Below, piece by piece: positions 1 to 64,000 of a stretch of DNA of 64,000 bases. Both the position numbers and the translations under genes were made by a program. Each line of letters begins with the position of its first letter. Within the stretch, counting starts at the first letter, position 1. Location: the NCBI RefSeq assembly GCF_003860125.1, contig NZ_RQYL01000004.1, forward strand, positions 62,001 to 126,000, given 5' to 3'. The notes under the pieces are model-generated. The model saw only the letters and a program-made list of their open reading frames with translations, was not told where the DNA came from and searched no databases. Source of the DNA: Fretibacterium sp. OH1220_COT-178. GTDB lineage: Bacteria > Synergistota > Synergistia > Synergistales > Aminobacteriaceae.

Positions 1-14
1 CCAGGCTACCAGGA

Positions 15-43
15 ATTATAGAGACTTCCAAATATCTTGTCAA
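15..43 (-). promoter_or_regulatory. perfect consensus sigma-70 promoter firing out of the window
   Basis: On the minus strand there is an exact TTGACA (38-43), a 17-base spacer and an exact TATAAT (15-20). Transcription would start near base 8 and run left, so the target gene lies outside the window. An unbroken consensus of this kind is typical of stable-RNA or other very highly expressed genes; that target is inference. Confidence 0.75.
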
Positions 44-92
44 GTAAATTTGTTTTACGCCCTGAGCGTTTCGGAGGTGCCCGAACTCAAGT

Positions 93-872
93 TCAGATGG
101 ATTCCTTTGCGGGCTCCAAAGCGAGCGAGACGGGACAAAGGACCAGAGCGAATGACAGGTACCACAAGAACCAGTCCAACAGGGGCGACAGGAGCGGATC
201 CGTGCGCACGTCCGCCAGAAACCATCGGGCCCCGAAGGCGTAAACGACCCCGAGGATCCAAGGCAGAAAGAATTCGGGGCGAAGCTTGTTTTGCACCCAT
301 TCGGCATCAATTCGAAAACGCAGTCCCCACAAAGTCAGCCAAAAGCAGGGGGTAAAGACGGCGGACAGCACCAGAACCTTCAAGATTCCGCGGCCGGACC
401 ACAGGTGCGAAAGTCTGGGCCAGCCCAAAAGTCCGATCAGAAATGTGCTGGCCACAACCAAAAGGACGACCTTCGGCCTATCGAAGTACTCCTCCACCTC
501 GATGTCGGGCTCCCAACGCTGAGACGTCCGTCTGGGCGGGGTGCAGCCCTCGAAGTTCTTTTCTTTCTCGGGAACATAGGTCGCGGAAAAAGCGGGCTCG
601 GGCTCCGGATCCGGCTGTTTGACGGTGGGGCGAAGCAAGTCTTCGTTGTGATTCCAGAGTCCCCTGCTCCGATCATATTGCCAGCGCGTCTCCGGATTGC
701 CCAGCACCCTCCACGCCTCAAGCACGTCCTCAAAATGGCGCACCGCAGAAGGGTCGGGATTCATGTCGGGGGCATAAAGCCGGGCCATCCTTCGAAATGC
801 CATCTTGATCTCTTGGTGGGAGGCCGTCTCCAGGACATTCAGCACAGTATAATAGTTCTTGAAGCTATCCAA
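93..872 (-). CDS. J-domain membrane protein lacking the HPD histidine
   Basis: A 259-residue protein with an N-terminal J-like domain (about residues 5-70; NYYTVLNV start, AFRRMARLY helix, QYDRSRG end) followed by a linker and about four hydrophobic segments in the C-terminal half. J-domains stimulate Hsp70 ATPase through an HPD tripeptide; here the position reads APD (about residues 34-36), so classical DnaK stimulation is doubtful. I chose the TTG at 870-872 because GGAGG (877-881) lies just upstream and the J-domain starts right after; a TTG at 918-920 would add 16 residues. It is the last gene of the run behind queT. The fold is clear, the function is not. It could be a membrane-tethered pseudo-J protein. 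Confidence 0.7.
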   Translation of the reverse strand: MDSFKNYYTVLNVLETASHQEIKMAFRRMARLYAPDMNPDPSAVRHFEDVLEAWRVLGNPETRWQYDRSRGLWNHNEDLLRPTVKQPDPEPEPAFSATYVPEKEKNFEGCTPPRRTSQRWEPDIEVEEYFDRPKVVLLVVASTFLIGLLGWPRLSHLWSGRGILKVLVLSAVFTPCFWLTLWGLRFRIDAEWVQNKLRPEFFLPWILGVVYAFGARWFLADVRTDPLLSPLLDWFLWYLSFALVLCPVSLALEPAKESI

Positions 873-972
873 TGGACCTCCATCCTTTCTGATCCCCTTC
901 AAAACGGATAGGTATGACAAAGGACCGAATCGACCGGCATTCCTCTTCCGGCTGCCGCAAAAATGTCGGAGC

Positions 973-1440
973 TCAGAAGATTTCCCGTCTCAAGATCCTT
1001 CGTTCTTCGAGCGCACGCATCAGAGGAAGGCCTACAAGATAACAGGCCCCGGCCTGACCCAACCCCACGTAGAGACAGGTGGGCAAGAGAGGAGTTTCGA
1101 GAAGAATGTGCAGCATCCCTCCGATCATCAGCATATTCACCAGAACGGGGGGCAGTCCGGCCAGCCACAGCGTGGGCATACGGCGGCTCAAGACCGCAGC
1201 CAGGAGGGTTGCCCCGGTCCCCACGATCACGTCGAGCGCCCCATACCCCCCGAACAGATTGGCGACCAGGCATCCCACGGCCAGACCGGGAACCGCCTCG
1301 GGAAGAAAATAGGGCAGAAGCGTCAGCCCCTCGGAGAGGCGAAACTGGACCGGCCCGTAAGAAAGCGGTGCCAGCGAGACGGTAAGAACGGCGTATAGAG
1401 CGGCGATCATGCCGCCCGAGGCAATGGTTCTGAACTTCAT
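973..1440 (-). CDS. queT: QueT-type queuosine-precursor transporter (ECF S component)
   Basis: A 155-residue, strongly hydrophobic protein with five or six membrane segments and the family hallmarks: N-terminal ASGGMIAALYAVLT, then PVQFRLSEGLTLLPYF and GCLVANLFGGYGALD. QueT proteins are substrate-binding S components of energy-coupling factor transporters and are thought to import queuosine precursors for tRNA modification. The ATG at 1438-1440 follows AAGGAG about ten bases upstream. It lies 70 bases downstream of pcm on the same strand. preQ1 riboswitches often precede this family, but I could not fit that fold here. Substrate is inferred from the family only. Confidence 0.82.
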   Translation of the reverse strand: MKFRTIASGGMIAALYAVLTVSLAPLSYGPVQFRLSEGLTLLPYFLPEAVPGLAVGCLVANLFGGYGALDVIVGTGATLLAAVLSRRMPTLWLAGLPPVLVNMLMIGGMLHILLETPLLPTCLYVGLGQAGACYLVGLPLMRALEERRILRREIF

Positions 1441-1510
1441 CGAACGATAGCTCCTTGCAAAAAGTCTTGCACCCTTCCTCCTATTTCGCTATTTCGAGTG
1501 GGGAAGGAGA

Positions 1511-2155
1511 TCAAAAAAACTCGACCGTCCCTCCCAGCAACGGGACGAAGCGACAGTAGTCGTACCAGGTATCCGTGCAGCCACGGTCCTCCTTCCGACG
1601 CACGAGAAGTCTTTGCCCGCCCGTCGTCACATCCTTGGGCACAACCAGCCGCCCCTCCAGTGCGAGCTGTTCCTCCCAGAGGGGTTCCACCCGCTCGGAG
1701 GCCGCCGTAACGATGATACGATCGTATGGGGCTGCATCGGCGAAACCCATGCGGCCGTCGCCATGGATGACATGGACGGCAAATCCCAGGTCGGAAAGAC
1801 GCTTTCGAGCTCGTTCCGCCAGGAAGTCGATGCGTTCCACCGACCAGACTTGAAGCCCCATAAAGGACAGAATCGCGGACTGGTATCCCGATCCGGTCCC
1901 GATCTCGAGGACCTTCATACCGCTTCGTGCCTCCAAAAGCTCCGTCATTCTGGCCACGATATAAGGCTGGGAGATCGTCTGCCTGTCGCCTATGGGCAGG
2001 GGCCTGTCGATATAGGCGTCCTCCGCATACCGACGCGGGACGAAGAGGTGCCGCGGCACCGAGGCCATAGCTCTCAGCACCGCCATATCGCGCACGTTCC
2101 GGGGGATCAGCTGCTCCTCCACCATCTTGGAGGCATCCAAACGCCAATCATTCAT
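1511..2155 (-). CDS. pcm: protein-L-isoaspartate O-methyltransferase
   Basis: A 214-residue SAM-dependent methyltransferase that repairs isoaspartyl residues in aged proteins. The SAM-binding motif EIGTGSGYQSA is at about residues 84-94, and the family segment ISQPYIVA precedes it at about 61-68. The ATG at 2153-2155 is preceded by GGAGGAAGGGCA. An open frame continues further upstream but has no ribosome-binding site and runs into priA. Length is usual for bacterial Pcm. It sits between priA and queT in a co-directional run. Confidence 0.88.
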   Translation of the reverse strand: MNDWRLDASKMVEEQLIPRNVRDMAVLRAMASVPRHLFVPRRYAEDAYIDRPLPIGDRQTISQPYIVARMTELLEARSGMKVLEIGTGSGYQSAILSFMGLQVWSVERIDFLAERARKRLSDLGFAVHVIHGDGRMGFADAAPYDRIIVTAASERVEPLWEEQLALEGRLVVPKDVTTGGQRLLVRRKEDRGCTDTWYDYCRFVPLLGGTVEFF

Positions 2156-2208
2156 TGCCCTTCCTCCAGTCGAAGGAGAGTTCCCCTTCTTCCGGGTTGA
2201 CAGAAGGT

Positions 2209-3990
2209 TCACTCTGCCCAAACGGTCACGACGGGAAAACCGGAACGGGAACGTTCGATTCCAAATCGGGGCGCCAGAAAACTTCCAAGGGACTCCACGG
2301 ATCTGGTGCTCACCCAAAGAGGCAGGTCCGCCTCACCAGGATCCATGACGAAAAAACGCGCATCCTCCAAGGATCGGACGAGTGCCGCTCGATCCTCGCC
2401 CCGAGGCGTTTCGATCTGCACCAGGAAGCCGAAGGGGGGCAATTCGAGGGCTTTGCGATTGCTCAGCTCCTCACGCCAGAAACAACCCCACCCCCGCATC
2501 AAGGTGTCCCGCCAAGTACTGCCGCCCAAACGCCGGCCCTGAACCAACACGATGCGTGCCCTCTCCTCGGAGGGGGAGCGTCCCCTCCAATAGGACTCCC
2601 AGACCATGCTGTAGGCATGAAATCGGGCACCGTATTCGGCCTTTCGGAGTTCGGCGTCCAAATCCAGCCAAGCCGCCAAACCGACGTCCAGAGAATCGCA
2701 GAGCGTCAAAGCGCCGCGCGTCCCTAAAATCAGAGATGGAACGGCTTTTTGCCCTCTATGATGTCCTTCCTCACCGAGGATGATCGGATGACCACGGATA
2801 AAGCGGCCGGCCATAGTGGCGAGGGCTTCGAGCCCGGGCCTCCGCCCGGTCCAAAGAGAACCGCGACAGACAGAACAGGAACGCTCGAGGGACGTCCTGA
2901 GGCCGCATCGAATACAGCGCAGCCCCTTGCTTTTGCCTTCGACGCGCACGGTCCCCCCGCATCGGGAACAACGCACGGGGGTCCCGCAGTCCGAGCAGAA
3001 GACCTCTGCTGCCTCCCCCCGCCGATCCAGAATCCAAAGGACGTTACGACCTTCCTCAAGGGTCGATCGGGTTCGGCCCAGGAGCGACAGGGTCAGGGGC
3101 AGCGCACCATCGATCCCGCGGACATCCGCCTTCAGAGAGCGCTGCATGTCTACGAACACGAGATGCCGGCGGTCGGGCAACTCCATACATTCGGGGGACG
3201 TCCTGGAAAAGGTCTTGGAGGAGGGCATCCGTCCACCGAGCACCAGCTCCGCTCCCAGCCATCCTGCCCGCCGCCCCGCCAAGCTCCGGGCCGAGATGCG
3301 CGGCGGCCGCTGAGCGATATAGCCGGGGTTTGCCTCGTCGTCCACGATGATAACGTCGGGACGGAGAGGGGCGAAAACAGCCCCCGGCCCTCCGACGACG
3401 ATCGGTGTCGCGCCCTCTCGAACCGTCCTCCAAGCATCCCAGAGCTTTTTCCCCCCTGTGGAGGGCCATAGAAGCGCCTTCGATTGAAGATGGGAAGGAA
3501 GCCCGGCAAAAAAAGTCCGCGCCATTCCCCTCTCGGGAAAGAGGACCAAGGTGCGCTCTCCCCGCTCCATCGTCTGGATGTAGCGGTCCGCTCGCCTCCC
3601 GTCCCAGGGGATGAAGCAGGACGACTCCCGAAAACCCTTTGCGGAGGACGACAGGGGATTCCGGACGACAAGAAGTTCCCCCTTCAGAAGGGGGGGGGGA
3701 CAGAGGGCCTGAAGGGCCAGACCCGTTCCACACAGAAAGGTCCGCCCCATCCAGAGGGCCAAATCCCATAGATCATCCCCCAGAACGTTTTTCTCGTCAA
3801 GGACTTCGGCAACAGAGCGCAAGTTCCGGGGAAGCTCGCTCTGGCCGGCTGGCCCCAAAACAAAGCCCACGCGAACGCCTCTCCCCAGGGGGACCCGAAC
3901 CCGAGCCCCAACGGTCAAGGGACGATCCGCGCCATAGGTCAGCGAAGTCCACCATGGTCCTGGGACGACGACATCGACGAGATGGGGCAC
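2209..3990 (-). CDS. priA: PriA-family protein with degenerate helicase motifs
   Basis: A 593-residue protein with overall PriA architecture: an N-terminal DNA-binding region and the eight-cysteine zinc-binding insert (Cys 332, 335, 341, 344, 359, 362, 372, 375). PriA normally reloads the replisome at stalled forks with an ATP-dependent helicase. Here the helicase signatures are gone: no GxTGSGKT Walker A between residues 125 and 150, DEEH reads DDEA (217-220), the SATP motif reads GRMP (253-256), and the motif VI QVAGRAGR region near 460-470 is unrecognisable. E. coli PriA is about 730 residues, so it is also shorter. The GTG at 3988-3990 directly follows the coaBC stop. It probably keeps a structural, DNA-binding or primosome-assembly role without ATP hydrolysis. 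Confidence 0.82.
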   Translation of the reverse strand: MPHLVDVVVPGPWWTSLTYGADRPLTVGARVRVPLGRGVRVGFVLGPAGQSELPRNLRSVAEVLDEKNVLGDDLWDLALWMGRTFLCGTGLALQALCPPPLLKGELLVVRNPLSSSAKGFRESSCFIPWDGRRADRYIQTMERGERTLVLFPERGMARTFFAGLPSHLQSKALLWPSTGGKKLWDAWRTVREGATPIVVGGPGAVFAPLRPDVIIVDDEANPGYIAQRPPRISARSLAGRRAGWLGAELVLGGRMPSSKTFSRTSPECMELPDRRHLVFVDMQRSLKADVRGIDGALPLTLSLLGRTRSTLEEGRNVLWILDRRGEAAEVFCSDCGTPVRCSRCGGTVRVEGKSKGLRCIRCGLRTSLERSCSVCRGSLWTGRRPGLEALATMAGRFIRGHPIILGEEGHHRGQKAVPSLILGTRGALTLCDSLDVGLAAWLDLDAELRKAEYGARFHAYSMVWESYWRGRSPSEERARIVLVQGRRLGGSTWRDTLMRGWGCFWREELSNRKALELPPFGFLVQIETPRGEDRAALVRSLEDARFFVMDPGEADLPLWVSTRSVESLGSFLAPRFGIERSRSGFPVVTVWAE

Positions 3991-5205
3991 CTAGATCATG
4001 CCCCGCTCCGAGAGAAGCTCCCAGACGGAGTCCGCGACCTCCTCCTTACTCCCCGAAAATATGGTCTCGGCATCTCGGGAGAGCACGCGCACCGTATTGG
4101 TATCCGTGCCGAATCCACAGCCGGCAGCCGAGACATCGTTGGCCAGGATCAGATCCAAGCCCTTCCGCTCCATCTTCGCACGGGCGTTCTTCAGGAGATC
4201 GTCGGTCTCGGCGGCAAAACCGATCAGCGTTTGGTCGGGTCTTTTGCGCCGCCCCACCTCCGCCGCTATGTCCGGGTTCTGTACGAGCTCAATGGAGAGG
4301 GTCTCCCTCCCCTCCCTCTTCACCTTATGCCCGGCCCGATCCTTGGCGCGGTAGTCCCCCACCGCAGCGGCTTTGACGACGCACGTTGCCCAATCCAGGT
4401 CCTCCAACACCGCCCCGTACATCTCCTCGGCCGACACCACACGGCGTACGTCCAAGCCGTGCAGAACTCCCGGAGCCTCGACCGGCCCCAGAATCACCCT
4501 CACCTCGGCGCCCCGATACCAGGCTGTTCGAGCCATGGCAAGCCCCATCTTGCCGGTACTGGGATTGGAGATGTAGCGCACCGGATCCAGATATTCCCGG
4601 GTCGGCCCGGCCGTAACCAGGAGACGGACCGCATTCAGATTCCGAGCGGGAGACAGGGCCCGGAACACCTCCTCCAGGATCAGCCCCATCTCGGGCAGAC
4701 GTCCCTTGCCCTCGTAGCCGCAGGCCAGGCTGCCGAACTCGGGATCCACGATCCGAACCCCTCGCTCCGCGAGAACGCTCAGGTTATGCCGCGTCGCGGG
4801 ATGCTCGAACATGTGGACGTTCATCGCCGGAAAGAGAAGCACGGGAACCTTCGCGGCGAGCAACGCCGCAGCCACCAGGCTCTCTCCCTTCCCTTGGGCC
4901 AGATCCGATGCCGTATTGGCCGTACAGGGCGCGACGACGATGACCTCCGCCCAGTCCGTCAATCGGATGTGGGGGATCTCGTGCCCTCGCTCACAGGAGA
5001 GAAAATCCTCCTGAAGCCAGACCCGTCGCCCCGAGAGGGTCGAGAGCACAAGAGGACTGACCAGCCGCTCCGCCGCACGAGTCATGAGAATCTCCACCTC
5101 GCACTCCAACTTGCGGAGCCGGCTGACCAAGTCCGGAATCTTATAGGCCGCGATGCCGCCCGTCACGCAGAGCAGGATGCGCCGGGCCCGCTTCCAGCCG
5201 ATCAT
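3991..5205 (-). CDS. coaBC: bifunctional phosphopantothenoylcysteine decarboxylase / phosphopantothenate-cysteine ligase
   Basis: A 404-residue two-domain enzyme for coenzyme A synthesis. The N-terminal CoaC flavoprotein domain (about 1-185) has GGIAAYK, the catalytic-type His in IPHIRL (about 79), PAMNVHM (127-133) and the flexible-flap Cys in LACGYEGKG (about 162). The CoaB ligase domain (from about 195) has VTAGPTREYLDPVR and AAAVGDYR. The ATG at 5203-5205 overlaps the rpoZ stop as ATGA; a GTG at 5236-5238 inside rpoZ is less likely. Part of the yicC-gmk-rpoZ-coaBC-priA order common in many bacteria. Confidence 0.93.
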   Translation of the reverse strand: MIGWKRARRILLCVTGGIAAYKIPDLVSRLRKLECEVEILMTRAAERLVSPLVLSTLSGRRVWLQEDFLSCERGHEIPHIRLTDWAEVIVVAPCTANTASDLAQGKGESLVAAALLAAKVPVLLFPAMNVHMFEHPATRHNLSVLAERGVRIVDPEFGSLACGYEGKGRLPEMGLILEEVFRALSPARNLNAVRLLVTAGPTREYLDPVRYISNPSTGKMGLAMARTAWYRGAEVRVILGPVEAPGVLHGLDVRRVVSAEEMYGAVLEDLDWATCVVKAAAVGDYRAKDRAGHKVKREGRETLSIELVQNPDIAAEVGRRKRPDQTLIGFAAETDDLLKNARAKMERKGLDLILANDVSAAGCGFGTDTNTVRVLSRDAETIFSGSKEEVADSVWELLSERGMI

Positions 5206-5432
5206 GCCTCTTCCGGGACGGCCTCCGGAGAGCTGCACCTGTTCGCGGGAAACTCTCCCTTCTCCACCTCCAGTAAGGCCATGGAGAGGTATTTCTCGTT
5301 GGCAGGAAGCCCGTTCTCAACCGTTTTGTGCTCGCTGAGCCAGCGGGCTCTGGCCGCGATCAGGGCCGTAATTTCGTATTTGTTGTCGGTGTTGCACTTG
5401 TTCTCGAGCGCGTCGAGATCGTAAAACTTCAT
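5202..5432 (-). CDS. rpoZ: RNA polymerase omega subunit
   Basis: A 76-residue protein with the omega-family core NKYEITALIAARARWLSE and KYLSMALLEVEKGEF. Omega chaperones beta-prime into RNA polymerase. The position between gmk and coaBC is the classic bacterial arrangement and supports the call despite the small size. The ATG (5430-5432) overlaps the gmk stop as ATGA, and its own stop overlaps the coaBC start the same way, so the three genes are probably translationally coupled. Confidence 0.87.
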   Translation of the reverse strand: MKFYDLDALENKCNTDNKYEITALIAARARWLSEHKTVENGLPANEKYLSMALLEVEKGEFPANRCSSPEAVPEEA

Positions 5433-6010
5433 TTCCGTAACCCGCCTTCCCTGTAACTCAAAATGATCCTCCTGAGGCCCTCGGAGGCCCGGTCCAGATC
5501 GTCGTTCATCAACACATGATCGTATTTCTCGGCCTGCTGCAGCTCTCGTTTGGCGCTCTCCAGACGGGAGCGAAGCTCCGACTCCGTCTCCGTGTGCCGT
5601 CCCCGGAGCCGCCGCTCCAACTCCGCCTCGGAGGGGGGAAGGACAAAGATCATTACGGAATCGGGAACGAGGGAACGGACCTGAAGCGCACCCTGCACAT
5701 CGATCTCCAAGAGAACGTCGTGCCCGGCATCCAGCTCACGCTCGACATCCTCCCGGAGCGTTCCGTAACGGGGCCCCCCATGCACCCGAGCGTGTTCCAG
5801 AAACAGCCCCTGTTCCGCCATCCGCGTAAACTCGTCCTCGGAGACGAAGCGGTAATCCACCCCTTCGCGATCCTCGGGACGAGGAGAGCGCGTTGTGCAG
5901 GAGACGGAATAGGCCAGTCCCTCGATGCCCTTCAGGGCCTGGGTCCGAAGCGTTCCCTTGCCCACGCCGCTGGGACCGGAGAGCACGAACAGCCTTCCTC
6001 TGTGTCTCAT
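5429..6010 (-). CDS. gmk: guanylate kinase
   Basis: A 193-residue nucleotide kinase converting GMP to GDP. The P-loop GPSGVGKGTL is at about residues 12-21, followed by the GMP-binding region SVSCTTRSPRPEDREGVDY and the LLEIDVQGA segment. Full length for the family. It starts 21 bases after the yicC stop and overlaps rpoZ by the ATGA motif. Confidence 0.95.
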   Translation of the reverse strand: MRHRGRLFVLSGPSGVGKGTLRTQALKGIEGLAYSVSCTTRSPRPEDREGVDYRFVSEDEFTRMAEQGLFLEHARVHGGPRYGTLREDVERELDAGHDVLLEIDVQGALQVRSLVPDSVMIFVLPPSEAELERRLRGRHTETESELRSRLESAKRELQQAEKYDHVLMNDDLDRASEGLRRIILSYREGGLRK

Positions 6011-6031
6011 AGACCATGACCTTCCATTCCG

Positions 6032-6913
6032 TCACTCCACGTTCTGAATCTGCTCGCGGATCCTTTCGAGGCAGGATTTTGCCTCGACGACCCCCCACCG
6101 AAACTCCGCGTCGCCGACCTTGGAGCCCATCGTGTTGACCTCTCGGTTCATCTCCTGAATCAAAAAGTCCAGCTTGCGCCCCTCGGAGATGTTGCCGTTG
6201 GCCGTCTGCCTGAATTTGGAGATATGGGCGGCCAATCGGGCCAGCTCCTCCGTAACGTCCCAACGGTCGGACAGAAGGGAGACCTCCTGGGCAACACGGG
6301 ACTCGTCCAGATCGAGGCCAAAACGCTCCGTCACCTTTTCGATCCGTGTCCTGAGGTTCTCCAGAGCTTCGGCGGAGGAGCTCTTCCATCGCTCGGCCAG
6401 AAGCGCCGTCACCCCTTCGAAGTTCCTCAGGTCCTCCTCGACCACCGCCAGCAGCTTCGATCCCTCGGAGCGCTTCATCTCCATGAGCGACAGTACGGCC
6501 TCCTTCAGCAGGCCGTCCCATACCTCGGGGTCTAGATCGGCCCCCTCCGCAAAGCGGGGGGTATCACAGATCCCCGGCAGGGAAAGGAATGCGGTCAGGC
6601 CGGATGGAGCTTCGAGTCCGCGCTCCTTGGACAGGGCTTCGATCCTCTCGAAACAGAACAGAAGCGCCTCCTCGTCCAGAACCGGATTCTTGGCCCCCGG
6701 ATTCCAGGCTATCTCCGCAGAGAGGCGAACCTTCCCCCGTCTCACGAGAGAGCGCAGGGAGGAAAGCATGCGGCTCTCCAAGGATGCGAGTTCGCGGGGC
6801 AGACGTACCGAAAAATCCTGATAGCGATGGTTGACCGACGTCAACTCGAAGGTCACGGCCCCCCAGGAAAATTCCCGGGTCGCACGGCCGAACCCCGTCA
6901 TACTTAAAAACAT
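6032..6913 (-). CDS. YicC-family endoribonuclease
   Basis: A 293-residue protein with the family N terminus MTGFGRATRE, the internal NHRYQDFSVRLPREL segment, and the conserved C terminus with DFLIQEMNREVNT and EAKSCLERIREQIQNVE. YicC proteins are reported endoribonucleases; the physiological target in this organism is unknown. The ATG at 6911-6913 is preceded by AGGAGGCTGGA; the open frame continues upstream without start support. First gene of the gmk-rpoZ-coaBC run. The 157 bases upstream contain no convincing promoter, so it may be read with hflX. Confidence 0.88.
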   Translation of the reverse strand: MFLSMTGFGRATREFSWGAVTFELTSVNHRYQDFSVRLPRELASLESRMLSSLRSLVRRGKVRLSAEIAWNPGAKNPVLDEEALLFCFERIEALSKERGLEAPSGLTAFLSLPGICDTPRFAEGADLDPEVWDGLLKEAVLSLMEMKRSEGSKLLAVVEEDLRNFEGVTALLAERWKSSSAEALENLRTRIEKVTERFGLDLDESRVAQEVSLLSDRWDVTEELARLAAHISKFRQTANGNISEGRKLDFLIQEMNREVNTMGSKVGDAEFRWGVVEAKSCLERIREQIQNVE

Positions 6914-7070
6914 TCCAGCCTCCTCAATCGATCTATCCCGGACGGAGTGCCCAACACCAAAATTCCGTCCCCGTCTTGCGCCTCCGCGCAAGCCAAGGCC
7001 GGCCCAATATTCCGGAGTTCCGTGTCGCCCGCTCCCTGCTCCGCCCTGAAGGGAGCTCAAAATCCTCGTA

Positions 7071-8252
7071 TCAGCGCTCGGGAAAGGTCAGCGCATCGAA
7101 CGAGGCCGGACGGGTAAACCACTCGTTGCGAGAGGCCAGCATCCGCTCCACGGACTTCAGGAGCTCCCGCAGTCCTTCGCCATGAAGAGCGCTCACTCCG
7201 GCAACATCCTCGCCCTTGGCCCTCAGCCACAGGGCAAGGGATTCGGCGTCCTCCGGCGAAACGGCGTCCAGCTTGTTGAGGACCAAAATACGAGGTATTG
7301 CCTCGCATCCTATATCCGTCAAAGTATCCACGATCACCTCATAGGTCGCCATCGCCTCGGGATCGGAGGCATCCAGCAACATCAACAGGAGCTCCGCCTC
7401 GCGGACTTCCTCGAGAGTGGCCCGGAAAGCGGCCACGAGGGCGGGCGGCAGGTTTCGGATAAATCCCACGGTGTCCGAGAACAACACCGCGCCTCCCCCC
7501 GGAAGGACGATACGCCGCACCGACGTGTCGAGGGTCGAGAAAAGCCGGTCCTCGGCGAGAATTGAGACATCCCCGGAAAGCGTCCGCAACAACGTCGACT
7601 TTCCGCTGTTCGTGTATCCAACCAAGGAGATGGTCGGAATCCCCCGTTTGCGCCGTCGGTCCCGAACGAGCCGGCGCTGCCTCCGGACGTTCTCAAGTTT
7701 CCTCGTGATCTCCCGAACCCGCCGTTCCAGCCGACGTCGGTGGCGTTCGAACTCCGTCTCTCCCGGGCCCCGGGTACCGATTCCCGCGCCTGTCCGCGAC
7801 ATCTGGAGCCCCAGCCCTTTGAGATGCGGGATCTCGTAGCGGGTCAGGGCCAACTCGACCTGCAAGCGGGCCTCCGCCGTAACCGCTCGCCGTTCGAAGA
7901 TCTTCATGATGACGAACGGGCGGTCCCAAACCGTAGCGCCCGTGAGTTTCTCCAGATTGCTCTTCTGGATGGGAGAGAGCCGCTCGTCGACCACGACGTA
8001 ACGGGCCCCGCGCGCAAGACAAAAGAGACGCACATCCTCCGCCTTTCCCCTGCCGATCAGACAGGCGGGGTCGGGCTTGTCCCGACGCTGCATGACACTT
8101 CCCACCGACTCGATGCCCAGGGAAGCCAAAAGCAACCTGAGCTCCTCCAGCAACACCTCGGGGGAATCCTCCCGATCCGGAAGCGAAAGCCCGACCAAAA
8201 TCGCTCCTGAGCGCAGGGGTCCCTCCCTCCGCTCAGGGCGCCGACGACTCAA
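7071..8252 (-). CDS. hflX: GTPase HflX
   Basis: A 393-residue ribosome-associated GTPase. The N-terminal HflX domain contains LIGRGKAEDV and VVVDERLSPIQKSNLE; the linker has the signature GTRGPGETEFERHRR; the G domain has P-loop GYTNSGKSTL, DTVGFIRNLPPALVAAF and the NKLD base-recognition motif. HflX splits or rescues stalled 70S ribosomes in several bacteria. I use the TTG at 8250-8252, which overlaps the plsC end by 20 bases. A TTG about 45 bases downstream with AGGAG ahead of it is an alternative. Confidence 0.92.
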   Translation of the reverse strand: MSRRRPERREGPLRSGAILVGLSLPDREDSPEVLLEELRLLLASLGIESVGSVMQRRDKPDPACLIGRGKAEDVRLFCLARGARYVVVDERLSPIQKSNLEKLTGATVWDRPFVIMKIFERRAVTAEARLQVELALTRYEIPHLKGLGLQMSRTGAGIGTRGPGETEFERHRRRLERRVREITRKLENVRRQRRLVRDRRRKRGIPTISLVGYTNSGKSTLLRTLSGDVSILAEDRLFSTLDTSVRRIVLPGGGAVLFSDTVGFIRNLPPALVAAFRATLEEVREAELLLMLLDASDPEAMATYEVIVDTLTDIGCEAIPRILVLNKLDAVSPEDAESLALWLRAKGEDVAGVSALHGEGLRELLKSVERMLASRNEWFTRPASFDALTFPER

Positions 8253-8862
8253 GGCTCCTCATTGCGGCCGTCAGCTCTTCCATGATGACGGTCCTCCCGT
8301 CCCTGCTCCCGTAGACCTCGGGAGGGAAACGCAGGGGACGCCCGAAGGTCACGGTGATCTTGGCGGGGCGGATGAAATGAAGGCCCGGCGGCATGGCGTC
8401 GAAGCTCCCACGAATGTACGTCGGAAGAATCGGGGCCCGTTCGCGCATGGCGATCAGGGCAACTCCCCCTTCCAGGGGCTGAAGCTGCCCATCCAGCGAC
8501 CGGCCCCCCTCCGGAAAGATCAGGACATCGCTGCCCTCGCGATAAAGCTTCATAAAACCCTTGAGGGCTCCGGCAGCGGAGGCGTTATCGGCTCGAGAGA
8601 CCGGTACGGCCCCAAGTGCCCGGATGGCGCTCCCCAGAAACCAGGAACGAAAAAGCTCCTCCTTGGCAAAGTAGCGGAGCCGCCTGGGGAAAAACGCCCC
8701 AATAACGACAGGATCGAGATTGCTGGCATGATTGCAGGCGACGATCATCCTGTCGTCGGGATCGAGTTCCTCGATCCAATTGACGGAGCAACGATTGTAT
8801 ATCCTCAGCGCGATGCGGAAGGTGTTGCGGACCAACCAGTAAAACCAGGGATTGGGTCTCAT
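8233..8862 (-). CDS. plsC: 1-acyl-sn-glycerol-3-phosphate acyltransferase
   Basis: A 209-residue lysophosphatidate acyltransferase for phospholipid synthesis at the membrane. The catalytic HX4D motif is NHASNLD (His about 45, Asp about 50) and the glycerophosphate-binding FPEGGRS motif follows mid-protein. A hydrophobic N-terminal stretch (about 6-22) would anchor it. The ATG at 8860-8862 overlaps the cmk stop as ATGA, with AAGGGG just upstream. cmk-plsC adjacency is common in Gram-positive-like gene orders. Confidence 0.92.
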   Translation of the reverse strand: MRPNPWFYWLVRNTFRIALRIYNRCSVNWIEELDPDDRMIVACNHASNLDPVVIGAFFPRRLRYFAKEELFRSWFLGSAIRALGAVPVSRADNASAAGALKGFMKLYREGSDVLIFPEGGRSLDGQLQPLEGGVALIAMRERAPILPTYIRGSFDAMPPGLHFIRPAKITVTFGRPLRFPPEVYGSRDGRTVIMEELTAAMRSLESSAP

Positions 8863-9533
8863 GGCGCACCCCTTTTCCTTTCGAGGACGTCTCGAACATG
8901 TCGTTCCAGATGCTCCAGAACCTCGTCCTCCGTCATATCGGAGGTGTCGACGAGCACCGCACCTTCCGGACAGCGCAGAGGGGCGATCTCCCGAGAGCTG
9001 TCGATACGGTCCCGCTCGCGTATCCGCGACAGAATATCCTCGAAGGACACGGCCTCGCCCCTTCGCTGCAGCTCCAAATAGCGCCGGCGGGCTCGAGCCT
9101 CCGGGGAGGCCGTCATGAAAAATTTCAGGGGCGCCTCGGGAAAGACTACGCTTCCCACATCGCGCCCCTCCGCAACCAAGGGACCGTACCGCTCCTGATC
9201 TCTCTGTAGGTCCAGCAGGGCCTCTCGCAGACAACCCAACGCCGAGTAGGCCGAGACGATTCCGTCCACGTGAGGAGTCCGTATCGCGTCACTTACATCC
9301 TCCCCGTTCACCAGGACCCTCTCGCCCCTCAACTCGACCGAAATCGTTCTCAGCGCCCTCCGAAGTTCTTCCGTTTCCGCGGGGGCAACGCCCCTCCGAT
9401 CCAGCGAAAGGGCAAGCGCACGATAAATTGCCCCCGTATCGAGATAACGAACATTCAGCCGCCGGGCCAACCGCCGGGCCACGGAACTCTTTCCCGCCCC
9501 GGCAGGACCGTCGATCGTCAGGACCCAAGCCAC
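8859..9533 (-). CDS. cmk: cytidylate kinase
   Basis: A 224-residue (d)CMP kinase. The P-loop IDGPAGAGKSS sits at the N terminus, with YLDTGAIYRALA, GRDVGSVVFPEA (nucleotide-binding loop) and the LID region RARRRYLELQRRGE. I chose the GTG at 9531-9533, two bases after the stop of the HDOD gene. The longer open frame reading back through that gene is not credible. Co-transcribed with plsC and hflX. Confidence 0.92.
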   Translation of the reverse strand: MAWVLTIDGPAGAGKSSVARRLARRLNVRYLDTGAIYRALALSLDRRGVAPAETEELRRALRTISVELRGERVLVNGEDVSDAIRTPHVDGIVSAYSALGCLREALLDLQRDQERYGPLVAEGRDVGSVVFPEAPLKFFMTASPEARARRRYLELQRRGEAVSFEDILSRIRERDRIDSSREIAPLRCPEGAVLVDTSDMTEDEVLEHLERHVRDVLERKRGAP

Positions 9534-9535
9534 GC

Positions 9536-10432
9536 CTAAAGGCCCCGCATGTCCGCCATCTCCTGAGCCGCCTTCCCTGCGAAGTCCACGAGATCGGACA
9601 TCAGGGACTCGAAATTGGAGACCCCCAGCCGCTCCAACGGCTCGGGGAACATGTAGGTCTGGAGACCATCCGCCCCCAAACCGATCCCCAACATAAGGCA
9701 CATCGCGTTGGCCACACTGACGACATCCAAAAGCGGCTGATACTGCGCGTGCTCCTCCGGAAGCTCGTTTGGCTTGTGATGATAGGCGACGGCATGCTGA
9801 TAGCCCTCGGGAAGATCCCACCGCTCCACCAGAATCGCACCCACCATCGCGTGGTCGAAGCCCAAAACGCGGAACTCGGCCTCCGTGAACGGCAACTGTT
9901 CCTCCTCCACCATCTTGACGATGATTCCGTATCCGAAACGTACGTAGTCGTTCAGGACGACCTTTCCGATATCGTGGAGGAGCCCGCCGACATAGGCCTC
10001 CTCGGGAGGCACCTTTCCGGTGGTCTGCGCGATGTAGCGGGATGCGTAGGCCACGGTCAGAGAGTGGCGCCACAGCTCCCCTCGATCCAGTGCATACCCG
10101 GAAAGCCCCTTGTCCATAACGGAATAGACCGTAGCCGCCAGGACGATATTGCTGACGTTTTTATACCCAAGGAGGGATATTGCCTCGGAGATGTTCGATA
10201 TGTTGCGCGTCATTCCGTATGCGGCGGAATTTGCCAGCTTCAGAATCCGCAGAACCAAACCCTCGTCTCTGGACAGGCTTTGAGCGACATCCGAAGCGCT
10301 GCTTGTAGGGTCGTTGAGCTTGCGCAGCGTCTCCACCACAAACTGAGGGAAGGATTTTATCTCCTTCATTTTGTTGATGATGCGTGTCTTGATCAGTTCC
10401 CTTGAACGCTCGTCGATTTCACTCACGGACAT
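9536..10432 (-). CDS. HDOD-domain signalling protein
   Basis: A 298-residue protein that is almost entirely an HDOD domain: the SFPQFVVETLRKLNDP start, LVLRILKLANSAAYG, the SEAISLLGYKNVSNIVLA helix and GGLLHDIGKVVLNDY, which here retains an HD pair. HDOD proteins are regulators often tied to nucleotide signalling or stress but mostly lack a proven reaction. No sensor or output domain is fused. The ATG at 10430-10432 has AAGGAGGAC directly upstream. It is embedded between a pseudouridine synthase and cmk, which says little about its task. Confidence 0.85.
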   Translation of the reverse strand: MSVSEIDERSRELIKTRIINKMKEIKSFPQFVVETLRKLNDPTSSASDVAQSLSRDEGLVLRILKLANSAAYGMTRNISNISEAISLLGYKNVSNIVLAATVYSVMDKGLSGYALDRGELWRHSLTVAYASRYIAQTTGKVPPEEAYVGGLLHDIGKVVLNDYVRFGYGIIVKMVEEEQLPFTEAEFRVLGFDHAMVGAILVERWDLPEGYQHAVAYHHKPNELPEEHAQYQPLLDVVSVANAMCLMLGIGLGADGLQTYMFPEPLERLGVSNFESLMSDLVDFAGKAAQEMADMRGL

Positions 10433-10450
10433 GTCCTCCTTGCGTGAGGG

Positions 10451-11170
10451 CTATACTGCGCCACCTTCGAATATTTTAGTGTAGAGTTCGGAAAAAGACA
10501 ATTCTATGAACTCGCCGGCTCGAAGATTTCTCAGAAACATGGCTCCGATGCTGCGCCGTATCAGAGTTTTTACCGAAAAGCCGGCCAGGTTGGCCATCGT
10601 GCGGATCTCTCGCTTGAGCCCCTCGCCGATGACGATCTCGATCCACCGTCCCCGAGGTTCTCTCTCCATCAAGGAGAGGGCTATGGGACGGATGTGGCGC
10701 CCCTCGATCTCGAATCCCCCCCGCCATCGCTCCAGCTGCCGTTCGTTGATCTCGATATTGAGCAGGGCCTCGTAGCCCTTACGGATATTCTTGGAGGGAT
10801 GAAGGACGCTCTGAACGAGCATCCCGTCGTTCGTCAGGATCAAGAGCCCTTCGCTCTCCCGATCGAGCCGGCCCGCGGGATAGACGCGCTCCCGACGCAG
10901 GCGATCCGGGAGAAGGTCCACCACTACGGGATCGTATTTGTCCGTCACCGCACAGACCACCCCCACGGGCTTGTTCATAGCCACATAGACCGGAACGGAG
11001 AGGGCCAGCTTCCGGTCGTCGCAACGCACATCGTCCCTCTCCGGGTCGACCGCAAAGTAAGGAGCCAGAATAATTTTTCCATTGACCCGAACCCGGCCCG
11101 CGAGGATCACGGCCTCGGCCTTGCGCCGTGACGCAACGCCGCAGGCCGCCAAAAAAGCGTTAAGGCGCAT
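10451..11170 (-). CDS. rluB: RluB/RsuA-family pseudouridine synthase
   Basis: A 239-residue enzyme with an N-terminal S4 RNA-binding domain (MRLNAFLAACGVASRRKAEA) and the pseudouridine synthase domain with the catalytic Asp in AGRLDRESEGLLILTNDG, then RKGYEALL and EGLKREIRTM. It isomerises uridine in rRNA. Position right after scpA-scpB, overlapping scpB by 11 bases, is the usual place for rluB, supporting 23S rRNA as substrate; that specificity is inferred. Confidence 0.88.
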   Translation of the reverse strand: MRLNAFLAACGVASRRKAEAVILAGRVRVNGKIILAPYFAVDPERDDVRCDDRKLALSVPVYVAMNKPVGVVCAVTDKYDPVVVDLLPDRLRRERVYPAGRLDRESEGLLILTNDGMLVQSVLHPSKNIRKGYEALLNIEINERQLERWRGGFEIEGRHIRPIALSLMEREPRGRWIEIVIGEGLKREIRTMANLAGFSVKTLIRRSIGAMFLRNLRAGEFIELSFSELYTKIFEGGAV

Positions 11171-11816
11171 CCGTCATCTCCCCATACTCGGCCGGCTCCG
11201 AGGAACTTTCCTCCCCGGAGCCGGTGAGATCGTCCAGAGGGTCGGCCCCGAGCTCTCCCAATTCCTCCAGGCTCGGCAGGTCCGCGATAGCCTCGAGTCC
11301 GAAGATCTCCAGAAAGCGCGGCGTCGTGCGATAGAGCAGAGGCGATCCGCTGGCCTTCTTGCGCCCGGCGATGCGTATCAATCCGTGACTCAAGAGGGTT
11401 TCGATAACCCGCTCGGAACGGACTCCGCGCAACTCCTCCACCTCGGCCCTCGTGACGGGCTGGTTGTAGGCGATCACGGCCAGAGTCTCGACCGCGGCCC
11501 GGCTCAGCCTTACGCGGCCCTTTCGGGCGGAATCCCTGAAGAGGGCGAGCACCTCGGCAAAGTGGGGGTTGGTCTCCAGAACCCACCCTCCGGCGACGGA
11601 GCGAACCACCAACCCGTGCGAGTTGCCCAAGTGATCCGACAGCTCCGACAACGCGGAGGAGACCTCCCCTGCCGACACCCCGAGGACGGTCCTCATCTCC
11701 CCTTCCGGGACGGGCGAAGAGGCGAGAAAGAGCAAAGCCTCGATCTGGGCTGCCAGCACGGACAGGCGAGAAGCTTGGCCGTCCGCCCCTTCAATTTTTT
11801 GCAAGGATCTTGACAT
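11160..11816 (-). CDS. scpB: segregation and condensation protein B
   Basis: A 218-residue winged-helix kleisin-associated subunit of the SMC-ScpAB condensin. It shows IEALLFLASSPVP, the ETLAVIAYNQPVTRAEVEELRG block and LLYRTTPRFLEIFGL, all typical of ScpB. The acidic C-terminal tail is low complexity. The ATG (11814-11816) lies 26 bases inside the end of scpA, so the pair is probably coupled. Confidence 0.93.
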   Translation of the reverse strand: MSRSLQKIEGADGQASRLSVLAAQIEALLFLASSPVPEGEMRTVLGVSAGEVSSALSELSDHLGNSHGLVVRSVAGGWVLETNPHFAEVLALFRDSARKGRVRLSRAAVETLAVIAYNQPVTRAEVEELRGVRSERVIETLLSHGLIRIAGRKKASGSPLLYRTTPRFLEIFGLEAIADLPSLEELGELGADPLDDLTGSGEESSSEPAEYGEMTDAP

Positions 11817-12585
11817 CGGAAAAAAGATTCTCCTGCTCTATGCTGATCTTTCCCATACGACACATCTCAAGGAGAGCAAGCAACGTAACCACCAGCAATT
11901 TGACGGATCCTGCGGCCCCGCACAAAAGACGAAGCGACAGGACGGATTCTTGGGTCAGCCGTTCCTCCAGTTCCTCGATTCGGCTCTGAATCTGGGATTC
12001 CTCAGGCAGAGCCTCGGGGACCCCATCCCAATCCACGGCGTCGGCCTCCTCCCACAGCCTTGACCTTTCCTGTCTGTGGGTCCGCGTATACCGTTCGAAG
12101 AGTCCCCACCAGATTCGGGACAAAATGTAGAGGTCCCCGATATCGTATTCCAGCTCTCCGGCCGCGGGAACGTCGGAGTCCTCGACGATGCGCCGAAATC
12201 GGCGCAGTTCCGCCTCACGCCGATCCCAAAGCCATCGTGCCGCTTCCCTGTAGGGGCGGTAGCGCGCCAAGGTCTCGAGAAGGGCCTCCTCGTCGAGACC
12301 GGAATCCTCGTCGTCCGGGCTCGTCTCCTCGGAGAGGTCCGGTAGAAGCGAGCGGGTCTTCTCCAGCAGGAGCCCCGCCACCATAAAGAAGAACTCGGCG
12401 ATCGTTTCGACCGAGGCGGAGCGCGTGCGGGCCAAGTAAGCGCCGTAAATACGGACGAGGTGGGCCACCTTGATGCGGGATGCCTGCATCTGCCGGCTCT
12501 CCACCAGATGACAGAGCAGATCGAGCGGACCGGAAAACCCTTCTATGGAGACCTCAAAGGTCTCTCGCCGCGCACTGCCTTCCAA
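11791..12585 (-). CDS. scpA: segregation and condensation protein A
   Basis: A 264-residue kleisin subunit that bridges SMC heads. The N-terminal FEVSIEGFSGPLDLLCHLVE block, FFFMVAGLLLEKTRSLLP and the C-terminal winged-helix part (VVTLLALLEMCRMGKISIEQ) are diagnostic. The central segment is acidic (EETSPDDEDSGLDEE). The start is a TTG at 12583-12585, 15 bases after the trpS stop. Partner of scpB. Confidence 0.92.
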   Translation of the reverse strand: MEGSARRETFEVSIEGFSGPLDLLCHLVESRQMQASRIKVAHLVRIYGAYLARTRSASVETIAEFFFMVAGLLLEKTRSLLPDLSEETSPDDEDSGLDEEALLETLARYRPYREAARWLWDRREAELRRFRRIVEDSDVPAAGELEYDIGDLYILSRIWWGLFERYTRTHRQERSRLWEEADAVDWDGVPEALPEESQIQSRIEELEERLTQESVLSLRLLCGAAGSVKLLVVTLLALLEMCRMGKISIEQENLFSDVKILAKN

Positions 12586-12600
12586 ATCCCGGGGAGCCCC

Positions 12601-13605
12601 CTATCGGGAGAAAGCCGGCAGAAGTCCCATGGCCGGATAGAGGCTGTCCATGGTCTCCTGCGCCGCAGCCCGCGCCCGCTCCGCCCCATGGGCCAGTATG
12701 TCGTCCAGAAGCTTCCGGTCGTTTGCGTATCGGGACCGCCGGTCGTGGATCGGCGCCATCATCGCCTGGATATGAGCATTGAGCCTTTTTTTACAGTCCA
12801 CGCACCCGATCCCCGCGGAGCGGCAGCCTACCGCGATCTCCTCGCGCTCACTCATATCGGGGTTGAACACCTTATGGAGGTCCCAAACCGGGCACTTGTC
12901 GGGATCGCCCGGGTCCGTCTTCTTAATGCGGGCCGGGTCGGTGATCATGACGCGCAGCTTGTTCCACATCGACTCGGGGGACTCCGAGATATGCAGGGCG
13001 TTGCCGTACGACTTGCTCATCTTGCGTCCGTCGGTCCCGGGAACCTTGGGCGTCTCGGTCAGCAAAGCCTGAGGCTCGACGAGGAGTCCCTCGCCAAAAA
13101 AGTGGTTGAAGCGCCGTGCGATCTCCCGGCTCAGTTCCAGGTGCGCACTCTGGTCCTCTCCCACCGGAACGCGGTTCGCCCTGTAGAGGAGAATGTCGCC
13201 CGCCATGAGGACGGGATAGCCCAGAAACGCATAGGTGCTCAGATCCTTGTTCTTGATGTTCTCGATCTGCTCTTTATAGGTCGGGTTGCGGTAGAGCCAA
13301 CCCAGGGGGGTGATCATGGCGAGGGCCCACCCGAGTTCTGCGTGCTGCGGGACGTGCGATTGAATGAAAATGGCGCACCTCTCGGGGTCGAGGCCGACGG
13401 CCAGCCAGTCCAGCAGGGTGTCGTAACAGAACTGAGCGGTGTTGGCGGACTCGGCGTAGTTGGAGGTCAGCGCATGCCAGTCCGCCACAAAATAGTAGCA
13501 CTCGTACTCGTTCTGAAGCCGTACCCAGTTGTTCAGTGCGCCGGCCATATGCCCCAAATGCAGCGGGCCTGTTGCCCGCATCCCGCTCACGATCCGTCCT
13601 TTCAC
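12601..13605 (-). CDS. trpS: tryptophanyl-tRNA synthetase
   Basis: A 334-residue class I aminoacyl-tRNA synthetase. The HIGH-type motif is LHLGH (about 15-19), the ADWHALTS region contributes to substrate binding, and the KMSKS loop (GRKMSKSYGN) is at about residue 193. The region following has a CPVW...CRSAGIGCVDCKK cysteine-containing segment, seen in many TrpRS of this type. GTG start at 13603-13605; a second GTG five codons later with AAAGGA upstream is possible. No T-box-like leader is visible. Confidence 0.94.
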   Translation of the reverse strand: MKGRIVSGMRATGPLHLGHMAGALNNWVRLQNEYECYYFVADWHALTSNYAESANTAQFCYDTLLDWLAVGLDPERCAIFIQSHVPQHAELGWALAMITPLGWLYRNPTYKEQIENIKNKDLSTYAFLGYPVLMAGDILLYRANRVPVGEDQSAHLELSREIARRFNHFFGEGLLVEPQALLTETPKVPGTDGRKMSKSYGNALHISESPESMWNKLRVMITDPARIKKTDPGDPDKCPVWDLHKVFNPDMSEREEIAVGCRSAGIGCVDCKKRLNAHIQAMMAPIHDRRSRYANDRKLLDDILAHGAERARAAAQETMDSLYPAMGLLPAFSR

Positions 13606-13668
13606 CTTTGACCAACCCCTTCGTTCTGCAATTCAAAACCCCTCAGTTGATGGATGCGGAGGATGCCC

Positions 13669-14439
13669 CTAAAGCCGCAGCGGCGACGAAAGCCCTCCCG
13701 ACTCGATCAGGACCGTCTCCAGCCCTCCCGGTTCCGCGAGACGCCGCGCGAGTTCTCCCAAAGTCGCCCGCTCCATCTCCGCGTGATCGACCACCGCGAC
13801 GGGCATTCCCCCACGGTCCGCATCCAGCAGGGTATGATATTTCACGTCGGCGGTGACGAAGAGATCGGCGCCGACACTTCTGGCGGCGGTCCAAAATTCC
13901 GCCCCCGCCCCCCCGCAAAGCGCCACTCGCAGTATACTACAAGACTTCGGGAGGTAGCCATTGATCCAGGTCAGACCCCAGGCTCTCTTGATTCGAGCAA
14001 GAACTTCGGCGGCCGGCAGGGGCTCGGGCAGCGTTCCGCAGACGCCCAGACCGCTCAGGGGATCGAGAACGGAGGTCCCCTTCAGCCCCAACAACCGAGC
14101 CAGCTCCCAACTTACGCCCCCCTCCGCAGAGTCCCAGTTGGTATGCGCCGCAAGGACCGCCATCCCACGCTGCACGGCGGTCCGCACGACACGCCCCGGC
14201 CCGTGGGAAAGATCCAGGCTTTTGATCGGAGCAAAGAACAAAGGGTGATGAGTCAGCAAGGCTTCGCATCCCCGATCCGCAGCTTCGTCCAATGTTTCGG
14301 GAAGTGCGTCGAGGGCCACACCAAGCCTTCGGACCTCAAGGTCGGGGTCGCCGATCATCAGCCCGACGTTGTCCCAGTCCGCCGCCAGGGAGAATGGCGC
14401 CACCTCTCCGACCCGCTCCAGCAATTCCCGAACCCTCAT
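13669..14439 (-). CDS. Nif3-like dinuclear metal centre protein
   Basis: A 256-residue NIF3/YqfO/YbgI-family protein. Metal-ligand motifs are visible: THHPLFF near the N-terminal third, AAHTNWDSAEGG, and VVDHAEMER near the C terminus. Some members are annotated GTP cyclohydrolase I type 2, but the physiological reaction is unsettled. The ATG at 14437-14439 has GGAGGGG six bases upstream. A terminator just ahead separates it from the tRNA, so it needs its own promoter or read-through; it is probably the head gene of the trpS-scpAB run. Confidence 0.85.
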   Translation of the reverse strand: MRVRELLERVGEVAPFSLAADWDNVGLMIGDPDLEVRRLGVALDALPETLDEAADRGCEALLTHHPLFFAPIKSLDLSHGPGRVVRTAVQRGMAVLAAHTNWDSAEGGVSWELARLLGLKGTSVLDPLSGLGVCGTLPEPLPAAEVLARIKRAWGLTWINGYLPKSCSILRVALCGGAGAEFWTAARSVGADLFVTADVKYHTLLDADRGGMPVAVVDHAEMERATLGELARRLAEPGGLETVLIESGGLSSPLRL

Positions 14440-14464
14440 GCCGTTCCCCTCCAAATCGCGACAT

Positions 14465-14490
14465 AAAAAAAGCTCCCACAAAGTAGGAGC
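14465..14490 (-). terminator. rho-independent terminator after tRNA-CAU
   Basis: On the minus strand a 7-base-pair stem (GCTCCTA/TGGGAGC, one G-U pair) with a five-base loop is followed by seven T. It lies 11 bases past the tRNA 3' end and only 25 bases before the nif3 start codon. Confidence 0.8.
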
Positions 14491-14501
14491 AAAAACGTCT
14501 A

Positions 14502-14578
14502 TGGTGGGCCCACCTGGACTTGAACCAGGAACCTTCCGGTTATGAGCCGGTGGCTCTAACCACTTGAGCTATAGGCCC
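14502..14578 (-). tRNA. tRNA with CAU anticodon (Ile2 or elongator Met)
   Basis: A 77-base cloverleaf with encoded CCA. Acceptor stem GGGCCTA/TGGGCCC, D arm GCTC/GAGC, anticodon loop CTCATAA giving CAU, and T arm CCTGG/CCAGG with TTCAAGT loop. CAU reads Met, or Ile (AUA) if modified to lysidine. The C4-G69 and C5-G68 pairs and the general resemblance to bacterial tRNA-Ile2 lean towards Ile2, but sequence alone does not settle it. It is not the initiator type. Confidence 0.93.
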
Positions 14579-14624
14579 TGAATAATCGACCGCAGCCGAA
14601 CAAAAACAGTGTGTATTTTAACCT

Positions 14625-14807
14625 TTATTCGACCCTAATGCAACCGACGGGGCAACCGGTCTCCGCTTCTCTGACGGAAGGGTCCTCGGTCTCCTCCTTC
14701 AGGACTTTTGCCGTACCCGATCCCTCGTCCAGGACGAAACACTCCGGACTGATCTGAGTACAGACACCACAACCGATGCACGCCGACCGATCCAAGAATA
14801 TTTTCAT
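14625..14807 (-). CDS. 4Fe-4S ferredoxin
   Basis: A 60-residue ferredoxin with one cluster motif: Cys 10, 13 and 16 (CIGCGVC) plus a distal Cys 52 in GCPVGC. Cys 23 and Cys 56 may form the disulfide seen in similar single-cluster ferredoxins. It carries low-potential electrons in anaerobic metabolism, for example with 2-oxoacid oxidoreductases. The ATG is at 14805-14807. It has its own strong promoter upstream (14854-14882), and the tRNA lies immediately downstream, so the two may share a transcript. Confidence 0.9.
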   Translation of the reverse strand: MKIFLDRSACIGCGVCTQISPECFVLDEGSGTAKVLKEETEDPSVREAETGCPVGCIRVE

Positions 14808-14853
14808 CGTCTTTTCTCTCACCTCCAGCTCAGTCGGCTCAAAAATCTGGCTT

Positions 14854-14882
14854 ATTGTATTATGTGGATGTCCTGTCGTCAA
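14854..14882 (-). promoter_or_regulatory. sigma-70 promoter of the ferredoxin gene
   Basis: Minus strand TTGACG (14877-14882), 17-base spacer, TACAAT (14854-14859). The predicted start near 14847 gives a leader of about 40 bases to the ferredoxin ATG. Confidence 0.7.
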
Positions 14883-14985
14883 ATTTACGGATGGCGGGAT
14901 ACACAAAAGCCCCTAAATAAATCTGGAGTCATTCCTGTTGGACAAGATTTGCTGCCCTTTTCGTTCGGGAAAAAATCTTTTGGGC

Positions 14986-14991
14986 TATAAT
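14986..14991 (+). promoter_or_regulatory. possible -10 element upstream of the M23 peptidase gene
   Basis: A perfect TATAAT on the plus strand in an AT-rich patch, about 210 bases before the peptidase ATG. The matching -35 region is poor. If used, it gives a leader of about 200 bases containing a 6-base-pair hairpin (GGACGG/CCGTCC) but no recognisable ORF. Confidence 0.4.
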
Positions 14992-15200
14992 AGCCTTGGT
15001 ACTGCTTTTCGAAATCAAGAGGGAACAGAAAACAGGGGCGCTTCAGAAGAACGGGATCTGGACGGGATTCAGGTCCGTCCCGGAAGATTGGGGCGGGTAT
15101 GTTTTTTGTCGCTTGTTGTCGCAGCAGGTTTGCAGCTGGAAAAGAATCTTTTTCGGGATCCCCGGCATTCTGCCCCGTAACGCTAAGGAGAAGCCTTGCC

Positions 15201-16331
15201 ATGTCGTCCTTCCAAAAAAACTTAAAGTCGATGATCATCGTGCTGTTTTTGTCCCTCCCCTTCCTCCTCTGCTCGCAGCGTTCGTCAGAAGCGCTTTCTG
15301 AGCCGCAACGTCGGACCTTCACGTGTACGAAGGACCGGGATGGGGACGCCAAGGTGCTTTCCGAACTCTGTTTTTTCAATGATTTGACCTCGGCGGATGT
15401 CCTTTGGGCCAACGACCGTACGGCCGAAAGCCTCACCGAGGGAACCGTGCTCGTCATTCCGAAGTCCAAAGGGGACATTCTGGCGGTCTGGCAGTCGGTA
15501 CAGAGGAGAAAAAAGGACGTATCGGCTCCTTTGGTCTCCGTCAAGCTGCACGGCGTTCCTCTCCATGCCAGGCGCGGGGAGGGAATGCCCCCTCGCTCCG
15601 AGAGAAAGGATGCGTCCTCTATCGTCAAGCCGGAGGCATCCCCTCCTCCAAAACGGGAGTCGGCCGTCGAGATTACCGCCCCGGCTGTGCGCGGCGGTAC
15701 GCCTCAGGAGAGGCTGAATGCGGAGAGGAAAGCACCCATTCCCCCATTCGAGCCTAAAGGGAAAACCGAAGGGCCCATGAGGATCGTTATATCGGGAGAC
15801 CATGTCTCCTTGGTGAGACGGCCTCAGGCACTTGCGGACTTGCCTCGACCGTCCGCCTCGGTCGGCCTCCGGCGAGAGACGATCCTCGACGGTGTTCGTA
15901 CCTCTCCCAGGCATCCGAAGGGCATCGGGCCCCTACCCCAAAAGATGCTTTGGCCCGTGGACGGGGCCGTCTCCTCGGGATTCGGAAAACGCGGCAGGCG
16001 CGCTCACCATTCGGGCATCGATATTCCCATGCCCAAGGGGACACCCATTCGGGCTGCGAAGGATGGCGTGATCAAACAAGTTGTCTCCGCCAAGTCACGG
16101 GGCTTCAGGGGATATGGAAATGTAGTGGTCATCGATCACGGCAATGGGCTTTCCACGTTGTACGCACATTGCCTGAAATACCAGGTCAAAAAGGGCCAGC
16201 GGGTACGCCAAGGGGAAACGATCGGCACCGTTGGACGTACCGGGCGAGCCACAACCAATCACGTCCATTTCGAGGTCCGGGTTCACGGTAAACCCGTCAA
16301 CCCCATTCCCTATCTGCTTCCCAGACACTAG
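15201..16331 (+). CDS. secreted M23-family murein endopeptidase (LytM-like)
   Basis: A 376-residue exported protein. The N terminus is a signal peptide or membrane anchor (SMIIVLFLSLPFLLCSQ), followed by a short LysM-like region (about 45-100) and a proline-rich basic linker. The C-terminal M23 zinc peptidase domain has HHSGIDIPMPKGTPI (first His and Asp ligands), YGNVVVIDHGNGLSTLYAHC and NHVHFEVR (HxH). Such enzymes cleave peptidoglycan cross-bridges, or act as non-catalytic activators of amidases; here the metal ligands are present. The ATG has AAGGAG ten bases upstream. It is the only plus-strand gene among minus-strand neighbours in this stretch. Confidence 0.9.
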   Translation: MSSFQKNLKSMIIVLFLSLPFLLCSQRSSEALSEPQRRTFTCTKDRDGDAKVLSELCFFNDLTSADVLWANDRTAESLTEGTVLVIPKSKGDILAVWQSVQRRKKDVSAPLVSVKLHGVPLHARRGEGMPPRSERKDASSIVKPEASPPPKRESAVEITAPAVRGGTPQERLNAERKAPIPPFEPKGKTEGPMRIVISGDHVSLVRRPQALADLPRPSASVGLRRETILDGVRTSPRHPKGIGPLPQKMLWPVDGAVSSGFGKRGRRAHHSGIDIPMPKGTPIRAAKDGVIKQVVSAKSRGFRGYGNVVVIDHGNGLSTLYAHCLKYQVKKGQRVRQGETIGTVGRTGRATTNHVHFEVRVHGKPVNPIPYLLPRH

Positions 16332-16394
16332 TTGAAGGGGCTGAGCCCGATCTCTTCCCGCCACGGCCCGTTCTCCCGGACAATCCCAGACTCC

Positions 16395-17693
16395 TCACTG
16401 AGCGTCCTCCACAGGCCGCGCGAGGCGCGTCACCAGGATCTGATCTATTTTGTAGTTGTCGATATCCATGACCTCGAACTTGTACCCGCCGTACACGATA
16501 AAATCGGTGCGGTGAGGGATTCGCCTCAGCATATACATGAGGAAGCCGCCGATTGTCTCGTAATTCTCCGACTCGGGGAAGGTCTCGATGTCGAACACGC
16601 GCATCACGTCGTCGATCGGGGTCGCTCCCTCCAGAAGCCAGGAGGATTCGTCTCGTTTGATGATCTGCTCCTCCTCGCCCACCAGGTTCCCCATCAGCAT
16701 CAGCATGATGTCCTGGAGCGTGATGATCCCGACGACCAAAGCATATTCGTTGAGCACGACGGCCAGATTCTCGCCCCTGCCCTTGAACTGGTCCATGGCC
16801 TCGGCCAGGGTCAGAGTATCGGGGATGATAAGGGGCGGACGAATGTTGAATCCGGAGTCCAGCCGAAGGCTTTGTCCCTTCACGAAGCGTTCCAAAAGTT
16901 CTTTGGAGTCCACGCAGCCGACGATGTGATCGATGTCCTTGTCGCACACGATGTAGGTGGAATGCGGTGCCGAGGCAATTCGGTCCTTGATATGCGCTTC
17001 CTCCTCGTGGAGATCGAAATAGACGACATTCTCTCGAACGGTCATGGCGGAGGTCACGGTGCGTACATCAAGTTCGAAGACGTTGTCGATCAGGTCCTTT
17101 TCCTGCTTTCTCAGCAATCCAGCCATCGTTCCCGCCTCGACCATGGCGTAGAGGTCGTCCGATGTGATGTCGTCCCGGCGCGACTCGGGCAGTCTCAAGG
17201 CTTTGCAGATCGCGTTACTCAGGGCATTGAATACCCTTGCCAGGGGCCCGCAGACAAGGATAACCCGCCGCATGCCCTCGATCAGCCTCAGAGCTACGGC
17301 CTCGGGGACCGCCATGGCTATTCTTTTGGGGATAAGATCGGCGAACAGGACAAAGAAAAGAGTGACCCCCACAAAGGGAATCGCCGAGGCAACCTGTCCC
17401 CTGAGGCCGGGAGAGAGAAAATCCGGGAGCCTCTTCAGGATCATGGGCGCGAGAAAGGAATCCCCTACGATTCCCGCCAGAATGGCCACAGAGTTCAATC
17501 CGATCTGTACGGTGGTGAAGAACAGCCCCGGCTGTTCCTGAAAACCGATGATTCGAGCGGCTCGGGCATCACCGGCATTCGCGAGCGCATTCAATTTCAT
17601 CCTGCGGGATGCCGCCAGGGAGATCTCGGAAAGAGAGAAGAAGGCACTGATCGCCGCTAGGGCGACGAGAATTAGAGAACCGTAAACCATCAT
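16395..17693 (-). CDS. CorC/HlyC-type membrane protein with CNNM and CBS domains
   Basis: A 432-residue hemolysin-family protein: N-terminal CNNM/DUF21 membrane domain with three or four hydrophobic segments (SLSEISLAASRRMKLN and FADLIPKRIAMAVPEAVA are typical), a CBS pair (TVTSAMTVRENVVYF; VVGCVDSKELLERF; VVLNEYALVVGIITLQDI), and a C-terminal CorC_HlyC transporter-associated domain. The family is linked to Mg2+/Co2+ or Na+-coupled divalent-cation export rather than haemolysis. The ATG at 17691-17693 follows GGAGG. A TATAAT at 17758-17763 on the minus strand, with a weak -35, may be its promoter. Confidence 0.88.
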   Translation of the reverse strand: MMVYGSLILVALAAISAFFSLSEISLAASRRMKLNALANAGDARAARIIGFQEQPGLFFTTVQIGLNSVAILAGIVGDSFLAPMILKRLPDFLSPGLRGQVASAIPFVGVTLFFVLFADLIPKRIAMAVPEAVALRLIEGMRRVILVCGPLARVFNALSNAICKALRLPESRRDDITSDDLYAMVEAGTMAGLLRKQEKDLIDNVFELDVRTVTSAMTVRENVVYFDLHEEEAHIKDRIASAPHSTYIVCDKDIDHIVGCVDSKELLERFVKGQSLRLDSGFNIRPPLIIPDTLTLAEAMDQFKGRGENLAVVLNEYALVVGIITLQDIMLMLMGNLVGEEEQIIKRDESSWLLEGATPIDDVMRVFDIETFPESENYETIGGFLMYMLRRIPHRTDFIVYGGYKFEVMDIDNYKIDQILVTRLARPVEDAQ

Positions 17694-17885
17694 CGAGGAT
17701 TTCCTCCCGCTCAAAGCGTTCCAAAACAAAAACAGGAGCGTTTGGGAACTTTTTTCAATTATACCCCACTATGGCCCACACCTGCTTTTCCGAAGTCTGC
17801 GGGAGTTCCTCCGTGCGCTCTCTTCGAAAACAAGGTAGAATAATGCGTTCAAGATAGGAAACGCAAAGGAGACGAGGGAGTAAAG

Positions 17886-18920
17886 GTGACTGGCAAAATA
17901 CGGCTTCTGGGGCGCACCGTGCTGTGGATCGCCTGCGTCGCAATCGCGGTCGGCTATCCTGGGTACAGATTTGCCCGAGGTTACATCGCTGGAACTTTGA
18001 ACGAACAACTGCGTTCCGAAACGGCGAGCATTCGTCAGGCCCTGGAGACGGCCGTGCTTCAAAAGAGCGTTCTCCTCAAAAAGTTTGCCCTGGAGGCGGG
18101 GGGCTATTGCCGTTCCGGGGACAGGGCTGCCTGCATGAGCCTGCCGGAACGCTACGTCGCTGCCTACGCCCCTGCAAGGGGGTTGGGGCTCCATTTTCAG
18201 GAAGGCACCTTCAAGGATGGAAGCGGCCTTGCGGTTTACTCCTTTCGGGACGAGGGCCAGCCCTCAACGATCGAGGGGCCATCAGGCGACATGAAGACCT
18301 TTTCTCAGAAAAAAGAAGCGGATCAAGTGGCGTGGCTCCCGTTTCGTCTCCACCCTCTGACGGGGACTCCGACCATGACCGCAGTCTACCCCGTACTGAC
18401 GGCGGATGGAAGATGGAGGGGAACTGCGACATGCGACATGGAGATATTCGAACTTCAAAAGCTCTTGACTGCACGAGGTTTGCCCGAATCTCTGACGGTG
18501 GACCTATTGGACGAAAAGGGGATCGTGTTGGCAAGCACCCGGCCCGCTGCCCTGATGCGTCCTGTGGGTCAGAACGCTTCTCAGAATTTCGCGAGGACGG
18601 TCACGACCGTGCTGTCGGAACCCGCCGGTGCGCTGAGCTACACCGAAGGAACGGTAACGATGCGTCTCTTCTTTGAATCCTTGCCGGGGACGGGCTGGCG
18701 AATTCTCATAAGAACCCCTGCCACAGAAGATCTTCGGAACGTAAAGTGGTTCTGGAAGAACGACCTTCGCATTTATTCCTGCTGCGGCTTTCACACCGTG
18801 AGACGAACCGAGGCGTCGAGGGGAAGCGAGGAGGCCGTTCCCCCCGATGCCCCAAGACCTCCTCGGTTCGACGTCCCTTTAAAAGGGCGACGTTTCGGCC
18901 CCTCCGCCCCCGACAGATGA
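17886..18920 (+). CDS. membrane-anchored Cache-domain protein, apparently truncated
   Basis: A 344-residue protein with an N-terminal membrane segment (VLWIACVAIAVGYPGYRFA), an amphipathic helix and a periplasmic double-Cache-like sensory domain (about 40-285; note the repeat-like VLTADGRWRGTATCDMEI and the end LPGTGWRILIRTP). Full-length sensors continue into a second membrane helix and a kinase, chemotaxis or cyclase domain. Here the last 60 residues are basic, proline-rich and unlike any domain, while another frame over 18745-18795 is more hydrophobic. A frameshift or truncation is likely. The GTG start has GAGGGAG five bases upstream. Convergent with argG. Ligand unknown. Confidence 0.65.
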   Translation: MTGKIRLLGRTVLWIACVAIAVGYPGYRFARGYIAGTLNEQLRSETASIRQALETAVLQKSVLLKKFALEAGGYCRSGDRAACMSLPERYVAAYAPARGLGLHFQEGTFKDGSGLAVYSFRDEGQPSTIEGPSGDMKTFSQKKEADQVAWLPFRLHPLTGTPTMTAVYPVLTADGRWRGTATCDMEIFELQKLLTARGLPESLTVDLLDEKGIVLASTRPAALMRPVGQNASQNFARTVTTVLSEPAGALSYTEGTVTMRLFFESLPGTGWRILIRTPATEDLRNVKWFWKNDLRIYSCCGFHTVRRTEASRGSEEAVPPDAPRPPRFDVPLKGRRFGPSAPDR

Positions 18921-18940
18921 AATCTTGAGGGCAAAGAACG

Positions 18941-20170
18941 CTAAGCCTCTATGGACAGGTCCTCTTCATTGTTCCTGGGAAAGGTCGAAGTCCAGGTACG
19001 GATGGGCAGGCCCCAGATCTTGATGAAACCGGCTGCCGCCGCATGGTCGAAGGCATCTCCCTCGGAGTAGGTCGCCAAATCGTGTTTGTAGATCGCCTTG
19101 TCGGCCTTCATGCCACGGACGACGGCCTGTCCTTTGAAGAGGCGGACCTTCACTGTACCGCTCACGTACTTTTGGGTCTCATCGATGAAGGCATCGATGC
19201 AGTCTTTGAGGGGAGAGAACCAATAGCCCTCGTAAGTCAGCTCGGCGAACCGCACCTCGAGTTCCCTTTTTGTGGTCAACACCCGCTTGTCCAGAGTTAT
19301 GGTCTCGAGGGCCCTGTGGGCGTTCAGCAATGTAATGGCAGCGGGACATTCATAGACCTCGCGGCTCTTGAAACCGACAAGCCGGTCCTCGATCATGTCG
19401 ATGCGCCCAACACCATGGCTTCCCGCCAAATCGTTCAGTTTCAGAATAAGCCCGGCTCCGTCCATCCTCTCCCCGTTCAGCGCAACCGGGATTCCGCGCT
19501 CGAAGGTGAGCTCCACAAAATCCGGTCTTTCCGGGGCCTCAAGGGGGTTGACCGTCAGTTGGTAGGCGTCCTCGGGCGGTTCGTTCCAGGGGTCCTCCAG
19601 CATTCCGCACTCGATGGCCCGTCCCCAGAGATTCTCGTCAATGCTGTAGGGCGCGCTTTTCGTCGCCTGGGCAGGGATACCGTGACTGATGGCGTACTCC
19701 ACCTCGGCCTCCCGGCTGAAATGCCAGTCCCGTACTGGGGCCAGGACCTCCAGCATGGGGTTCAGGGCCGTGGCGCAGACCTCGATTCGCACTTGGTCCT
19801 GTCCCTTGCCGGTGCATCCGTGTGCCACAGCGCTGGCCCCTTCTCTGTGGGCGATGTCCACCAGCATCTTGGCAATCAAGGGGCGGGAAAGAGCCGAGGT
19901 CAGGGGGTAGGTCCCCTGATACATCCCGTTGGCCTTCAGGGCGGGCCAGACGTACTTTTCGACAAAAGTTTTTTTGAGGTCGAAAACATAGGCTTTGACG
20001 GCCCCACTGTGCAGCGCCTTGTTCTTTGCCGCCTGAAGGTCGATCACCCTCTGGCCTATGTCCGCAGTCATCGTCACCACGTCGTACCCCTGCTCAGAGA
20101 GCCAAAGCACGGACACCGAAGTATCCAAACCACCGCTGTAGGCGAGGACGACTTTCCCTTTCTTCCCCAT
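18941..20170 (-). CDS. argG: argininosuccinate synthase
   Basis: A 409-residue enzyme condensing citrulline and aspartate with ATP cleavage. The N-terminal PP-loop VVLAYSGGLDTSV, the STAHGCTGKGQDQVR-type segment (here SAVAHGCTGKGQDQVRIE) and the downstream GRIDMIEDRLVGFKSREVYE block are diagnostic. The ATG at 20168-20170 has AAAGGAG upstream. It stands alone, without argH or other arg genes next to it, behind a strong promoter and a structured leader. It may serve arginine synthesis or the citrulline/arginine turnover of amino-acid fermenters; that choice is inference. Confidence 0.95.
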   Translation of the reverse strand: MGKKGKVVLAYSGGLDTSVSVLWLSEQGYDVVTMTADIGQRVIDLQAAKNKALHSGAVKAYVFDLKKTFVEKYVWPALKANGMYQGTYPLTSALSRPLIAKMLVDIAHREGASAVAHGCTGKGQDQVRIEVCATALNPMLEVLAPVRDWHFSREAEVEYAISHGIPAQATKSAPYSIDENLWGRAIECGMLEDPWNEPPEDAYQLTVNPLEAPERPDFVELTFERGIPVALNGERMDGAGLILKLNDLAGSHGVGRIDMIEDRLVGFKSREVYECPAAITLLNAHRALETITLDKRVLTTKRELEVRFAELTYEGYWFSPLKDCIDAFIDETQKYVSGTVKVRLFKGQAVVRGMKADKAIYKHDLATYSEGDAFDHAAAAGFIKIWGLPIRTWTSTFPRNNEEDLSIEA

Positions 20171-20272
20171 CGTCCCTTCAACTCCTTTCCTGAATGAAAC
20201 AATCTCATCGATGCTAGAGGAGCCCGGACCGAATTCCGCGTTCCTCCGGCATAGAGGGCTTGGCACAACGTT

Positions 20273-20313
20273 CTGCCCTGAATAGGGCAGAGGAGCGCCG
20301 CAGGACGCTCCTC
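20273..20313 (-). promoter_or_regulatory. tandem hairpins in the argG leader
   Basis: Read on the minus strand, the transcript first forms an 8-base-pair hairpin (GAGGAGCG/CGCTCCTC, 20290-20313) and then immediately a 7-base-pair hairpin with a four-base loop (CTGCCCT/AGGGCAG, 20273-20290). They lie between the promoter and the ATG in a leader of about 155 bases. No U-tract follows either, so they are not plain terminators. No known riboswitch or T-box motif was recognised. Confidence 0.55.
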
Positions 20314-20330
20314 GCTGAAAGATGGATGCC

Positions 20331-20359
20331 AGTATAGGCGATTATGAACGCCAAGTCAA
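20331..20359 (-). promoter_or_regulatory. sigma-70 promoter of argG
   Basis: Minus strand TTGACT (20354-20359), 17-base spacer, TATACT (20331-20336), both 5/6 matches to consensus, in an AT-rich block. The predicted start is near 20324. Confidence 0.78.
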
Positions 20360-20424
20360 TGGTTTCTTTATGTTTTACTTTTGTTTACAAATGAAGTTCG
20401 GCACTCGGGACGAGATCCTCCGCA

Positions 20425-21051
20425 TCAAAAAGGTTTGCCGAAGGGCAACAGGCTCCACAGGAGCCTGAGAATCGGATTGAAGAGGAAGTTGATAATGCCG
20501 GTCAGCAGGAGCACCAGAAGAATGATCATGCCGTACTGCTCCAGCCAGTAATAGTGCCTCAGGTATTTGAAGGGCAAAAAAGCCTGAAGGACCTTGGAGC
20601 CGTCAAGAGGCGGAATCGGGATCAGATTGAAGGCGGCCAGTCCCATATTGATGTTGATCATCTGAGCGAGAACCGTAAAACCGGCATCGCCCAAAAATCG
20701 GCCCCAGGTTTGACCGTAAAAGCGAAGAAACAGCACACAGACGATTGCCGTCAGGACATTACCCACCACCCCCGCCAGGGAAACGATGACCAGATCGCGC
20801 CGCGGATGGCGAAAATAGCGAGTGTTGATCGGCACGGGCTTGGCCCAGCCAAACCCGACGAAAAGAAGCATGAGCGTTCCCACCAGGTCGAAATGGTCCA
20901 GCGGATTCAGCGACAACCGCCCCGAACGTTCTGCCGTGGGATCCCCCACCAGTTTGGCTGCATAGCCGTGGCAGAACTCGTGGAACGATATGGCCCACAA
21001 CACGGCGGGCAACGACAGCAAAAGCATCATGGGATTCTGGAAAAGCCTCAA
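20425..21051 (-). CDS. site-2 protease family protein (M50 zinc metalloprotease)
   Basis: A 208-residue integral membrane protein with the HExxH motif (FHEFCHGY, near residue 25) in the first hydrophobic segment, NPLDHFDLVGTLML, and the C-terminal third-ligand region NLIPIPPLDGS. About five membrane helices. This short subfamily (YwhC-like) cleaves substrates inside the membrane; its substrate is unknown. I prefer the TTG at 21049-21051, eight bases after AAGGAG; a GTG nine bases upstream overlaps that ribosome-binding site. Confidence 0.87.
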   Translation of the reverse strand: MRLFQNPMMLLLSLPAVLWAISFHEFCHGYAAKLVGDPTAERSGRLSLNPLDHFDLVGTLMLLFVGFGWAKPVPINTRYFRHPRRDLVIVSLAGVVGNVLTAIVCVLFLRFYGQTWGRFLGDAGFTVLAQMININMGLAAFNLIPIPPLDGSKVLQAFLPFKYLRHYYWLEQYGMIILLVLLLTGIINFLFNPILRLLWSLLPFGKPF

Positions 21052-21193
21052 AACGTTCACTCCTTCCCGAGGTCGGTCCCCGGAATTTACCGCCGGCGTT
21101 CAGCCCCGTCTTCAAGCGACGACGCCACCCATTTTACAGATCCGGAGAGGAAATCGCCCCCGCAGATTCCTCGGTAAAAAACGCGGCAAAAGT

Positions 21194-23812
21194 TCATTTC
21201 CTCCGCTCCAGATGGCTTCTGACGTAGTCCTCCTCGTCCGCAAGGGTCACTATCTCCCCGTCCATTCGGGCCAGACGTATTCCCTGGAGCACCTCTCCGA
21301 TCTCGGGGCCGCAAAGCCCCACCCTGACGAGGTCGTCCCCGGTCAGCTCGCCTCGCAGAGGTCTCCAGGAGAGCAGGTGCCGAACGACATGGCGGCGGGA
21401 CTGCCCCCGTTTCATGCAGGATATCCAGAACAAGAGGGGCACCGGACCATACGGTTTGAAGAAGAGGTAGACCTCCGAGTTCCTCGGATTTTTTCTTCCC
21501 CCAAGAAATTGCTCGACCTGTGGCCAGCAATCGAGACAGATCGACATCTCCCGCCTCTCCGCCGGGCTCAAGCTCAACCGATCCATCGCGGCAAAGCGTA
21601 CGCTCTGGGGGGACTCCAGCAGTACCGCGGCCATGCCGGGCAGCCACTCCATCCCCTTGAAGTCGACTCCGATCCTGCGGGCCCTCGGAAGAAAGCGCTC
21701 GAGGACACGGAGCCTGCGCTCTATGGATGGACCAAGACGAAGGCCGGGGAACAGAGCCTCCCAGACCCCCAGCTCCTGCATCCGCAGAACGATTCGGCGA
21801 AAGCGCGCCTCTCCGGCATCGATCTCGAGCTCCGCGCGTACCCTGGGACCGGACAGTCGCCCCAGCAAACCTCCCCGAAGGGCACCGTGGAGAAGACGCA
21901 GCGTGTTGTCCTCGAACTTCAGTCCCAATCGCTGCTCCAAGCGGATGCCCCTGAGAATGCGAGAGGGATCCTCAACGAAACTGAGGTTGTGGAGGATGCG
22001 AAGAATTCCCTCCCGCAGATCCTCCCGACCGCCGAAGTGGTCCGTCAGAGTGCCCCAGTCCCCCTCGCTCAGGGAGACGGACATCGCGTTGATGCTGAAG
22101 TCGCGGCGAGCCAGGTCCTGCTTCAGGGAATCGCTGACCACCGTCGGCTGGGCCGCCGCATACTCATAGAACTCCCGGCGGGCCGTCGCAATGTCCACCT
22201 TCAGTCCGTCCGGGAAGGTGATCGTTCCCGTTTTGTATCGCCCGTGCACCGTGCCGCGGCAGCCCGGCTCGTCCCAACTCCCGACCAGCTTCTCCGCGTC
22301 CCCCTCCACTGCAATGTCGATATCGACGTTTTTCACCCCCATCAGGATGTCGCGGACGGTGCCCCCCACCAGATACGCCCTCATCCCCATGGCCTCCGCC
22401 CGGGCTCCGATCCGACGCAACAGGCCGAGTTCCGCCCCGGAGAACGAGGACTCGAGCAGTGCAGCGATCCCCTCCATCCAGAGAAAACCGGACCGCAAAG
22501 CCGTCTCGCCGGCCGGCTGAAAGTTTCGATAGAGGGCGCGGACGAGGTCCGCCCGGGTCAGAATCCCCACCAGCCGGCCATTGTTGAGCACCGGCAACCG
22601 CTCGAAGCTATAGGTCGCCATCAATCGGTGGGCCTCGTCGATCGAGGCCTCCGAGGAGATCCCGATGACGCCTTCCGTCATGAAATCGCGGATGCGCGCG
22701 CGGTCGAACCCGTGCAGGTGAGCCTTATCCAGGTCCTTGCGCGTCATGATGCCGACGACCTCGCCGTTTTCCAAGGCGACGGGCAGAGCCTGATGTCCGA
22801 ACCTCAGCATCGTTCGATAGGCCTCGTCGACCATTGCGTCGGGAGAGACCGCCAGCACGGGTGAGGTCATGACGCTCGCCACATCCAGCATGGGAGGAAT
22901 CCGACGTTTCAGGTCCTCCTCCAGCTCCTCAAGCAGCTCCTGCGGCTCCCGCTCCAAGATCGTGGCCGAACCCGCCTGGATATGTCCGCTGCCGCCGTAG
23001 GGGGTCAAAAACTCCTTGACGTTCAGCACCCCGGGAGAGCTGCGAACGATCAGGCTGACCTTGCGCCCTCCGCTTCGCACGGCCGAAAGCGTGACGTGGG
23101 AGTCGCAATAATCCCGAAGGCGGTGAACGAAGAGCGACAAACCCTCGACGTATTCCTCGGTCTCCGCCCACGTGGACAAAACCTTGGCCCCGTTGACATA
23201 GCTCTCTCGCGCATTTTCGGCCAGGACGTCCAGCAGGTGCCGCTCGCTTGCCGGCATGGAGACCTCCGCACGAGCCAGGATGCGCGACAGGTCCGCTCCC
23301 ATCTCCCTCAGACGCGCCACGGCCAGGATGTCCCTGGGGGTCGTGGACTCGTAAGTCAGAGCCCCGGTGTCGTCGTAGATCCCCAGGGCGAAGAGCGTCG
23401 CCTCCTCCGGGGAGATCCTCTTTCTCTCCTGGATCAGCAACTCGACGAGCATCGTGACCGTAGCCCCTATGGGCAGCCAAACCATCTTCTCCGCGGGAAG
23501 ATCGTCCGCCGTGGGAGGGTGATGGTCGTAGACGTGTACGCTCACATCCTGCCGGCCCGCGAGCGCGGCGAAGGAACCGATGCGGCTCCGAGCGCGCGTG
23601 TCCACCACGACCATCAGGGTGACCTGATCCATGGGGACGGTCTTGGGCTTCAGAATGTTCCATTGGCGCCCGTAGTGGGCCATGAAGTCCCGCACCTTGC
23701 GGTTCATGGCACCCGGGGGGCAGATCACCGCATCCGGATAGAGTTTCTGAACGGCGATCATGCTGGCCAGAGAGTCGAAATCCGTGTTCAAATGGCTGGT
23801 GATCAGCTGCAT
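21194..23812 (-). CDS. DHH-CBS-CBS-poly(A) polymerase fusion (tRNA nucleotidyltransferase)
   Basis: An 872-residue multidomain protein. Residues about 1-310 are a DHH phosphoesterase with SHLNTDFDSLAS, VVVDTRARS, YDHHPP (DHH at 96-98) and a DHHA1 GGSGHIQAGSA motif. Two CBS domains follow (about 325-445). The C-terminal half is a class II nucleotidyltransferase: AYLVGGTVRDILMG, the VDIDIAVEG metal-binding aspartates, RRDFSINAM and EDPSRILRGIRLEQRLGL. Enzymes of this layout in other phyla add A or CCA to tRNA 3' ends, often as the A-adding half of a split system. The DHH part may add a nuclease or nucleotide-hydrolase step. The ATG is preceded by GGAGGAGG inside the coaE end. Confidence 0.88.
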   Translation of the reverse strand: MQLITSHLNTDFDSLASMIAVQKLYPDAVICPPGAMNRKVRDFMAHYGRQWNILKPKTVPMDQVTLMVVVDTRARSRIGSFAALAGRQDVSVHVYDHHPPTADDLPAEKMVWLPIGATVTMLVELLIQERKRISPEEATLFALGIYDDTGALTYESTTPRDILAVARLREMGADLSRILARAEVSMPASERHLLDVLAENARESYVNGAKVLSTWAETEEYVEGLSLFVHRLRDYCDSHVTLSAVRSGGRKVSLIVRSSPGVLNVKEFLTPYGGSGHIQAGSATILEREPQELLEELEEDLKRRIPPMLDVASVMTSPVLAVSPDAMVDEAYRTMLRFGHQALPVALENGEVVGIMTRKDLDKAHLHGFDRARIRDFMTEGVIGISSEASIDEAHRLMATYSFERLPVLNNGRLVGILTRADLVRALYRNFQPAGETALRSGFLWMEGIAALLESSFSGAELGLLRRIGARAEAMGMRAYLVGGTVRDILMGVKNVDIDIAVEGDAEKLVGSWDEPGCRGTVHGRYKTGTITFPDGLKVDIATARREFYEYAAAQPTVVSDSLKQDLARRDFSINAMSVSLSEGDWGTLTDHFGGREDLREGILRILHNLSFVEDPSRILRGIRLEQRLGLKFEDNTLRLLHGALRGGLLGRLSGPRVRAELEIDAGEARFRRIVLRMQELGVWEALFPGLRLGPSIERRLRVLERFLPRARRIGVDFKGMEWLPGMAAVLLESPQSVRFAAMDRLSLSPAERREMSICLDCWPQVEQFLGGRKNPRNSEVYLFFKPYGPVPLLFWISCMKRGQSRRHVVRHLLSWRPLRGELTGDDLVRVGLCGPEIGEVLQGIRLARMDGEIVTLADEEDYVRSHLERRK

Positions 23813-24426
23813 TGCAGGCCTCCTCCTTCCCCCCGGCCGCCTACGGTTTGCTCGTAAACGAACCGGACGGCGTGCTCGAGCTCCTCCACGCTGCCGTCGT
23901 TGCGCACCACGAAGTCGCTTCGGTCGGCACGCTCCTTCGAGGGCAGGAAGAAGGACTCCCGTCTCAGAAGCTCCGCCTCGCCCCACCCCCTTCCGCGGCA
24001 ACGCATCACCCGAACCTCCCAGGATGCGGTGACGAACACCGTCGCCGTGACCCACTCGGGAACGCCCCCCTCGAAGAGCATCGGGATCTCCGCAACGACC
24101 CAGCTTCGCTCGGAGTTCAAGGAGTTCACACGATGGGCCATCTCCGCCCTCGCCAGAGGGTGGAGCAGGGCACAGCCCCAATCGTAGTCGGCCCGAGAGG
24201 AGAAGAACCGTGCGGCGACCCGAGCCCGAACGACACGTCCCTCAAGGTCCAGGATTTCCGAGCCCCAGCGGCCGACGGCGGCTGCGACGACATCCGGCCG
24301 CCCCCAGAGCTCGGCCACAATGGCGTCCGCGTCCAGCCGTACGCCGCCCATGCGCTCGAAAAGGCGTGCAACCGTGGACTTACCAGCCCCGACGTCCCCG
24401 GTAATGGCCAGTGCCGTAACTGCCAT
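23803..24426 (-). CDS. coaE: dephospho-CoA kinase
   Basis: A 207-residue P-loop kinase for the last step of CoA synthesis. The P-loop is ITGDVGAGKSTVARLF; note GDVGAGKS rather than the usual GxxGSGKS. It continues with RLDADAIVAELW, HPLARAEMAHRV and VVAEIPMLFEGG, all family-typical. The ATG (24424-24426) lies 47 bases inside the uvrD end, with GGAGG eleven bases upstream, and its stop overlaps the DHH-PAP gene by ten bases. Confidence 0.88.
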   Translation of the reverse strand: MAVTALAITGDVGAGKSTVARLFERMGGVRLDADAIVAELWGRPDVVAAAVGRWGSEILDLEGRVVRARVAARFFSSRADYDWGCALLHPLARAEMAHRVNSLNSERSWVVAEIPMLFEGGVPEWVTATVFVTASWEVRVMRCRGRGWGEAELLRRESFFLPSKERADRSDFVVRNDGSVEELEHAVRFVYEQTVGGRGEGGGLQCS

Positions 24427-26419
24427 AGCCCCGTTTTCCTCCGTATCCGTCCCAATTTCCCCGACGTTCCTCCCCTCCGCGGTCGTCCAGATTTTTGTAC
24501 GCGTCGGGGATCTCAAACAGGAAGCGGGAGAACCCTTTGTCGAGCGTCGTCCCATAAAGACGCCGGCTGCGGGCCGCAGTGAGGTAGAGGCGTTCCTCCG
24601 CCCGTGTCATCCCCACATAACAGAGCCGGCGCTCCTCCTCCATTTGAGAGGGGTCGTCCTTCGCCCGCGAGTTCGGGAAGACGTCCTCTTCGAGCCCCAC
24701 GAGGAACACGACGGGAAACTCCAAGCCCTTGGCCGCATGCAGCGTCAGCAGGCCGACGGAGCGACGGTCGTCGGGATCCTGAGCGTCCGCGTCCGTAAAA
24801 AGGGCCGCCTCGGCCAGGGATTCGGCAAGGTCTCCCTCGGGGACGACGGAGCGGAGTTCCATGACGTTGTCGATGCGGTCCTCCCAATCCTCCGGATTCT
24901 TCTCCCTCAGAAAATCCTCGTAGCCCATGTGGTTCAGCACGTAATCGACCGCGGCCCCCACGCCGCGCTCTGCGGCCCTCAGAAGTCCTGCCATCTGTCG
25001 GCCGAATAGGGCGACCGCCCCTCCGACCTGTCCTTTGACCGGAAAAATCCCCTCACCCACCGCACGCCAGAAATCCCCGGCCGGCGAGGCGGGCACCGCA
25101 CCCGAGGCCTGCCACCCGGACCATTCCTCCCGTTTCTTCGGCCCCATGCCCTTGATCGCAAAAGCGGCCACACGCTCGAAGGAGGTCCTGTCGTCCGGGT
25201 TCACGGCCAGTTTCAGGACCGCGAGGACATCCCGGACCTCCTTACGCTCGTAAAAAGCCGTTCCCCGGACAATTCTATAAGGGATTGCCGCCTCCAGCAG
25301 CTTTTGTTCGTACAGGCGGCTCATGGTGTTCTGACGGTACAGAATGGCCATATCGCCGTAGTCGTAGCCATGATTCACCTTCAAACGTCCGATCTCCGCG
25401 GTGATGAAGCTCGCCTCCTGAAGATCGCTGTTTGCGAGCAGGGTATGGACCTTCTCCCCCTGCCCCCGTGCGGTCTTGAGCTCCTTCTCCTTTCGTGCGG
25501 AGTTGTTGCGGATCAGGGCGTTCGAGGCACCCAAAATATTGCCCGTCGAACGGTAGTTCTCGTCCAGAATGATGGTGTGGGCGTCTTTTTGCCCCGCCAT
25601 CCCCTTGAAATCCCGCTCGAAGTTCAGGATCATCCCGATATCCGCGCCGCGCCAGCCGTAGATGGACTGATCCGGATCGCCAACCACGTTCAGCCGGCAG
25701 TCCGGTCCCACGAGGTAGCGGAGCAGCAAGTACTGAGGCCGGTTGACGTCCTGATACTCGTCCACCAAGAGCCAGCGGATCCGCTCCCGCTCCGAGCGTT
25801 TCACCCCCTCGTCCGCAGCGAGGATCTGCAGGGGAACGATCATCAGGTCGTCGAAATCCACCGCTCCCCGGTTTCTCAGCTCCCTGCGGTACTCGTGGGC
25901 GACGTCCAGGTACAGGCCCTCCAGAAGGGGCTCCCGGCTCCCCGGCGACCAGGCCGCCCGATCCCTGGATATGGCGTCGAGAACCGAGGCGGGTTCGATA
26001 TCCTTGGTGTTGACCCCCATCCGCTCCAGGATCTGTTTGACCAGGGCACGGCTGTCCCCGCGATCGAAGACGGCGAAGCCCGGCTTTACCCCCGCCTGGG
26101 CCTCGGCGGCCTCCCGGTTCCGGAACAGAAACTTCAGGCCGAAGGCGTGAAAGGTGCTGACGCGCACCTCCTCCGCCCCGGAGGAGACCAAGGCCGAGAC
26201 GCGCTCGCGCATCTCCCCGGCGGCCTTGTTCGTAAACGTCATTGCCGTGATCTCCCAGGGCTTTGCCAGCCCCTCCGCAATCAGCCAGGCGACCTTGTGG
26301 GTCAGGACCCTTGTCTTCCCGCTGCCCGCCCCGGCCAGGATCAAAAGCGGCCCGTCTACATACGTCACGGCCTCTCGTTGCCTGGGCGAGAGGCGTTCCA
26401 GAATGTCCTTGTCCGACAT
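24380..26419 (-). CDS. UvrD/PcrA-type ATP-dependent DNA helicase
   Basis: A 679-residue superfamily 1A helicase. In order: Q motif LSPRQREAVTYVDGPLL, Walker A GAGSGKTRVL, motif Ia TNKAAGEMRERV, VSTFHAFG, Walker B LLVDEYQDVN, GDPDQSIYGWRGAD, the DENYRSTGNIL block, LTLHAAKGLEFPVVFLVG and EERRLCYVGMTRAEERLYL. It acts in nucleotide excision and mismatch repair or replication-fork clearance. The C-terminal tail (GGKRGYGSYGTGHYRGRRG) is glycine-arginine rich. The ATG has GAAGAGG upstream. First gene of a run with coaE and DHH-PAP. Confidence 0.93.
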   Translation of the reverse strand: MSDKDILERLSPRQREAVTYVDGPLLILAGAGSGKTRVLTHKVAWLIAEGLAKPWEITAMTFTNKAAGEMRERVSALVSSGAEEVRVSTFHAFGLKFLFRNREAAEAQAGVKPGFAVFDRGDSRALVKQILERMGVNTKDIEPASVLDAISRDRAAWSPGSREPLLEGLYLDVAHEYRRELRNRGAVDFDDLMIVPLQILAADEGVKRSERERIRWLLVDEYQDVNRPQYLLLRYLVGPDCRLNVVGDPDQSIYGWRGADIGMILNFERDFKGMAGQKDAHTIILDENYRSTGNILGASNALIRNNSARKEKELKTARGQGEKVHTLLANSDLQEASFITAEIGRLKVNHGYDYGDMAILYRQNTMSRLYEQKLLEAAIPYRIVRGTAFYERKEVRDVLAVLKLAVNPDDRTSFERVAAFAIKGMGPKKREEWSGWQASGAVPASPAGDFWRAVGEGIFPVKGQVGGAVALFGRQMAGLLRAAERGVGAAVDYVLNHMGYEDFLREKNPEDWEDRIDNVMELRSVVPEGDLAESLAEAALFTDADAQDPDDRRSVGLLTLHAAKGLEFPVVFLVGLEEDVFPNSRAKDDPSQMEEERRLCYVGMTRAEERLYLTAARSRRLYGTTLDKGFSRFLFEIPDAYKNLDDRGGEERRGNWDGYGGKRGYGSYGTGHYRGRRGW

Positions 26420-26454
26420 ATCCTCTTCTCCTTAACTATCAATCCTCGAACCCG

Positions 26455-26826
26455 TCAAAGATCCTCCTCCGGGCTTGTTCCGCCGCCTTCCACCTCCATG
26501 GAGTCGATGGACAACTCGAGCCCGGACAGGAGCTCCACATCCGGGCTGCCGCACCTGGGACAGACGAAGGCCGTACTTTCGCTGCCGGTGTCTCGGCCAC
26601 AGGCCCTGCACCGAAAGACGATCGGCAGGGACAAAATCGACAGTTCCGCCCCTTCCGTGGCGGTCCCCCTGGAGACCACGGAAAAAGCGAAGGCCACGAG
26701 CTCGGGGTTGGCCCTTCTCAGACCACCGACCTTCAACACGATACGGCGAACGCGGGTCCAGCCCGCCCGCTCGCAAAGGCCAAGAATGGCGTTGTTCACG
26801 GACTCCGTCAAGGCCAGCTCGTGCAA
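26455..26826 (-). CDS. hypA: HypA-like nickel metallochaperone
   Basis: A 123-residue protein with the essential MHELALTESV N terminus (His2 is the nickel ligand in the family) and the zinc site CRAC...CPRC (about residues 73-95). HypA delivers nickel during [NiFe]-hydrogenase maturation. The start is a TTG (26824-26826). No hydrogenase or hypBCDF gene is nearby; only a HypE-like protein 27 kb away. The C-terminal tail is acidic. Confidence 0.86.
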   Translation of the reverse strand: MHELALTESVNNAILGLCERAGWTRVRRIVLKVGGLRRANPELVAFAFSVVSRGTATEGAELSILSLPIVFRCRACGRDTGSESTAFVCPRCGSPDVELLSGLELSIDSMEVEGGGTSPEEDL

Positions 26827-26847
26827 AACGGCATCCCCTTCCGCGCG

Positions 26848-27816
26848 CTACGAAGGACTCTGGGCGGCCAGGGCCGACAGGGCTCCGATGAAGCGCTCCG
26901 TCGTCTCGGAGTCGAAATCCAGGCCCTTCCGGGCTCTCAGCAACTGAAGAAGGATCTGCTCCGAGGCGGTGTCCAGATCCCGCAGATCCCCCAGGGAGGA
27001 GAGGTAATCGGCTATCATGATAGCCAGCCTCAGAATGGAGCTACCCAGCGGAGTCCTTCGGGACTCGTCCTTCGGATCGAAGGGTTTGCGGTGAAAGCGG
27101 ATGATATCGGCAATCCCCCGCATCCGCTCGATCCTGGCCAGCAACCTGGCGGACTGGATGGAGTAGTCCTCGAACTCGTGGAGGTCCGGATCGGAGGATT
27201 CCTTGAGCCGCTCCTGGTAGATCGAGATCTTCCCGAGGTTATGCAGGAGCCCCGCCGCCCGCAACTCCCGCAGCGCGCCCTCGGTAAGCCCCATCGCCTT
27301 GCCTATCTGTAGCGCGATGGAGGCGATCTGTTCGTTCCTGCTGGCAATCTCGGACTCCTGGGCGAGCAGAATCTCGTAGAACATCTCGACCATGGCGTCA
27401 AAATCGTGCTCCAGCCTGCGCTCCAATTCCACCTCCTCGGTACGGTCGAAGAGAATTTCCATAAAGAGCCCCGTATTCCGGCCATCTGCATCGAGAAGGG
27501 GAAAATCGACGATAGAGCTGTAGAGGACCGAACCGAAGCGCGGCGCCGTTGCCAAGGGCCTCTGGACCTCTTCCATCGTCTCCCGACATTGATCGAGCAT
27601 GCAGTCCGGACAAGGGCCGCCGTAGCCGAAAAGCTCGTAGCACTTTTCGGGGAGAGGCCCGCACTCCCTCCGTCCCAGGGCGGACTTCAGGATCCCATTG
27701 ACGTGGACCAAGTCCCTGTTCCCCCTGACGACGAGGTAGTTTAATGGGACGTTTTCCATGATCATCCGGACATATTCGTGCTGTACGACCCGAGAAAAGG
27801 GCAGAGGACGGCGCAT
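26848..27816 (-). CDS. PAS-HD signalling protein with a degenerate HD motif
   Basis: A 322-residue protein: N-terminal PAS domain (about 15-140) carrying a cysteine cluster (Cys 52, 59, 69, 72, 77, including PCPDC), then an HD-GYP-like domain. The HD pair is changed to HN (AAGLLHNLGKI) and the HHE...GYP signature is replaced by RFHRKPFDPKD, so cyclic-di-GMP hydrolysis is unlikely, although a later Asp (IADYLSSL) remains. The ATG at 27814-27816, with GGAGG upstream, comes one base after the stop of the related upstream gene, so the two are co-translated. Probably a diverged paralogue acting as a regulator or partner of the active-looking neighbour. Ligand unknown. Confidence 0.75.
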   Translation of the reverse strand: MRRPLPFSRVVQHEYVRMIMENVPLNYLVVRGNRDLVHVNGILKSALGRRECGPLPEKCYELFGYGGPCPDCMLDQCRETMEEVQRPLATAPRFGSVLYSSIVDFPLLDADGRNTGLFMEILFDRTEEVELERRLEHDFDAMVEMFYEILLAQESEIASRNEQIASIALQIGKAMGLTEGALRELRAAGLLHNLGKISIYQERLKESSDPDLHEFEDYSIQSARLLARIERMRGIADIIRFHRKPFDPKDESRRTPLGSSILRLAIMIADYLSSLGDLRDLDTASEQILLQLLRARKGLDFDSETTERFIGALSALAAQSPS

Positions 27817-27817
27817 T

Positions 27818-28810
27818 TCACCAGCCTCCGGCGTCGGACAGCTCTTCCGTGTCCAGAAGCTCCAGCATGGCTTGAGCGATTCGAGGATCGAATTGGCCTC
27901 CGGATCCCCTGAGGAACTCCGCCTTGATGTATTCTCGATCCCGGGCATCCTTGTAGGATCGACGCGAAGCCATGGCGTGAAAGGCATCGGCCGCCGAGAT
28001 GATGCGAGCCTCCCAGAGGATGTCCTCGCCCTTCAGACCGTCCGGGTAACCCTTTCCATCATAGCGCTCATGGTGCGAACGTATGATGGGGCCGATGTCG
28101 CGAAAACGGTCGAGCCTGGCGACCATCTCCGCGCCACGTGGCGAATGGACCTTGATGATCTCAAATTCCTCGTCCGTCAATCGGCCGGGTTTGTTGAGGA
28201 TATCCCAGGGGACCCCCACCTTTCCAATGTCGTGGAGCATTCCCGCGACCTCCATCCGGAACTCCTCTTCCCTGGGCATACCCAGTTTTCGAGCCAGAGC
28301 CAGGCTGACGTCGCGCACACAGCGGGAATGCCTTGCCGTGTAGGCGTCCTTGGAGTCCAGGAGCTGGGCCAAAATGTCGATCAGGGAGAGAAAATCCTGT
28401 TCCAGGCGGTCCCGATACTCCAGGATGCGGGTCTTGTCCACCAGGAATTCGATCACTTTCTCGACCCGCCCGTTCTTTTTTACAGGAACGTCATGAATCT
28501 CCAGCACGACGGCGGAGCCGTCCTTGCGGGTCTGTCGCCGCATGGAGACCACCTTCTCCCCGCTCTCGAAGACCTTCGCCATCATGCAGCCGGGGCAGGG
28601 TCTGTCCTTGCCCGTCAGCTCGAAACAACGCTTCGAACAAATCTCGTCCTTCGAAAACGCCAATGTGCTGGCCAACCGATCATTGACATAGTGCACGTTG
28701 TAATTCCGGTCCAGCAGAGCGATGCTCGTCGGGGTCCGTTCTCCCATCAGCTGCAGCAGTTTTTCCCCCGCTATTTTCTCGAAGTCGAGGTTGAAAACAG
28801 AATCCGTCAT
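27818..28810 (-). CDS. PAS-HD-GYP cyclic-di-GMP phosphodiesterase
   Basis: A 330-residue protein with an N-terminal PAS domain (about 20-130) and a C-terminal HD-GYP domain with intact signatures: AGMLHDIGKVGVPWDIL, HHERYDGKGYPDGLKG and ISAADAFHAM. HD-GYP enzymes hydrolyse cyclic-di-GMP. The PAS domain carries Cys 58, 62, 72 and 75 in the pattern C-x3-C-x9-C-x2-C (including PCPGC), possibly a metal or redox site; that is inference. An ATG at 28808-28810 is directly preceded by a GTG. No membrane segment, so it senses a cytoplasmic signal. Confidence 0.87.
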   Translation of the reverse strand: MTDSVFNLDFEKIAGEKLLQLMGERTPTSIALLDRNYNVHYVNDRLASTLAFSKDEICSKRCFELTGKDRPCPGCMMAKVFESGEKVVSMRRQTRKDGSAVVLEIHDVPVKKNGRVEKVIEFLVDKTRILEYRDRLEQDFLSLIDILAQLLDSKDAYTARHSRCVRDVSLALARKLGMPREEEFRMEVAGMLHDIGKVGVPWDILNKPGRLTDEEFEIIKVHSPRGAEMVARLDRFRDIGPIIRSHHERYDGKGYPDGLKGEDILWEARIISAADAFHAMASRRSYKDARDREYIKAEFLRGSGGQFDPRIAQAMLELLDTEELSDAGGW

Positions 28811-28885
28811 CACCTCAGATCGTCCTCTCCGTCACGCTTCCCCACCCCTCGGCACCCCAGACAGCCGCACGCAAAAATTCATCCT

Positions 28886-30889
28886 CTAGGCGGGCGTGCC
28901 GAGGTTCTCGAGACGAAGGGACAGCTCCTCCCATCGTCTGTAGGCCCCCTCGAGCCCACGCTCGATCGTGTTCCGCTCCACCATGAGTTCCCGCACCCGT
29001 CCGGAGTCCGCGAGCACCTCGGCATCGCTCAACGCGGCATCGATTTCGTCTCTCCGTGTCTCCATGTCCTCGATACGCCCCTCCAAAGGGGTCAGCTCCT
29101 TCCGGATTTCGCGCCGCTCCCGATCGAGACGTTCCCGTTCTTCGGCAGCCTGCCGACGGATGGAACGCGTACTTCGCCCAAAGCGGATATTCTCCGTCGC
29201 CCCCTCGCAGCCACCGCCCAAAAGCGCCTCCCGTCTCTCCAAAAACCAGGAGTAGTTGCCGGGATAATCGTAGACCCGTCCGTCGCGGATCTCTAGCACC
29301 CGCTCCGCCAACGCGTCCAAGAAGTGGCGGTCGTGGGAGACGATGAGGAGGGTCCCTCCGTACTGCAGCAACGCGTTCTGCACGAGCTCCTTGGTGCTCC
29401 GGTCGAGGTGGTTGGTCGGCTCGTCCAGGATCAGAAAATTGGTCTCCGCCAACATGAGCTTGAACAGGGCCAGACGCGCTTTCTCCCCTCCCGACAGCAC
29501 GGAGACGGATTTATGGATGTCCGAGCCGGAGAACAGGAACGCGCCCAACAGGCTGCGGCGGCTGACATCGTTCAGGATCGACGGGGCCGATCGGGCCTCC
29601 TCCCAGATCGTGTGAGAGTAGTTCACATTCTGGGCGCTCTCCTGGGAATAGAAGGCCCGTCTCACATTGTGCCCCAGACGCACGGTACCGGACGTCGGAG
29701 CCTCCACCCCGCTCAACAGCCGGAGCAGCGTGGACTTGCCCGCGCCGTTGACGCCCACGAGGGCGACGCGCTCTCCGCGATTGACGGTAAAATCGAGCCC
29801 CTCAAACACCCGATTCTCCCCGTAGCTCTTGGAGAGCCCCCGGACCCCCAGGACCTCCCAGCCGCTGTCCGGGGCCTCCGGAATGCGAAAACGGACACCC
29901 TTTTCGGGCCCGTCGATCACGATCGCATCCATCTTTTCGAGCTGTTTCAGACGGCTCTGAACCTGGGCGGCCTTGGAGGACTTGTAGCGAAAACGGTTGA
30001 CGAACCGTTCGATTTCCTCCACGCGACGCCTCTGTTCCTCGGCCGTGCGCTCCAGCCGCTCACGAGCGCACTCCTTCTCGACCAAATACCGGTCGTAGCC
30101 ACAGGGATAGAGCGTCAGATGCCCGTGCTCGAGCTCCGCGATCTGCTCGGTCATGTTCTCCAGAAACCGGCGGTCGTGCGACACGGCGACGATGGCCCCC
30201 TTGTGGGCGCGCAGCCACCCCTCCAGCCATTCCATGCTCTCGGTGTCCAGATGGTTCGTCGGCTCGTCAAGAAGCAGCACATCCGGGGCCGAAAGCAGCA
30301 GGGCCGCCATGGCGATGCGCATCTTCCACCCCCCGGAGAACTCCGAGCAATTCCGCTCCCCGTCCTCCCGGGCGAACCCCAGGCCGTGCAGGACTCTTGA
30401 GGCCGCCGCCTCGAACCCGAAGCCTCCCAGGTGCTCGAAGCGCCGTTCCAGGCGGGCGTGTTCCTCCAGAAGGCCGGCGAGATCGCGCGAGCCCTCGTTC
30501 GTGGCGGACAATGCAAGCTCCGTCTCTCGCAACCGCGCCTCCAGGCCGGCAACGCCCACCCGTTCCTTCAAAAGGTCTACGACAGGGATGGATTCCAGCT
30601 CCACGAGGTCCTGAGGCAGATAGCCGACCCGCAGTCCCTTGGAGCGTTCGACTTTGCCTCCGTCCGGCTCGACTTCCCCCGCCAGGATACGAAGCAGGGT
30701 AGTCTTGCCCGCCCCGTTGTTCCCGACAAGCCCCATGCGGGCGCGTTCCCCGATCAGGCAGCCGACATCGTCGAAGATCACCTTCTCCCCGAAAGACAGT
30801 CGAAGTCCCTTGATGTCGATCAGACAAATCCCTCCCGTGTTCTCTTTGAGCCAAACCCCAGAAGTATATACCAACCGAGAGGAGCTCAA
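28886..30889 (-). CDS. ABC-F family ATPase (translation factor type)
   Basis: A protein of about 645-667 residues with two ABC domains and no membrane part. Domain 1: Walker A GNNGAGKTT, signature FSGGWKMR, LLLDEPTNHLD. Domain 2: Walker A GVNGAGKST, signature LSGGEKAR, LILDEPTNHLD. The arginine-rich linker between them and a C-terminal coiled coil (about 560-665) fit ABC-F proteins that act on the ribosome. The start is uncertain: the TTG at 30887-30889 has no ribosome-binding site and lies upstream of a likely -10 element, whereas homology begins at about 30823, where a CTG follows GGGAGGG. A resistance role cannot be told from sequence. Confidence 0.88.
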   Translation of the reverse strand: MSSSRLVYTSGVWLKENTGGICLIDIKGLRLSFGEKVIFDDVGCLIGERARMGLVGNNGAGKTTLLRILAGEVEPDGGKVERSKGLRVGYLPQDLVELESIPVVDLLKERVGVAGLEARLRETELALSATNEGSRDLAGLLEEHARLERRFEHLGGFGFEAAASRVLHGLGFAREDGERNCSEFSGGWKMRIAMAALLLSAPDVLLLDEPTNHLDTESMEWLEGWLRAHKGAIVAVSHDRRFLENMTEQIAELEHGHLTLYPCGYDRYLVEKECARERLERTAEEQRRRVEEIERFVNRFRYKSSKAAQVQSRLKQLEKMDAIVIDGPEKGVRFRIPEAPDSGWEVLGVRGLSKSYGENRVFEGLDFTVNRGERVALVGVNGAGKSTLLRLLSGVEAPTSGTVRLGHNVRRAFYSQESAQNVNYSHTIWEEARSAPSILNDVSRRSLLGAFLFSGSDIHKSVSVLSGGEKARLALFKLMLAETNFLILDEPTNHLDRSTKELVQNALLQYGGTLLIVSHDRHFLDALAERVLEIRDGRVYDYPGNYSWFLERREALLGGGCEGATENIRFGRSTRSIRRQAAEERERLDRERREIRKELTPLEGRIEDMETRRDEIDAALSDAEVLADSGRVRELMVERNTIERGLEGAYRRWEELSLRLENLGTPA
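30863..30868 (-). promoter_or_regulatory. possible -10 element of the ABC-F gene
   Basis: Minus strand TATACT inside the AT-rich run TTGGTATATACT, with an extended TGG in one register; the -35 (TTTTGA at 17 bases) is weak. If used, transcription starts near 30856, downstream of the TTG start, which would force a CTG start at 30821-30823. Confidence 0.42.
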
Positions 30890-31004
30890 AAGCGGACTTC
30901 AACTTACGTTCATGTCCAAGGGGTTCTGAAGGAGAAAGAGGAGGAAAGAGAGCAAGTCCTCTCGGGGCAACGGTTTTTCTGAATTGAACAAGAATGGGCT
31001 CAGC

Positions 31005-31041
31005 AAAAAACGCGCACCTCGACAGCTCCGGATTCTCGAGG
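31005..31041 (-). terminator. probable terminator after recX
   Basis: Downstream of recX on the minus strand a 6-base-pair stem (CCTCGA/TCGAGG) with a 13-base loop is followed six bases later by TTTTTT. Weak stem, but well placed between the recG-recX operon and the ABC-F gene. Confidence 0.5.
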
Positions 31042-31055
31042 GGGCCGCAGCGCCA

Positions 31056-31499
31056 TCACCAAGGCGTCTCGTCGTCCTCTCGCGTGACGGAGTTTATCGT
31101 CCGGCCGGAGAACCCTCTGGCCCGCAGCCTGCCGATGATCCTCTTCAATTCCATGCCCCGGTCGAGCCAATCCCCCACCAGCTCACGAGCACGTTCCTGT
31201 TCGTCCACCTCCGACAAGGCCATGCGGATGTCCTCTCGAGAGACGCCGCGACGGGAAAGCTCATAGTCGATCCGGTCGTTTCCCCACCCCTCGTGCCCCT
31301 CGGCAAAAAGCCGCGAGTAGGCTGTATCGTCAAGGAGCTGCAACATACGAAACTCCTCCAGCAACCCCTCCGCCTGCTCGGACGCGAGTCCGCGTTCGAG
31401 CAGGCGTTCCAGGACCTCCCTTTCGGTGTGGGGTTTCCTTGTAAGGAGGCGCATAAGCCAGGTTCGATGTCCATTCAGTCTCTCTTCGTCCAGAAACAA
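31056..31499 (-). CDS. recX: regulatory protein RecX
   Basis: A 147-residue, helix-rich, charged protein with the three-repeat RecX pattern (LMRLLTRKPHTEREVLERLLERG; DRIDYELSRRGVSREDIRMAL; RIIGRLRARGFSGRTINSV). RecX modulates RecA filaments. I prefer the TTG at 31497-31499 with AGGAG nine bases upstream; a TTG at 31527-31529 would add ten residues and overlap recG. Being next to recG but not recA is somewhat unusual. Confidence 0.82.
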   Translation of the reverse strand: MFLDEERLNGHRTWLMRLLTRKPHTEREVLERLLERGLASEQAEGLLEEFRMLQLLDDTAYSRLFAEGHEGWGNDRIDYELSRRGVSREDIRMALSEVDEQERARELVGDWLDRGMELKRIIGRLRARGFSGRTINSVTREDDETPW

Positions 31500-31512
31500 A
31501 AGTTTTCTCTCC

Positions 31513-33567
31513 TCACGCGGTTCCTGCAAGGTTCAAAACATCCCCGAGCCGTCTCGTCAATTCCTCCCTGAGCGGGGATTCCGCGGCAAGCTGCGGGTCC
31601 CGTAAAAGAAGTTCCCGGGCTTCTTTCCGTGCCAGGGCGAGTATTCTTCGATCCCGCACCAGATCGGCGACGCGGAAATCGGTGAGTCCATGCTGCCGGA
31701 TCCCACAGAGTTCCCCCGGCCCCCGCTGTTTCAGATCCGCCTCGGCCAGAGCGAAACCGTCCGAAGTCCGGGCCATGATCTCGAGGCGAGCCTCCCCCTC
31801 CGGCGAGCGCGTCGGCCCATCCAAAAGGACGCAGACGCTACGCGCATGGCCGCGCCCTACCCGCCCCCTCAACTGGTGAAGCTGCGCCAGCCCGAACCGA
31901 CCGGCGTCCTCGATGATCATGAGGGTCGCATTGGGGACATCCAATCCAACCTCGATCACGAGCGTCGAGACCAGAAGATCGACCTCCCCCGCCGTAAAAC
32001 GGTTCATGATCGAGGCCTTCTCCTCCAGGGGAAGACGCCCGTGCAGCATGGCGATGCGGAGCTCGGGCAGCGCCTTCAGAAGGAGGGCATAACGGGAGGT
32101 GACCGCTCTCGCCTCCGTTCCCTCTTCCTCCTCGATGACGGGGCAAACCCAGTAAATCTGCCCCCCGCTGCGGACGTGCTCTCGGATCAGTTCCGTCAGG
32201 GCTGTCTCGTTCCCAAATCCGGCACGCCGGGTCTCGATGGGCCTCCGCCCGGGAGGAAGCTCGTCCAGTACGGAGACCTCCAGGTCGCCGTAGACCGAAA
32301 GGACCAGGGTCCTGGGAATCGGCGTCGCCGTCATCACCAGGACGTGGGGCATCGTCCCCTTTGCGATCAGATTCTTCCTCTGGAGGACGCCAAAACGATG
32401 CTGCTCATCCACGACCACCAGCCCCAGATTGGAGAAGGAGACCTCGTCTCCGAGTACGGCATGGGTACCGACGACAACCTGTGCCCCGCCCTCCTGCAGC
32501 GAGGCCCGCACGGAGCGGCGCTCGGCGGCCCTTTGCCCTCCGGTCAGAAGGACGGTTTCGATTCCCCAGGGGGCAAACATATGGCTGAGTCTAAAGTAGT
32601 GCTGCTGAGCCAGAATCTCGGTCGGGACCATGAAGGCCGACTGAACTCCGGAATCCGCTGCGGCCAGGATGGCCGCAGCGGCGACCAGGGTCTTTCCCGA
32701 CCCCACATCCCCTTGGAGCAAGCGGTTCATGGGAGTGCAGGACCCCATATCCCGCAAGATTTCTTTTACGGCTCGCCGTTGGGCCCCCGTGAGGGAGAAG
32801 GGAAGAGAAGCGCCCATAAGGGCCTCGAAACGCCGCCCCGGCTTGATGGGACGTGCGTCCGAGGAGGCTTCGTGTCGCCTGCGGCGCAACAAGAGCCCTG
32901 TCTGAAGAAGAAAGAGCTCGTCGAAGGCCAATCGGTTTCTGGCCTTCAGCCATGAATTTCTGTCCTCGGGGTGATGCAGTTCGTAAACCGCCTCCGAGAG
33001 CCCCCTCATGCGGTGCCGTTCCCGGATCGAACGCGGGAGAAAATCCACCAGTCCGCCCCCATAGGCATCGAGTGTCTCATCGATCAGACGCCTCAGCCAT
33101 TTTTGTGCGAGTGACGCCGTGAGGGAGTAGACGGGAACGATCCGTCCGACGGAGCGAGGTCCCTCTTCCTCCTCCAGAATCTCGAACTCGGGGTTGGTCA
33201 GCTGGAGGCCGCCTCGATGCTCCACTTTTCCGTAAAGGGCCAGTCTGGTTCCGACGGCCAGCTGCGTCGCAAGACGCTGGCCGTTGAACCAAACGGCGCG
33301 AACCCTGCCGGTCTCGTCGGCCAGGAGCACCGAGATCGGACCTCCACAATATGCGGGGGCATGAAGCGAAACGACTTCCGCGATCAGCGCGGCGGTCGCG
33401 TCGGCACGCAGGTCCCGCACGCACACGAGCGTTCGGCGATCCTCGTAGCGTCGAGGGAAGAACAGGAGCAAATCCCTCACAGTAAAAATGCCCAGGCGGG
33501 CAAGGGCCTGGGCACGCTTTTCTCCTACACCGCGAAGGAACCGAACCGAAGAGGACAAATCCGTCAT
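31513..33567 (-). CDS. recG: ATP-dependent DNA helicase RecG
   Basis: A 684-residue superfamily 2 helicase that remodels forks and Holliday junctions. N-terminal wedge/OB domain (VRDLLLFFPRRYEDRR; GRVRAVWFNG), then PFSLTGAQRRAVKEIL, Walker A LLQGDVGSGKT, Walker B VVVDEQHRFGV, TATPIPRTL, and motif VI QLRGRVGRG; the C-terminal TRG-type wedge follows. The ATG at 33565-33567 lacks a clear ribosome-binding site; a GTG five codons upstream is an alternative. Between divIVA and recX. Confidence 0.94.
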   Translation of the reverse strand: MTDLSSSVRFLRGVGEKRAQALARLGIFTVRDLLLFFPRRYEDRRTLVCVRDLRADATAALIAEVVSLHAPAYCGGPISVLLADETGRVRAVWFNGQRLATQLAVGTRLALYGKVEHRGGLQLTNPEFEILEEEEGPRSVGRIVPVYSLTASLAQKWLRRLIDETLDAYGGGLVDFLPRSIRERHRMRGLSEAVYELHHPEDRNSWLKARNRLAFDELFLLQTGLLLRRRRHEASSDARPIKPGRRFEALMGASLPFSLTGAQRRAVKEILRDMGSCTPMNRLLQGDVGSGKTLVAAAAILAAADSGVQSAFMVPTEILAQQHYFRLSHMFAPWGIETVLLTGGQRAAERRSVRASLQEGGAQVVVGTHAVLGDEVSFSNLGLVVVDEQHRFGVLQRKNLIAKGTMPHVLVMTATPIPRTLVLSVYGDLEVSVLDELPPGRRPIETRRAGFGNETALTELIREHVRSGGQIYWVCPVIEEEEGTEARAVTSRYALLLKALPELRIAMLHGRLPLEEKASIMNRFTAGEVDLLVSTLVIEVGLDVPNATLMIIEDAGRFGLAQLHQLRGRVGRGHARSVCVLLDGPTRSPEGEARLEIMARTSDGFALAEADLKQRGPGELCGIRQHGLTDFRVADLVRDRRILALARKEARELLLRDPQLAAESPLREELTRRLGDVLNLAGTA

Positions 33568-33686
33568 TTCAAGATCAAACACAAGGTCGATGGACCCGTA
33601 TCGGGAGAGCCGGAAATCCCTTCAGGTTTTCCCAACGGGAGAGCGGGTTTGGACCCCACGTCATTCCCCCCGGCCAGCGTGAAGGA

Positions 33687-34508
33687 TCAATTGTCCTCCC
33701 TGTCGCGAGACCAACGGGAGAGCGAAAGGGAAGGAGTCCCCTCTTCACTCGAGGGAGTCCCCTCCGATTTTTCCGCCATCTCCAGCTCGAACTCCTGCTG
33801 AGCCTTGTCCACCATCTGGCCGAAATCAATCAAAAGGGAGACGGTATCCCTCAAAAACTGCTGCTTTTGTAGGTTCAGGAACCGCAGCCTGCTCTCGTAA
33901 GCCTCGACCTCACTGGAGGATTGCTCGATGGTTCGGCGGGCCTCCATGCGAGCGGAGACGAGCATCTCCTCGACCTGCTCCGTCGCCTCTTTTTTCCGGG
34001 CGGCAATATCCCGCTCCAGGTTTTCCCAGCGCTTCTGCGTGTCCTGTCGCACCTGCTGGGCCTCCTTCAGGATGTCCGAGGCTGCCGCCCTGGCCTCCTG
34101 CAGGATCTGTTCGGCGGAGCGATTGGCCTCATCGAGGCGATCCTTGATCTCGAACTCCAGTTTTTCCAACCTGGACTCCGATTCGGCCAGCCGGTTTTCG
34201 GCCTCCTGCCGAGCCTGATCCAAAATCTGTTCCGTCTGCAGCCGAGCCTCTTCCTCCATCTCTTTTGCGCTCTTGCGCGCCTGAATCAGAGCGTCCTTGA
34301 TCATATCGGTCATGGACTCCTGCTTCTTGACGTAGTCTTCGAGCTCCTGTATCCGCCGTTCCCGCTCGTCGAGACGCACGGAGTAGGCTTCGAGGTCGTC
34401 CGCGATCTGGTTCAGGAATTCCTCGACCTCCGGAATCGCATAACCTCCGAAAGAGGCCTTCTTGAATGCTTTTACCTCAACGTCCTTGGCGGTCAAAAGG
34501 TCCGACAT
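33687..34508 (-). CDS. divIVA: DivIVA-domain coiled-coil protein
   Basis: A 273-residue protein with an N-terminal DivIVA domain (KDVEVKAFKKASFGGYAIPEVEEFLNQI split over residues 8-36; the FGGY turn and EVEEFL helix fit the membrane-curvature-binding region), then about 200 residues of coiled coil rich in E, A, R and Q. The tail contains a duplicated EGTPS motif. DivIVA recruits partners to division sites and poles. The ATG (34506-34508) overlaps sepF by 32 bases. Confidence 0.88.
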   Translation of the reverse strand: MSDLLTAKDVEVKAFKKASFGGYAIPEVEEFLNQIADDLEAYSVRLDERERRIQELEDYVKKQESMTDMIKDALIQARKSAKEMEEEARLQTEQILDQARQEAENRLAESESRLEKLEFEIKDRLDEANRSAEQILQEARAAASDILKEAQQVRQDTQKRWENLERDIAARKKEATEQVEEMLVSARMEARRTIEQSSSEVEAYESRLRFLNLQKQQFLRDTVSLLIDFGQMVDKAQQEFELEMAEKSEGTPSSEEGTPSLSLSRWSRDREDN

Positions 34509-34917
34509 TTTCCAGCTCCTCCTCAGCCCACTCCTCGAACATGCCCTCGTGTGGCGTCACGACGTAAAGTGCGGGTTCGATGTACTCCATCCGCCCCTTA
34601 TGGGCAAACGCCACCCCGCCCATAAAGTTGATGAAGGGACGCCCCTCCTCCTCGAAAGTCTGGGGGTCGAGCTCATGAAGATCCAAAAGGATCATCACTC
34701 CATCCAACAGGGCATCCCGAAGCCTGAGCTTGATCTCCTCGGAGGGGACCCCCTTGAAAAAGACCATCCTCAAAGGGGCCAATGCAGGCCGAACCTCTTC
34801 CCTTCGACGGGCTTGAAAGGACTTGTGGGACGATTTTGGCTTTTCCTCATAATAATCCTCGGATTCCTCGTAATCCTCGTCGCCATAGAACCCCAAGAGC
34901 TGCATCAACTTCCTCAC
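34477..34917 (-). CDS. sepF: cell division protein SepF
   Basis: A 146-residue protein: short amphipathic N terminus (MRKLMQLLGF), acidic Glu/Tyr/Asp-rich linker, and a C-terminal SepF domain (VMILLDLHELDPQTFEEEGRP split; INFMGGVAFAHKGRMEYI). SepF bundles FtsZ filaments and tethers them to the membrane. The GTG at 34915-34917 has GAGGAG seven bases upstream. First gene of sepF-divIVA-recG-recX, behind a promoter at 35160-35188. SepF in a lipid A-type diderm is noteworthy. Confidence 0.9.
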   Translation of the reverse strand: MRKLMQLLGFYGDEDYEESEDYYEEKPKSSHKSFQARRREEVRPALAPLRMVFFKGVPSEEIKLRLRDALLDGVMILLDLHELDPQTFEEEGRPFINFMGGVAFAHKGRMEYIEPALYVVTPHEGMFEEWAEEELENVGPFDRQGR

Positions 34918-35159
34918 GCGTCTACTCCTCCTCAGAACAGGCTGTCAGGATATGCCCGTGCCTCCGAATATCTGTAAAAAGCGTTGCATCCAACGCAGCT
35001 TCCCCAGAGAGCCCGTCCCGTTCATGAAAAGAACCGGACCGGGATGGAGATTTGAGCCGGCCCCGTATCGATTTCGGAGGGGGCGTCGGCAATCTCCTGA
35101 AATTCTACATGTCTCCCCTGTTCGATTGCGCCCCTTGATGGGGGCGGCCTCCCACAACA

Positions 35160-35188
35160 AATATAACATTTATCATGGGAAAAGTCAC
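35160..35188 (-). promoter_or_regulatory. promoter of the sepF-divIVA-recG-recX operon
   Basis: Minus strand GTGACT (35183-35188), 17-base spacer, TATATT (35160-35165), in an AT-rich block right after yggS. The predicted start near 35153 leaves a leader of about 235 bases before sepF, including a CGCCCC/GGGGCG hairpin; I see no convincing gene in that leader. Confidence 0.62.
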
Positions 35189-35197
35189 AAAAAAGGG

Positions 35198-35878
35198 TCA
35201 GCGAACACCAAAAAGAGCCGTTCCGACGCGTACCATCGTACTGCCCTCCAGGATGGCCCACTCGAAATCCCCACTCATCCCCATGGAGAGAACCGGCAGG
35301 GCCAAGCCGGAGGAGGCCCGGGCTTTCAAAAGCAGTTCCCTCAAAGAGGCAAAGGCCGTTCTCACCCGAACCTCATCCTCCGTCAACGGGCCTATCGTCA
35401 TCAGCCCCTGCAAGGCGAGACGAGAGGATCGAAGAACGTGGTCCAACAACCTTGGGAAGTCGTCCGGTGCCGCCCCCGTCTTGCTTCCCTCCTCCGCAGT
35501 ATTCACCTCGATGAGGACGGGAAGCGTGCGATCGAGCTCGAGCGCTATACGATCGAGCGTGGAGGCGATCGCAATGGAATCTACGGAATCCACGCTGTCA
35601 AACAACTCTATCGCCTTACGAGCCTTGTTCCCCTGCAGATGGCCGATAAGACGCCACTTGGGGCCCGGATCGGCACCCCATTCCTTTCTCTTGGAGAGCG
35701 CCTCCTGAACCCGGTTTTCTCCGAAGGCGTCGAGCCAAGGCGCGGCCTCGCGCATCTCCGCTACCGTCCTTGTCTTGGTCACCCCCACGAGGCAAACCTC
35801 GGAGGCGTCCCTGCCGGCACGCTCTGCGCAGCGAGCGATCCGCTCCTTGACATCCAGAATTCTGTTCTCAACAGTCAT
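35198..35878 (-). CDS. YggS-family PLP homeostasis protein
   Basis: A 226-residue PLP-binding protein (PLPBP/YggS/YlmE). The PLP lysine lies in VCLVGVTKTRTV, and FGENRVQEA, WRLIGHLQGNKAR, VLIEVNTAEEGSKTG and LSMGMSGDFEWAILEGSTMVRVG are hallmark segments. It binds PLP without known catalysis and balances vitamin B6 and amino-acid pools. The ATG (35876-35878) follows GGGGGGAAGCAC. Location next to sepF is a conserved neighbourhood in many bacteria. Confidence 0.93.
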   Translation of the reverse strand: MTVENRILDVKERIARCAERAGRDASEVCLVGVTKTRTVAEMREAAPWLDAFGENRVQEALSKRKEWGADPGPKWRLIGHLQGNKARKAIELFDSVDSVDSIAIASTLDRIALELDRTLPVLIEVNTAEEGSKTGAAPDDFPRLLDHVLRSSRLALQGLMTIGPLTEDEVRVRTAFASLRELLLKARASSGLALPVLSMGMSGDFEWAILEGSTMVRVGTALFGVR

Positions 35879-35889
35879 GTGCTTCCCCC

Positions 35890-36816
35890 CTACCAAAGCC
35901 TGATGACAGCGGATGGGGTCTTGTCGGCATCCAGAATCAGCTTGTTTCCGGGTGTCACTCCCTTGGTGATGAAAAAATGCCTGTCATCGGCGGGAAAACC
36001 CTCCACATCCTGGGATACGACTCGGCTACCCTGTACGAGAAAAACCAAGCTCCTGCCGTCCCGGACGATTACGGCCGTGTCCGGGACCATCACGCCCTGA
36101 AGATCTCCGGCAACCACACGGCAGGAAAATGCACGGGAGCGCAAAAAAGAGGGCGGAAAAAACGGCAGGCGGAGACAGACCTTGATCTTCTGTCCCGCAA
36201 ACTTTACGGCCACGACCTCCGCATTCCTGTCCTTGTCCTCCGAGGCGAGACGTATCCGGATCGAGGCGTCTCTGCCCTGAAGACTGCGCTCCAGCGACGG
36301 ACTTCGGTCGAGATAGGCAATGCATCGAAGAACCTGAGGTTGAGGCACGAACTTGCCCAAGGGCGCCCCCTTGCGCAACTGGGTGCCGTTCTCCAACAAA
36401 ACTGCAGATCTGAAAAACGGAAAAGGGGCGAACTCCGGCCAGAGGCGGGAGTAGACCCAAAGGCCTTCCTGACCGTCCAGGGCAGGGAAAAAATACCCCG
36501 GAGCCGGGACCCTAACGGCCACCCCGTCCAGGGCCGCCACGGTCTCCCCCTTGGCCACCCTTCGCGGAAGAGGCGAAAGGTAGGTGAGAACTCCATCCTT
36601 AGGAGCGTGAATGACCTGCTCGTCCCACAGAAGGATTCCCTCGAGCGGTTGCTCTTCAAGATAGCCGACCGCGGAGGCCTCGATCAGCTCGGGATGGAGC
36701 TGTTTATACTGTTCCAGCCAGACGAGGTAGGATTTGGCGGCAAGGGCAAAAATCGACAAGAATGCCGCGTAGTAAACCAAGCGCCCCAGCAGTCCGACCC
36801 TTCCCTGCAGTTCCAT
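35890..36816 (-). CDS. HlyD-like membrane-anchored protein of unknown role
   Basis: A 308-residue protein with one N-terminal membrane segment (LVYYAAFLSIFALAAKSYLVWL) and a periplasmic part with a biotinyl-lipoyl-like hairpin region (IHAPKDGVLTYL; KGETVAALDGVAVRVPAPGYFF) and C-terminal beta-barrel-like segments (GVMVPDTAVIVRDGRSLVFL). It resembles periplasmic adaptors, but no transporter or outer-membrane channel is adjacent; its partner is yggS, 11 bases downstream. Some Gram-positive sepF neighbourhoods carry a similar uncharacterised HlyD-like gene. The ATG at 36814-36816 follows AAAGGGG. Function unknown; a division or envelope role is a guess from position. Confidence 0.65.
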   Translation of the reverse strand: MELQGRVGLLGRLVYYAAFLSIFALAAKSYLVWLEQYKQLHPELIEASAVGYLEEQPLEGILLWDEQVIHAPKDGVLTYLSPLPRRVAKGETVAALDGVAVRVPAPGYFFPALDGQEGLWVYSRLWPEFAPFPFFRSAVLLENGTQLRKGAPLGKFVPQPQVLRCIAYLDRSPSLERSLQGRDASIRIRLASEDKDRNAEVVAVKFAGQKIKVCLRLPFFPPSFLRSRAFSCRVVAGDLQGVMVPDTAVIVRDGRSLVFLVQGSRVVSQDVEGFPADDRHFFITKGVTPGNKLILDADKTPSAVIRLW

Positions 36817-37146
36817 GACGTACGGCCCCTTTACCCTTTTATTCCGCGCCCAGTCAGCCGGCGATCGTTGCGCTTCGGATTTTTCGCTTCCCACCTCCAC
36901 GTTCGGCCGTTGCCTCCAGGACGCCGGGAGGAAAAGCCGTGCCTTCCGGATACGACGGACAAGTCGGCAAGACGTTCGAGATGATGAAAGCTTTGCGAAG
37001 CGGAATTTTCGTTTTGAAATGAAACGGAGCCCGGCCTCGACAAGGCTTTTCTGCAAAAGACAAAAAGGGACAGCCTTGGAAAGGCTTCCCGTATCATGAA
37101 TTATACATGATTTTCCTCGACGGAAAGAAAAAGTCGATAGGGCATT
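36817..37146 (-). other. 330-base intergenic region upstream of the HlyD-like gene
   Basis: No gene is supported here. On the minus strand the HlyD frame stays open back to about 37056, but the product is basic with no ribosome-binding site. The region contains a TATAAT within an inverted repeat (37093-37111) and an otherwise featureless leader of about 275 bases. Confidence 0.55.
37093..37111 (-). promoter_or_regulatory. TATAAT -10 element inside a 19-base inverted repeat
   Basis: ATCATG (37093-37098) and CATGAT (37106-37111) form a perfect inverted repeat around AATTATA, so the minus-strand TATAAT (37100-37105) lies almost exactly at its centre. The -35 is poor. This looks like a promoter with an operator over the -10 for the HlyD-like gene and yggS; the regulator is unknown. 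Confidence 0.5.
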
Positions 37147-38010
37147 TCAATTTTTCCAGCGATTGTGCATCCAGAACCAAAGTTCCGGCCGAGGGGCGAT
37201 CATCTTCTCCAGGGCGCGGTTGACCTCCAGAGTCAGCAGCTCTGCCCTGCGACGCCTGTCGCGCTCCTCGGGGACGGGCAGAGGCGGAAAAAAACGGATG
37301 GTGTGCCTGAAGGGCGCCGTTCGATAAATGCCCACAGGGACAATAGGGACCGAGGCCAGCAACGAAAGCACGGCGGGCCCCGTCGTGTTGGTGCAGTCAT
37401 GCCCCATGAAGGGCAACCGTACCCCTCCCAGCCAGGAGATATCCGCGAGAAGGGCGATATGAGCCCCCTCCTTCAACAGACGGACGAACTCCAAGGTCGA
37501 AATTCCCTTCGGCAACAGACCAATTCCGGAACGCTCCCGATATTCCCGCACCAAATCGGAGATCTCCCGATCATGGATCTCCTGTGAGACGACGTAGGGG
37601 GAGGGCCTCTCCGCTGCCCTTCGAAACTGCGCGTACCAGGCCGCCAGGAGCTCCCAATTCCCCAGGTGAGCACTCACGAACAAAGCGCCCCTTCCCGGGG
37701 CCTGGAGTGCCTCCATGTGATGCCCTCCCTCGACCGACTCGACCCAATGCAGGGCCTGGGAGGGGTCCCGCTGCAGGGCCAGAAGCTCCGTCACCGTCCA
37801 GGCCAGATGTCCGTAGAGCCTACGCCGCATATCCGTTCGCCACGCCCGGTCCTTCTCCGGATGAACGAGACTTAGGTTGGCTTCGATCCTCCGCTTGCGT
37901 GGAGAAAAAAGCCTCAGGAGGCCGTTCAGAAAAGCGGCAACCGCCCTCCCCCGCCATCCGGGCTTGGCCGCTGCCTGAAAAAGCCTCAGCGTTCGGATGG
38001 CCAGACTCAC
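37147..38010 (-). CDS. lysophospholipid/lipid A acyltransferase (LpxL/HtrB family)
   Basis: A 287-residue acyltransferase with the HX4D/E-type motif SAHLGNWE (His about 113), the GIGLLPKG segment, ADISWLGGVRLPFMG and a C-terminal RPELWFWMHNRWK, all typical of late lipid A acyltransferases at the inner membrane. It suggests an outer membrane with lipid A or a related lipid. The GTG (38008-38010) has GGAGGGG upstream and overlaps the glycosyltransferase stop as GTGA. Confidence 0.87.
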   Translation of the reverse strand: MSLAIRTLRLFQAAAKPGWRGRAVAAFLNGLLRLFSPRKRRIEANLSLVHPEKDRAWRTDMRRRLYGHLAWTVTELLALQRDPSQALHWVESVEGGHHMEALQAPGRGALFVSAHLGNWELLAAWYAQFRRAAERPSPYVVSQEIHDREISDLVREYRERSGIGLLPKGISTLEFVRLLKEGAHIALLADISWLGGVRLPFMGHDCTNTTGPAVLSLLASVPIVPVGIYRTAPFRHTIRFFPPLPVPEERDRRRRAELLTLEVNRALEKMIAPRPELWFWMHNRWKN

Positions 38011-38852
38011 GCGTTCCCCTCCAGGACCGATTCGTAGAGAGCCTCAAGAGTGTCGGCGCTCTCGGCGGCGGAGTAGTGCGTCTTTATGAAATGCCGGGCG
38101 GATGTGGCTCGGGCGCGCCCTTGATCGGATAACGCCCGCTCCATGGCCTGCCTCCACGCTCCCTCCTCATCCTCCTCGACGATGAAACTGCCCTCGCCTC
38201 CCAGTAAAGAATGCAGATATGAGGAATCCCGACCAACGACGGCAAGCCCCTGAATCGTGAGCGCCGCGGCGAGCAGAGCGTCGGAGGGGCTGCCGCCGGA
38301 GAGGAAAAAACCGCTCTTGGCGGAGGCTGTGTTGAAGCGCTCCGACCGCAGATCCACGATGCGACACCCCAGGTCGGTGACGGCCTTTCTCAGGTTGGGT
38401 GGCGCATCCCGCCAGTTGAGGTAAGCCGCCTCGGAGCGTTCCGTGGCTGGCTCCTCCGCCTGGGGAAGACGGGATTCGAAGGTCGGCTTGATGATGGACT
38501 CGCCGTCGCCGGCCTGTTCCGTAAAGAGCCTTGAGGGGTGTCCCCTCCAGGCCGGGGAGGGGGCCCAGGAGGTGTGCACCGTCCTGGATCGCACCCGAAC
38601 CAATCCCCACCACAAGGGGGGAGTCCCCCAAAGGTGCCACAGGGATCCTCCCGAGAAGACCAGCCGCATACGCTCCAGCCCCGTCAGCGCCCTCCAGGAG
38701 AGGATGCCGTCCACGCAAAAATCGGTCGTCCCACCATCCACGAAAAGCGAAACAGAAACGTTTCGCGCCCTCAGTGCAGTGGCCATGTTTCCGATCATCG
38801 CGCGCTCCCAGGGGTGGGCGATTTTCGACACATACCAAATGCAGGGGATCAT
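38007..38852 (-). CDS. glycosyltransferase-like protein (GT-B/GT4 type)
   Basis: A 281-residue protein starting MIPCIWYVSKIAHPWERAMIGNMATALRAR (first 30 residues, split here as two parts), i.e. a GT-B N-terminal pattern, with a later SGGSPSDALLAAALTIQGLAVV segment matching the nucleotide-sugar-binding, E-rich region of GT4 enzymes, and a C-terminal helix. It is shorter than usual GT4 proteins (about 350-400), so the N-terminal domain seems reduced. Coupled to the lipid A acyltransferase by a GTGA overlap, so a role in lipopolysaccharide core or glycolipid synthesis is plausible. Donor and acceptor unknown. Confidence 0.62.
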   Translation of the reverse strand: MIPCIWYVSKIAHPWERAMIGNMATALRARNVSVSLFVDGGTTDFCVDGILSWRALTGLERMRLVFSGGSLWHLWGTPPLWWGLVRVRSRTVHTSWAPSPAWRGHPSRLFTEQAGDGESIIKPTFESRLPQAEEPATERSEAAYLNWRDAPPNLRKAVTDLGCRIVDLRSERFNTASAKSGFFLSGGSPSDALLAAALTIQGLAVVGRDSSYLHSLLGGEGSFIVEEDEEGAWRQAMERALSDQGRARATSARHFIKTHYSAAESADTLEALYESVLEGNA

Positions 38853-38898
38853 CCTCGCCTCCGTCCCCCTCCTTTCTCGGGGAAAGAACTCATGTACT

Positions 38899-40179
38899 CT
38901 AGGAAAACGCCGCCAGATGGAAACGCTTTCGTCCGATCCGGACGAAGAGATAGCGGCCGGCTCCCAAATTTTCGCGGGTTATCATGGCTCCCTCGTCGAC
39001 GATCCGGACCCCGTTCAGGGACACCCCGCCCTGACGGATCGCTCGTTTGGCCTCTCCCCGGCTCTCGCAGGCCCCGCAGGCGGTCAGCACGTCCAGCGCT
39101 CCGGCGGGCAGGGAAAGCTCCAGGGACGAGAAGGGAACCTCCTCACGGAGGGTGGCGTAGGCCTCCTCCGTAAGATCCGAAAGGTCAACGTCCGAATCGA
39201 ACAACACGGAACTGGCCTTGACGACGCCACGAGCCGCCTCCTCGCCGTGGACGAGGCGCGTCGTCTCGAGGGCCAGCCGGCGCTGGGCCTTTCGCTCCTC
39301 CGGACGGGCGGAGTGCTCCTCGATGACGGAACGGATCTCCTCGAGGGGCAGGAAGGTGAAGAGCTTGAGGAGGCGCTCGACATCCCGATCGTCCGTGTTG
39401 ACCCAGAACTGGTAGAAACGGTACGGCGTGGTGCGCCTGGGGTCCAGCCACACCGCACCGGCCTCGGTCTTGCCGAACTTCGTTCCCGATGTGGTCAGCA
39501 ACAAGGGCTGCGTCAGGCCGAAGACCTCCCCACCCAGGGATTTCCTGACATAATCGGATCCCGCAAGCAGATTTCCCTGCTGGTCGTTTCCGCCCATCTG
39601 CAGTCGGCACCCGTAAGACTCGTAAAGATGCCTGAAATCGATGGATTGCAGCAGCACATAGGAAAACTCGGTGTAGGAGATGCCCTTCTCCGGGTCCTCG
39701 AGCCGGCTTCGCACGTACTCCCGGGCAATCAGGTTATTTACGGAAAAATATTTGCCGACGTCGCGCAGAACATCGAGGAAGGAGAAGGACGACAGCCAGT
39801 CGTAGTTATTGAGCAGCAGGGCGGAGTTCTTCCCGCAGTCGAAGTCGAGAAAATGCGCCAGTTGGGCTCGGACGCTCTCCACGTTGTGCCGCACCTCTTC
39901 CACCGTGATGAGGTTGCGCTCCTTGCTCTTGCCGGAGGGATCGCCGATCAGGCCCGTGCCGCCGCCCGCCAGGGCGATGGGGCGATGTCCCGCGCGCTGG
40001 AGCCATGCGAGGGCCATCAAAGGGATCAGGTGTCCGACGTGCAGGCTGTCCGCCGTGGGATCGAAGCCGACGTAGGCCGTGACCATCCCCTCGTCCATAA
40101 CCTCGCGCAGTCTGTCCTCCGCACTGCACCACTCCACGTAACCGCGGGCCCGCAAAACATCAAAAGCCTTCTCCGACAT
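38899..40179 (-). CDS. tyrS: tyrosyl-tRNA synthetase
   Basis: A 426-residue class I synthetase. HIGH-type motif LHVGH (in DPTADSLHVGHLIP), AGGGTGLIGDPSGKS, the QMGGNDQQGNL tyrosine/tRNA region, KFGKT as the KMSKS equivalent, and a C-terminal S4 RNA-binding domain (CESRGEAKRAIRQGGVSLNG). The ATG at 40177-40179 has GGGAGG upstream. It has its own promoter (40251-40279) and a short leader of about 65 bases, so there is no room for a T-box. Confidence 0.95.
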   Translation of the reverse strand: MSEKAFDVLRARGYVEWCSAEDRLREVMDEGMVTAYVGFDPTADSLHVGHLIPLMALAWLQRAGHRPIALAGGGTGLIGDPSGKSKERNLITVEEVRHNVESVRAQLAHFLDFDCGKNSALLLNNYDWLSSFSFLDVLRDVGKYFSVNNLIAREYVRSRLEDPEKGISYTEFSYVLLQSIDFRHLYESYGCRLQMGGNDQQGNLLAGSDYVRKSLGGEVFGLTQPLLLTTSGTKFGKTEAGAVWLDPRRTTPYRFYQFWVNTDDRDVERLLKLFTFLPLEEIRSVIEEHSARPEERKAQRRLALETTRLVHGEEAARGVVKASSVLFDSDVDLSDLTEEAYATLREEVPFSSLELSLPAGALDVLTACGACESRGEAKRAIRQGGVSLNGVRIVDEGAMITRENLGAGRYLFVRIGRKRFHLAAFS

Positions 40180-40250
40180 CCTCGACTTCCTCCCGTTTTC
40201 TTTACTATCTGGAGCGCAGTTGCCTGTATTTCAGGCCTCTCGACCGACCC

Positions 40251-40279
40251 ATTATAGCGAGAATTTCTTTTTTTGTCCC
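40251..40279 (-). promoter_or_regulatory. promoter of tyrS
   Basis: Minus strand GGGACA (40274-40279), 17-base A-rich spacer, perfect TATAAT (40251-40256). The predicted start is near 40244. Confidence 0.7.
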
Positions 40280-40314
40280 CCGAGGCCGTGCCGGACGGGG
40301 ATGGAGGCCACGGC

Positions 40315-41898
40315 TCAGAGCCCCGGCTTTTTCCGGGCGGCCGCCTCCAGGAGCGTCCGTGCGGAAAAGAGGAGGTGCATCACTTCCTCGGCATCGGACA
40401 GGACCTTCTCGTCCCCGCGCAGCCGCTTCAGAAGAAGCTCAATGTCCTTCAGGGCCGCACGCGCCCTGCTGCGAGGTGCCGCAGCCTCGGCGGATACGCG
40501 TTTCACCGGGACATCCGGATCGATCAGGAATTCCTGACCGGCGCTGGGAACGATTCCCCGCATGCCGTTCTCCTGCAGCGATACCGAGAGGGCCTGAGAG
40601 GCCTCCGGCTCGCCGTGCGTGACGAAAAACAGGGGATTTGTCGTGAAATTGCCGGCCCAGGCAAGCAGGTCGTCCCGGTCCCCGTGCGCGGAAAAACCAC
40701 CGATCGTATGGACCTGAGCCTTGAGGACCACGTCCTCCCCCGCAATCCGCAGCTCGGTCTCTCCGTCGACGATGCGTCTTCCCAGCGTTCCGTATGCCTG
40801 ATAGCCCACGAAAACGATATGATTCTTGGGATTCCAGGCCCCGTGCTTCAGGTGGTGCACGATGCGTCCGCCCGTGCACATGCCGCTTCCCGCGATGACG
40901 ATGCCGAACGGGACATCGTTGAGTTGCTGTGAATCCTCGGAGGTCAAGACGTTTCGAAACCCCCTGGGGGAGAAGAGATCTACTCCCGACGCGGCGTGGC
41001 GCCGAACCTCCTCGGACAGGGTGTCGCCATAAGCACGGTAGAGTTCCGTCGCCCGGACGCCCATGGGGGAATCGAAAAAAATGGGGACCTCGGGAAGGAT
41101 CCCCTCGATCTGCATCAGCGAGAGTTCGAAGAGGAGGCGCTGGGCCCGATCCACGACAAAACTGGGGATCAGCACCTTGCCCCTGTCCTTCAGGGCCGTC
41201 AGGATCACGGCCCTGAACTCCTCCCGGGTCGCCTGGTCGTCCTTGTGCAGCCGATCGCCGTAGGTCGATTCGATCAGGACGTAGTCGGCCTCACGGATCA
41301 CCGAAGGCGCCCGGTCCACTGCCGGAAACTGCTGGCCGAGGTCCCCGCTGAACACGATACGCGTCGTTCCGCCCCCCTCCCGAAGCTCGAAGGCGACGGA
41401 GGAACTCCCCAGTATGTGTCCGGCATCGTGCAGGGAAAAGACCACGCCATCCGAGGCGGAAGTCCTCGCCTCCCACTCCACCGGTCGCAGAAGTTTCAGA
41501 GCCCCATCGACGTCGCTCTCGTCGTAGAGAGGCTCGATCGGCGGCAGGCCCTTGCGGAGCGCCTTGCGGCTCCGCCATTCCGCCTCCTCCTTCATCAGAT
41601 GGACGGAATCGTGCCAGAGGATCTCGACCAGGCGGGCTGTGGCGGGAGTCGTCCAGATGGGCCCCTCGAAGCCCTGCCGGACAAGGTAGGGGATGCGCCC
41701 GGAGTGGTCCATGTGGGCATGGGTCAGAAAGACCGCGTCCAGCTCTCCCGGACCGAACGGAAGGGGCTCCCGGTTCCTCTCGTCCTCGTTCGCCCCCTGA
41801 TGGATGCCGCAGTCCACGAGAAAACGATAGCCGTCGCAATCAACGCAATAGCAGGAGCCCGTGACCTCGCCTGCGGCTCCGACAAAACGTATCTTCAC
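40315..41898 (-). CDS. beta-CASP metallo-beta-lactamase RNase-like protein
   Basis: A 527-residue metallo-beta-lactamase fold protein with the zinc motif THAHMDHSGRIPYL (HxHxDH), HDAGHILGSS, VFSGDLG, and the beta-CASP plus RNA-specificity segments GSGMCTGGRIVHHLKH, VGYQAYGTLGRR and IGGFSAHGDRDDLL. Members are mRNA 3'-end processing or RNase J-like nucleases. The C-terminal 60 residues are a charged helical extension outside the fold. The GTG (41896-41898) has GGAGGG five bases upstream. It is followed by tyrS but separated by that gene's promoter. Confidence 0.87.
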   Translation of the reverse strand: MKIRFVGAAGEVTGSCYCVDCDGYRFLVDCGIHQGANEDERNREPLPFGPGELDAVFLTHAHMDHSGRIPYLVRQGFEGPIWTTPATARLVEILWHDSVHLMKEEAEWRSRKALRKGLPPIEPLYDESDVDGALKLLRPVEWEARTSASDGVVFSLHDAGHILGSSSVAFELREGGGTTRIVFSGDLGQQFPAVDRAPSVIREADYVLIESTYGDRLHKDDQATREEFRAVILTALKDRGKVLIPSFVVDRAQRLLFELSLMQIEGILPEVPIFFDSPMGVRATELYRAYGDTLSEEVRRHAASGVDLFSPRGFRNVLTSEDSQQLNDVPFGIVIAGSGMCTGGRIVHHLKHGAWNPKNHIVFVGYQAYGTLGRRIVDGETELRIAGEDVVLKAQVHTIGGFSAHGDRDDLLAWAGNFTTNPLFFVTHGEPEASQALSVSLQENGMRGIVPSAGQEFLIDPDVPVKRVSAEAAAPRSRARAALKDIELLLKRLRGDEKVLSDAEEVMHLLFSARTLLEAAARKKPGL

Positions 41899-41908
41899 CC
41901 TATCCCTC

Positions 41909-43315
41909 CTATGCCGAGGACACGACGGCCGCTCTCGGCAGGATGCCCAGAACCCGCGTGCCCTTGCCGATCTCGGATCGGACCTCGAGTGTTCCTCCCA
42001 TGAGGGACATCCGTTCCGTCATGTTGGCCAGGCCCCGGTGTCCCTCCACCCGCAAGGCTTCATGGTTGATCCGGGCCTCGAAGCCCCCTCCGTTGTCCCG
42101 GATGTCGAAGAAAATTTTTCCATCCTGTTCGTAGACCTGAGCCCGGACCTCCGAGGCGTTGCCATGCCGAACGGCGTTGGAGACCGCCTCCTGGAAGATT
42201 CGGACGAAGGCCAGGGTCTGTTCGGGGCCGAGGTCCAATCCGTCGTCGATATCCGTCGTCACCCGAATGTCGTAGTTCTGCGACAGCCTTTCGGCCAATT
42301 CGGTCAGAGCCTGAGAGAGCCCCAGATCCATCCACGGCGGAGCCAGCTCGTCGCAGAGGCCGCGCAGCTCCCGAACGACGGTCTTGGCCAGGAATTCGGT
42401 CTTCTTGATGCGCTCCTGGGGGGCCTCCTCCTCCAGGGACATGTGAATCTGTTGAAGCAGGGCCGTGATATCCTGCAACGGCCCGTCGTGAATCTCTCGG
42501 GCCATGTCCATGCGTTCCTTCTCCTGAACCCGAACGATGTCGCGCACGTAGCGGTTGCGCAGTTTGTCCCGCTCCACGGCCGCGCGGGCAAAGCGCATCA
42601 GAGCGCTGTGAACGCTCTCGATCTCCTTGACCGCCCCCGGACCGAGACGGTTCGGGATGTCCTTTCCGACCCTGAGATCGTCGATCTCGGCGACCAGAGC
42701 CTGAAGGGGCGCGACCAGCCGGCTCCAGAGCAGACGGATGGCCCAGAAGCTGCCTAGGGTCATCAGCACGATGAGCACGGGCCAGAGGCGTCCCGCCTTG
42801 ACCAGCCCCCCCAGAAGCTGGTCCCAGGAGACCGCCGCAACGACGTAGCCCTGTCCCCGGCTGACCGGATAGATAGCCAAAGTGTATTGGGCGCCCTGCT
42901 TGTCCTCCACCCGGGTCGCCGTGCCGATAGGAAGGTTGTCGTGCCATATCGCGGCAATGTTCATCGCACCGGGCGAGGCCATGATGATTTTGCCGTCCGC
43001 CCCGATGTGGGCAACCCAGCCGGGAATGGACGGTCCCCAGGAGAATATGCGGTAGCGTGTGGCGTCCCCGAAGAACTCGGGGGGAAGTTCCCAGAGCTTG
43101 GCATCGGAGCTCAGGCGGTAGGCCATGCTCTCGGCCAGATCCTGAACGTAGGACCGAACCGCCGCCTCCATCGCCTTTTCCTGACTGACCAGGGCGAAGG
43201 CGGCCAGGAGGACGACGGCCACGGAGGGCAGGATCAGGGCGGACAACAAAAAGGCCAAAAAGTGATTCTTCGGCCTGAGAGAATTTAAAACGGTTCTGCG
43301 GACCCGCCTCAGCAT
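41909..43315 (-). CDS. membrane sensor histidine kinase (NarX/DegS type)
   Basis: A 468-residue sensor: N-terminal membrane helix (LAFLLSALILPSVAVVLLAAFAL), a periplasmic Cache-like region (about 50-175), second helix (LWPVLIVLMTLGSFWAI), a HAMP-like linker, HisKA_3 dimerisation domain with the phospho-acceptor His in REIHDGPLQDI, and an HATPase domain (EAVSNAVRHGNA; DNGGGF; GHRGLANMTERM). It pairs with the NarL-type regulator just upstream, 13 bases apart. The signal is unknown. Confidence 0.9.
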   Translation of the reverse strand: MLRRVRRTVLNSLRPKNHFLAFLLSALILPSVAVVLLAAFALVSQEKAMEAAVRSYVQDLAESMAYRLSSDAKLWELPPEFFGDATRYRIFSWGPSIPGWVAHIGADGKIIMASPGAMNIAAIWHDNLPIGTATRVEDKQGAQYTLAIYPVSRGQGYVVAAVSWDQLLGGLVKAGRLWPVLIVLMTLGSFWAIRLLWSRLVAPLQALVAEIDDLRVGKDIPNRLGPGAVKEIESVHSALMRFARAAVERDKLRNRYVRDIVRVQEKERMDMAREIHDGPLQDITALLQQIHMSLEEEAPQERIKKTEFLAKTVVRELRGLCDELAPPWMDLGLSQALTELAERLSQNYDIRVTTDIDDGLDLGPEQTLAFVRIFQEAVSNAVRHGNASEVRAQVYEQDGKIFFDIRDNGGGFEARINHEALRVEGHRGLANMTERMSLMGGTLEVRSEIGKGTRVLGILPRAAVVSSA

Positions 43316-43328
43316 GATGGAGGCGCCC

Positions 43329-43973
43329 TTACTTCTCGTCCTCCAGAAGTTCCTCGAGGGTCACGACCCCATACTTCAGAGCCAGCAGAAGGGCCTCCGT
43401 CTTGTTTTTGGAGCCCAGCTTGTCGTAGATGGAGGCCAGGTGGGTCTGTACGGTGCGCTCGCTGATGAAGAGGCGGCTCGCCACCTCCTTGCTGGAGAGC
43501 CCCTTCGCCGCCAGAAGCAGGACCTCCCGTTCCCGGGCGGAGAGCTGCTCCGGGTCGAAATCCCTCTCTCCCATGACCGATGCGACCTCGGGGTCCAGGT
43601 AGAGCCCACCCTTGGACACCGTAGCGATCGCCGCAGTGAGCTCCTTCGGGCTGACCGTCTTGAGAACGAACCCGCGTGCCCCGGCGCGCAGCGAGGCCAT
43701 GACGTACTGCTGCGCGTCGTAGGACGTCAGCATGATCGTGGCCGTGGGAAGCCCCTCGGACTTCACTTTCTGAGCCACCGAGACGCCGTCCATTCCCGGC
43801 ATCCGAATGTCCAGCAACGCCACGTCGGGCTTCAGGTCCTGGATCATCTCCCAGGCCTTGACTCCATCCTCCGCCTCCCCGACCAGATCGAGAGAATTTT
43901 CCCGCCGCAGAAACTCCGCGATGCCCGCCCTCGTCAGAGGGTGGTCGTCCGCCAAAACGATTCTGACTGCCAT
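43329..43973 (-). CDS. NarL/FixJ-family response regulator
   Basis: A 214-residue regulator. Receiver domain: acidic pair in VLADDHPLTR, phospho-acceptor Asp in VALLDIRMPG, Lys in FVLKTVSP. C-terminal LuxR-type helix-turn-helix: LSAREREVLLLAAKGLSSKEVASRLF split over two helices, then SERTVQTHLASIYDKLG. It is transcribed ahead of the kinase gene and is its likely partner. The ATG at 43971-43973 follows AAGGGA. Confidence 0.92.
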   Translation of the reverse strand: MAVRIVLADDHPLTRAGIAEFLRRENSLDLVGEAEDGVKAWEMIQDLKPDVALLDIRMPGMDGVSVAQKVKSEGLPTATIMLTSYDAQQYVMASLRAGARGFVLKTVSPKELTAAIATVSKGGLYLDPEVASVMGERDFDPEQLSAREREVLLLAAKGLSSKEVASRLFISERTVQTHLASIYDKLGSKNKTEALLLALKYGVVTLEELLEDEK

Positions 43974-44064
43974 CGATATCGTTCCCTTCGTTCTTGAGGT
44001 TTTGCTCAGACTACCCGTATCCGGTTCCTCGGACAAGGGCAAAGCTACTGAAGGACGCATCCGG

Positions 44065-44631
44065 TCACAGTCCTACATCCTTTTCGATGGGGCGAAGCGC
44101 CAGGATGGTCTCCTCGATGACCGTGTCGAGAGGCATGCCCATCCGCTCGGCGCCGGCACTGATGACCTCGCGATTGACCCCGCGGGCAAACGCCTTGTCC
44201 TTCCACTTTTTCTTGACGGATTTGAGCTCCAGGTCCGATAGCGAGCGGGAGGGACGAACCAGGCCGGCCGTGATGATCAGCCCCGTCAGCTCGTCGATGG
44301 TGAAAAGGGTTCGCTCCAGGTCGTTGGAGGGCTCGACGTCGGTACAGATCCCGTAGCCGTGCGACTGGACGGCACGAATGATGTCCTCGTCGACGCCTGC
44401 CTCCCGAAGCAGCTCCGGAGCCAGATGACAGTGCCGTTCCGGGGTGTCCGCTGTCCTCTCCCAATCGATGTCGTGCAGGAGCCCCACGACGCCCCAAAGC
44501 TCCTCGTCAGCGCCGGCCCTGCGGGCGAAATGGCGCATGGTTCCCTCGACCGCCAGGGCGTGGCGGATGTGGGACTCGTCCTTATTGTGCTCCCTCAGAA
44601 GCCGAAGTGCGGTCTCTCGATCCGGTCTCAT
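44065..44631 (-). CDS. HD-domain hydrolase
   Basis: A 188-residue HD-superfamily protein: HIRHALAVEGTMRHFA, VVGLLHDIDWERTAD (HD pair), ERHCHLAPELLREAGV and AVQSHGYG. This pattern belongs to a group of predicted phosphohydrolases, whose substrate is not established. The C terminus has a helical LKSVKKKWKDKAFARGVNRE segment. The ATG (44629-44631) follows GGGGGAAGACC. It lies between dCMP deaminase and the two-component pair, so a nucleotide substrate is possible but unproven. Confidence 0.83.
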   Translation of the reverse strand: MRPDRETALRLLREHNKDESHIRHALAVEGTMRHFARRAGADEELWGVVGLLHDIDWERTADTPERHCHLAPELLREAGVDEDIIRAVQSHGYGICTDVEPSNDLERTLFTIDELTGLIITAGLVRPSRSLSDLELKSVKKKWKDKAFARGVNREVISAGAERMGMPLDTVIEETILALRPIEKDVGL

Positions 44632-44704
44632 GGTCTTCCCCCTCGAAAAAAATGAAATCCTCCCGATCCTGAAAGTCCAAGCCGCTCCATGGGAAACGTC
44701 CCTC

Positions 44705-45211
44705 CTACGCCGGGGCGGTCAGAGCAGCTTCCATCCATCGTCTGGCCTCCTCCACCCTCTCCCCGGGGATGGGCTCGAAGGTCACTCCGGCCTCCTCCCT
44801 CAGGGTCTGTGCCAGCGGGTCGGGATAGGGGTGGAGGTACCGCACCCGGACGATGCCGGAGTTGAGGATGATCTTCGTGCAGAGGGAGCACGGCTCGTGC
44901 GTACAATAGATCGTGCCCCCATCCGTGGCGATGCCCATACGGGCGGCCTGAGCGATCGCGTTCGCCTCGGCGTGGGATCCCCGGCACATCTCGTGCCGCT
45001 CACCCGAGGGAATGTTCAAAGCCTGTCTCAGGCAACCGGTGTCCAGACAGTGCCCCGCCCCCATCGGAGCCCCATTGTATCCCGTGCTCACGATCTGCCG
45101 GCCGCGAACCACAACCGCACCGACCCTGCGGCGCAGACAGGTGCTCCTCATCGACGCCATCAGGGCGATGGCGATGAAGTAGGTATCCCAATCCGGTCTT
45201 GCGGCGGACAT
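44705..45211 (-). CDS. deoxycytidylate (dCMP) deaminase
   Basis: A 168-residue zinc deaminase with the ligand His and catalytic Glu in GSHAEANAI and the ligand cysteines in HEPCSLCTK. The VGAVVVRGRQIVSTGYNGAP segment is characteristic of dCMP deaminases (ComEB family), giving dUMP for dTMP synthesis. The ATG is at 45209-45211. A TATAAT at 45273-45278 on the minus strand, with a poor -35, could be its promoter. Confidence 0.9.
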   Translation of the reverse strand: MSAARPDWDTYFIAIALMASMRSTCLRRRVGAVVVRGRQIVSTGYNGAPMGAGHCLDTGCLRQALNIPSGERHEMCRGSHAEANAIAQAARMGIATDGGTIYCTHEPCSLCTKIILNSGIVRVRYLHPYPDPLAQTLREEAGVTFEPIPGERVEEARRWMEAALTAPA

Positions 45212-45360
45212 GCCATCAGCTCCCATCCACAGTTTTTACCCCGCCGGGAATTTCGCCGGCATGACAAGGTGTATTATAGTATCTTGATTCGTCCCCGCGT
45301 AGGGGAGTTTCCGGGTAAAATCTGCGGGGTCCGGCCCGCCGGGAAAGGAATGACAATCGT

Positions 45361-46050
45361 TTGTACCGCATGCTACGCCCCGTTTTGCTGGCCTGCATGG
45401 CCCTGTTTCTCTGTATCGAGTGGGGCCCCCTGAACGCCGAAAGGGCCCGATGGGGCATCGCCTCCGGCGACCCCTTCGTCCCGGAGATCGCCCTGACCTT
45501 CGACGACGGGCCCCGAGAACACGGGATGCAGGAGCTGATGGCCGCCCTGTCGCCGTTCGGCGTCCAGGGGACGTTTTTCCTGGTGGGAAAGTTCGCCGAT
45601 CGCTACGCCTCCGTCACCGCGGCCCTGCACGCGGGGGGACACGCGATCGAAAACCACAGTTTCACGCATCCGAAGCTCTACACCCTCTGGGTGGAGAAGA
45701 TCGTGAGGGAGACGGAGCGCTGCAACGAGGTGATCGAGGCCCTTGGGATACGCAGGCCCCGCTTCATGCGGCCGCCCGGCGGCTCCTGGAACCTGAAGGT
45801 GCTGAACGCCATGAGGCGCATGGATATGCGCCTCGGCCTCTGGAACATCAACAGTGCCGATTACACGGGCAAGTCGGCTGAGGATATCACGGCCCTCATT
45901 TTGCGCAAGGCCGCCCCCGGCGCCATCGTTTTGATGCACTCTGGAGTTCCTCAGACGGTGTCGGCGCTTCCGGGGATCGTGCATGAGCTGGAACGACGCG
46001 GCTACCGTTTCGTGAGCGTCCAGGACCTCTGGAACTGCGGAGCCATTTAG
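45361..46050 (+). CDS. secreted polysaccharide deacetylase
   Basis: A 229-residue NodB-type deacetylase with an N-terminal signal sequence (LRPVLLACMALFLCIEW). Motifs in order: IALTFDDGP (catalytic base and metal Asp), HAIENHSFTHPKL (metal His pair), RRPRFMRPPGGSWN and the C-terminal IVLMHSG. It probably removes acetyl groups from peptidoglycan GlcNAc or another envelope glycan. TTG start at 45361 with AAGGA eleven bases upstream; an ATG nine bases later is an alternative. It stands next to the CDC48 gene, 18 bases ahead of it, so the two probably share a transcript. Confidence 0.88.
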   Translation: MYRMLRPVLLACMALFLCIEWGPLNAERARWGIASGDPFVPEIALTFDDGPREHGMQELMAALSPFGVQGTFFLVGKFADRYASVTAALHAGGHAIENHSFTHPKLYTLWVEKIVRETERCNEVIEALGIRRPRFMRPPGGSWNLKVLNAMRRMDMRLGLWNINSADYTGKSAEDITALILRKAAPGAIVLMHSGVPQTVSALPGIVHELERRGYRFVSVQDLWNCGAI

Positions 46051-46068
46051 GAAGGAGCACATCGAAAA

Positions 46069-48168
46069 GTGTTTACGGTGAAGGAGGCGCGTCCGGGCGA
46101 CGCCCTGAAGGGCATCGCCCGCATGAATCCCTCCGATATGGAGGCGCTGGGCCTCTCCGAGGGCCAGATCATCGAGATCGTCGGGAAGAAGACGACGGCC
46201 GCCCGGGTACGGGCGTGCGAGGAGGACTGCGCGGAGGGCTCCCTGCAGATCGATGGCCTGATGCGGGAGAACGCCCTCGTCTCCCTGGACGACACCGCCG
46301 AGGTGCGGCTTGCGGCACACCATTTTGCCGGAAGCGTCTCCTTGCAGCCCCTTGTCGCCGGTCCCCTGACCGACAGGGAGCGCGACTCGGCCTACATTCT
46401 CTCGCTGTTGGAGGGACAGCCCCTCACGGCCGGCGATCGCGTCCGGCTGAATCTCTTCGGAACCCGCATTTGCGACTTCATGGTCGCCGAAACGACGCCG
46501 GGCGGCGCGGTCGTGGTGAGCAAGTCGACATATCTGAACCTCCTCAAACCCGCAAACGTCGCTCGGCCCCGCAGGATATCCTATGAGGACATCGGCGGTC
46601 TGGGCTCTCAGATCCGCAGGGTGCGCGAGATGATCGAACTGCCGCTGCGTTTCCCTCAGGTATTCGAACGGCTTGGCATCCAGCCTCCCAAGGGAGTGCT
46701 GCTCTACGGGCCGCCGGGTACGGGCAAGACGGTCATCGCCCGAGCCGTGGCCAACGAGACCGATGCCTGGTTCACGCACATCTCCGGGCCCGAGATCATC
46801 GGAAAGTTTTACGGGGAGAGCGAGGAACGCCTGCGCAACATCTTCGAGGAGGCCCAAAGCCGTTCCCCCTCCATCATCTTCATCGACGAGATCGACGCCA
46901 TCGCTCCGAAGCGAGAGGACATGGGGGGCGAGAAGCAGGTGGAGCGACGGGTCGTGGCCCAGCTGCTGGCATTGATGGACGGACTCGAGTCGCGCGGGCA
47001 GATCATCGTCATCGGAGCGACGAACATACCCAACTCCCTGGACCCGGCGCTGCGCCGTCCGGGGCGCTTCGACCGCGAGATCGCCGTACCGATCCCCGAC
47101 CGCAAGGGGCGTCTCGAAATTCTGCAGATCCATACGCGCGGCATGCCGCTTTCGGGGGACGTCGATCTCAAAAGGGTTGCGGACCTCTCCCACGGATTCG
47201 TCGGAGCGGACCTCGAGGCCCTGGCGAAGGAGGCGGCTATGGCCTGCGTCCGGGATATTCTTCCCTACGTCAATCTTCAGACGCAGGAGATCCCCTACGA
47301 GAAGGTCGCCTCCCTCGAGGTGCGGATGGGACACTTCATGGCCGCCCTGATGGAGATCGATCCGTCGGCCATCCGGGAGGTGTTCGTGGAGATTCCCGAC
47401 GTCTCCTGGGAGGACGTCGGCGGGCTCGAGGAGATCAAGGAGGAGCTCATCAACGCCGTGAGCTGGCCCCTTCAGCATGCCGAGCTCTTCGAGCGCTACG
47501 CGGTCCAGCCCACGCGGGGCATCATGCTGCACGGCCCCTCCGGAACGGGAAAGACGCTTCTGGCCAAGGCCCTGGCGAAGGAGAGCGGGGTCAATTTCAT
47601 CTCGGTCAAGGGTCCCTCCCTCATGTCTCGCTACGTGGGCGAGTCGGAGCGGGCGATCCGGGAGGTCTTCAGGACGGCCCGTCAGGCCGCGCCATCCATT
47701 CTCTACTTCGATGAAATCGAGTCCCTCGTCCCCATCCGCGGCCGAGAGGCCGGAGGCTCGGCCTTCACGGAACGGGTCATCGGGCAATTTATGTCCGAGA
47801 TGAGCGGCATCGAGGACCTTCAAGGCGTCGTCGTCCTGGCGACGACGAATCGGCTGGATCTGGTGGACCCCGCCCTGCTGGTCTCCGGGCGCTTCGATCT
47901 GGTCCTGGAGCTGCCCCTCCCCGACGCCGCAGCCCGAGAGGAGATCTTCCGCATCGAGCTGCGGCAAAAGCCGCTGGCCCCGGATATCGACATCAAAGCT
48001 CTGGCGGCCCTTACCGAGGGGACGAGCGGTGCGGATATCGCCTTCGTCTGCCGCAAGGCGACGACCGAGGCCATCAAGACCCTCATGCTGGAGGGGCACG
48101 GCGAGCTTCGCCTGGAGCGGCCCCATTTCGATACGGCGCTCCGAGAGCTGGGCAAGCGCGAGCGCTGA
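46069..48168 (+). CDS. CDC48/VAT-type tandem AAA+ ATPase
   Basis: A 699-residue ATPase with the archaeal/eukaryotic CDC48 layout: an N-terminal substrate-binding domain (1-165, double-psi barrel-like), D1 (Walker A GPPGTGKT 214-221, Walker B IIFIDEID ending 276, GATN sensor 1, RPGRFD arginine fingers) and D2 (Walker A GPSGTGKT 489-496, YFDEIE 546-551, TTNR). D2 departs from consensus: GPS for GPP, and VSGRFD where archaeal proteins have RPGR. Both pore-loop segments (KFYGESEE, RYVGESER) are present. CDC48 unfolds proteins for degradation or disassembly. Found patchily in bacteria. GTG start at 46069, with GGAG about 14 bases upstream. No proteasome gene is in the window; Lon and ClpX are elsewhere. 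Confidence 0.92.
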   Translation: MFTVKEARPGDALKGIARMNPSDMEALGLSEGQIIEIVGKKTTAARVRACEEDCAEGSLQIDGLMRENALVSLDDTAEVRLAAHHFAGSVSLQPLVAGPLTDRERDSAYILSLLEGQPLTAGDRVRLNLFGTRICDFMVAETTPGGAVVVSKSTYLNLLKPANVARPRRISYEDIGGLGSQIRRVREMIELPLRFPQVFERLGIQPPKGVLLYGPPGTGKTVIARAVANETDAWFTHISGPEIIGKFYGESEERLRNIFEEAQSRSPSIIFIDEIDAIAPKREDMGGEKQVERRVVAQLLALMDGLESRGQIIVIGATNIPNSLDPALRRPGRFDREIAVPIPDRKGRLEILQIHTRGMPLSGDVDLKRVADLSHGFVGADLEALAKEAAMACVRDILPYVNLQTQEIPYEKVASLEVRMGHFMAALMEIDPSAIREVFVEIPDVSWEDVGGLEEIKEELINAVSWPLQHAELFERYAVQPTRGIMLHGPSGTGKTLLAKALAKESGVNFISVKGPSLMSRYVGESERAIREVFRTARQAAPSILYFDEIESLVPIRGREAGGSAFTERVIGQFMSEMSGIEDLQGVVVLATTNRLDLVDPALLVSGRFDLVLELPLPDAAAREEIFRIELRQKPLAPDIDIKALAALTEGTSGADIAFVCRKATTEAIKTLMLEGHGELRLERPHFDTALRELGKRER

Positions 48169-48203
48169 GAGGTGCGGCGTCCTGAAGGGTCCCCCCGCAC
48201 CTC
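48169..48203. repeat. 9-base-pair inverted repeat between convergent genes
   Basis: GAGGTGCGG (48169-48177) and CCGCACCTC (48195-48203) are perfect inverted repeats starting right after the CDC48 stop codon and facing nagB. No T-run follows directly on either strand, so it may be a weak terminator or an mRNA-protecting hairpin. Confidence 0.6.
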
Positions 48204-48223
48204 CCAGATCCATCAGGACGCCT

Positions 48224-49018
48224 TCATCGCCTTTTTTGCCCGTCGTCGATCTCCTCCCCGGCAAGCCCGGCGCATTCCTTTTCGACCCCCGCCAGACGCG
48301 CCAGGCCGCGGTCGACCACGACAACGACGTCGGGATGGAGCTTGAGCGCCGTACAGGGGACCTCAGGGCAAACCCGGTCGTCCTGGAGCAGGGCCCTCAG
48401 GGGCTCCGCCTTGGAGGGCCCATGGACGAGCAGCACGATTCTGGCGGCGTTCAGAATATCTCCGATTCCCATCGTCACGGCCTGGGAGGGAACCTCATCC
48501 AGAGAGGAGAAAAAGCGCTGGTTGTCCCTGCGGGTGCCCTCTTCCAGGGTCACGACGTGGGCCCAGGGAGCGAAGAAGGGAGCAGGCTCATTGAACCCGA
48601 TGTGCCCATTGCTCCCGAGCCCCAGCAATTGAAGGTCCCGGGGCCTGGAGTCCAGAAATCCCTGGAACTCCTCGAGCATCTTGTCCCGAGGCAGGGTTCC
48701 TCTCGGCACACAGGTTCTGGCCTTGTCGATGTCCACGTGATCGAAGAGCTTGTGGTCCATGTAGTGGCGGTAACTTTGGACATGGGAGGGCTCGAGCCCG
48801 ACGTATTCGTCCAGGTTCACCGTGGCGACGGAACGGAAGGACAGCCCCTCGGCGTCGTGACGCCTCCGGAGTTCCGCATAGACGCCCTCCATTGAACCGC
48901 CGGTGGCAAGCCCGAGACAAACATCCCCCCGCACCACGACCTCCGCGACGAGTCCGGCGACGATGGAGCAGCTCTCCTCGTGATCCCCGGTGAGAATCAC
49001 GCTCAGTTTTTTCCTCAA
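48224..49018 (-). CDS. nagB: glucosamine-6-phosphate deaminase
   Basis: A 264-residue enzyme converting GlcN-6-P to fructose-6-P and ammonia. LGLATGGSMEGVY (phosphate loop), VATVNLDEYVGL (catalytic Asp), GLGSNGHIGFNEP (with the GNGHIGFNEP-type active-site His) and an AVTMGIGDIL segment fit the family. TTG start (49016-49018), with GGAGG nine bases upstream. It is divergent from murQ-nagA across 232 bases, completing a GlcNAc/MurNAc salvage route. Confidence 0.93.
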   Translation of the reverse strand: MRKKLSVILTGDHEESCSIVAGLVAEVVVRGDVCLGLATGGSMEGVYAELRRRHDAEGLSFRSVATVNLDEYVGLEPSHVQSYRHYMDHKLFDHVDIDKARTCVPRGTLPRDKMLEEFQGFLDSRPRDLQLLGLGSNGHIGFNEPAPFFAPWAHVVTLEEGTRRDNQRFFSSLDEVPSQAVTMGIGDILNAARIVLLVHGPSKAEPLRALLQDDRVCPEVPCTALKLHPDVVVVVDRGLARLAGVEKECAGLAGEEIDDGQKRR

Positions 49019-49165
49019 CGTTAAACACCTCCATGATCAAGCGGACGCAAAACCCTCCGCCTCACGATTGGCACCAGTATATACCCATCCCGGGACGGCG
49101 CGTCCGCCGCAACTCTCAAAACACGCCGCAGGGCCTCTTGATCGCCGGTTCGATTCCGCAGGCGT

Positions 49166-49171
49166 TATACT
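49166..49171 (+). promoter_or_regulatory. possible -10 element of murQ-nagA
   Basis: TATACT 80 bases before the murQ ATG. A TTGATC (49138-49143) lies 22 bases upstream, too far for a standard -35. Facing it, the minus strand has TATACT near 49078 that could serve nagB. The 232-base divergent region is the obvious place for a shared amino-sugar regulator, but I see no clear operator. Confidence 0.38.
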
Positions 49172-49250
49172 TATGTCTACGCACCCCGGAGCCGCCAAGG
49201 CCATTTTCCGCGGCACGAAAATTCTCGCACACGAAGGATGATGCTTTTCA

Positions 49251-50138
49251 ATGCCCCTCACCACCGAAACGAGCAACGAACGCACCGCCGAACTCGACGC
49301 CATGTCTTTGGGAGACATCCTGGCCGTCATGAACGATGAGGACGCGCGGGTCCCCGAGGCGATACGCAAGGCCCTGCCCAGGATCGAGGCCGCGGTTCGG
49401 CGGGCCTTCGCGTCCCTGAGACGAGGGGGGCGGCTGATCTATCTGGGGGCCGGCACCAGCGGTCGCCTTGGGGTGCTGGACGCCGTGGAGTGCGTACCGA
49501 CGTTCGGAGTCCCTCCCGACCGGGTACTGGGGCTGATCGCCGGAGGCTCGGAGGCCATGATGCGCGCGGTCGAGGGCGCCGAGGACGACCCGGCCTTGGG
49601 CGTGGCCGACCTGAAATCGATCTTGCTCTCGAAGGAGGATACCGTCGTGGGGATCGCGGCCAGCGGCCGGACGCCCTACGTCATCGGAGCTCTGAAGTAC
49701 GCCCGCAGCGTCGGTGCTGCAACGGTCTCCCTCTCCTGCAACGAGGGGGCTCCCCTGTCTCGGGTCGCCGACGTCCCCATCGAAATCTCCCCCGGCCCCG
49801 AAGTCCTGACCGGCTCCACGCGACTCAAAGCCGGAAGTGTCCAGAAGATGGTCCTCAACATGATCTCGACCGCCTCCATGGTTCTGTGGGGTAAGGTCTA
49901 CAAAAACCTGATGGTGGACGTGCGGGCCACAAACGAGAAGCTGAGGCTCCGGGCCGAGAACATCGTGATGGCTGCTGCCGAAGTCGGGCGGCAGGAGGCA
50001 CGCCGAGCTCTTGCGGACTCCGGAGGTGACTGCAAGCCGGCCATCGTCTCCCTGTTGCTGCACTGTTCCGACGAGGAGGCGCGCGAGACCCTGAAAAGAG
50101 CGGATGGACGCGTGAGAACCGCGATCGAAGGCAACTGA
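49251..50138 (+). CDS. murQ: N-acetylmuramic acid 6-phosphate etherase
   Basis: A 295-residue SIS-domain enzyme cleaving the lactyl ether of MurNAc-6-P to give GlcNAc-6-P. N-terminal TTETSNERTAELDAMS, the GAGTSGRLGVLDAVECVPTFG block (catalytic Glu), IAASGRTPYVIGAL and TRLKAGSVQKMVLNM split across the C-terminal half match MurQ. The ATG follows GAAGGATG. It feeds nagA 33 bases downstream, so the pair recycles cell-wall sugars. No AnmK or MurP transporter gene is visible nearby. Confidence 0.93.
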   Translation: MPLTTETSNERTAELDAMSLGDILAVMNDEDARVPEAIRKALPRIEAAVRRAFASLRRGGRLIYLGAGTSGRLGVLDAVECVPTFGVPPDRVLGLIAGGSEAMMRAVEGAEDDPALGVADLKSILLSKEDTVVGIAASGRTPYVIGALKYARSVGAATVSLSCNEGAPLSRVADVPIEISPGPEVLTGSTRLKAGSVQKMVLNMISTASMVLWGKVYKNLMVDVRATNEKLRLRAENIVMAAAEVGRQEARRALADSGGDCKPAIVSLLLHCSDEEARETLKRADGRVRTAIEGN

Positions 50139-50171
50139 CATCGATCGCGGCTTGCTAGAGGAGGCTTTTTC

Positions 50172-51302
50172 ATGAAACTGCTCACCGGCGGCAGGGTGAT
50201 CGAGGGTAAAACGCTGAGGGAAGGTCATGCGCTCCTCTTCTCGGATCGGGTGCTCTCCTGTATCCCGGAGGATGCGGCCGACGGGATCGACGCCGAGCGC
50301 ATACACCTGAACGGGGAATACGTCTGTCCGGGACTCGTGGACATCCACGTTCATGGCGCCCGGGGCATCGACATCATGGACGCTACGGACGAGGCCGTGG
50401 ACAATCTGAGCCTCGCCATGGCGCGGAACGGGACCACCGCCTTCGCCCCCGCTTCCGTGACCGCGCCGATGCCCGAACTCGAGGCCGCGGTCGAGGCCGT
50501 ACGCCGGGGAATGCGACGGTCCCTTCCGGGCGCGGCCCTGATCGGCATCCACCTCGAGGGCCCATGGATCGAGCCGGAGATGAAGGGGGCGCATCCGCCG
50601 GAATGGATTCTCGCGAAACCGGATGCCGAGTGGGTGGCCGAGCGTGCGGACGCCATACGCATCCTCACCTACTCGCCGATGCTCGATCCCGATCATGCGT
50701 TCTTGAGGCACCTGCTCGAGCTCGGCATCGTCCCCTCGCTGGGACATACCACAGCCGATTTTGACGCGGCGCGTTCGGCCATAGAGGCCGGCGCCAGGTC
50801 GATCACGCACCTGTTCAACGCCCAGATGGGACTCCATCATCGGCGCCCGGGGATGATCGGGGCGGCTGCGGTGACGGAGGTGATGTGCGAGCTCATCGCC
50901 GACGGCCACCATATCCGTTCCGAGCTCTTCGAGCCCCTCTGCCGTCTCATCGGAACGGATCGGCTGATCCTGATTACGGACGCCATCCGATCCGCCGGAC
51001 TGCCCGACGGGGAATACGACTTTGCGGGCGGTCGGGTTCGGGTCGAGGACGGCCTGCCCGTTCAGCCGGACGGGACGATCGCCGGCAGTTCCCTGGCCCT
51101 GAACCGAGCGGTGCAAAACTTCCGGCTCGCCACGGGACGTCCCCTCCCGGAGGTCATCGGCATGGCGGCGCGAAACCCGGCCCGCCTCCTTGGGCTGACG
51201 CGCAAGGGCAGCCTGGATCCGGGGTCCGATGCCGATATCGTCTGTCTGGACGAGGATCTGAACGTGGCCATGACCTTCGTCGGCGGGAGACGGGTCGTCT
51301 AG
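50172..51302 (+). CDS. nagA: N-acetylglucosamine-6-phosphate deacetylase
   Basis: A 376-residue amidohydrolase removing acetate from GlcNAc-6-P. CPGLVDIHVHGARGID (metal HxH), GIHLEGPWIEPEMKGAH (metal Glu), LGHTTADFDAAR, THLFNAQMGLHHR and LITDAIRSAG (catalytic Asp) are in order and complete. The ATG has AGAGGAGG upstream. Its product is the NagB substrate. A strong terminator follows. Confidence 0.94.
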   Translation: MKLLTGGRVIEGKTLREGHALLFSDRVLSCIPEDAADGIDAERIHLNGEYVCPGLVDIHVHGARGIDIMDATDEAVDNLSLAMARNGTTAFAPASVTAPMPELEAAVEAVRRGMRRSLPGAALIGIHLEGPWIEPEMKGAHPPEWILAKPDAEWVAERADAIRILTYSPMLDPDHAFLRHLLELGIVPSLGHTTADFDAARSAIEAGARSITHLFNAQMGLHHRRPGMIGAAAVTEVMCELIADGHHIRSELFEPLCRLIGTDRLILITDAIRSAGLPDGEYDFAGGRVRVEDGLPVQPDGTIAGSSLALNRAVQNFRLATGRPLPEVIGMAARNPARLLGLTRKGSLDPGSDADIVCLDEDLNVAMTFVGGRRVV

Positions 51303-51311
51303 GCCGATTCG

Positions 51312-51368
51312 CCGAAGCCAAAACGAGAGGGCCCCCGGTCCGGGACAGCCCTCTCGTTTTGACTTCGG
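51312..51368 (+). terminator. strong bidirectional terminator between nagA and the VOC gene
   Basis: A perfect 13-base-pair stem (AAAACGAGAGGGC at 51320-51332 and GCCCTCTCGTTTT at 51348-51360), extended outward by CCGAAG/CTTCGG (51312-51317, 51363-51368). The A- and T-runs at the stem base let it act on both convergent transcripts. Confidence 0.85.
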
Positions 51369-51398
51369 CTCCAATCCGCCCCTTCGCCCAAGATGGGG

Positions 51399-51761
51399 CT
51401 ACTTCGCCGGCAGAACCTCCAGCCAATAGCCGTCGGGATCCTGGATAAAGTAGATCCCCATCTTCTCGTTCTCGTAGCAGATCCAGCCCCTCTCCCGGTG
51501 AAAGTCCCGCATACCCTCGAAATCGTCAGCCCTGAAGGCCAGGTGAAACTCCTGATCCCCCAGGTCGTAGGGCTGCGTGCGCTCCTTCAGCCAGGTGAGC
51601 TCCAGGGTGAACCCCTCCTTGCCGTCCCCGAGATAGACGATGATGAACGCCTCGTCCGTGATACGCCGTACCTCTTTGAGCCCCAAGGCCTCCTCGTAAA
51701 AGGCCATGCTCCTCTCGAGGTCCAGGACGTTGAAGTTGAAGTGGCAAAAATGCGCTTTCAT
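51399..51761 (-). CDS. VOC-family (glyoxalase I-like) protein
   Basis: A 120-residue single vicinal-oxygen-chelate domain pair: FCHFNFNVLDLERSMAFYEEALG at the start, FTLELTWLKER with a metal-ligand Glu, FHLAFRADDFEG and the end FIQDPDGYWLEVLP. The pattern is that of lactoylglutathione lyase-type proteins; four metal ligands (His 7, Glu, His, Glu) are plausible. Whether it detoxifies methylglyoxal is not shown by context. The ATG at 51759-51761 has GAGGGGGG upstream. Confidence 0.85.
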   Translation of the reverse strand: MKAHFCHFNFNVLDLERSMAFYEEALGLKEVRRITDEAFIIVYLGDGKEGFTLELTWLKERTQPYDLGDQEFHLAFRADDFEGMRDFHRERGWICYENEKMGIYFIQDPDGYWLEVLPAK

Positions 51762-51808
51762 TGCGGCACCCCCCTCAAAAAAATGCAACAAGGACGATCG
51801 GCTCGGCG

Positions 51809-53611
51809 CTAATCCTCATCCTCGTCCGAAACCACCTGTATCCGCAGCTCCTCCAGCCGCGCCTCCTCGACGGAGTCCGGGGCCTTGGAGAGGAGACACT
51901 GGGCCTTTTGCGTCTTCGGGAAGGGCATAACCTCCCGGATGGACTGCCCGCCGCAGAGCAGGGTCGCCAGCCGGTCCATCCCCAGGGCGATGCCTCCGTG
52001 GGGGGGAGTCCCGTAGGAAAGCGCCTCCAAAAAGAAGCCGAAGCGCCGCTTCGCCTCCTCCGGCGATATCCCCAGACACTGGAAGGCCCTGGATTGTACG
52101 TGCGGATCGTGAATGCGGATGGAGCCGCCGCCCACCTCGTTGCCGTTGAGCACGCAATCGTAGGCACGGGCCAGGGCACGACCGGGATCGGACTCCATGA
52201 GGTCGAGCTCCTCCAGCACGGGGGAGGTGAAGGGGTGGTGCATGGCTGTCCAGCGCTTCTCCTCCTCGCTCCACTCGAAAAGCGGGAAACGCGTAACCCA
52301 AAGGAATCTCCAGGCCTTATCGTCCAGCAATCCCCGGGATTTGCCCAGGTCCAGGCGCAGAACGCCCAGGATCGTACAGGCCTTGGCGCGGTCGGCATCG
52401 GCCACCACAAACAGGGCATCGCCATCGTTCAACCCGGCAAGCACCCTCAGGCGAGCCAGTTCCGACTCGGAGAGAAACTTGACCAGGGGCCCTTTGAACG
52501 TCCCCTCCCTGAGCTGAAACGCCGCCAAGCCGGAGGCCCCGAACTTCTTGGCCCTCTCCTCCAGGTCGGCGAGCTCCTTGCGAGACAGGGAGGCTCCGCC
52601 GGGAAGCGCCAGGGCGCGCACCACGCCCCCCTTCGCGATAAGGGCGCGGAAGGGCTCGAAGGAGGATTCCGCGAACACCGTTCCCACGTCGCAGAGTTGC
52701 AGCGGGATGCGGAGGTCGGGCTTGTCGCTGCCGTAGAGGTCCATGGCGTCCCAATAGGTCATGCGGTCGAAGGGGACGGGGATGTCGACCCCGAGAATTT
52801 CCTTGAAGAGTCCTTTCATGTAGCCCTCGATGAGCTCCATCACATCGTCCTCGACGACGTAGCTCATCTCGATGTCGACCTGCGTGAACTCCGGCTGTCG
52901 GTCGGCCCGCAGATCCTCGTCCCGGAAACACCTGGCGATCTGATAGTAGCGGTCGCAACCGCCGATCATCAGAATCTGTTTGAAGAGCTGAGGGGATTGG
53001 GGAAGCGCATAGAACGCTCCCGGAGTGATCCGGCTCGGGACCAGGTAGTCCCGCGCCCCCTCCGGAGTCGCCTTCGTGAGCATGGGGGTCTCGACCTCCA
53101 TGAAGCCACGCTCGTCCAGGTATCTATGGGTGAAGGCATTCATTCGGCTGCGGACGCGGAGGTTGTGCTGCATCCTCTCGCGGCGGAGATCCAGGTAGCG
53201 ATAGGTCAGGCGCAGGTTCTCGTCGACCTTGTCGGTCCCCTCCCCGACCTCGAAGGGCAGAGGCGCGGCGGAGGACAGAAGCAGGAAGTCCTCCGCCACG
53301 ATCTCCACACGCCCCGTCTTGAGGGAGGGATTCTCGGTCCCCTCGGGCCGAGTGCGAAGCCGGCCCTTCACGGCGATGCAATATTCACTCCTGAGGTCCC
53401 CCGCGCGCGCGTGGACATCCCCCGCTTCGGGATCGAAGACCACCTGAACGGAGCCGCTGTAATCCCAGAGTTCCAAAAAGATGATGCCTCCCAAATCACG
53501 GCGGCGGCGAACCCAGCCGTTGGCCCTTACCGAACTGCCGATCTCGACCGCCCCGAAATCCCCGCACCGCGAAGACCGCTGCCAGGATTTATCGAAAAAA
53601 TCCGTCCGCAT
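51809..53611 (-). CDS. aspS: aspartyl-tRNA synthetase
   Basis: A 600-residue class IIb synthetase of the bacterial type: OB-fold anticodon-binding domain (VRANGWVRRRRDLGGIIFLELWD split), motif 2 YYQIARCFRDEDLRADRQPEFTQ split, the QSPQLFKQ aspartate region, a GAD insertion domain, and motif 3 GGIALGMDRLATLL. Whether it is discriminating or also charges tRNA-Asn is not evident. I chose the ATG at 53609-53611 with AAGGAG nine bases upstream; an ATG 11 codons earlier is possible. An acidic tail (DEDED) ends the protein. Confidence 0.95.
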   Translation of the reverse strand: MRTDFFDKSWQRSSRCGDFGAVEIGSSVRANGWVRRRRDLGGIIFLELWDYSGSVQVVFDPEAGDVHARAGDLRSEYCIAVKGRLRTRPEGTENPSLKTGRVEIVAEDFLLLSSAAPLPFEVGEGTDKVDENLRLTYRYLDLRRERMQHNLRVRSRMNAFTHRYLDERGFMEVETPMLTKATPEGARDYLVPSRITPGAFYALPQSPQLFKQILMIGGCDRYYQIARCFRDEDLRADRQPEFTQVDIEMSYVVEDDVMELIEGYMKGLFKEILGVDIPVPFDRMTYWDAMDLYGSDKPDLRIPLQLCDVGTVFAESSFEPFRALIAKGGVVRALALPGGASLSRKELADLEERAKKFGASGLAAFQLREGTFKGPLVKFLSESELARLRVLAGLNDGDALFVVADADRAKACTILGVLRLDLGKSRGLLDDKAWRFLWVTRFPLFEWSEEEKRWTAMHHPFTSPVLEELDLMESDPGRALARAYDCVLNGNEVGGGSIRIHDPHVQSRAFQCLGISPEEAKRRFGFFLEALSYGTPPHGGIALGMDRLATLLCGGQSIREVMPFPKTQKAQCLLSKAPDSVEEARLEELRIQVVSDEDED

Positions 53612-53670
53612 TCCCTCCAGCTCCTTCTCATTGGAAAACAACATACGATCGAGCCGCCTCCGTCCTCATC

Positions 53671-54651
53671 TTATGCCCGTTCCCGGGCCAGTATCCCCCA
53701 GAGCTCCTCGTGCATATCCGTCCGACAGGCCCCCCGAGGTTCCACAAAACGTCCTATAATTTTTGAATCGATGCCTTCATGGGCGAGGCAGGCTCGGGCT
53801 TCCTCCGCGCCATCGGGCGGCAGGGCCGCCACCAACATCCCCGAGGAAATCAGGTGCAGGGGATCGAAGCCGATTGCGGTGGCAGCCCGGCGCGTGAGGG
53901 GCGAAACCGGGATCGCGTCAAAGTCCAGCGCGATGCCGAGCCCGCAGGCATTGCGTATCTCCAGCAAGCCCCCCTCCAAGCCTCCCTCGGTCGGATCGTG
54001 CAGATAGCGCGCGAAGTCCCGAAGCAGGCGGGCCTCCCGGACGACCGACAGGTCCCCCTGCCAGGACCGCACCTCCTCCAACTCGGAGGGCTCGAGGCAA
54101 GACAAAAGATCCGGCCTGTCATGGGCCAGGATGGACATCCCCTCCAGTCCGGCGTGCCCGGTCACCAGGACGAGATCTCCCTCCTCGATCCGATCGGCAC
54201 TCAGGATACGACGCGAGGGACCCAGCATGGTCCCCACGATGACCGGCCTGTCGTAGCGGTCCGTCAGTTCCGTGTGCCCTCCGACAACGGCAATGCCCAT
54301 ATCCGCGCAGGTCTCGTGCACCTCAGCCATGATGCGCTCAATCAAGGGCAACCCCTCGTTTGAGGGAACGATGAGCGTAACGATCAACCAAGCGGGGTCC
54401 GCCCCCTTGCAGGCGACATCGTTGGCATTGATGTGCACCAAAAGGCGTCCCGCACCGACGGTGGCTCCCACCACGGGATCCGACGCCGCGACGAGATAGG
54501 GAGCGTCTGACCACTGGATCACCGCCGCATCCTCCCCCAGACCGCCGCCGACTGGGACGTCGGGGCGTGGCGCGCCGGAGTAGCGCAGCACCCCCTGCAA
54601 AAGCAGGTCGGGCGGCAATTTTCCCACGATCGTCTTCTCGCTTTCCAGCAT
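53671..54651 (-). CDS. HypE-like AIR-synthase-related protein
   Basis: A 326-residue AIR synthase-related protein with GGGLGEDAAVIQW, LLVHINANDVACKGADPAWLIVTL split, AVVGGHTELTD, HDPTEGGLEGGLLEI and LISSGMLVAALP. It resembles HypE and related ATP-dependent enzymes (ThiL, PurM, SelD share the fold) but lacks HypE's C-terminal cysteine used to form the thiocyanate on hydrogenase, so it is probably not a true HypE. The ATG (54649-54651) follows GGAAGGG. Upstream of aspS by 59 bases. Substrate unknown. Confidence 0.75.
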   Translation of the reverse strand: MLESEKTIVGKLPPDLLLQGVLRYSGAPRPDVPVGGGLGEDAAVIQWSDAPYLVAASDPVVGATVGAGRLLVHINANDVACKGADPAWLIVTLIVPSNEGLPLIERIMAEVHETCADMGIAVVGGHTELTDRYDRPVIVGTMLGPSRRILSADRIEEGDLVLVTGHAGLEGMSILAHDRPDLLSCLEPSELEEVRSWQGDLSVVREARLLRDFARYLHDPTEGGLEGGLLEIRNACGLGIALDFDAIPVSPLTRRAATAIGFDPLHLISSGMLVAALPPDGAEEARACLAHEGIDSKIIGRFVEPRGACRTDMHEELWGILARERA

Positions 54652-54802
54652 GGCACCCTTCCTCCTAAGCCACAAATCGCACACCGTCTTCACACCCGGA
54701 CGGAAAACTGCAGGCCGCTCTCTCGTTCAAGCATTTTAACACCCGACAAGACGACACGCATCCAGAAATCGCCGAAGCCCGGCTTCGGGCATACAGGATA
54801 AG

Positions 54803-54840
54803 ACGGGGACCCCTTCCGCCCAGGGCGGAGGGCTCCCCGT
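54803..54840 (-). terminator. probable terminator of oadB
   Basis: A long GC-rich hairpin: outer stem ACGGGGA/TCCCCGT, inner stem TCCGCC/GGCGGA with a two-to-three-base loop. It lies about 45 bases past the oadB stop. The U-tract is poor (CTTATCC), so efficiency is uncertain. Confidence 0.6.
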
Positions 54841-54885
54841 TTGCCGTCCACGCGGCCGCGGGCCGCGAAAAGCGCCGTTCGATCG

Positions 54886-56067
54886 TCAGGACAAAAGCGT
54901 CAGCATGACTCCCGCGGCGACGGCCGTGCCGATGACCCCAGCCACGTTGGGCCCCATGGCGTGCATCAGGAGATAATTGCCCGGATTTTCGGCCTGCGCC
55001 ACGCGTTGAACCACGCGGGCCGCCATGGGGACTGCGGACACCCCCGCCGAGCCGATCATGGGATTGATCCGCCCGCCCGTGAGCACCTTCATGAGCTGGC
55101 CGCAAAGCACGCCGCCGGCGGTGCTGAAGATGAAGGCCACCAGCCCAAGCAGGATGATGACCAGCGTACGGGCCTGGAGGAAATATTGGGCCTCCATCGT
55201 CGACCCGACGGCCAGCCCCAGGAATATCGTGGTGATGTTGAGGATCTCGTTCTGGGCGGCCAGGCTCAGCCGATCGGTCGCCCCGCACTCCCGCAGGAGA
55301 TTGCCGAACATCAGCATGCCCACCAGAGGGACGGAGGCCGGGAGGATCAGCCCCGCCACGATGGTGCAGATGATGGGGAAGAGGATTTTCTCTCGCTTGC
55401 TGACGGGACGGAGCTGCCCCATTCGGATGGCCCGGTCCTTCTTGGAGGTCAGCAGTTTGATTATGGGGGGCTGGATCAGCGGAACCAGGGACATGTAGCT
55501 GTAAGCGGCCACCGCAATGGCCCCCAGGATCGCCTGCTGCCCCAGCTTCATCGTCAGATAGATGCTGGTGGGGCCGTCGGCCCCGCCGATGATCGCGATG
55601 CTGGCGGCCTGTCTGATGTTGAAGCCTATATCGAGGCCGAACTGGGCCGCGATGGGCCCCACCCAGTTGGCGCTGATAAAGGCTATGAAAACGCCGAACT
55701 GGGCCGCCGCCCCAAGAAGGAAGGTCGTGGGATTGGCGAGGAGCGGTCCGAAATCCGTCAAAGCTCCTATACCCAAAAAGATGATGATGGGATAGATTTC
55801 ATGCTGGGCTCCAAAGTAGACGTAGCGCAGAAACCCCACCGCCCCCTCGGCGTCGGACATGATTCCGGACAGGGGCAGATTGACCAGGAGACATCCGAAG
55901 GCAATGGGCACCAGCAACAGGGGTTCGAATCCCTTGCCGATGGCCATGTAGAGGAGAACCAGGGCGACGATCAGCATGACCACGTTGCCGGTCCCCATGG
56001 ACGAGAACAAAACGGAGAATCCCGAGTTGTTCACCAGGTCGCGTAAGGCTGTGAGATACACTTCCAT
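54886..56067 (-). CDS. oadB: sodium ion-translocating decarboxylase beta subunit
   Basis: A 393-residue, almost wholly hydrophobic protein with about nine to eleven membrane segments. VLLYMAIGKGFEPLLLVPIAFG, GGADGPTSIYLTMKL (the Na+-binding Asp loop) and GNYLLMHAMGPNVAGVIG define the OadB/GcdB/MmdB family. It couples decarboxylation of oxaloacetate, glutaconyl-CoA or methylmalonyl-CoA to Na+ export. No alpha, gamma or biotin-carrier subunit is adjacent, so its partners are elsewhere. The ATG at 56065-56067 has GGAGGG eleven bases upstream, behind a structured leader (56092-56277). Confidence 0.92.
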   Translation of the reverse strand: MEVYLTALRDLVNNSGFSVLFSSMGTGNVVMLIVALVLLYMAIGKGFEPLLLVPIAFGCLLVNLPLSGIMSDAEGAVGFLRYVYFGAQHEIYPIIIFLGIGALTDFGPLLANPTTFLLGAAAQFGVFIAFISANWVGPIAAQFGLDIGFNIRQAASIAIIGGADGPTSIYLTMKLGQQAILGAIAVAAYSYMSLVPLIQPPIIKLLTSKKDRAIRMGQLRPVSKREKILFPIICTIVAGLILPASVPLVGMLMFGNLLRECGATDRLSLAAQNEILNITTIFLGLAVGSTMEAQYFLQARTLVIILLGLVAFIFSTAGGVLCGQLMKVLTGGRINPMIGSAGVSAVPMAARVVQRVAQAENPGNYLLMHAMGPNVAGVIGTAVAAGVMLTLLS

Positions 56068-56091
56068 GACTGCGCTATCCCTCCCAAAATC

Positions 56092-56277
56092 CCCCCGGCC
56101 AGCGACGGGGGCGTCGTCCCGTCGAAACGGGACAAGTTCGAACCCTTCGAGTTCGATTTGGCCTTCAAAAAGACAACTTGGGATAACATAACACAAAAAG
56201 CCCAAATAAGCACGCCGCCCCCTCGGGAAACGAGAAGAATGCCACACGAGCCGAAAAGGTATTGCCCCTCGGCTCGT
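56092..56277 (-). promoter_or_regulatory. structured 5' leader of oadB, unassigned
   Basis: Minus-strand RNA would form: a 9-base-pair stem ACGAGCCGA/TCGGCTCGT (56246-56277), a small CGAAC/GTTCG stem, a perfect 7-base-pair stem GTCCCGT/ACGGGAC closed by UUCG (56116-56133), and CCCCC/GGGGG (56092-56111) just before the ribosome-binding site. The last stem could compete with the translation start. No known riboswitch consensus was recognised, and a clear promoter was not found. Confidence 0.5.
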
Positions 56278-56313
56278 CCTCTGCGTGAATTCCGCCCCAT
56301 TGGCCGTTCCGTG

Positions 56314-56322
56314 TGCTAAAAT
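56314..56322 (+). promoter_or_regulatory. extended -10 promoter of valS
   Basis: TGC followed by TAAAAT (56317-56322), with a poor -35. The predicted start near 56329 gives a 66-base leader to the valS ATG, too short for a T-box. Confidence 0.52.
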
Positions 56323-56394
56323 AACGTGATTTGTCGGTTTCGTTCGAGTGCGGGTACGAGATATTCAATTCTGCAAGGACGGGGTGTTCTGAAG

Positions 56395-59043
56395 ATGAAG
56401 AGAAACAGGGAGTTGCCCAAGGGCTATTCGCCCGACACGATGGAGGAGAGGTGGTACGAGTCCTGGATGCAGGAGGGATTGTTCGACGCGGAGGTCGATC
56501 CCTCCCGTCCGGCGTTCTCCATCGTCATTCCGCCCCCCAACGTCACGGGCTCCCTCCACATGGGACACGCCTTCAACAATACCTTTCAAGATATCCTCTG
56601 CCGGACGAAACGCATGCAGGGGTTCAACGTCCTCTGGCTTCCGGGCACGGACCACGCGGGCATCGCAACCCAGAACGTCGTCGAGAAAAGCCTCGCCGCC
56701 CAGGGGCTGAGCCGTCACGACCTGGGGCGCGAGGCCTTCGTGGAGAGGGTCTGGGAGTGGAAAAAGGTCTATGGGGATCGCATCATCACCCAGATGAAGC
56801 GATTGGGCAACTCCTGCGACTGGCGGAGGGAACGCTTCACCTTCGACGAAGGTCTGTCCCGTGCGGTCCGCTCCGTGTTCGTGCGGCTCTATAAAAAGGA
56901 CCTGATCTACAGGGGCAAGTACATCATCAACTGGTGTCCGCGCTGCCATACGGCCCTCTCCGATCTCGAGGTGGAATACGAGGAGAGGCCGGGGAGCTTC
57001 TATTATGTGCGCTATCCGTTCGTGGATGGCTCGGGGGAGATCGTCGTGGCCACCACCCGTCCGGAGACGATTATCGGCGACGTGGCCATAGCCGTCCACC
57101 CGCGGTCGGAACAGTACCGCGATCTGATCGGCAAGAGGGTGCGTGTGCCGCTGACGGACCGCGAAATTCCCATCATCGAGGACAACATGGTGGATCCCGA
57201 GTTCGGAACCGGTTGCGTGAAGATCACCCCGGCACACGACCCCAACGACTTTCTGGTCGGGCTTCGGCACGACCTGCCGCAGCTGCAGGTCATCGATTCC
57301 GAGGGGATCATGAACGAGAACGCCGGAAAGTATCAGGGGATGACGATCGAGAAGGCCCGCAAGGCCGCGGCGGAGGACCTGGAGGCTCAGGGCCTGTTGG
57401 TGCGCTCCGAGGAGATCTCGCACTCCGTCGGGCATTGCCAACGGTGCAGCACGACCGTGGAGCCGTATCTCTCCGAACAGTGGTTCGTCCGCGTAAAGCC
57501 CTTGGCCGACCGAGGCGTTCAGGCCGTAAAGGACGGACGCATCGCCTGGATTCCCGAGCAGTGGGAGAGGACCTATTTTCAATGGATGGAAAACATCCGC
57601 GACTGGTGCATCTCGCGCCAGCTCTGGTGGGGACATCGCATCCCGGCATGGACCTGTTCCGAGTGCGGGCACATCACCGTCGCGGAGGAGGACCCGACGG
57701 CCTGTGAGCGGTGCGGGGCGCCCGATATTCTTCAGGACGAGGACGTACTGGACACCTGGTTCAGCAGCGCGCTCTGGCCCTTTTCCACGATGGGGTGGCC
57801 GGACGAGACCCCGGAGCTGAAATATTATTACCCGACTTCCCTGATGGTCACGGGATTCGACATCATCTTCTTCTGGGTCGCCCGCATGATCATGATGGGA
57901 CTCGAATTCATGGACGAGGTGCCGTTCCGGGACGTCTACATCCACTCGCTGATTCGGGACGAACACGGACAGAAGATGAGCAAATCCAAGGGGAACGTGA
58001 TCGACCCGCTGGACATGATCGACAAATACGGCGCCGACGCGCTGCGCATGGCCCTCGCGGCGCTCTCCACCCAGGGGCGCGACATCCTGCTCTCGTCCGG
58101 CAGGATCGAGACCTATCGACTCTTTATGAACAAGCTCTGGAACGCGGCGCGATTCGCCCTCATGAACCTCGACGACGAGCGCCAGGCCATCGACCCCGCA
58201 CAGTTGCGGCTTCAGGACCGCTGGATTCTGGACCGCACTCAGGAGATGACGGAGCGGATCACCGGCCTGATCGACGCCTACGACATCGGATCCGCCGCCC
58301 GGGCCCTGTACGACTTCCTCTGGGGTGACGTCTGCGACTGGTATCTGGAGATGGCCAAGCCGGCCCTCAGGGGCGACGAAGGGGAGACCCGCAAAAAGGC
58401 GGTTCAGGGCACCCTCGAGGAGGTTTTCCACACGACCCTGCTTCTCCTTCACCCCTTTATTCCCTTCGTGACGGAGGAGCTGTGGTCCGCCTTCGGCTAC
58501 GGCGGGACCTCCGTCATGCGCACGGCATGGCCCAAGCCCAGGGAGGAGTTCCGATTCGAGGTCGCGGAGGCCATGCGCAACGTCCAGGAGACGGTACGCG
58601 TCCTGCGCAACCTGAGGGCCGAGGCGCGGGTTGCCCCCCAACAATGGATGAACCATGCGACCATCCGGATGGACGACGCCGAACTGAGGGATACCCTCGA
58701 GGGGGCCCTGCAGCAGATTGCCGGATTGTGCCGCATCCGGGAGATCGCGATCCTTCCGATGTCCGCTCCGCGCCCCGCGGCCTCGCTCTCCTCCGTCGTC
58801 GCCTCCGCCGAGGTCAGCCTGCCCGTAGGGGATGTCTTGGACGTAACGGCTGAGATTGCCCGGCTGACTCAGGAGGTCGCCTCGATAGAGAAGACCGTGA
58901 ATGCGAGCCGGGACCGGTTGAACAAACCCGATTTCGTGGCCAGGGCCCCGCAGGAAGTCGTGGAGAAGGAGCGTAACCGTGTCGCGGAGGGTACGGCACA
59001 GATCGCCCGGCTGAAGGAAAATCTGGAGAGCCTCAGCCGCTGA
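56395..59043 (+). CDS. valS: valyl-tRNA synthetase
   Basis: An 882-residue class I synthetase. HIGH-type motif in PPPNVTGSLHMGHAFN, the CP1 editing domain (VATTRPETIIGDVAIAVHP split; PAHDPNDFLVG), two zinc-type CxxC segments (WCPRCHTAL; WTCSECGH with CERCGAP), KMSKSKGNVIDP, an anticodon-binding domain and a C-terminal coiled coil (EIARLTQEVASIEKTVNASRD split). The ATG at 56395 has GGACGGGG about ten bases upstream. It sits alone on the plus strand between minus-strand genes. Confidence 0.96.
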   Translation: MKRNRELPKGYSPDTMEERWYESWMQEGLFDAEVDPSRPAFSIVIPPPNVTGSLHMGHAFNNTFQDILCRTKRMQGFNVLWLPGTDHAGIATQNVVEKSLAAQGLSRHDLGREAFVERVWEWKKVYGDRIITQMKRLGNSCDWRRERFTFDEGLSRAVRSVFVRLYKKDLIYRGKYIINWCPRCHTALSDLEVEYEERPGSFYYVRYPFVDGSGEIVVATTRPETIIGDVAIAVHPRSEQYRDLIGKRVRVPLTDREIPIIEDNMVDPEFGTGCVKITPAHDPNDFLVGLRHDLPQLQVIDSEGIMNENAGKYQGMTIEKARKAAAEDLEAQGLLVRSEEISHSVGHCQRCSTTVEPYLSEQWFVRVKPLADRGVQAVKDGRIAWIPEQWERTYFQWMENIRDWCISRQLWWGHRIPAWTCSECGHITVAEEDPTACERCGAPDILQDEDVLDTWFSSALWPFSTMGWPDETPELKYYYPTSLMVTGFDIIFFWVARMIMMGLEFMDEVPFRDVYIHSLIRDEHGQKMSKSKGNVIDPLDMIDKYGADALRMALAALSTQGRDILLSSGRIETYRLFMNKLWNAARFALMNLDDERQAIDPAQLRLQDRWILDRTQEMTERITGLIDAYDIGSAARALYDFLWGDVCDWYLEMAKPALRGDEGETRKKAVQGTLEEVFHTTLLLLHPFIPFVTEELWSAFGYGGTSVMRTAWPKPREEFRFEVAEAMRNVQETVRVLRNLRAEARVAPQQWMNHATIRMDDAELRDTLEGALQQIAGLCRIREIAILPMSAPRPAASLSSVVASAEVSLPVGDVLDVTAEIARLTQEVASIEKTVNASRDRLNKPDFVARAPQEVVEKERNRVAEGTAQIARLKENLESLSR

Positions 59044-59071
59044 CCCCGGCGGGCACAAGATTCGAAGCACA

Positions 59072-59122
59072 AGACGAGGACGCGGGGCCCGTGTTTTTTC
59101 CACAGGCTCCGCGTCCTCGTCT
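59072..59122. terminator. bidirectional terminator region between valS and a response regulator
   Basis: A perfect 14-base inverted repeat (AGACGAGGACGCGG 59072-59085; CCGCGTCCTCGTCT 59109-59122) encloses a second, smaller hairpin (ACGCGG/CCGTGT) that ends in TTTTTT (59093-59098) on the plus strand. The small hairpin with its U-run would end valS; the large one could stop either convergent transcript. Confidence 0.7.
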
Positions 59123-59811
59123 CATGCCTCGGGGTTGTTTCCGCCCCCGGATACTTGTTCCATGGTCTCGGGGCTCATCTGGGCAAAGCCGACCTTCCAG
59201 GCCATGACCGCCGCCTGGGTGCGGTCTCGAAGCTCCAGTTTCTTGAGCATGTGACTGACGTGGTTCTTCACCGTCTTCTCGGAAAGCACGGTTTTCTCGG
59301 CCACCTCGAGGTTGCTGTAGCCCTGGGCCAGCCAGTAGAGCACCACCTTTTCCCTGGGAGAGAGCTCCGCCAGCAGGTCGCTTTCGCTCTTGCGCTTGGC
59401 GAAGCTGGTCATCAACTTTCCCGCCACCCGCGGATCGACGTAAGGCTCCCTTCGATACGCGGCACGAATCGCCGCGATCAGCTCCACACGGCCGGAGGAC
59501 TTCAGGACGAACCCCATCACCCCCTCGGCCGAGAGGGTCGCCAGGCAATCCTCGTCGTCATAAGCGCTCACGGCGATGGGGACGACCTTCAATTTGAGGC
59601 TGTTGATCTCGCGGGCCAGCTGGACCCCATCCATCTTGGGCATATTGATATCGAAAAGAACGATGTCGGGATTGTGTTCGCGGAGCAGCTGAAGTGCCTC
59701 CTCTCCGTTGGAGGCCTCGCCCACGACCTTGACCTCGGGTTCCAGTTCCAGGATTTTACGCAGACCGTCACGAAAGAGCTTGTGGTCGTCCGCCAGAACA
59801 ATCTGGATCAC
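59122..59811 (-). CDS. solitary NarL/FixJ-family response regulator
   Basis: A 229-residue regulator: receiver domain with LADDHKLFRDG, IVLFDINMPKMDG (phospho-Asp) and FVLKSSGRVEL, and LuxR-type helix-turn-helix LSPREKVVLYWLAQGYSNLEVAEK split, ending SEKTVKNHVSHMLKKL. The GTG (59809-59811) has GGAGGG six bases upstream; the open frame runs further back through the tRNA region but that part is not coding. No kinase gene is adjacent. It resembles the regulator at 43.3-44.0 kb, whose kinase could in principle also serve it. Confidence 0.9.
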   Translation of the reverse strand: MIQIVLADDHKLFRDGLRKILELEPEVKVVGEASNGEEALQLLREHNPDIVLFDINMPKMDGVQLAREINSLKLKVVPIAVSAYDDEDCLATLSAEGVMGFVLKSSGRVELIAAIRAAYRREPYVDPRVAGKLMTSFAKRKSESDLLAELSPREKVVLYWLAQGYSNLEVAEKTVLSEKTVKNHVSHMLKKLELRDRTQAAVMAWKVGFAQMSPETMEQVSGGGNNPEA

Positions 59812-59934
59812 TATAAGCCCTCCTTCAGCAAAGATGTCGGCCGTGAAGACAAGCGGGCCGCGGACTCGAGAGCCGGAAGGATGAGAATTTCTCCGAACAA
59901 GGCCGCCATCGCACCTTCTTTTTTTGAGAAAATG

Positions 59935-59943
59935 TGGTATAGT
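59935..59943 (+). promoter_or_regulatory. extended -10 promoter of tRNA-Arg
   Basis: TGG followed by TATAGT (59938-59943), about 24 bases before the mature tRNA. The -35 is weak, as is common with extended -10 promoters. Confidence 0.5.
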
Positions 59944-59966
59944 GTTCCGGTGCTCAAGTTCCATGC

Positions 59967-60042
59967 GCGCCTGTAGCTCAGTGGATAGAGTGACGGCCTC
60001 CGGAGCCGTAGGCCGGGCGTTCGAATCGCCCCAGGCGCGCCA
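59967..60042 (+). tRNA. tRNA-Arg (anticodon CCG)
   Basis: A 76-base cloverleaf with encoded CCA: acceptor stem GCGCCTG/CAGGCGC, D arm GCTC...GAGT, anticodon stem ACGGC/GCCGT with loop CTCCGGA giving CCG, T arm GGGCG/CGCCC with TTCGAAT. It reads CGG, a codon expected to be used in a high-GC genome. Confidence 0.95.
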
Positions 60043-60108
60043 AATCTTCCTCCCATTTTTGAATTCTTTCGTTTCCTCCCAGTCGGGCAAAGGAGCAACT
60101 TCATACGG

Positions 60109-60726
60109 TCAATGATCCGGATGCCCTTGGGCTCCGGTTGCCGAGTCGCTCAGAAAACGTTCAATGAAGGCTTGCAGCTCCTCGATTCCCGCCCGATTCT
60201 CCCCCGAGGTGACGATGGGAACGTCTATGGAGCGAAGCCCCTCTTTCACATAGTGTTGCAGCATCGTCCGATGCCGTCCCCTGGCGATCTTGTCCGCCTT
60301 TGTGAAGACCACCAGGATCGCTTTGCCGCAGTCGCCCAGCCATTCCTGGAGCGCGCGGTCGTTCCCCAGCAACCCGTGCCGAAAGTCCACGAGGTGACAG
60401 ATCAGGCACAGCGTCCTCCGGCGTTCGACGTAGGACGCTATGAGCCGCGACCATTCGCTCCTCTCCGTCTTGCTGCGGGAAGCGTAGCCGTATCCGGGGA
60501 GGTCGACAAGCCGAAAGGGAACGGAGCACTGGACGGAGTAGAAGTTGATGCTGCGCGTCTTGCCCGGAGTCGCCCCCACGTGGGCCAGCCGCGTCCCCAG
60601 CAGCGTGTTGATCAGCGTCGACTTTCCGACGTTGGAGCGTCCGGCGATGGCGATCTCCGGTGCCGCCTCGGGCGGCAACTGAGAGGACGCGAAACAGGTC
60701 GCCTCGAGCGAGGCCCTCCAGCGCAT
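60109..60726 (-). CDS. engB: ribosome biogenesis GTP-binding protein (EngB/YsxC)
   Basis: A 205-residue Era-like GTPase needed for 50S assembly. P-loop AGRSNVGKSTLIN, the G2/G3 region GKTRSINFYSV and LVDLPGYGYA, and base recognition TKADK. The ATG (60724-60726) overlaps the lon stop as ATGA. lon followed by engB is a widespread gene order. Confidence 0.93.
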   Translation of the reverse strand: MRWRASLEATCFASSQLPPEAAPEIAIAGRSNVGKSTLINTLLGTRLAHVGATPGKTRSINFYSVQCSVPFRLVDLPGYGYASRSKTERSEWSRLIASYVERRRTLCLICHLVDFRHGLLGNDRALQEWLGDCGKAILVVFTKADKIARGRHRTMLQHYVKEGLRSIDVPIVTSGENRAGIEELQAFIERFLSDSATGAQGHPDH

Positions 60727-63098
60727 CAGTCCTCCAGCCCTTTTCCGAAGACGGTCATGACGTCCTCGGCGTAATCGAAACGCATCCCCTCGGTATAGTC
60801 CCTGGAGATCTCCTCGACGTCCACCCGGTTGGCCGAGGGCAGGACGATATGATGGATCCCATGGCGCCGGGCCGCCAGAATTTTCTCGCGGATTCCTCCG
60901 ACGGGAAGGACCTTCCCCCTGAGGGAGATCTCCCCCGTCATGGCGATGCCCGGGCGTACCCGACGGCCGCTGACCGCGGACAGGATCGCCGTCGCCATCG
61001 TGATTCCGGCCGAGGGGCCATCCTTCGGCACCGCCCCCTCCGGAACATGGATGTGGATGTCCACGGACTTCCAATCGAACGCCCCAATCCCGAGGGCATC
61101 GCTTTCGGAGCGGAGGTAACTCACGGCCGCCCGCGCGGATTCCTGCATCACCTCGCCCAGGTGGCCCGTCAGGACCAGTTCCCCCTTGCCCTTCATCGTC
61201 ACGACCTCGATGAGAAGGACGTCGCCCCCCGCCTCCGTCCAGGCCAGACCGACGACGTTGCCCGTCTCGAAATCCTTGGGGACGGAAAGGTCGTAGAGTT
61301 TTTTGGGGCCCAGGTATTCCTTGAGATCGTTCACCTTGACCGCGACCGGAAGGATCGGGGCCTCGGACTTGTCCGCCGCCTCGACGAGACGTCGGGTGAT
61401 CTTGCGCACGATGGTCGACAAGGCGCGGTCCAGGCCGCGCACCCCGGCCTCCCGCGTGTAGGAGGCGATCACCTTCTTGATCACGGAGGCCGAGATCTTT
61501 ATGTCGGAGCGCTTCAGCCCATGCTCCTTCAAAATACGCGGAAGGAGGTAGCGCAGGGCGATCTGCACTTTCTCCTCGGCGAGGTATCCCGGAAGAGGGA
61601 TCAGTTCCATACGGTCCAAAAGAGGCTTGGGAATCGTATGGGTGACGTTGGCCGTAGTGATGAAGAGCACCTCGCTCAGGTCGAAGGGGACCTCGAGGTA
61701 GTGGTCGGTGAACGTGGCGTTCTGCTGCGGATCCAGGACCTCCAGGAGCGCGGAGGCGGGATCGCCCCGAAAATCGTTCCCCAGCTTGTCGATCTCGTCG
61801 AGAAGCACGACGGGATTGCAACTGCCGGCCCGAGCCAGCTTCTGAACGATCCGACCCGGCAGCGAACCGATGTAGGTCCGACGGTGTCCCCTGATCTCCG
61901 CCTCGTCCCGGACCCCACCGAGGGAGACGTTGACGAAGCGCCGGTTCAGCGAGTCCGCGATGGAACGGCCCAGAGAGGTCTTTCCGACTCCGGGAGGGCC
62001 GACGAAACATATGATCTGTCCCCTCATGTTCGTCCCGGCGTGCCGCCGGACGGCCAAAAATTCCAGAATGCGGTCCTTGGCCTTATGGAGACCATAATGA
62101 TCTCGATCGAGGCGCCTCTCGGCCCGGGCGATGTTCTCGTTTTCCTCGGTTCTGAGGCCCCAAGGCAGATCCAGAAGCCAATCGAGATAGCTTCGGATAA
62201 CCGCGGCTTCGGGGGAGATCGGCGACATCTTGGAAAGACGGGACAGCTCCCGCTTGGCCTTGTCGCGAGCCTCGTCGCTCATCCGCGAGGCTTCTATCCT
62301 CTCCGCATAGCGGAGCTGCTCCTCCTCCTCGCCCTGCCCCTGACCGAGCTCGTTCTGGATGATACGCAGCTGTTCTCGAAGATAATATTCCTTCTGATGC
62401 TTGTCCACGACGGAACGGACACGATTCTGAATGTCGTGCTCCAGCTCCAGGATGTCGATCTCCTCCGTCAGAAGACGCAGAAGAAAGGCAAGGGCGGATT
62501 CCACATCCTGAATCTCGAGCAGCGCCTGCCGCTCCTCTATTTTAACGGATATGTGCGATCCGACCAAGTTGATGAGCTGTCCCAAGTCGCCCAGTTCGGA
62601 GATCGATGCCATCACCTCGCCAGGAATGCGGGGCTGAAGCGTGTTGTAGTGCTCGAAGCTGCTCAGGACCCGCCTCCGCCAAGGCTCCAGGCTTGAGGAA
62701 TCCGGCTGGTCCCACGCCATGGGGAACACGTGAGCCGTCAGGAACTCCTTGTCGAGGAGGTACTCCTCCACCCGCATCCGCGACACGCCCTCGACCAGGA
62801 CCTTGGTCGTCCCATCGGGAACGCGCACCACCTGGAGGACGTTGCAGAGCGTCCCCACCCTGTAGAGATCGTCGCTTTCGGGGTCCTCCGTCTCGTTGTC
62901 CTTCTGGGCGACGACAAAGATCTTCTTGTCCTGGAGAAGCGCGGATTCCATGGCCCTGAGGGAGCGGGGACGCCCCACGAAAAGCGGCATGATGATCCCC
63001 GGGAACAGGACCATATCCCGAACGGGAAGTACGGGACAGACCCTCTCCTCCGGGGGAGGGGTCTCCTGCGAGGCCACGACCGCAATCCTTGCCGCCAC
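60726..63098 (-). CDS. lon: ATP-dependent protease Lon
   Basis: A 790-residue LonA protease: N-terminal substrate domain (VLPVRDMVLFPGIIMPLFVGR split; FVVAQKD), AAA module with Walker A VGPPGVGKTSLGRS and Walker B VVLLDEIDKLG, and the C-terminal serine protease domain with catalytic Ser in PKDGPSAGITMA and Lys in GEISLRGKVLPVGGIREKILAA split. It degrades misfolded and regulatory proteins. The start is a GTG at 63096-63098, nine bases after GGAGG and one base after the clpX stop. Confidence 0.95.
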   Translation of the reverse strand: MAARIAVVASQETPPPEERVCPVLPVRDMVLFPGIIMPLFVGRPRSLRAMESALLQDKKIFVVAQKDNETEDPESDDLYRVGTLCNVLQVVRVPDGTTKVLVEGVSRMRVEEYLLDKEFLTAHVFPMAWDQPDSSSLEPWRRRVLSSFEHYNTLQPRIPGEVMASISELGDLGQLINLVGSHISVKIEERQALLEIQDVESALAFLLRLLTEEIDILELEHDIQNRVRSVVDKHQKEYYLREQLRIIQNELGQGQGEEEEQLRYAERIEASRMSDEARDKAKRELSRLSKMSPISPEAAVIRSYLDWLLDLPWGLRTEENENIARAERRLDRDHYGLHKAKDRILEFLAVRRHAGTNMRGQIICFVGPPGVGKTSLGRSIADSLNRRFVNVSLGGVRDEAEIRGHRRTYIGSLPGRIVQKLARAGSCNPVVLLDEIDKLGNDFRGDPASALLEVLDPQQNATFTDHYLEVPFDLSEVLFITTANVTHTIPKPLLDRMELIPLPGYLAEEKVQIALRYLLPRILKEHGLKRSDIKISASVIKKVIASYTREAGVRGLDRALSTIVRKITRRLVEAADKSEAPILPVAVKVNDLKEYLGPKKLYDLSVPKDFETGNVVGLAWTEAGGDVLLIEVVTMKGKGELVLTGHLGEVMQESARAAVSYLRSESDALGIGAFDWKSVDIHIHVPEGAVPKDGPSAGITMATAILSAVSGRRVRPGIAMTGEISLRGKVLPVGGIREKILAARRHGIHHIVLPSANRVDVEEISRDYTEGMRFDYAEDVMTVFGKGLED

Positions 63099-63099
63099 C

Positions 63100-64000
63100 T
63101 CAGGCGACCTCCTTGGTCTCGTGAAGGAGGTTTTCGAGAGAAATCTTTCGGTCGACGAAGTCCGCCGTAATCGACAGGATGTCCGACTTGTCCTCCATCG
63201 AGGGCAGCTCGTAGAGGACATCCAGCATCAGGTTCTCCATAATGGAACGAAGCCCGCGCGCCCCCGTCTTCTTCTTGACGGCAAGTTCGGCGATGCGCGC
63301 AAGAGCTTCGGGCGTAAAGTCCAGATGAACCCCCTCCATGGAAAGGATCTTCTGGTACTGTTTTACCAAAGCGTTGCGGGGTTCCTGGAGTATGCGGATG
63401 AAGGCGGCCTCGTCGAGCTCCTCCAGGGCCACCAGGACCGGAATGCGGCCCACCAGTTCGGGGATGAACCCAAAGGCCATGAGATCCTCGGGCTGGATCT
63501 TGCGCACGATATCGTAACGCCTCTCCGATCCGCGCACGGAGAGCTCGCCCCCGAACCCCAGGGATCGGTGAAGCTCCCGCCTGGCCACGATGCTCTCGAT
63601 CCCCTCGAAGGCCCCTCCACAGATGAAAAGAATGTTCTCCGTGTTGATCTGAATGAAGTCCTGGTGAGGGTGCTTGCGTCCGCCCTTGGGGGGAATGTTT
63701 GCGACGGTCCCCTCGAGGATCTTGAGCAAAGCCTGCTGGACCCCCTCGCCGGAGACGTCCCGGGTTATCGAAGCGGACTCCGATTTTCGCGCAATCTTGT
63801 CGATCTCGTCCAGATAGATGATCCCTCTCTCGGCGGAGGGAAGGTCGTAGTCCGCGGCCTGAAGCAGACGCACAAGAATGTTCTCGACATCCTCCCCCAC
63901 ATAACCGGCCTCGGTCAGGGTCGTCGCGTCCGCGATCGCGAAAGGGACGTTCAGCTTACGAGCCAGAGTCTGGGCAATCAGGGTCTTGCCGGACCCCGTG
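63100..64000 (-). CDS. clpX: ATP-dependent Clp protease ATPase subunit ClpX, 5' part missing
   Basis: The 300 C-terminal codons of ClpX; the gene runs off the right edge just upstream of the Walker A ([10 protein letters not shown] visible at the edge). [31 protein letters not shown] (Walker B), [13 protein letters not shown], the [20 protein letters not shown] block, [12 protein letters not shown] and a C-terminal [21 protein letters not shown] segment (split) are diagnostic. ClpX unfolds substrates for ClpP. The zinc-binding N-terminal domain would lie outside. It is immediately followed by lon, and clpP is expected upstream. Confidence 0.95.

Follow-up and report, generated by a model that had tools for sequence, protein, structure and literature searches.

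A putative PriA pseudohelicase, stripped of its helicase motifs and winged-helix domain, is conserved throughout the phylum Synergistota

The window analysed here, a stretch of 64,000 nucleotides of DNA, belongs to a Synergistota genome with an estimated completeness of 99.96%, has its related loci in Fretibacterium and other Synergistaceae, and contains a gene for a PriA-like protein in which the ATPase and helicase motifs of PriA are missing. The question raised by this locus is whether such a protein is still maintained as PriA and, if so, what it might do at a replication fork without a motor. The gene and its neighbor are located as follows.

2209..3990, minus strand: gene of the putative PriA pseudohelicase (593 aa), starting with GTG right after the stop codon of coaBC
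3991..5238, minus strand: coaBC, upstream neighbor of priA (Pfam)

The window protein is a PriA ortholog and the sole PriA copy of its genome. The initial annotation had aligned it with PriA by eye, and this assignment is borne out by profile and structure-chain searches. The 3'-DNA-binding domain (PF17764) is recognized with 58.1 bits (cut-off 22.7), and the chains of E. coli and Klebsiella PriA from crystal and cryo-EM structures match the protein in phmmer searches with E values of 1e-33 to 1e-34. The PriA helicase equivalog TIGR00595 matches with E 2.9e-37 and 128.4 bits, below its curated cut-off of 230.35, and PRK14873.1-3 reach only 90 bits (cut-off 812). Orthology is further supported by the gene order coaBC-priA, which is shared with the Listeria locus. 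The initial annotation had left open whether another intact PriA exists; none was found in the 99.96% complete genome, where the other TIGR00595 matches are partial and fall on the helicase domains of proteins of 702-1046 aa.

The domains of PriA are retained in part:

3697..3975, minus strand: 3'-DNA-binding domain, residues 6-98, kept (PF17764 match)
3622..3693, minus strand: short linker, residues 100-123, where E. coli PriA has the winged helix and LNxEQ (alignment)
2866..2997, minus strand: cysteine-rich two-zinc region, with Cys 332, 335, 341, 344, 359, 362, 372 and 375 all present
2212..2433, minus strand: C-terminal domain, residues about 520-593, kept but short (homology, alignment, model)

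The eight cysteines align with C436-C479 of E. coli PriA, a module inserted in helicase lobe 2. They were described as intact from the letters of the sequence, and they are indeed invariant in 133/133 PriAs of the phylum. The loss of the winged-helix domain had gone unmentioned. This domain was searched for in the window protein and is absent from it; about 105 residues of the E. coli protein (108-212), comprising the winged helix and LNxEQ, correspond to a median of 12 residues in Synergistota PriAs. A second change concerns Asp17, which is crucial for 3'-end recognition in E. coli PriA (PMC4129139) and nearly invariable according to the literature. Its position is taken by Thr in the window protein (stretch TSLTYG, window 3931-3948) and by Thr or Ser in most Synergistota PriAs, deep-branching members included, so that DNA specificity may have changed. 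With Asp17 replaced and the winged helix, which contacts the parental duplex, gone, recognition of the fork by Synergistota PriA may, judging from the alignment, differ from that in E. coli.

The former ATPase and helicase motifs of the window protein are found at these positions:

3580..3621, minus strand: former Walker A site, SCFIPWDGRRADRY, residues 124-137; Gly/Lys/Thr gone, strand-turn-helix kept in the model, nearly invariant Arg in the Lys230 column
3328..3345, minus strand: former Walker B / motif II, VDDEAN, residues 216-221 (alignment)
3217..3237, minus strand: former motif III, residues 252-258, where GSATPS has given way to GGRMPSS, conserved and specific to the phylum
3016..3036, minus strand: WILDRRG, residues 319-325, kept equivalent of LFLNRRG, with invariant Arg and, in Synergistales, invariant Trp
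2581..2601, minus strand: former motif VI / arginine-finger site, residues 464-470, now WESYWRG, a conserved motif specific to the phylum

In the alignment to E. coli PriA, GVTGSGKTEVY corresponds to IPWDGRRADRY, DEEH to DDEA, SATP to GRMP and QVAGRAGR to ESYW-R-GR (WESYWRG in the window protein), which agrees to the letter with the motif losses first listed for this gene. An intact GKT elsewhere in the protein, which would have spoken against these losses, was looked for and is absent. GK[ST] occurs a single time, as VEGKSK in the zinc region, where it forms no P-loop, and GGKK (residues 179-182) aligns with HSGLNDSER of E. coli rather than with the P-loop. A scan of the 133 phylum PriAs for GK[ST] delivered scattered chance triplets, none of them conserved or at the P-loop position. 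Chance matches to [AG]xxxxGK[ST] occur in 3/133 and are likewise unconserved and located elsewhere than the Walker A site.

Loss of the motifs is fixed in the whole phylum Synergistota and is no local decay of one protein. Profile searches delivered TIGR00595 matches in 188/188 Synergistota genomes, of which four exceed the helicase cut-off. Motifs I, II, III and VI were mapped on an alignment of 133 different PriAs from across the families, five of them from deep lineages outside the main order; GKT, DEEH, SATP and QxxGRxGR are each found at the E. coli positions in 0/133. In their place other residues are conserved. The column of the Walker lysine (Lys230) holds Arg in 131/133, ESxWRG occupies the QVAGRAGR site in 109/133, and most Synergistales carry GGRxPSS for GSATPS and WILDRKG for LFLNRRG, while acidic residues are still present at the Walker B position in nearly all members. 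The term "decaying" chosen in the initial annotation is therefore misleading, since the motifs were replaced by other conserved residues long ago. Two irregular cases were noted in the phylum. One metagenome-assembled genome with 9% contamination (G102) contains two PriA pseudohelicases, L042 and L043, which are 76% identical and most likely reflect contamination rather than duplication. A single one of the listed best matches (G061:C93:7500-8858) has an internal TAA, indicating either a pseudogene or a sequencing error.

A protein that has lost every catalytic motif and scores well under the PriA helicase cut-off could be a degenerating pseudogene, or a copy drifting neutrally beside a functional PriA. 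This explanation is given next to no credence. No other PriA exists in the genome, and the aligned Synergistota copies are open reading frames with all eight cysteines. Nei-Gojobori dN/dS values of close priA pairs range from 0.06 to 0.33, mostly 0.1-0.2, far below the value near 1 expected for a neutral copy; 0.44 was obtained for one pair with almost no differences. The zinc region and lobe 1 of the former motor are under similar constraint. The invariant residues, the newly conserved motifs and the high-confidence predicted fold also speak against decay. The single copy and the low dN/dS thus show that the protein is maintained despite the loss of its motor. The proposal that selection acts on a PriA devoid of ATPase motifs is well supported by the single copy, phylum-wide occurrence, low dN/dS, invariant cysteines and confidently modeled fold.

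The structure of the window protein was predicted with AlphaFold2 from a 104-sequence phylum alignment (pLDDT 94.1, pTM 0.93). In Foldseek searches of the PDB the top nine matches are all PriA (E 3e-40 to 1e-30), in agreement on the overall fold of lobes, cysteine-rich region (CRR) and C-terminal domain (CTD). The best match is 8fak, E. coli PriA with a replication fork and PriB (TM 0.79, rmsd 5.8), followed by 6dcr, an E. coli PriA from which the winged helix was deleted (TM 0.71); the remaining PriA crystal forms reach TM 0.63-0.71. In E. coli PriA the CRR, HD2 and CTD frame a pore for single-stranded DNA, with the zinc module in a rotated, pore-forming position (PMC10175261). Because the fork-bound form matches better, the model hints at the same position of the module in the window protein.

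The P-loop site is rewritten rather than deleted: the model retains a strand (121-125), a four-residue turn and a helix (130-141). This element, the nearly invariant Arg in the Lys230 column and the acidic Walker B position could be taken as signs that ATP or another nucleotide is still bound and hydrolyzed in a displaced or rebuilt site. Such a site is very unlikely. Walker A is found there in none of the 133 proteins, LNxEQ, the motif III Thr and the motif VI arginines are gone, and the change from Lys to Arg at this very position abolishes the activity of E. coli PriA (PMC4504706).

PriA pseudohelicases are a kind already known: that of D. radiodurans is demonstrated, and the actinobacterial type likewise lacks the motifs. 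The window protein resembles the D. radiodurans type in its PriA ancestry without Walker A and B and as the sole PriA of its genome under selection. D. radiodurans PriA neither hydrolyzes ATP nor unwinds DNA, but binds single-stranded DNA and forks and interacts with DnaB (PMC4504706). Like that protein (Lopper et al. 2015, PMC4504706), the window protein is a PriA ortholog with unusable Walker A and B and the exchange of the Walker Lys for Arg, which is the Deinococcus-Thermus change (PMC4504706). The Walker A of D. radiodurans keeps a recognizable GRT, and the report stresses motifs I and II (PMC4504706), whereas in Synergistota none of motifs I, II, III and VI has kept its sequence, the winged helix is deleted and replacement motifs occur phylum-wide. 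Fork and DnaB binding without ATPase have been measured for the D. radiodurans protein only. E. coli PriA (8fak, 4nl4-type) shares with the window protein the 3'-DNA-binding domain, two helicase lobes, eight-cysteine region and CTD, equal in order and fold, but is a 3'-5' helicase with a winged helix, all SF2 motifs and a different residue at the Asp17 position. ATPase-dead mutants of E. coli PriA are viable (PMC4504706), and K230A variants have been employed in DnaB-loading assays (PMC10175261).

DnaB is present in the window genome. DciA was detected in 92/101 Synergistota genomes, the window genome included, and had no match in the remaining 9/101. DnaD/DnaB_2 and PriC over the cut-off were each found in 0/61 Synergistota genomes; PriC matches in two genomes were rejected as sub-threshold 40-residue matches within frames of about 700 aa. 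Matches of the IstB/DnaC type were for the most part either frames of transposon type, scattered over genomes, or proteins of DnaA size (about 440-480 aa), and no universal DnaC/DnaI was seen among them. DciA is thus the only recognized loader-type partner. The link between PriA and DciA is one of co-occurrence only. The idea that DciA tracks Walker-less PriA across the sampled bacteria was rejected, as it accompanies 13/18 such proteins vs 33/40 elsewhere in that sample. Two helicase-like frames were noted in the window, namely a UvrD/PcrA-type helicase match at 24569-25573 (minus strand, 683-aa frame) and a 702-aa frame at about 32389-32721 (minus strand), RecG-like in size, which the PriA profile matches in the helicase part only. 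The proteins of both frames are candidates to supply the unwinding missing from PriA.

Synergistota PriA is most likely an ATPase-free, fork-recognizing pseudohelicase and docking platform for the reloading of DnaB, kept by selection. In the phylum ancestor, or a very early member, the winged helix and every motif for handling ATP would have disappeared, after which selection would have kept the protein as an ATPase-free pseudohelicase. Branched DNA would be recognized by three parts of the protein: the 3'-binding domain, the pair of former helicase lobes and the zinc module. Their E. coli counterparts make up the surface that binds the fork and the pore for lagging-strand ssDNA. The protein would then dock DnaB for reloading, probably with DciA and with no unwinding of its own, and lagging-strand duplex would be removed by other enzymes, e.g. 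the UvrD/PcrA-type helicase of the genome. Orthology, the loss of motifs across the phylum and of the domain, the predicted fold, purifying selection, and the presence of DnaB and DciA with no DnaD- or PriC-type partner detected are observed here; lack of ATPase activity, fork binding and recruitment of DnaB or DciA are what we infer. DNA binding and loader recruitment as its only role is plausible by analogy to D. radiodurans. More tentatively, the ATP-free restart initiator may rest near the fork-bound "pore" conformation, with the former ATP and arginine-finger sites (invariant Arg, ESxWRG, GGRxPSS) turned into a new docking surface for DnaB-DciA.

Departure of the protein from replication restart to another DNA- or RNA-related function is rather unlikely. 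In its favor, the protein has lost the winged helix as well as residues that recognize the 3' end, and the strong phylum-specific motifs ESxWRG, GGRxPSS and WILDRKG are unlike canonical PriA. On the other hand, the 3'-binding domain, lobes, zinc module and CTD are kept in the PriA arrangement, coaBC-priA synteny is conserved, and the protein is the only PriA in the genome and present throughout the phylum, as a core restart protein should be. The pseudohelicase PriA of D. radiodurans, moreover, retains fork and DnaB binding (PMC4504706). The "new function" named as an alternative in the initial annotation finds no direct support.

What appears to be new is the phylum-wide distribution, the loss of the winged helix and the replacement motifs. 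The open-access literature searched contains no description of a phylum-wide, more deeply stripped PriA with replacement motifs, and no papers combining PriA or replication restart with Synergistetes or Synergistota were returned from it. The findings suggest that PriA can dispense with its helicase activity in an entire phylum, beyond Deinococcus and laboratory mutants of E. coli. The purpose of the ATPase can thereby be tested directly, in a comparison between lineages that have it and lineages that lack it. The motifs specific to the phylum point to the places at which a motorless restart protein may contact its loader. Where PriA of Synergistota, Actinobacteria and several further groups is annotated as "replication restart helicase PriA", the stated activity is probably wrong. 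UniProt/HAMAP already notes a probable lack of helicase activity for the actinobacterial type.

Like Synergistota PriA, the actinobacterial type (NCBIfam PRK14873, sampled as L198) is a PriA frame without recognizable Walker A, DEEH, SATP and QxxGRxGR, but the Synergistota lineage is separate and its replacement sequences are other ones. Relatives were searched in about 200 genomes from many bacterial families outside Synergistota. The 30 top-scoring PriAs all have a GxxxSGKT P-loop, and among the 35 weakest genomes 18 contain a PriA-like match without Walker A. A natural PriA from genome G273 (L165, 669-aa frame) has 13 residues in the winged-helix span and all helicase motifs intact. Its domain content, as that of the E. 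coli construct 6dcr, equals that of the window protein, but no helicase motif is missing from L165, and 6dcr was engineered from the active E. coli enzyme. Loss of the winged helix and loss of the motifs are thus separable, and the winged helix is not strictly required for membership in PriA. L189 (G252), which has in addition lost the motifs, is in both trees the partner of the canonical L165 among the sequences that carry the motifs, so that at least one further motor loss looks independent; the pair is a possible second example of this route to a PriA with neither winged helix nor motor. The motor of PriA was probably lost more than once, which suggests that such losses recur in bacteria. 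A common origin of all Walker-less PriAs was set aside, as L189 falls in the motif-bearing set and long branches limit the trees, the deep branching among Walker-less sequences included. Synergistota PriAs as one clade are not rejected (p-AU 0.48), with a wandering placement of L005. Outside Synergistota the Walker-less proteins are L179, L181, L183, L184, L186-L194, L197-L199, L201 and L207, with the call as PriA-like less certain for the very divergent L197, L199, L201 and L207; Arg is often found in the Walker Lys column.

Follow-up and report, generated by a model that had tools for sequence, protein, structure and literature searches.

A coupled pair of PAS-HD genes in a Fretibacterium genome, one product with a near-intact and the other with a degenerate HD-GYP domain

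Introduction

In our judgement, degenerate proteins of the HD-GYP type have received much less study than those of the GGDEF or EAL type. HD-GYP domains without activity are nevertheless already represented by DvhD, PA2572, NosR and Bd1817, the last being a degenerate HD-GYP protein described in PMC4159591. Here we analyze a pair of adjacent genes, seen in one genome, whose upstream product, P0001, resembles an active HD-GYP enzyme and whose downstream product, P0002, appears to be degenerate. The pair lies in a stretch of 64,000 nucleotides from Fretibacterium sp. OH1220_COT-178, hereafter the window.

The cytoplasmic module of DvhD from Desulfovibrio vulgaris (PDB 9rc0, 9rbz; PMC13090378) consists, like P0002, of a PAS domain, a stalk and an HD-GYP domain, and it shares with P0002 the loss of the HD and HH ligands. 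DvhD shows no hydrolysis, and its dimerization is driven mainly by the stalk helices (PMC13090378). Unlike P0002, however, DvhD is a membrane receptor with a dCache domain, in which GYP and the c-di-GMP contacts are kept (PMC13090378); the excerpted text of that paper names no active paralog as its partner. PA2572 (YN-GYP) from Pseudomonas aeruginosa is an inactive HD-GYP variant, as P0002 probably is too, and its role is regulatory; in contrast to P0002, it has a REC sensor, lacks a cysteine PAS and, going by its name, keeps GYP (PMC3411652). NosR (HG-GTP) has a degenerate HD-GYP output domain, as P0002 does, but differs in its REC domain (PMC12570481). P0002 scores 82.9 bits against the NosR family NF053512 (NCBIfam), far below the 400-bit cut-off, and is thus not a member. 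PmGH from Persephonella marina (4mcw) has the fold and ligand set of P0001; unlike P0001, it has a GAF sensor, belongs to the E185 trinuclear subgroup and keeps the residues R192 and D308 (PMC4159591). By title or abstract, no active/dead pair of PAS HD-GYP proteins was found among the open-licence literature matches listed.

Results

The gene pair and its neighbors

Both genes and their neighbors on either side are encoded on the minus strand:

27818..28813, (-): P0001, PAS, stalk and HD-GYP protein, 331 aa, GTG start
26848..27816, (-): P0002, PAS-like region, stalk and degenerate HD domain (HN), 322 aa
26455..26826, (-): hypA, nickel metallochaperone (PF01155, 99.3 bits); context, outside the pair
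28886..30889, (-): ABC-F type ATPase, upstream of P0001; context, outside the pair

The P0001 stop is at 27818 and the P0002 ATG, which is preceded by GGAGG, at 27816; a single base, 27817, separates the two. An alternative ATG for P0001 lies one codon inside its GTG start, at 28810. The distance from P0002 to hypA is 21 bp. A scan of 26300-29300 for promoters and terminators gave no match. Coordinates, strand and spacing thus bear out an earlier note on this DNA, which had described adjacent genes one base apart.

The resemblance between P0001 and P0002 is not due to chance. The two proteins are 27% identical over 248 aligned columns (BLASTP, E 6e-27), and they score 27 sd over shuffles in PAS plus stalk and 20 sd in PAS alone. 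When P0002 was used as query against its own genome, P0001 was the top non-self match (96 bits, along residues 5-305). The full-length match between the two reaches 103 bits, versus 58.5 bits for the next match, and residues 1-148 of P0002 score 146 against P0001, versus 64 or less against other sampled HD-GYP frames.

Catalytic residues

To compare the catalytic residues, we aligned P0001, P0002, PmGH and DvhD with 80 distinct HD-GYP domains; these are mostly best matches to P0001 or P0002 rather than a random sample, and one of them is the other HD-GYP of the window genome. Both proteins exceed the Pfam HD_5 cut-off of 27.2 bits, P0001 with 127.6 bits and P0002 with 45.1 bits. The alignment places the following motifs:

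28229..28234, (-): P0001 HD motif, His194-Asp195
28043..28075, (-): P0001 HHERYDGKGYP, residues 247-257
27238..27243, (-): P0002 HN replacing HD, His192-Asn193
27061..27093, (-): P0002 HRKPFDPKDES replacing HHExxDGxGYP, residues 242-252

P0001 carries all seven metal ligands common to both HD-GYP subgroups (HHDHHHD), and GYP is present. It has Y at the position of E185 (PmGH numbering), which would assign it to what PMC4159591 defines as the Y/F subgroup. In P0002 the same positions read RHNYHRD, so that four of the seven common ligands are lost, and GYP is replaced by DES; at the His250 position, the P0002 residue is Tyr218 in the multiple alignment and a Gln in the pairwise one. Of the comparison domains, 76/80 have 7/7 ligands and 4/80 have 6/7. 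In PmGH, mutants of the metal ligands are inactive, except for those of E185 and D305 (PMC4159591). The sequence of P0002 therefore offers good support for a catalytically dead, pseudo-HD-GYP domain. The earlier note had proposed just this for one copy, and its description of HN without GYP was correct, although it understated the loss.

That note had also taken the upstream copy to be intact. This holds for HD, HHERYDGKGYP and the seven ligands, but not for the second shell. In PmGH, R192 and D308 are joined by a hydrogen bond, and the D308A mutant is impaired in activity (PMC4159591). This pair, which is not a strict criterion of the HD-GYP family, is absent in P0001, where the corresponding residues are Cys165 and His279. 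Position 308 is D in 39, E in 39, A in 1 and V in 1 of the 80 other domains, and His in none. Even the copy that looks active is thus unusual at the second shell, and because it carries R192C and D308H, its activity is not assured. The structural model of the P0001 HD-GYP part has a pLDDT mostly above 90, and it matches PmGH 4mcw (Foldseek E 8.7e-13), PA4781 4r8z and DvhD 9rbz. The P0002 model, with a mean pLDDT of 44.1, was set aside.

PAS domains and cysteine clusters

The earlier note had assigned PAS and HD domains to both proteins. HD_5 is found in both, as stated above, whereas Pfam PAS_9 and PAS_4 match P0001 only (PAS_9, 36.9 bits), and no Pfam PAS model matches P0002 at E up to 1. The PAS assignment of P0002 is thus made through its similarity to the P0001 PAS. 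The earlier note's claim of a common cysteine cluster ending in PCPxC proved correct: the motif C-[FY]-E-L-x-G-x3-P-C-P-x-C-M occurs in both proteins, within the clusters

28586..28639, (-): P0001 PAS cluster, Cys59-x3-Cys63-x9-Cys73-x2-Cys76
27586..27663, (-): P0002 PAS cluster, Cys52-x6-Cys59-x9-Cys69-x2-Cys72-x4-Cys77

P0001 has cysteines 59, 63, 73 and 76, plus 165 outside the cluster. In P0002, a segment of 26 residues holds all five of the protein's cysteines; the random chance of five within 29 is 0.0002. Each protein has four clustered cysteines, of which three align exactly and the first is shifted. No other 15-column window is as well conserved between P0001 and P0002 as this stretch (9/15). 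In the structural model of P0001, the PAS part has a pLDDT below 60.

Sensing of redox state, a metal or a ligand by these cysteines is plausible. The cytoplasmic PAS of NreB from Staphylococcus, which holds a [4Fe-4S] cluster, likewise has four cysteines, but NreB is a histidine kinase, unlike P0001 and P0002 (PMC4601167). A profile of six cysteine-PAS domains found no solved structure of such a domain at E 0.01. The spacing in the pair, C-x3/6-C-x9-C-x2-C, differs from that of NreB, C-x2-C-x11-C-x2-C.

A cysteine-cluster PAS does not appear to be special to the pair, since the motif is predicted in signaling frames of three other genomes. A DNA pattern for the motif matched 13 places in 11/185 genomes of the phylum. 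Eleven of these places belong to genomes other than that of the window, and the frames of 8 were examined: four fall in long signaling frames (G048 twice, G005 and G169 once each), including ones that we labeled by eye as kinase-like and GGDEF-like, three lack the motif in frame, and the remaining one is in a frame of 85 aa. In viral contigs, a fixed-length version of the cysteine-motif pattern matched one locus; HD-GYP loci from viral contigs were used solely to deepen the P0001 alignment.

Stalks

The stalks of the two proteins are equal in length:

28328..28438, (-): P0001 stalk, D126 to H162, 36 residues apart
27337..27447, (-): P0002 stalk, D124 to R160, 36 residues apart

The distance from the D-x-T at the end of the PAS domain to the H189 position is thus 36 residues in both. 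The D-x-T motif was usable in 25/80 other domains, where the distance is 36 in one, 43 in ten, 50 in six and elsewhere in eight. In HD-GYP stalks of relatives, the length from PAS end to first metal ligand clusters at 36, 43 and 50, i.e., in heptad steps. Equal stalks would suit a parallel mixed coiled coil of P0001 and P0002.

Proposed mechanism

As the best explanation of these data, we propose that P0001 would act as a soluble phosphodiesterase on c-di-GMP, belonging to the Y/F subgroup, and that P0002 would be its diverged paralog, which would neither hold a metal centre nor hydrolyze c-di-GMP. The two proteins would be made together from the coupled genes and may associate in a mixed dimer through the PAS domains and the stalk helices, which are equal in length. 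P0002 would then tune P0001, with control presumably running in this direction, upon a change in state of the cysteine clusters, possibly the gain or loss of a bound Fe-S cluster or metal. Gene coupling, common architecture, equal stalks, ligand loss and cysteine retention can be read from the sequence, from which a heteromer seems plausible; the mechanism as a whole we hold tentatively, at somewhat less than an even chance.

We count in its favor the contrast of 7/7 ligands and GYP in P0001 versus RHNYHRD and DES in P0002; the best matches of P0002, namely P0001 at 96 bits versus 45 bits elsewhere in the phylum; the stalk distance of 36 in both proteins and the conserved cysteine window, together with the stalk-driven dimer of DvhD; and the c-di-GMP machinery in the genome. 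Because this genome has 9 GGDEF, 3 EAL, 3 HD_5 (P0001, P0002 and one other) and 2 weak PilZ matches, c-di-GMP signaling is expected to be present. Counted against it are the HD-domain tree, which does not join the pair, a kinase-like PAS that is as near to the PAS of P0001 as that of P0002 is, the lack of orthologs (all detailed below), and R192C/D308H.

Alternatively, P0002 may be a sensor derived from an enzyme that dimerizes with itself and targets some other protein, with P0001 independent and adjacency reflecting only tandem duplication. No activity has been detected for PA2572, which binds another protein, PA2573, through its REC domain (PMC3411652); for NosR, action by way of a different enzyme has been proposed (PMC12570481), and 27% identity leaves room for a new partner. 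However, a mixed dimer agrees better with the gene coupling, the identical stalk length and the cysteine motif that both proteins carry, and we regard independent homodimers as unlikely, though with a real chance of being correct. Quite unlikely, in our view, is an obligate asymmetric phosphodiesterase, in which catalytic P0001 would depend on a metal- and nucleotide-blind P0002 through Fe-S or metal PAS domains, and the re-wired site of P0001 (Cys165/His279) would be partner-dependent or partner-altered.

Whether dead partners regulate HD-GYP enzymes could be studied simply in a pair of this kind, in which a putatively active and a putatively dead protein are encoded by coupled genes and have the same sensor and stalks of equal length. 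The pair is also a candidate route by which redox state or a metal could influence c-di-GMP turnover.

Origin of the pair

The PAS domains, the stalks and the adjacency of the genes support the duplication suggested by the earlier note, while the HD-domain tree appears neither to back nor to reject it. In this tree, P0002 sits apart from P0001 on a very long branch (4.5 changes per column), and the two group together in 0% of 200 bootstrap trees, a result to be read with these long branches in mind; a sister relation is not rejected (p-AU 0.331, using 38/84 rows). If the two had instead been assembled independently as cysteine-PAS/HD genes and come to lie side by side without tandem duplication, this would account for the separation of the HD domains and for the P0001 PAS scoring about the same against a kinase-like PAS from L103 (52 bits) and against that of P0002 (49 bits). 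The 103-bit full-length match, the equal stalks and the p-AU value speak against separate assembly, to which we give a small probability. We lean to an old duplication, followed by fast evolution of P0002.

Nucleotide binding and retention of P0002

P0002 could in principle be a receptor that binds c-di-GMP without cutting it, as DvhD does: DvhD likewise joins PAS to a degenerate HD-GYP domain, with SQ for HD, and binds c-di-GMP metal-free (PMC13090378). We therefore compared the eight canonical-site contacts given in PMC13090378, the DvhD columns of our alignment agreeing with the residues named there. P0001 keeps 6/8, whereas P0002 keeps 1/8 (R279), with one conservative change (L275). The small number of kept contacts argues against P0002 being a receptor of the DvhD type, as does its loss of GYP, which is kept in DvhD; this reading is very improbable.

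It is just as improbable that P0002 is a decaying remnant without function: relatives lack the pair and the P0002 branch is very long, but the frame is open for 322 codons with a neighbor-like GC3 (0.79), the cysteine cluster is kept, and simulating neutral change in the gene for P0001 until 27% identity was reached gave at least one stop in 1000/1000 runs (mean 8.1 stops). Since neutral drift to this identity left 0/1000 frames stop-free, P0002 has most likely been retained as a protein. The earlier note had equated absence of the pair in neighbors with recent random decay; the absence was confirmed in the relatives compared, but recent random decay is unlikely.

Distribution and insertion site

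Conservation of the pair is contradicted, as among 185 genomes of the phylum it was found in this one only. No ortholog of either gene was found in the 184 others, where the top match to P0002 scored 45 bits and that to P0001 179 bits, both confined to the HD domain, and P0001 matches extending into the PAS part were at most 36% identical across the 185 genomes. Scans of genome contigs, with P0002 alone and with an alignment of the pair, and of plasmids, with P0002, returned only HD-domain matches.

The surroundings of hypA were compared in 38 regions from 37 relatives, some ending at contig ends. ABC-F adjoins hypA in 4/38 (G005, G010, G015 and G026). In three of these the junction is closed, with gaps between aligned ends of 81 bp (G005), 225 bp (G010) and 94 bp (G015). 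A match to P0002 was found in 0/38 regions; that of G030 has a partial HD-GYP match on the opposite strand. Because the junction is otherwise closed in three relatives and P0002 has no match in the 38 regions, the pair is best read as a lineage-restricted insert, rather than a conserved pair.

A comparison with phage families gave no match. Recent foreign DNA was considered and rejected, as GC3 is 0.74 in P0001 and 0.79 in P0002, versus 0.72-0.81 in pcrA, hypA, ABC-F, recX and recG. A specific link to hydrogenase maturation through hypA was likewise rejected, hypA with pcrA being present without the pair in relatives.

In G026, a 441-aa frame, TIR-like by eye, lies between ABC-F and hypA (L175, about 5980-7302, + strand); with the PAS-HD pair in the window, the junction may be a repeated insertion point. 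HD_5 matches number just 3 in the window genome, at least 20 in some relatives, and none in several. Related genomes also contain HD-GYP frames with one in-frame TAG, possibly pseudogenes (L057 in G055, L058 in G047).
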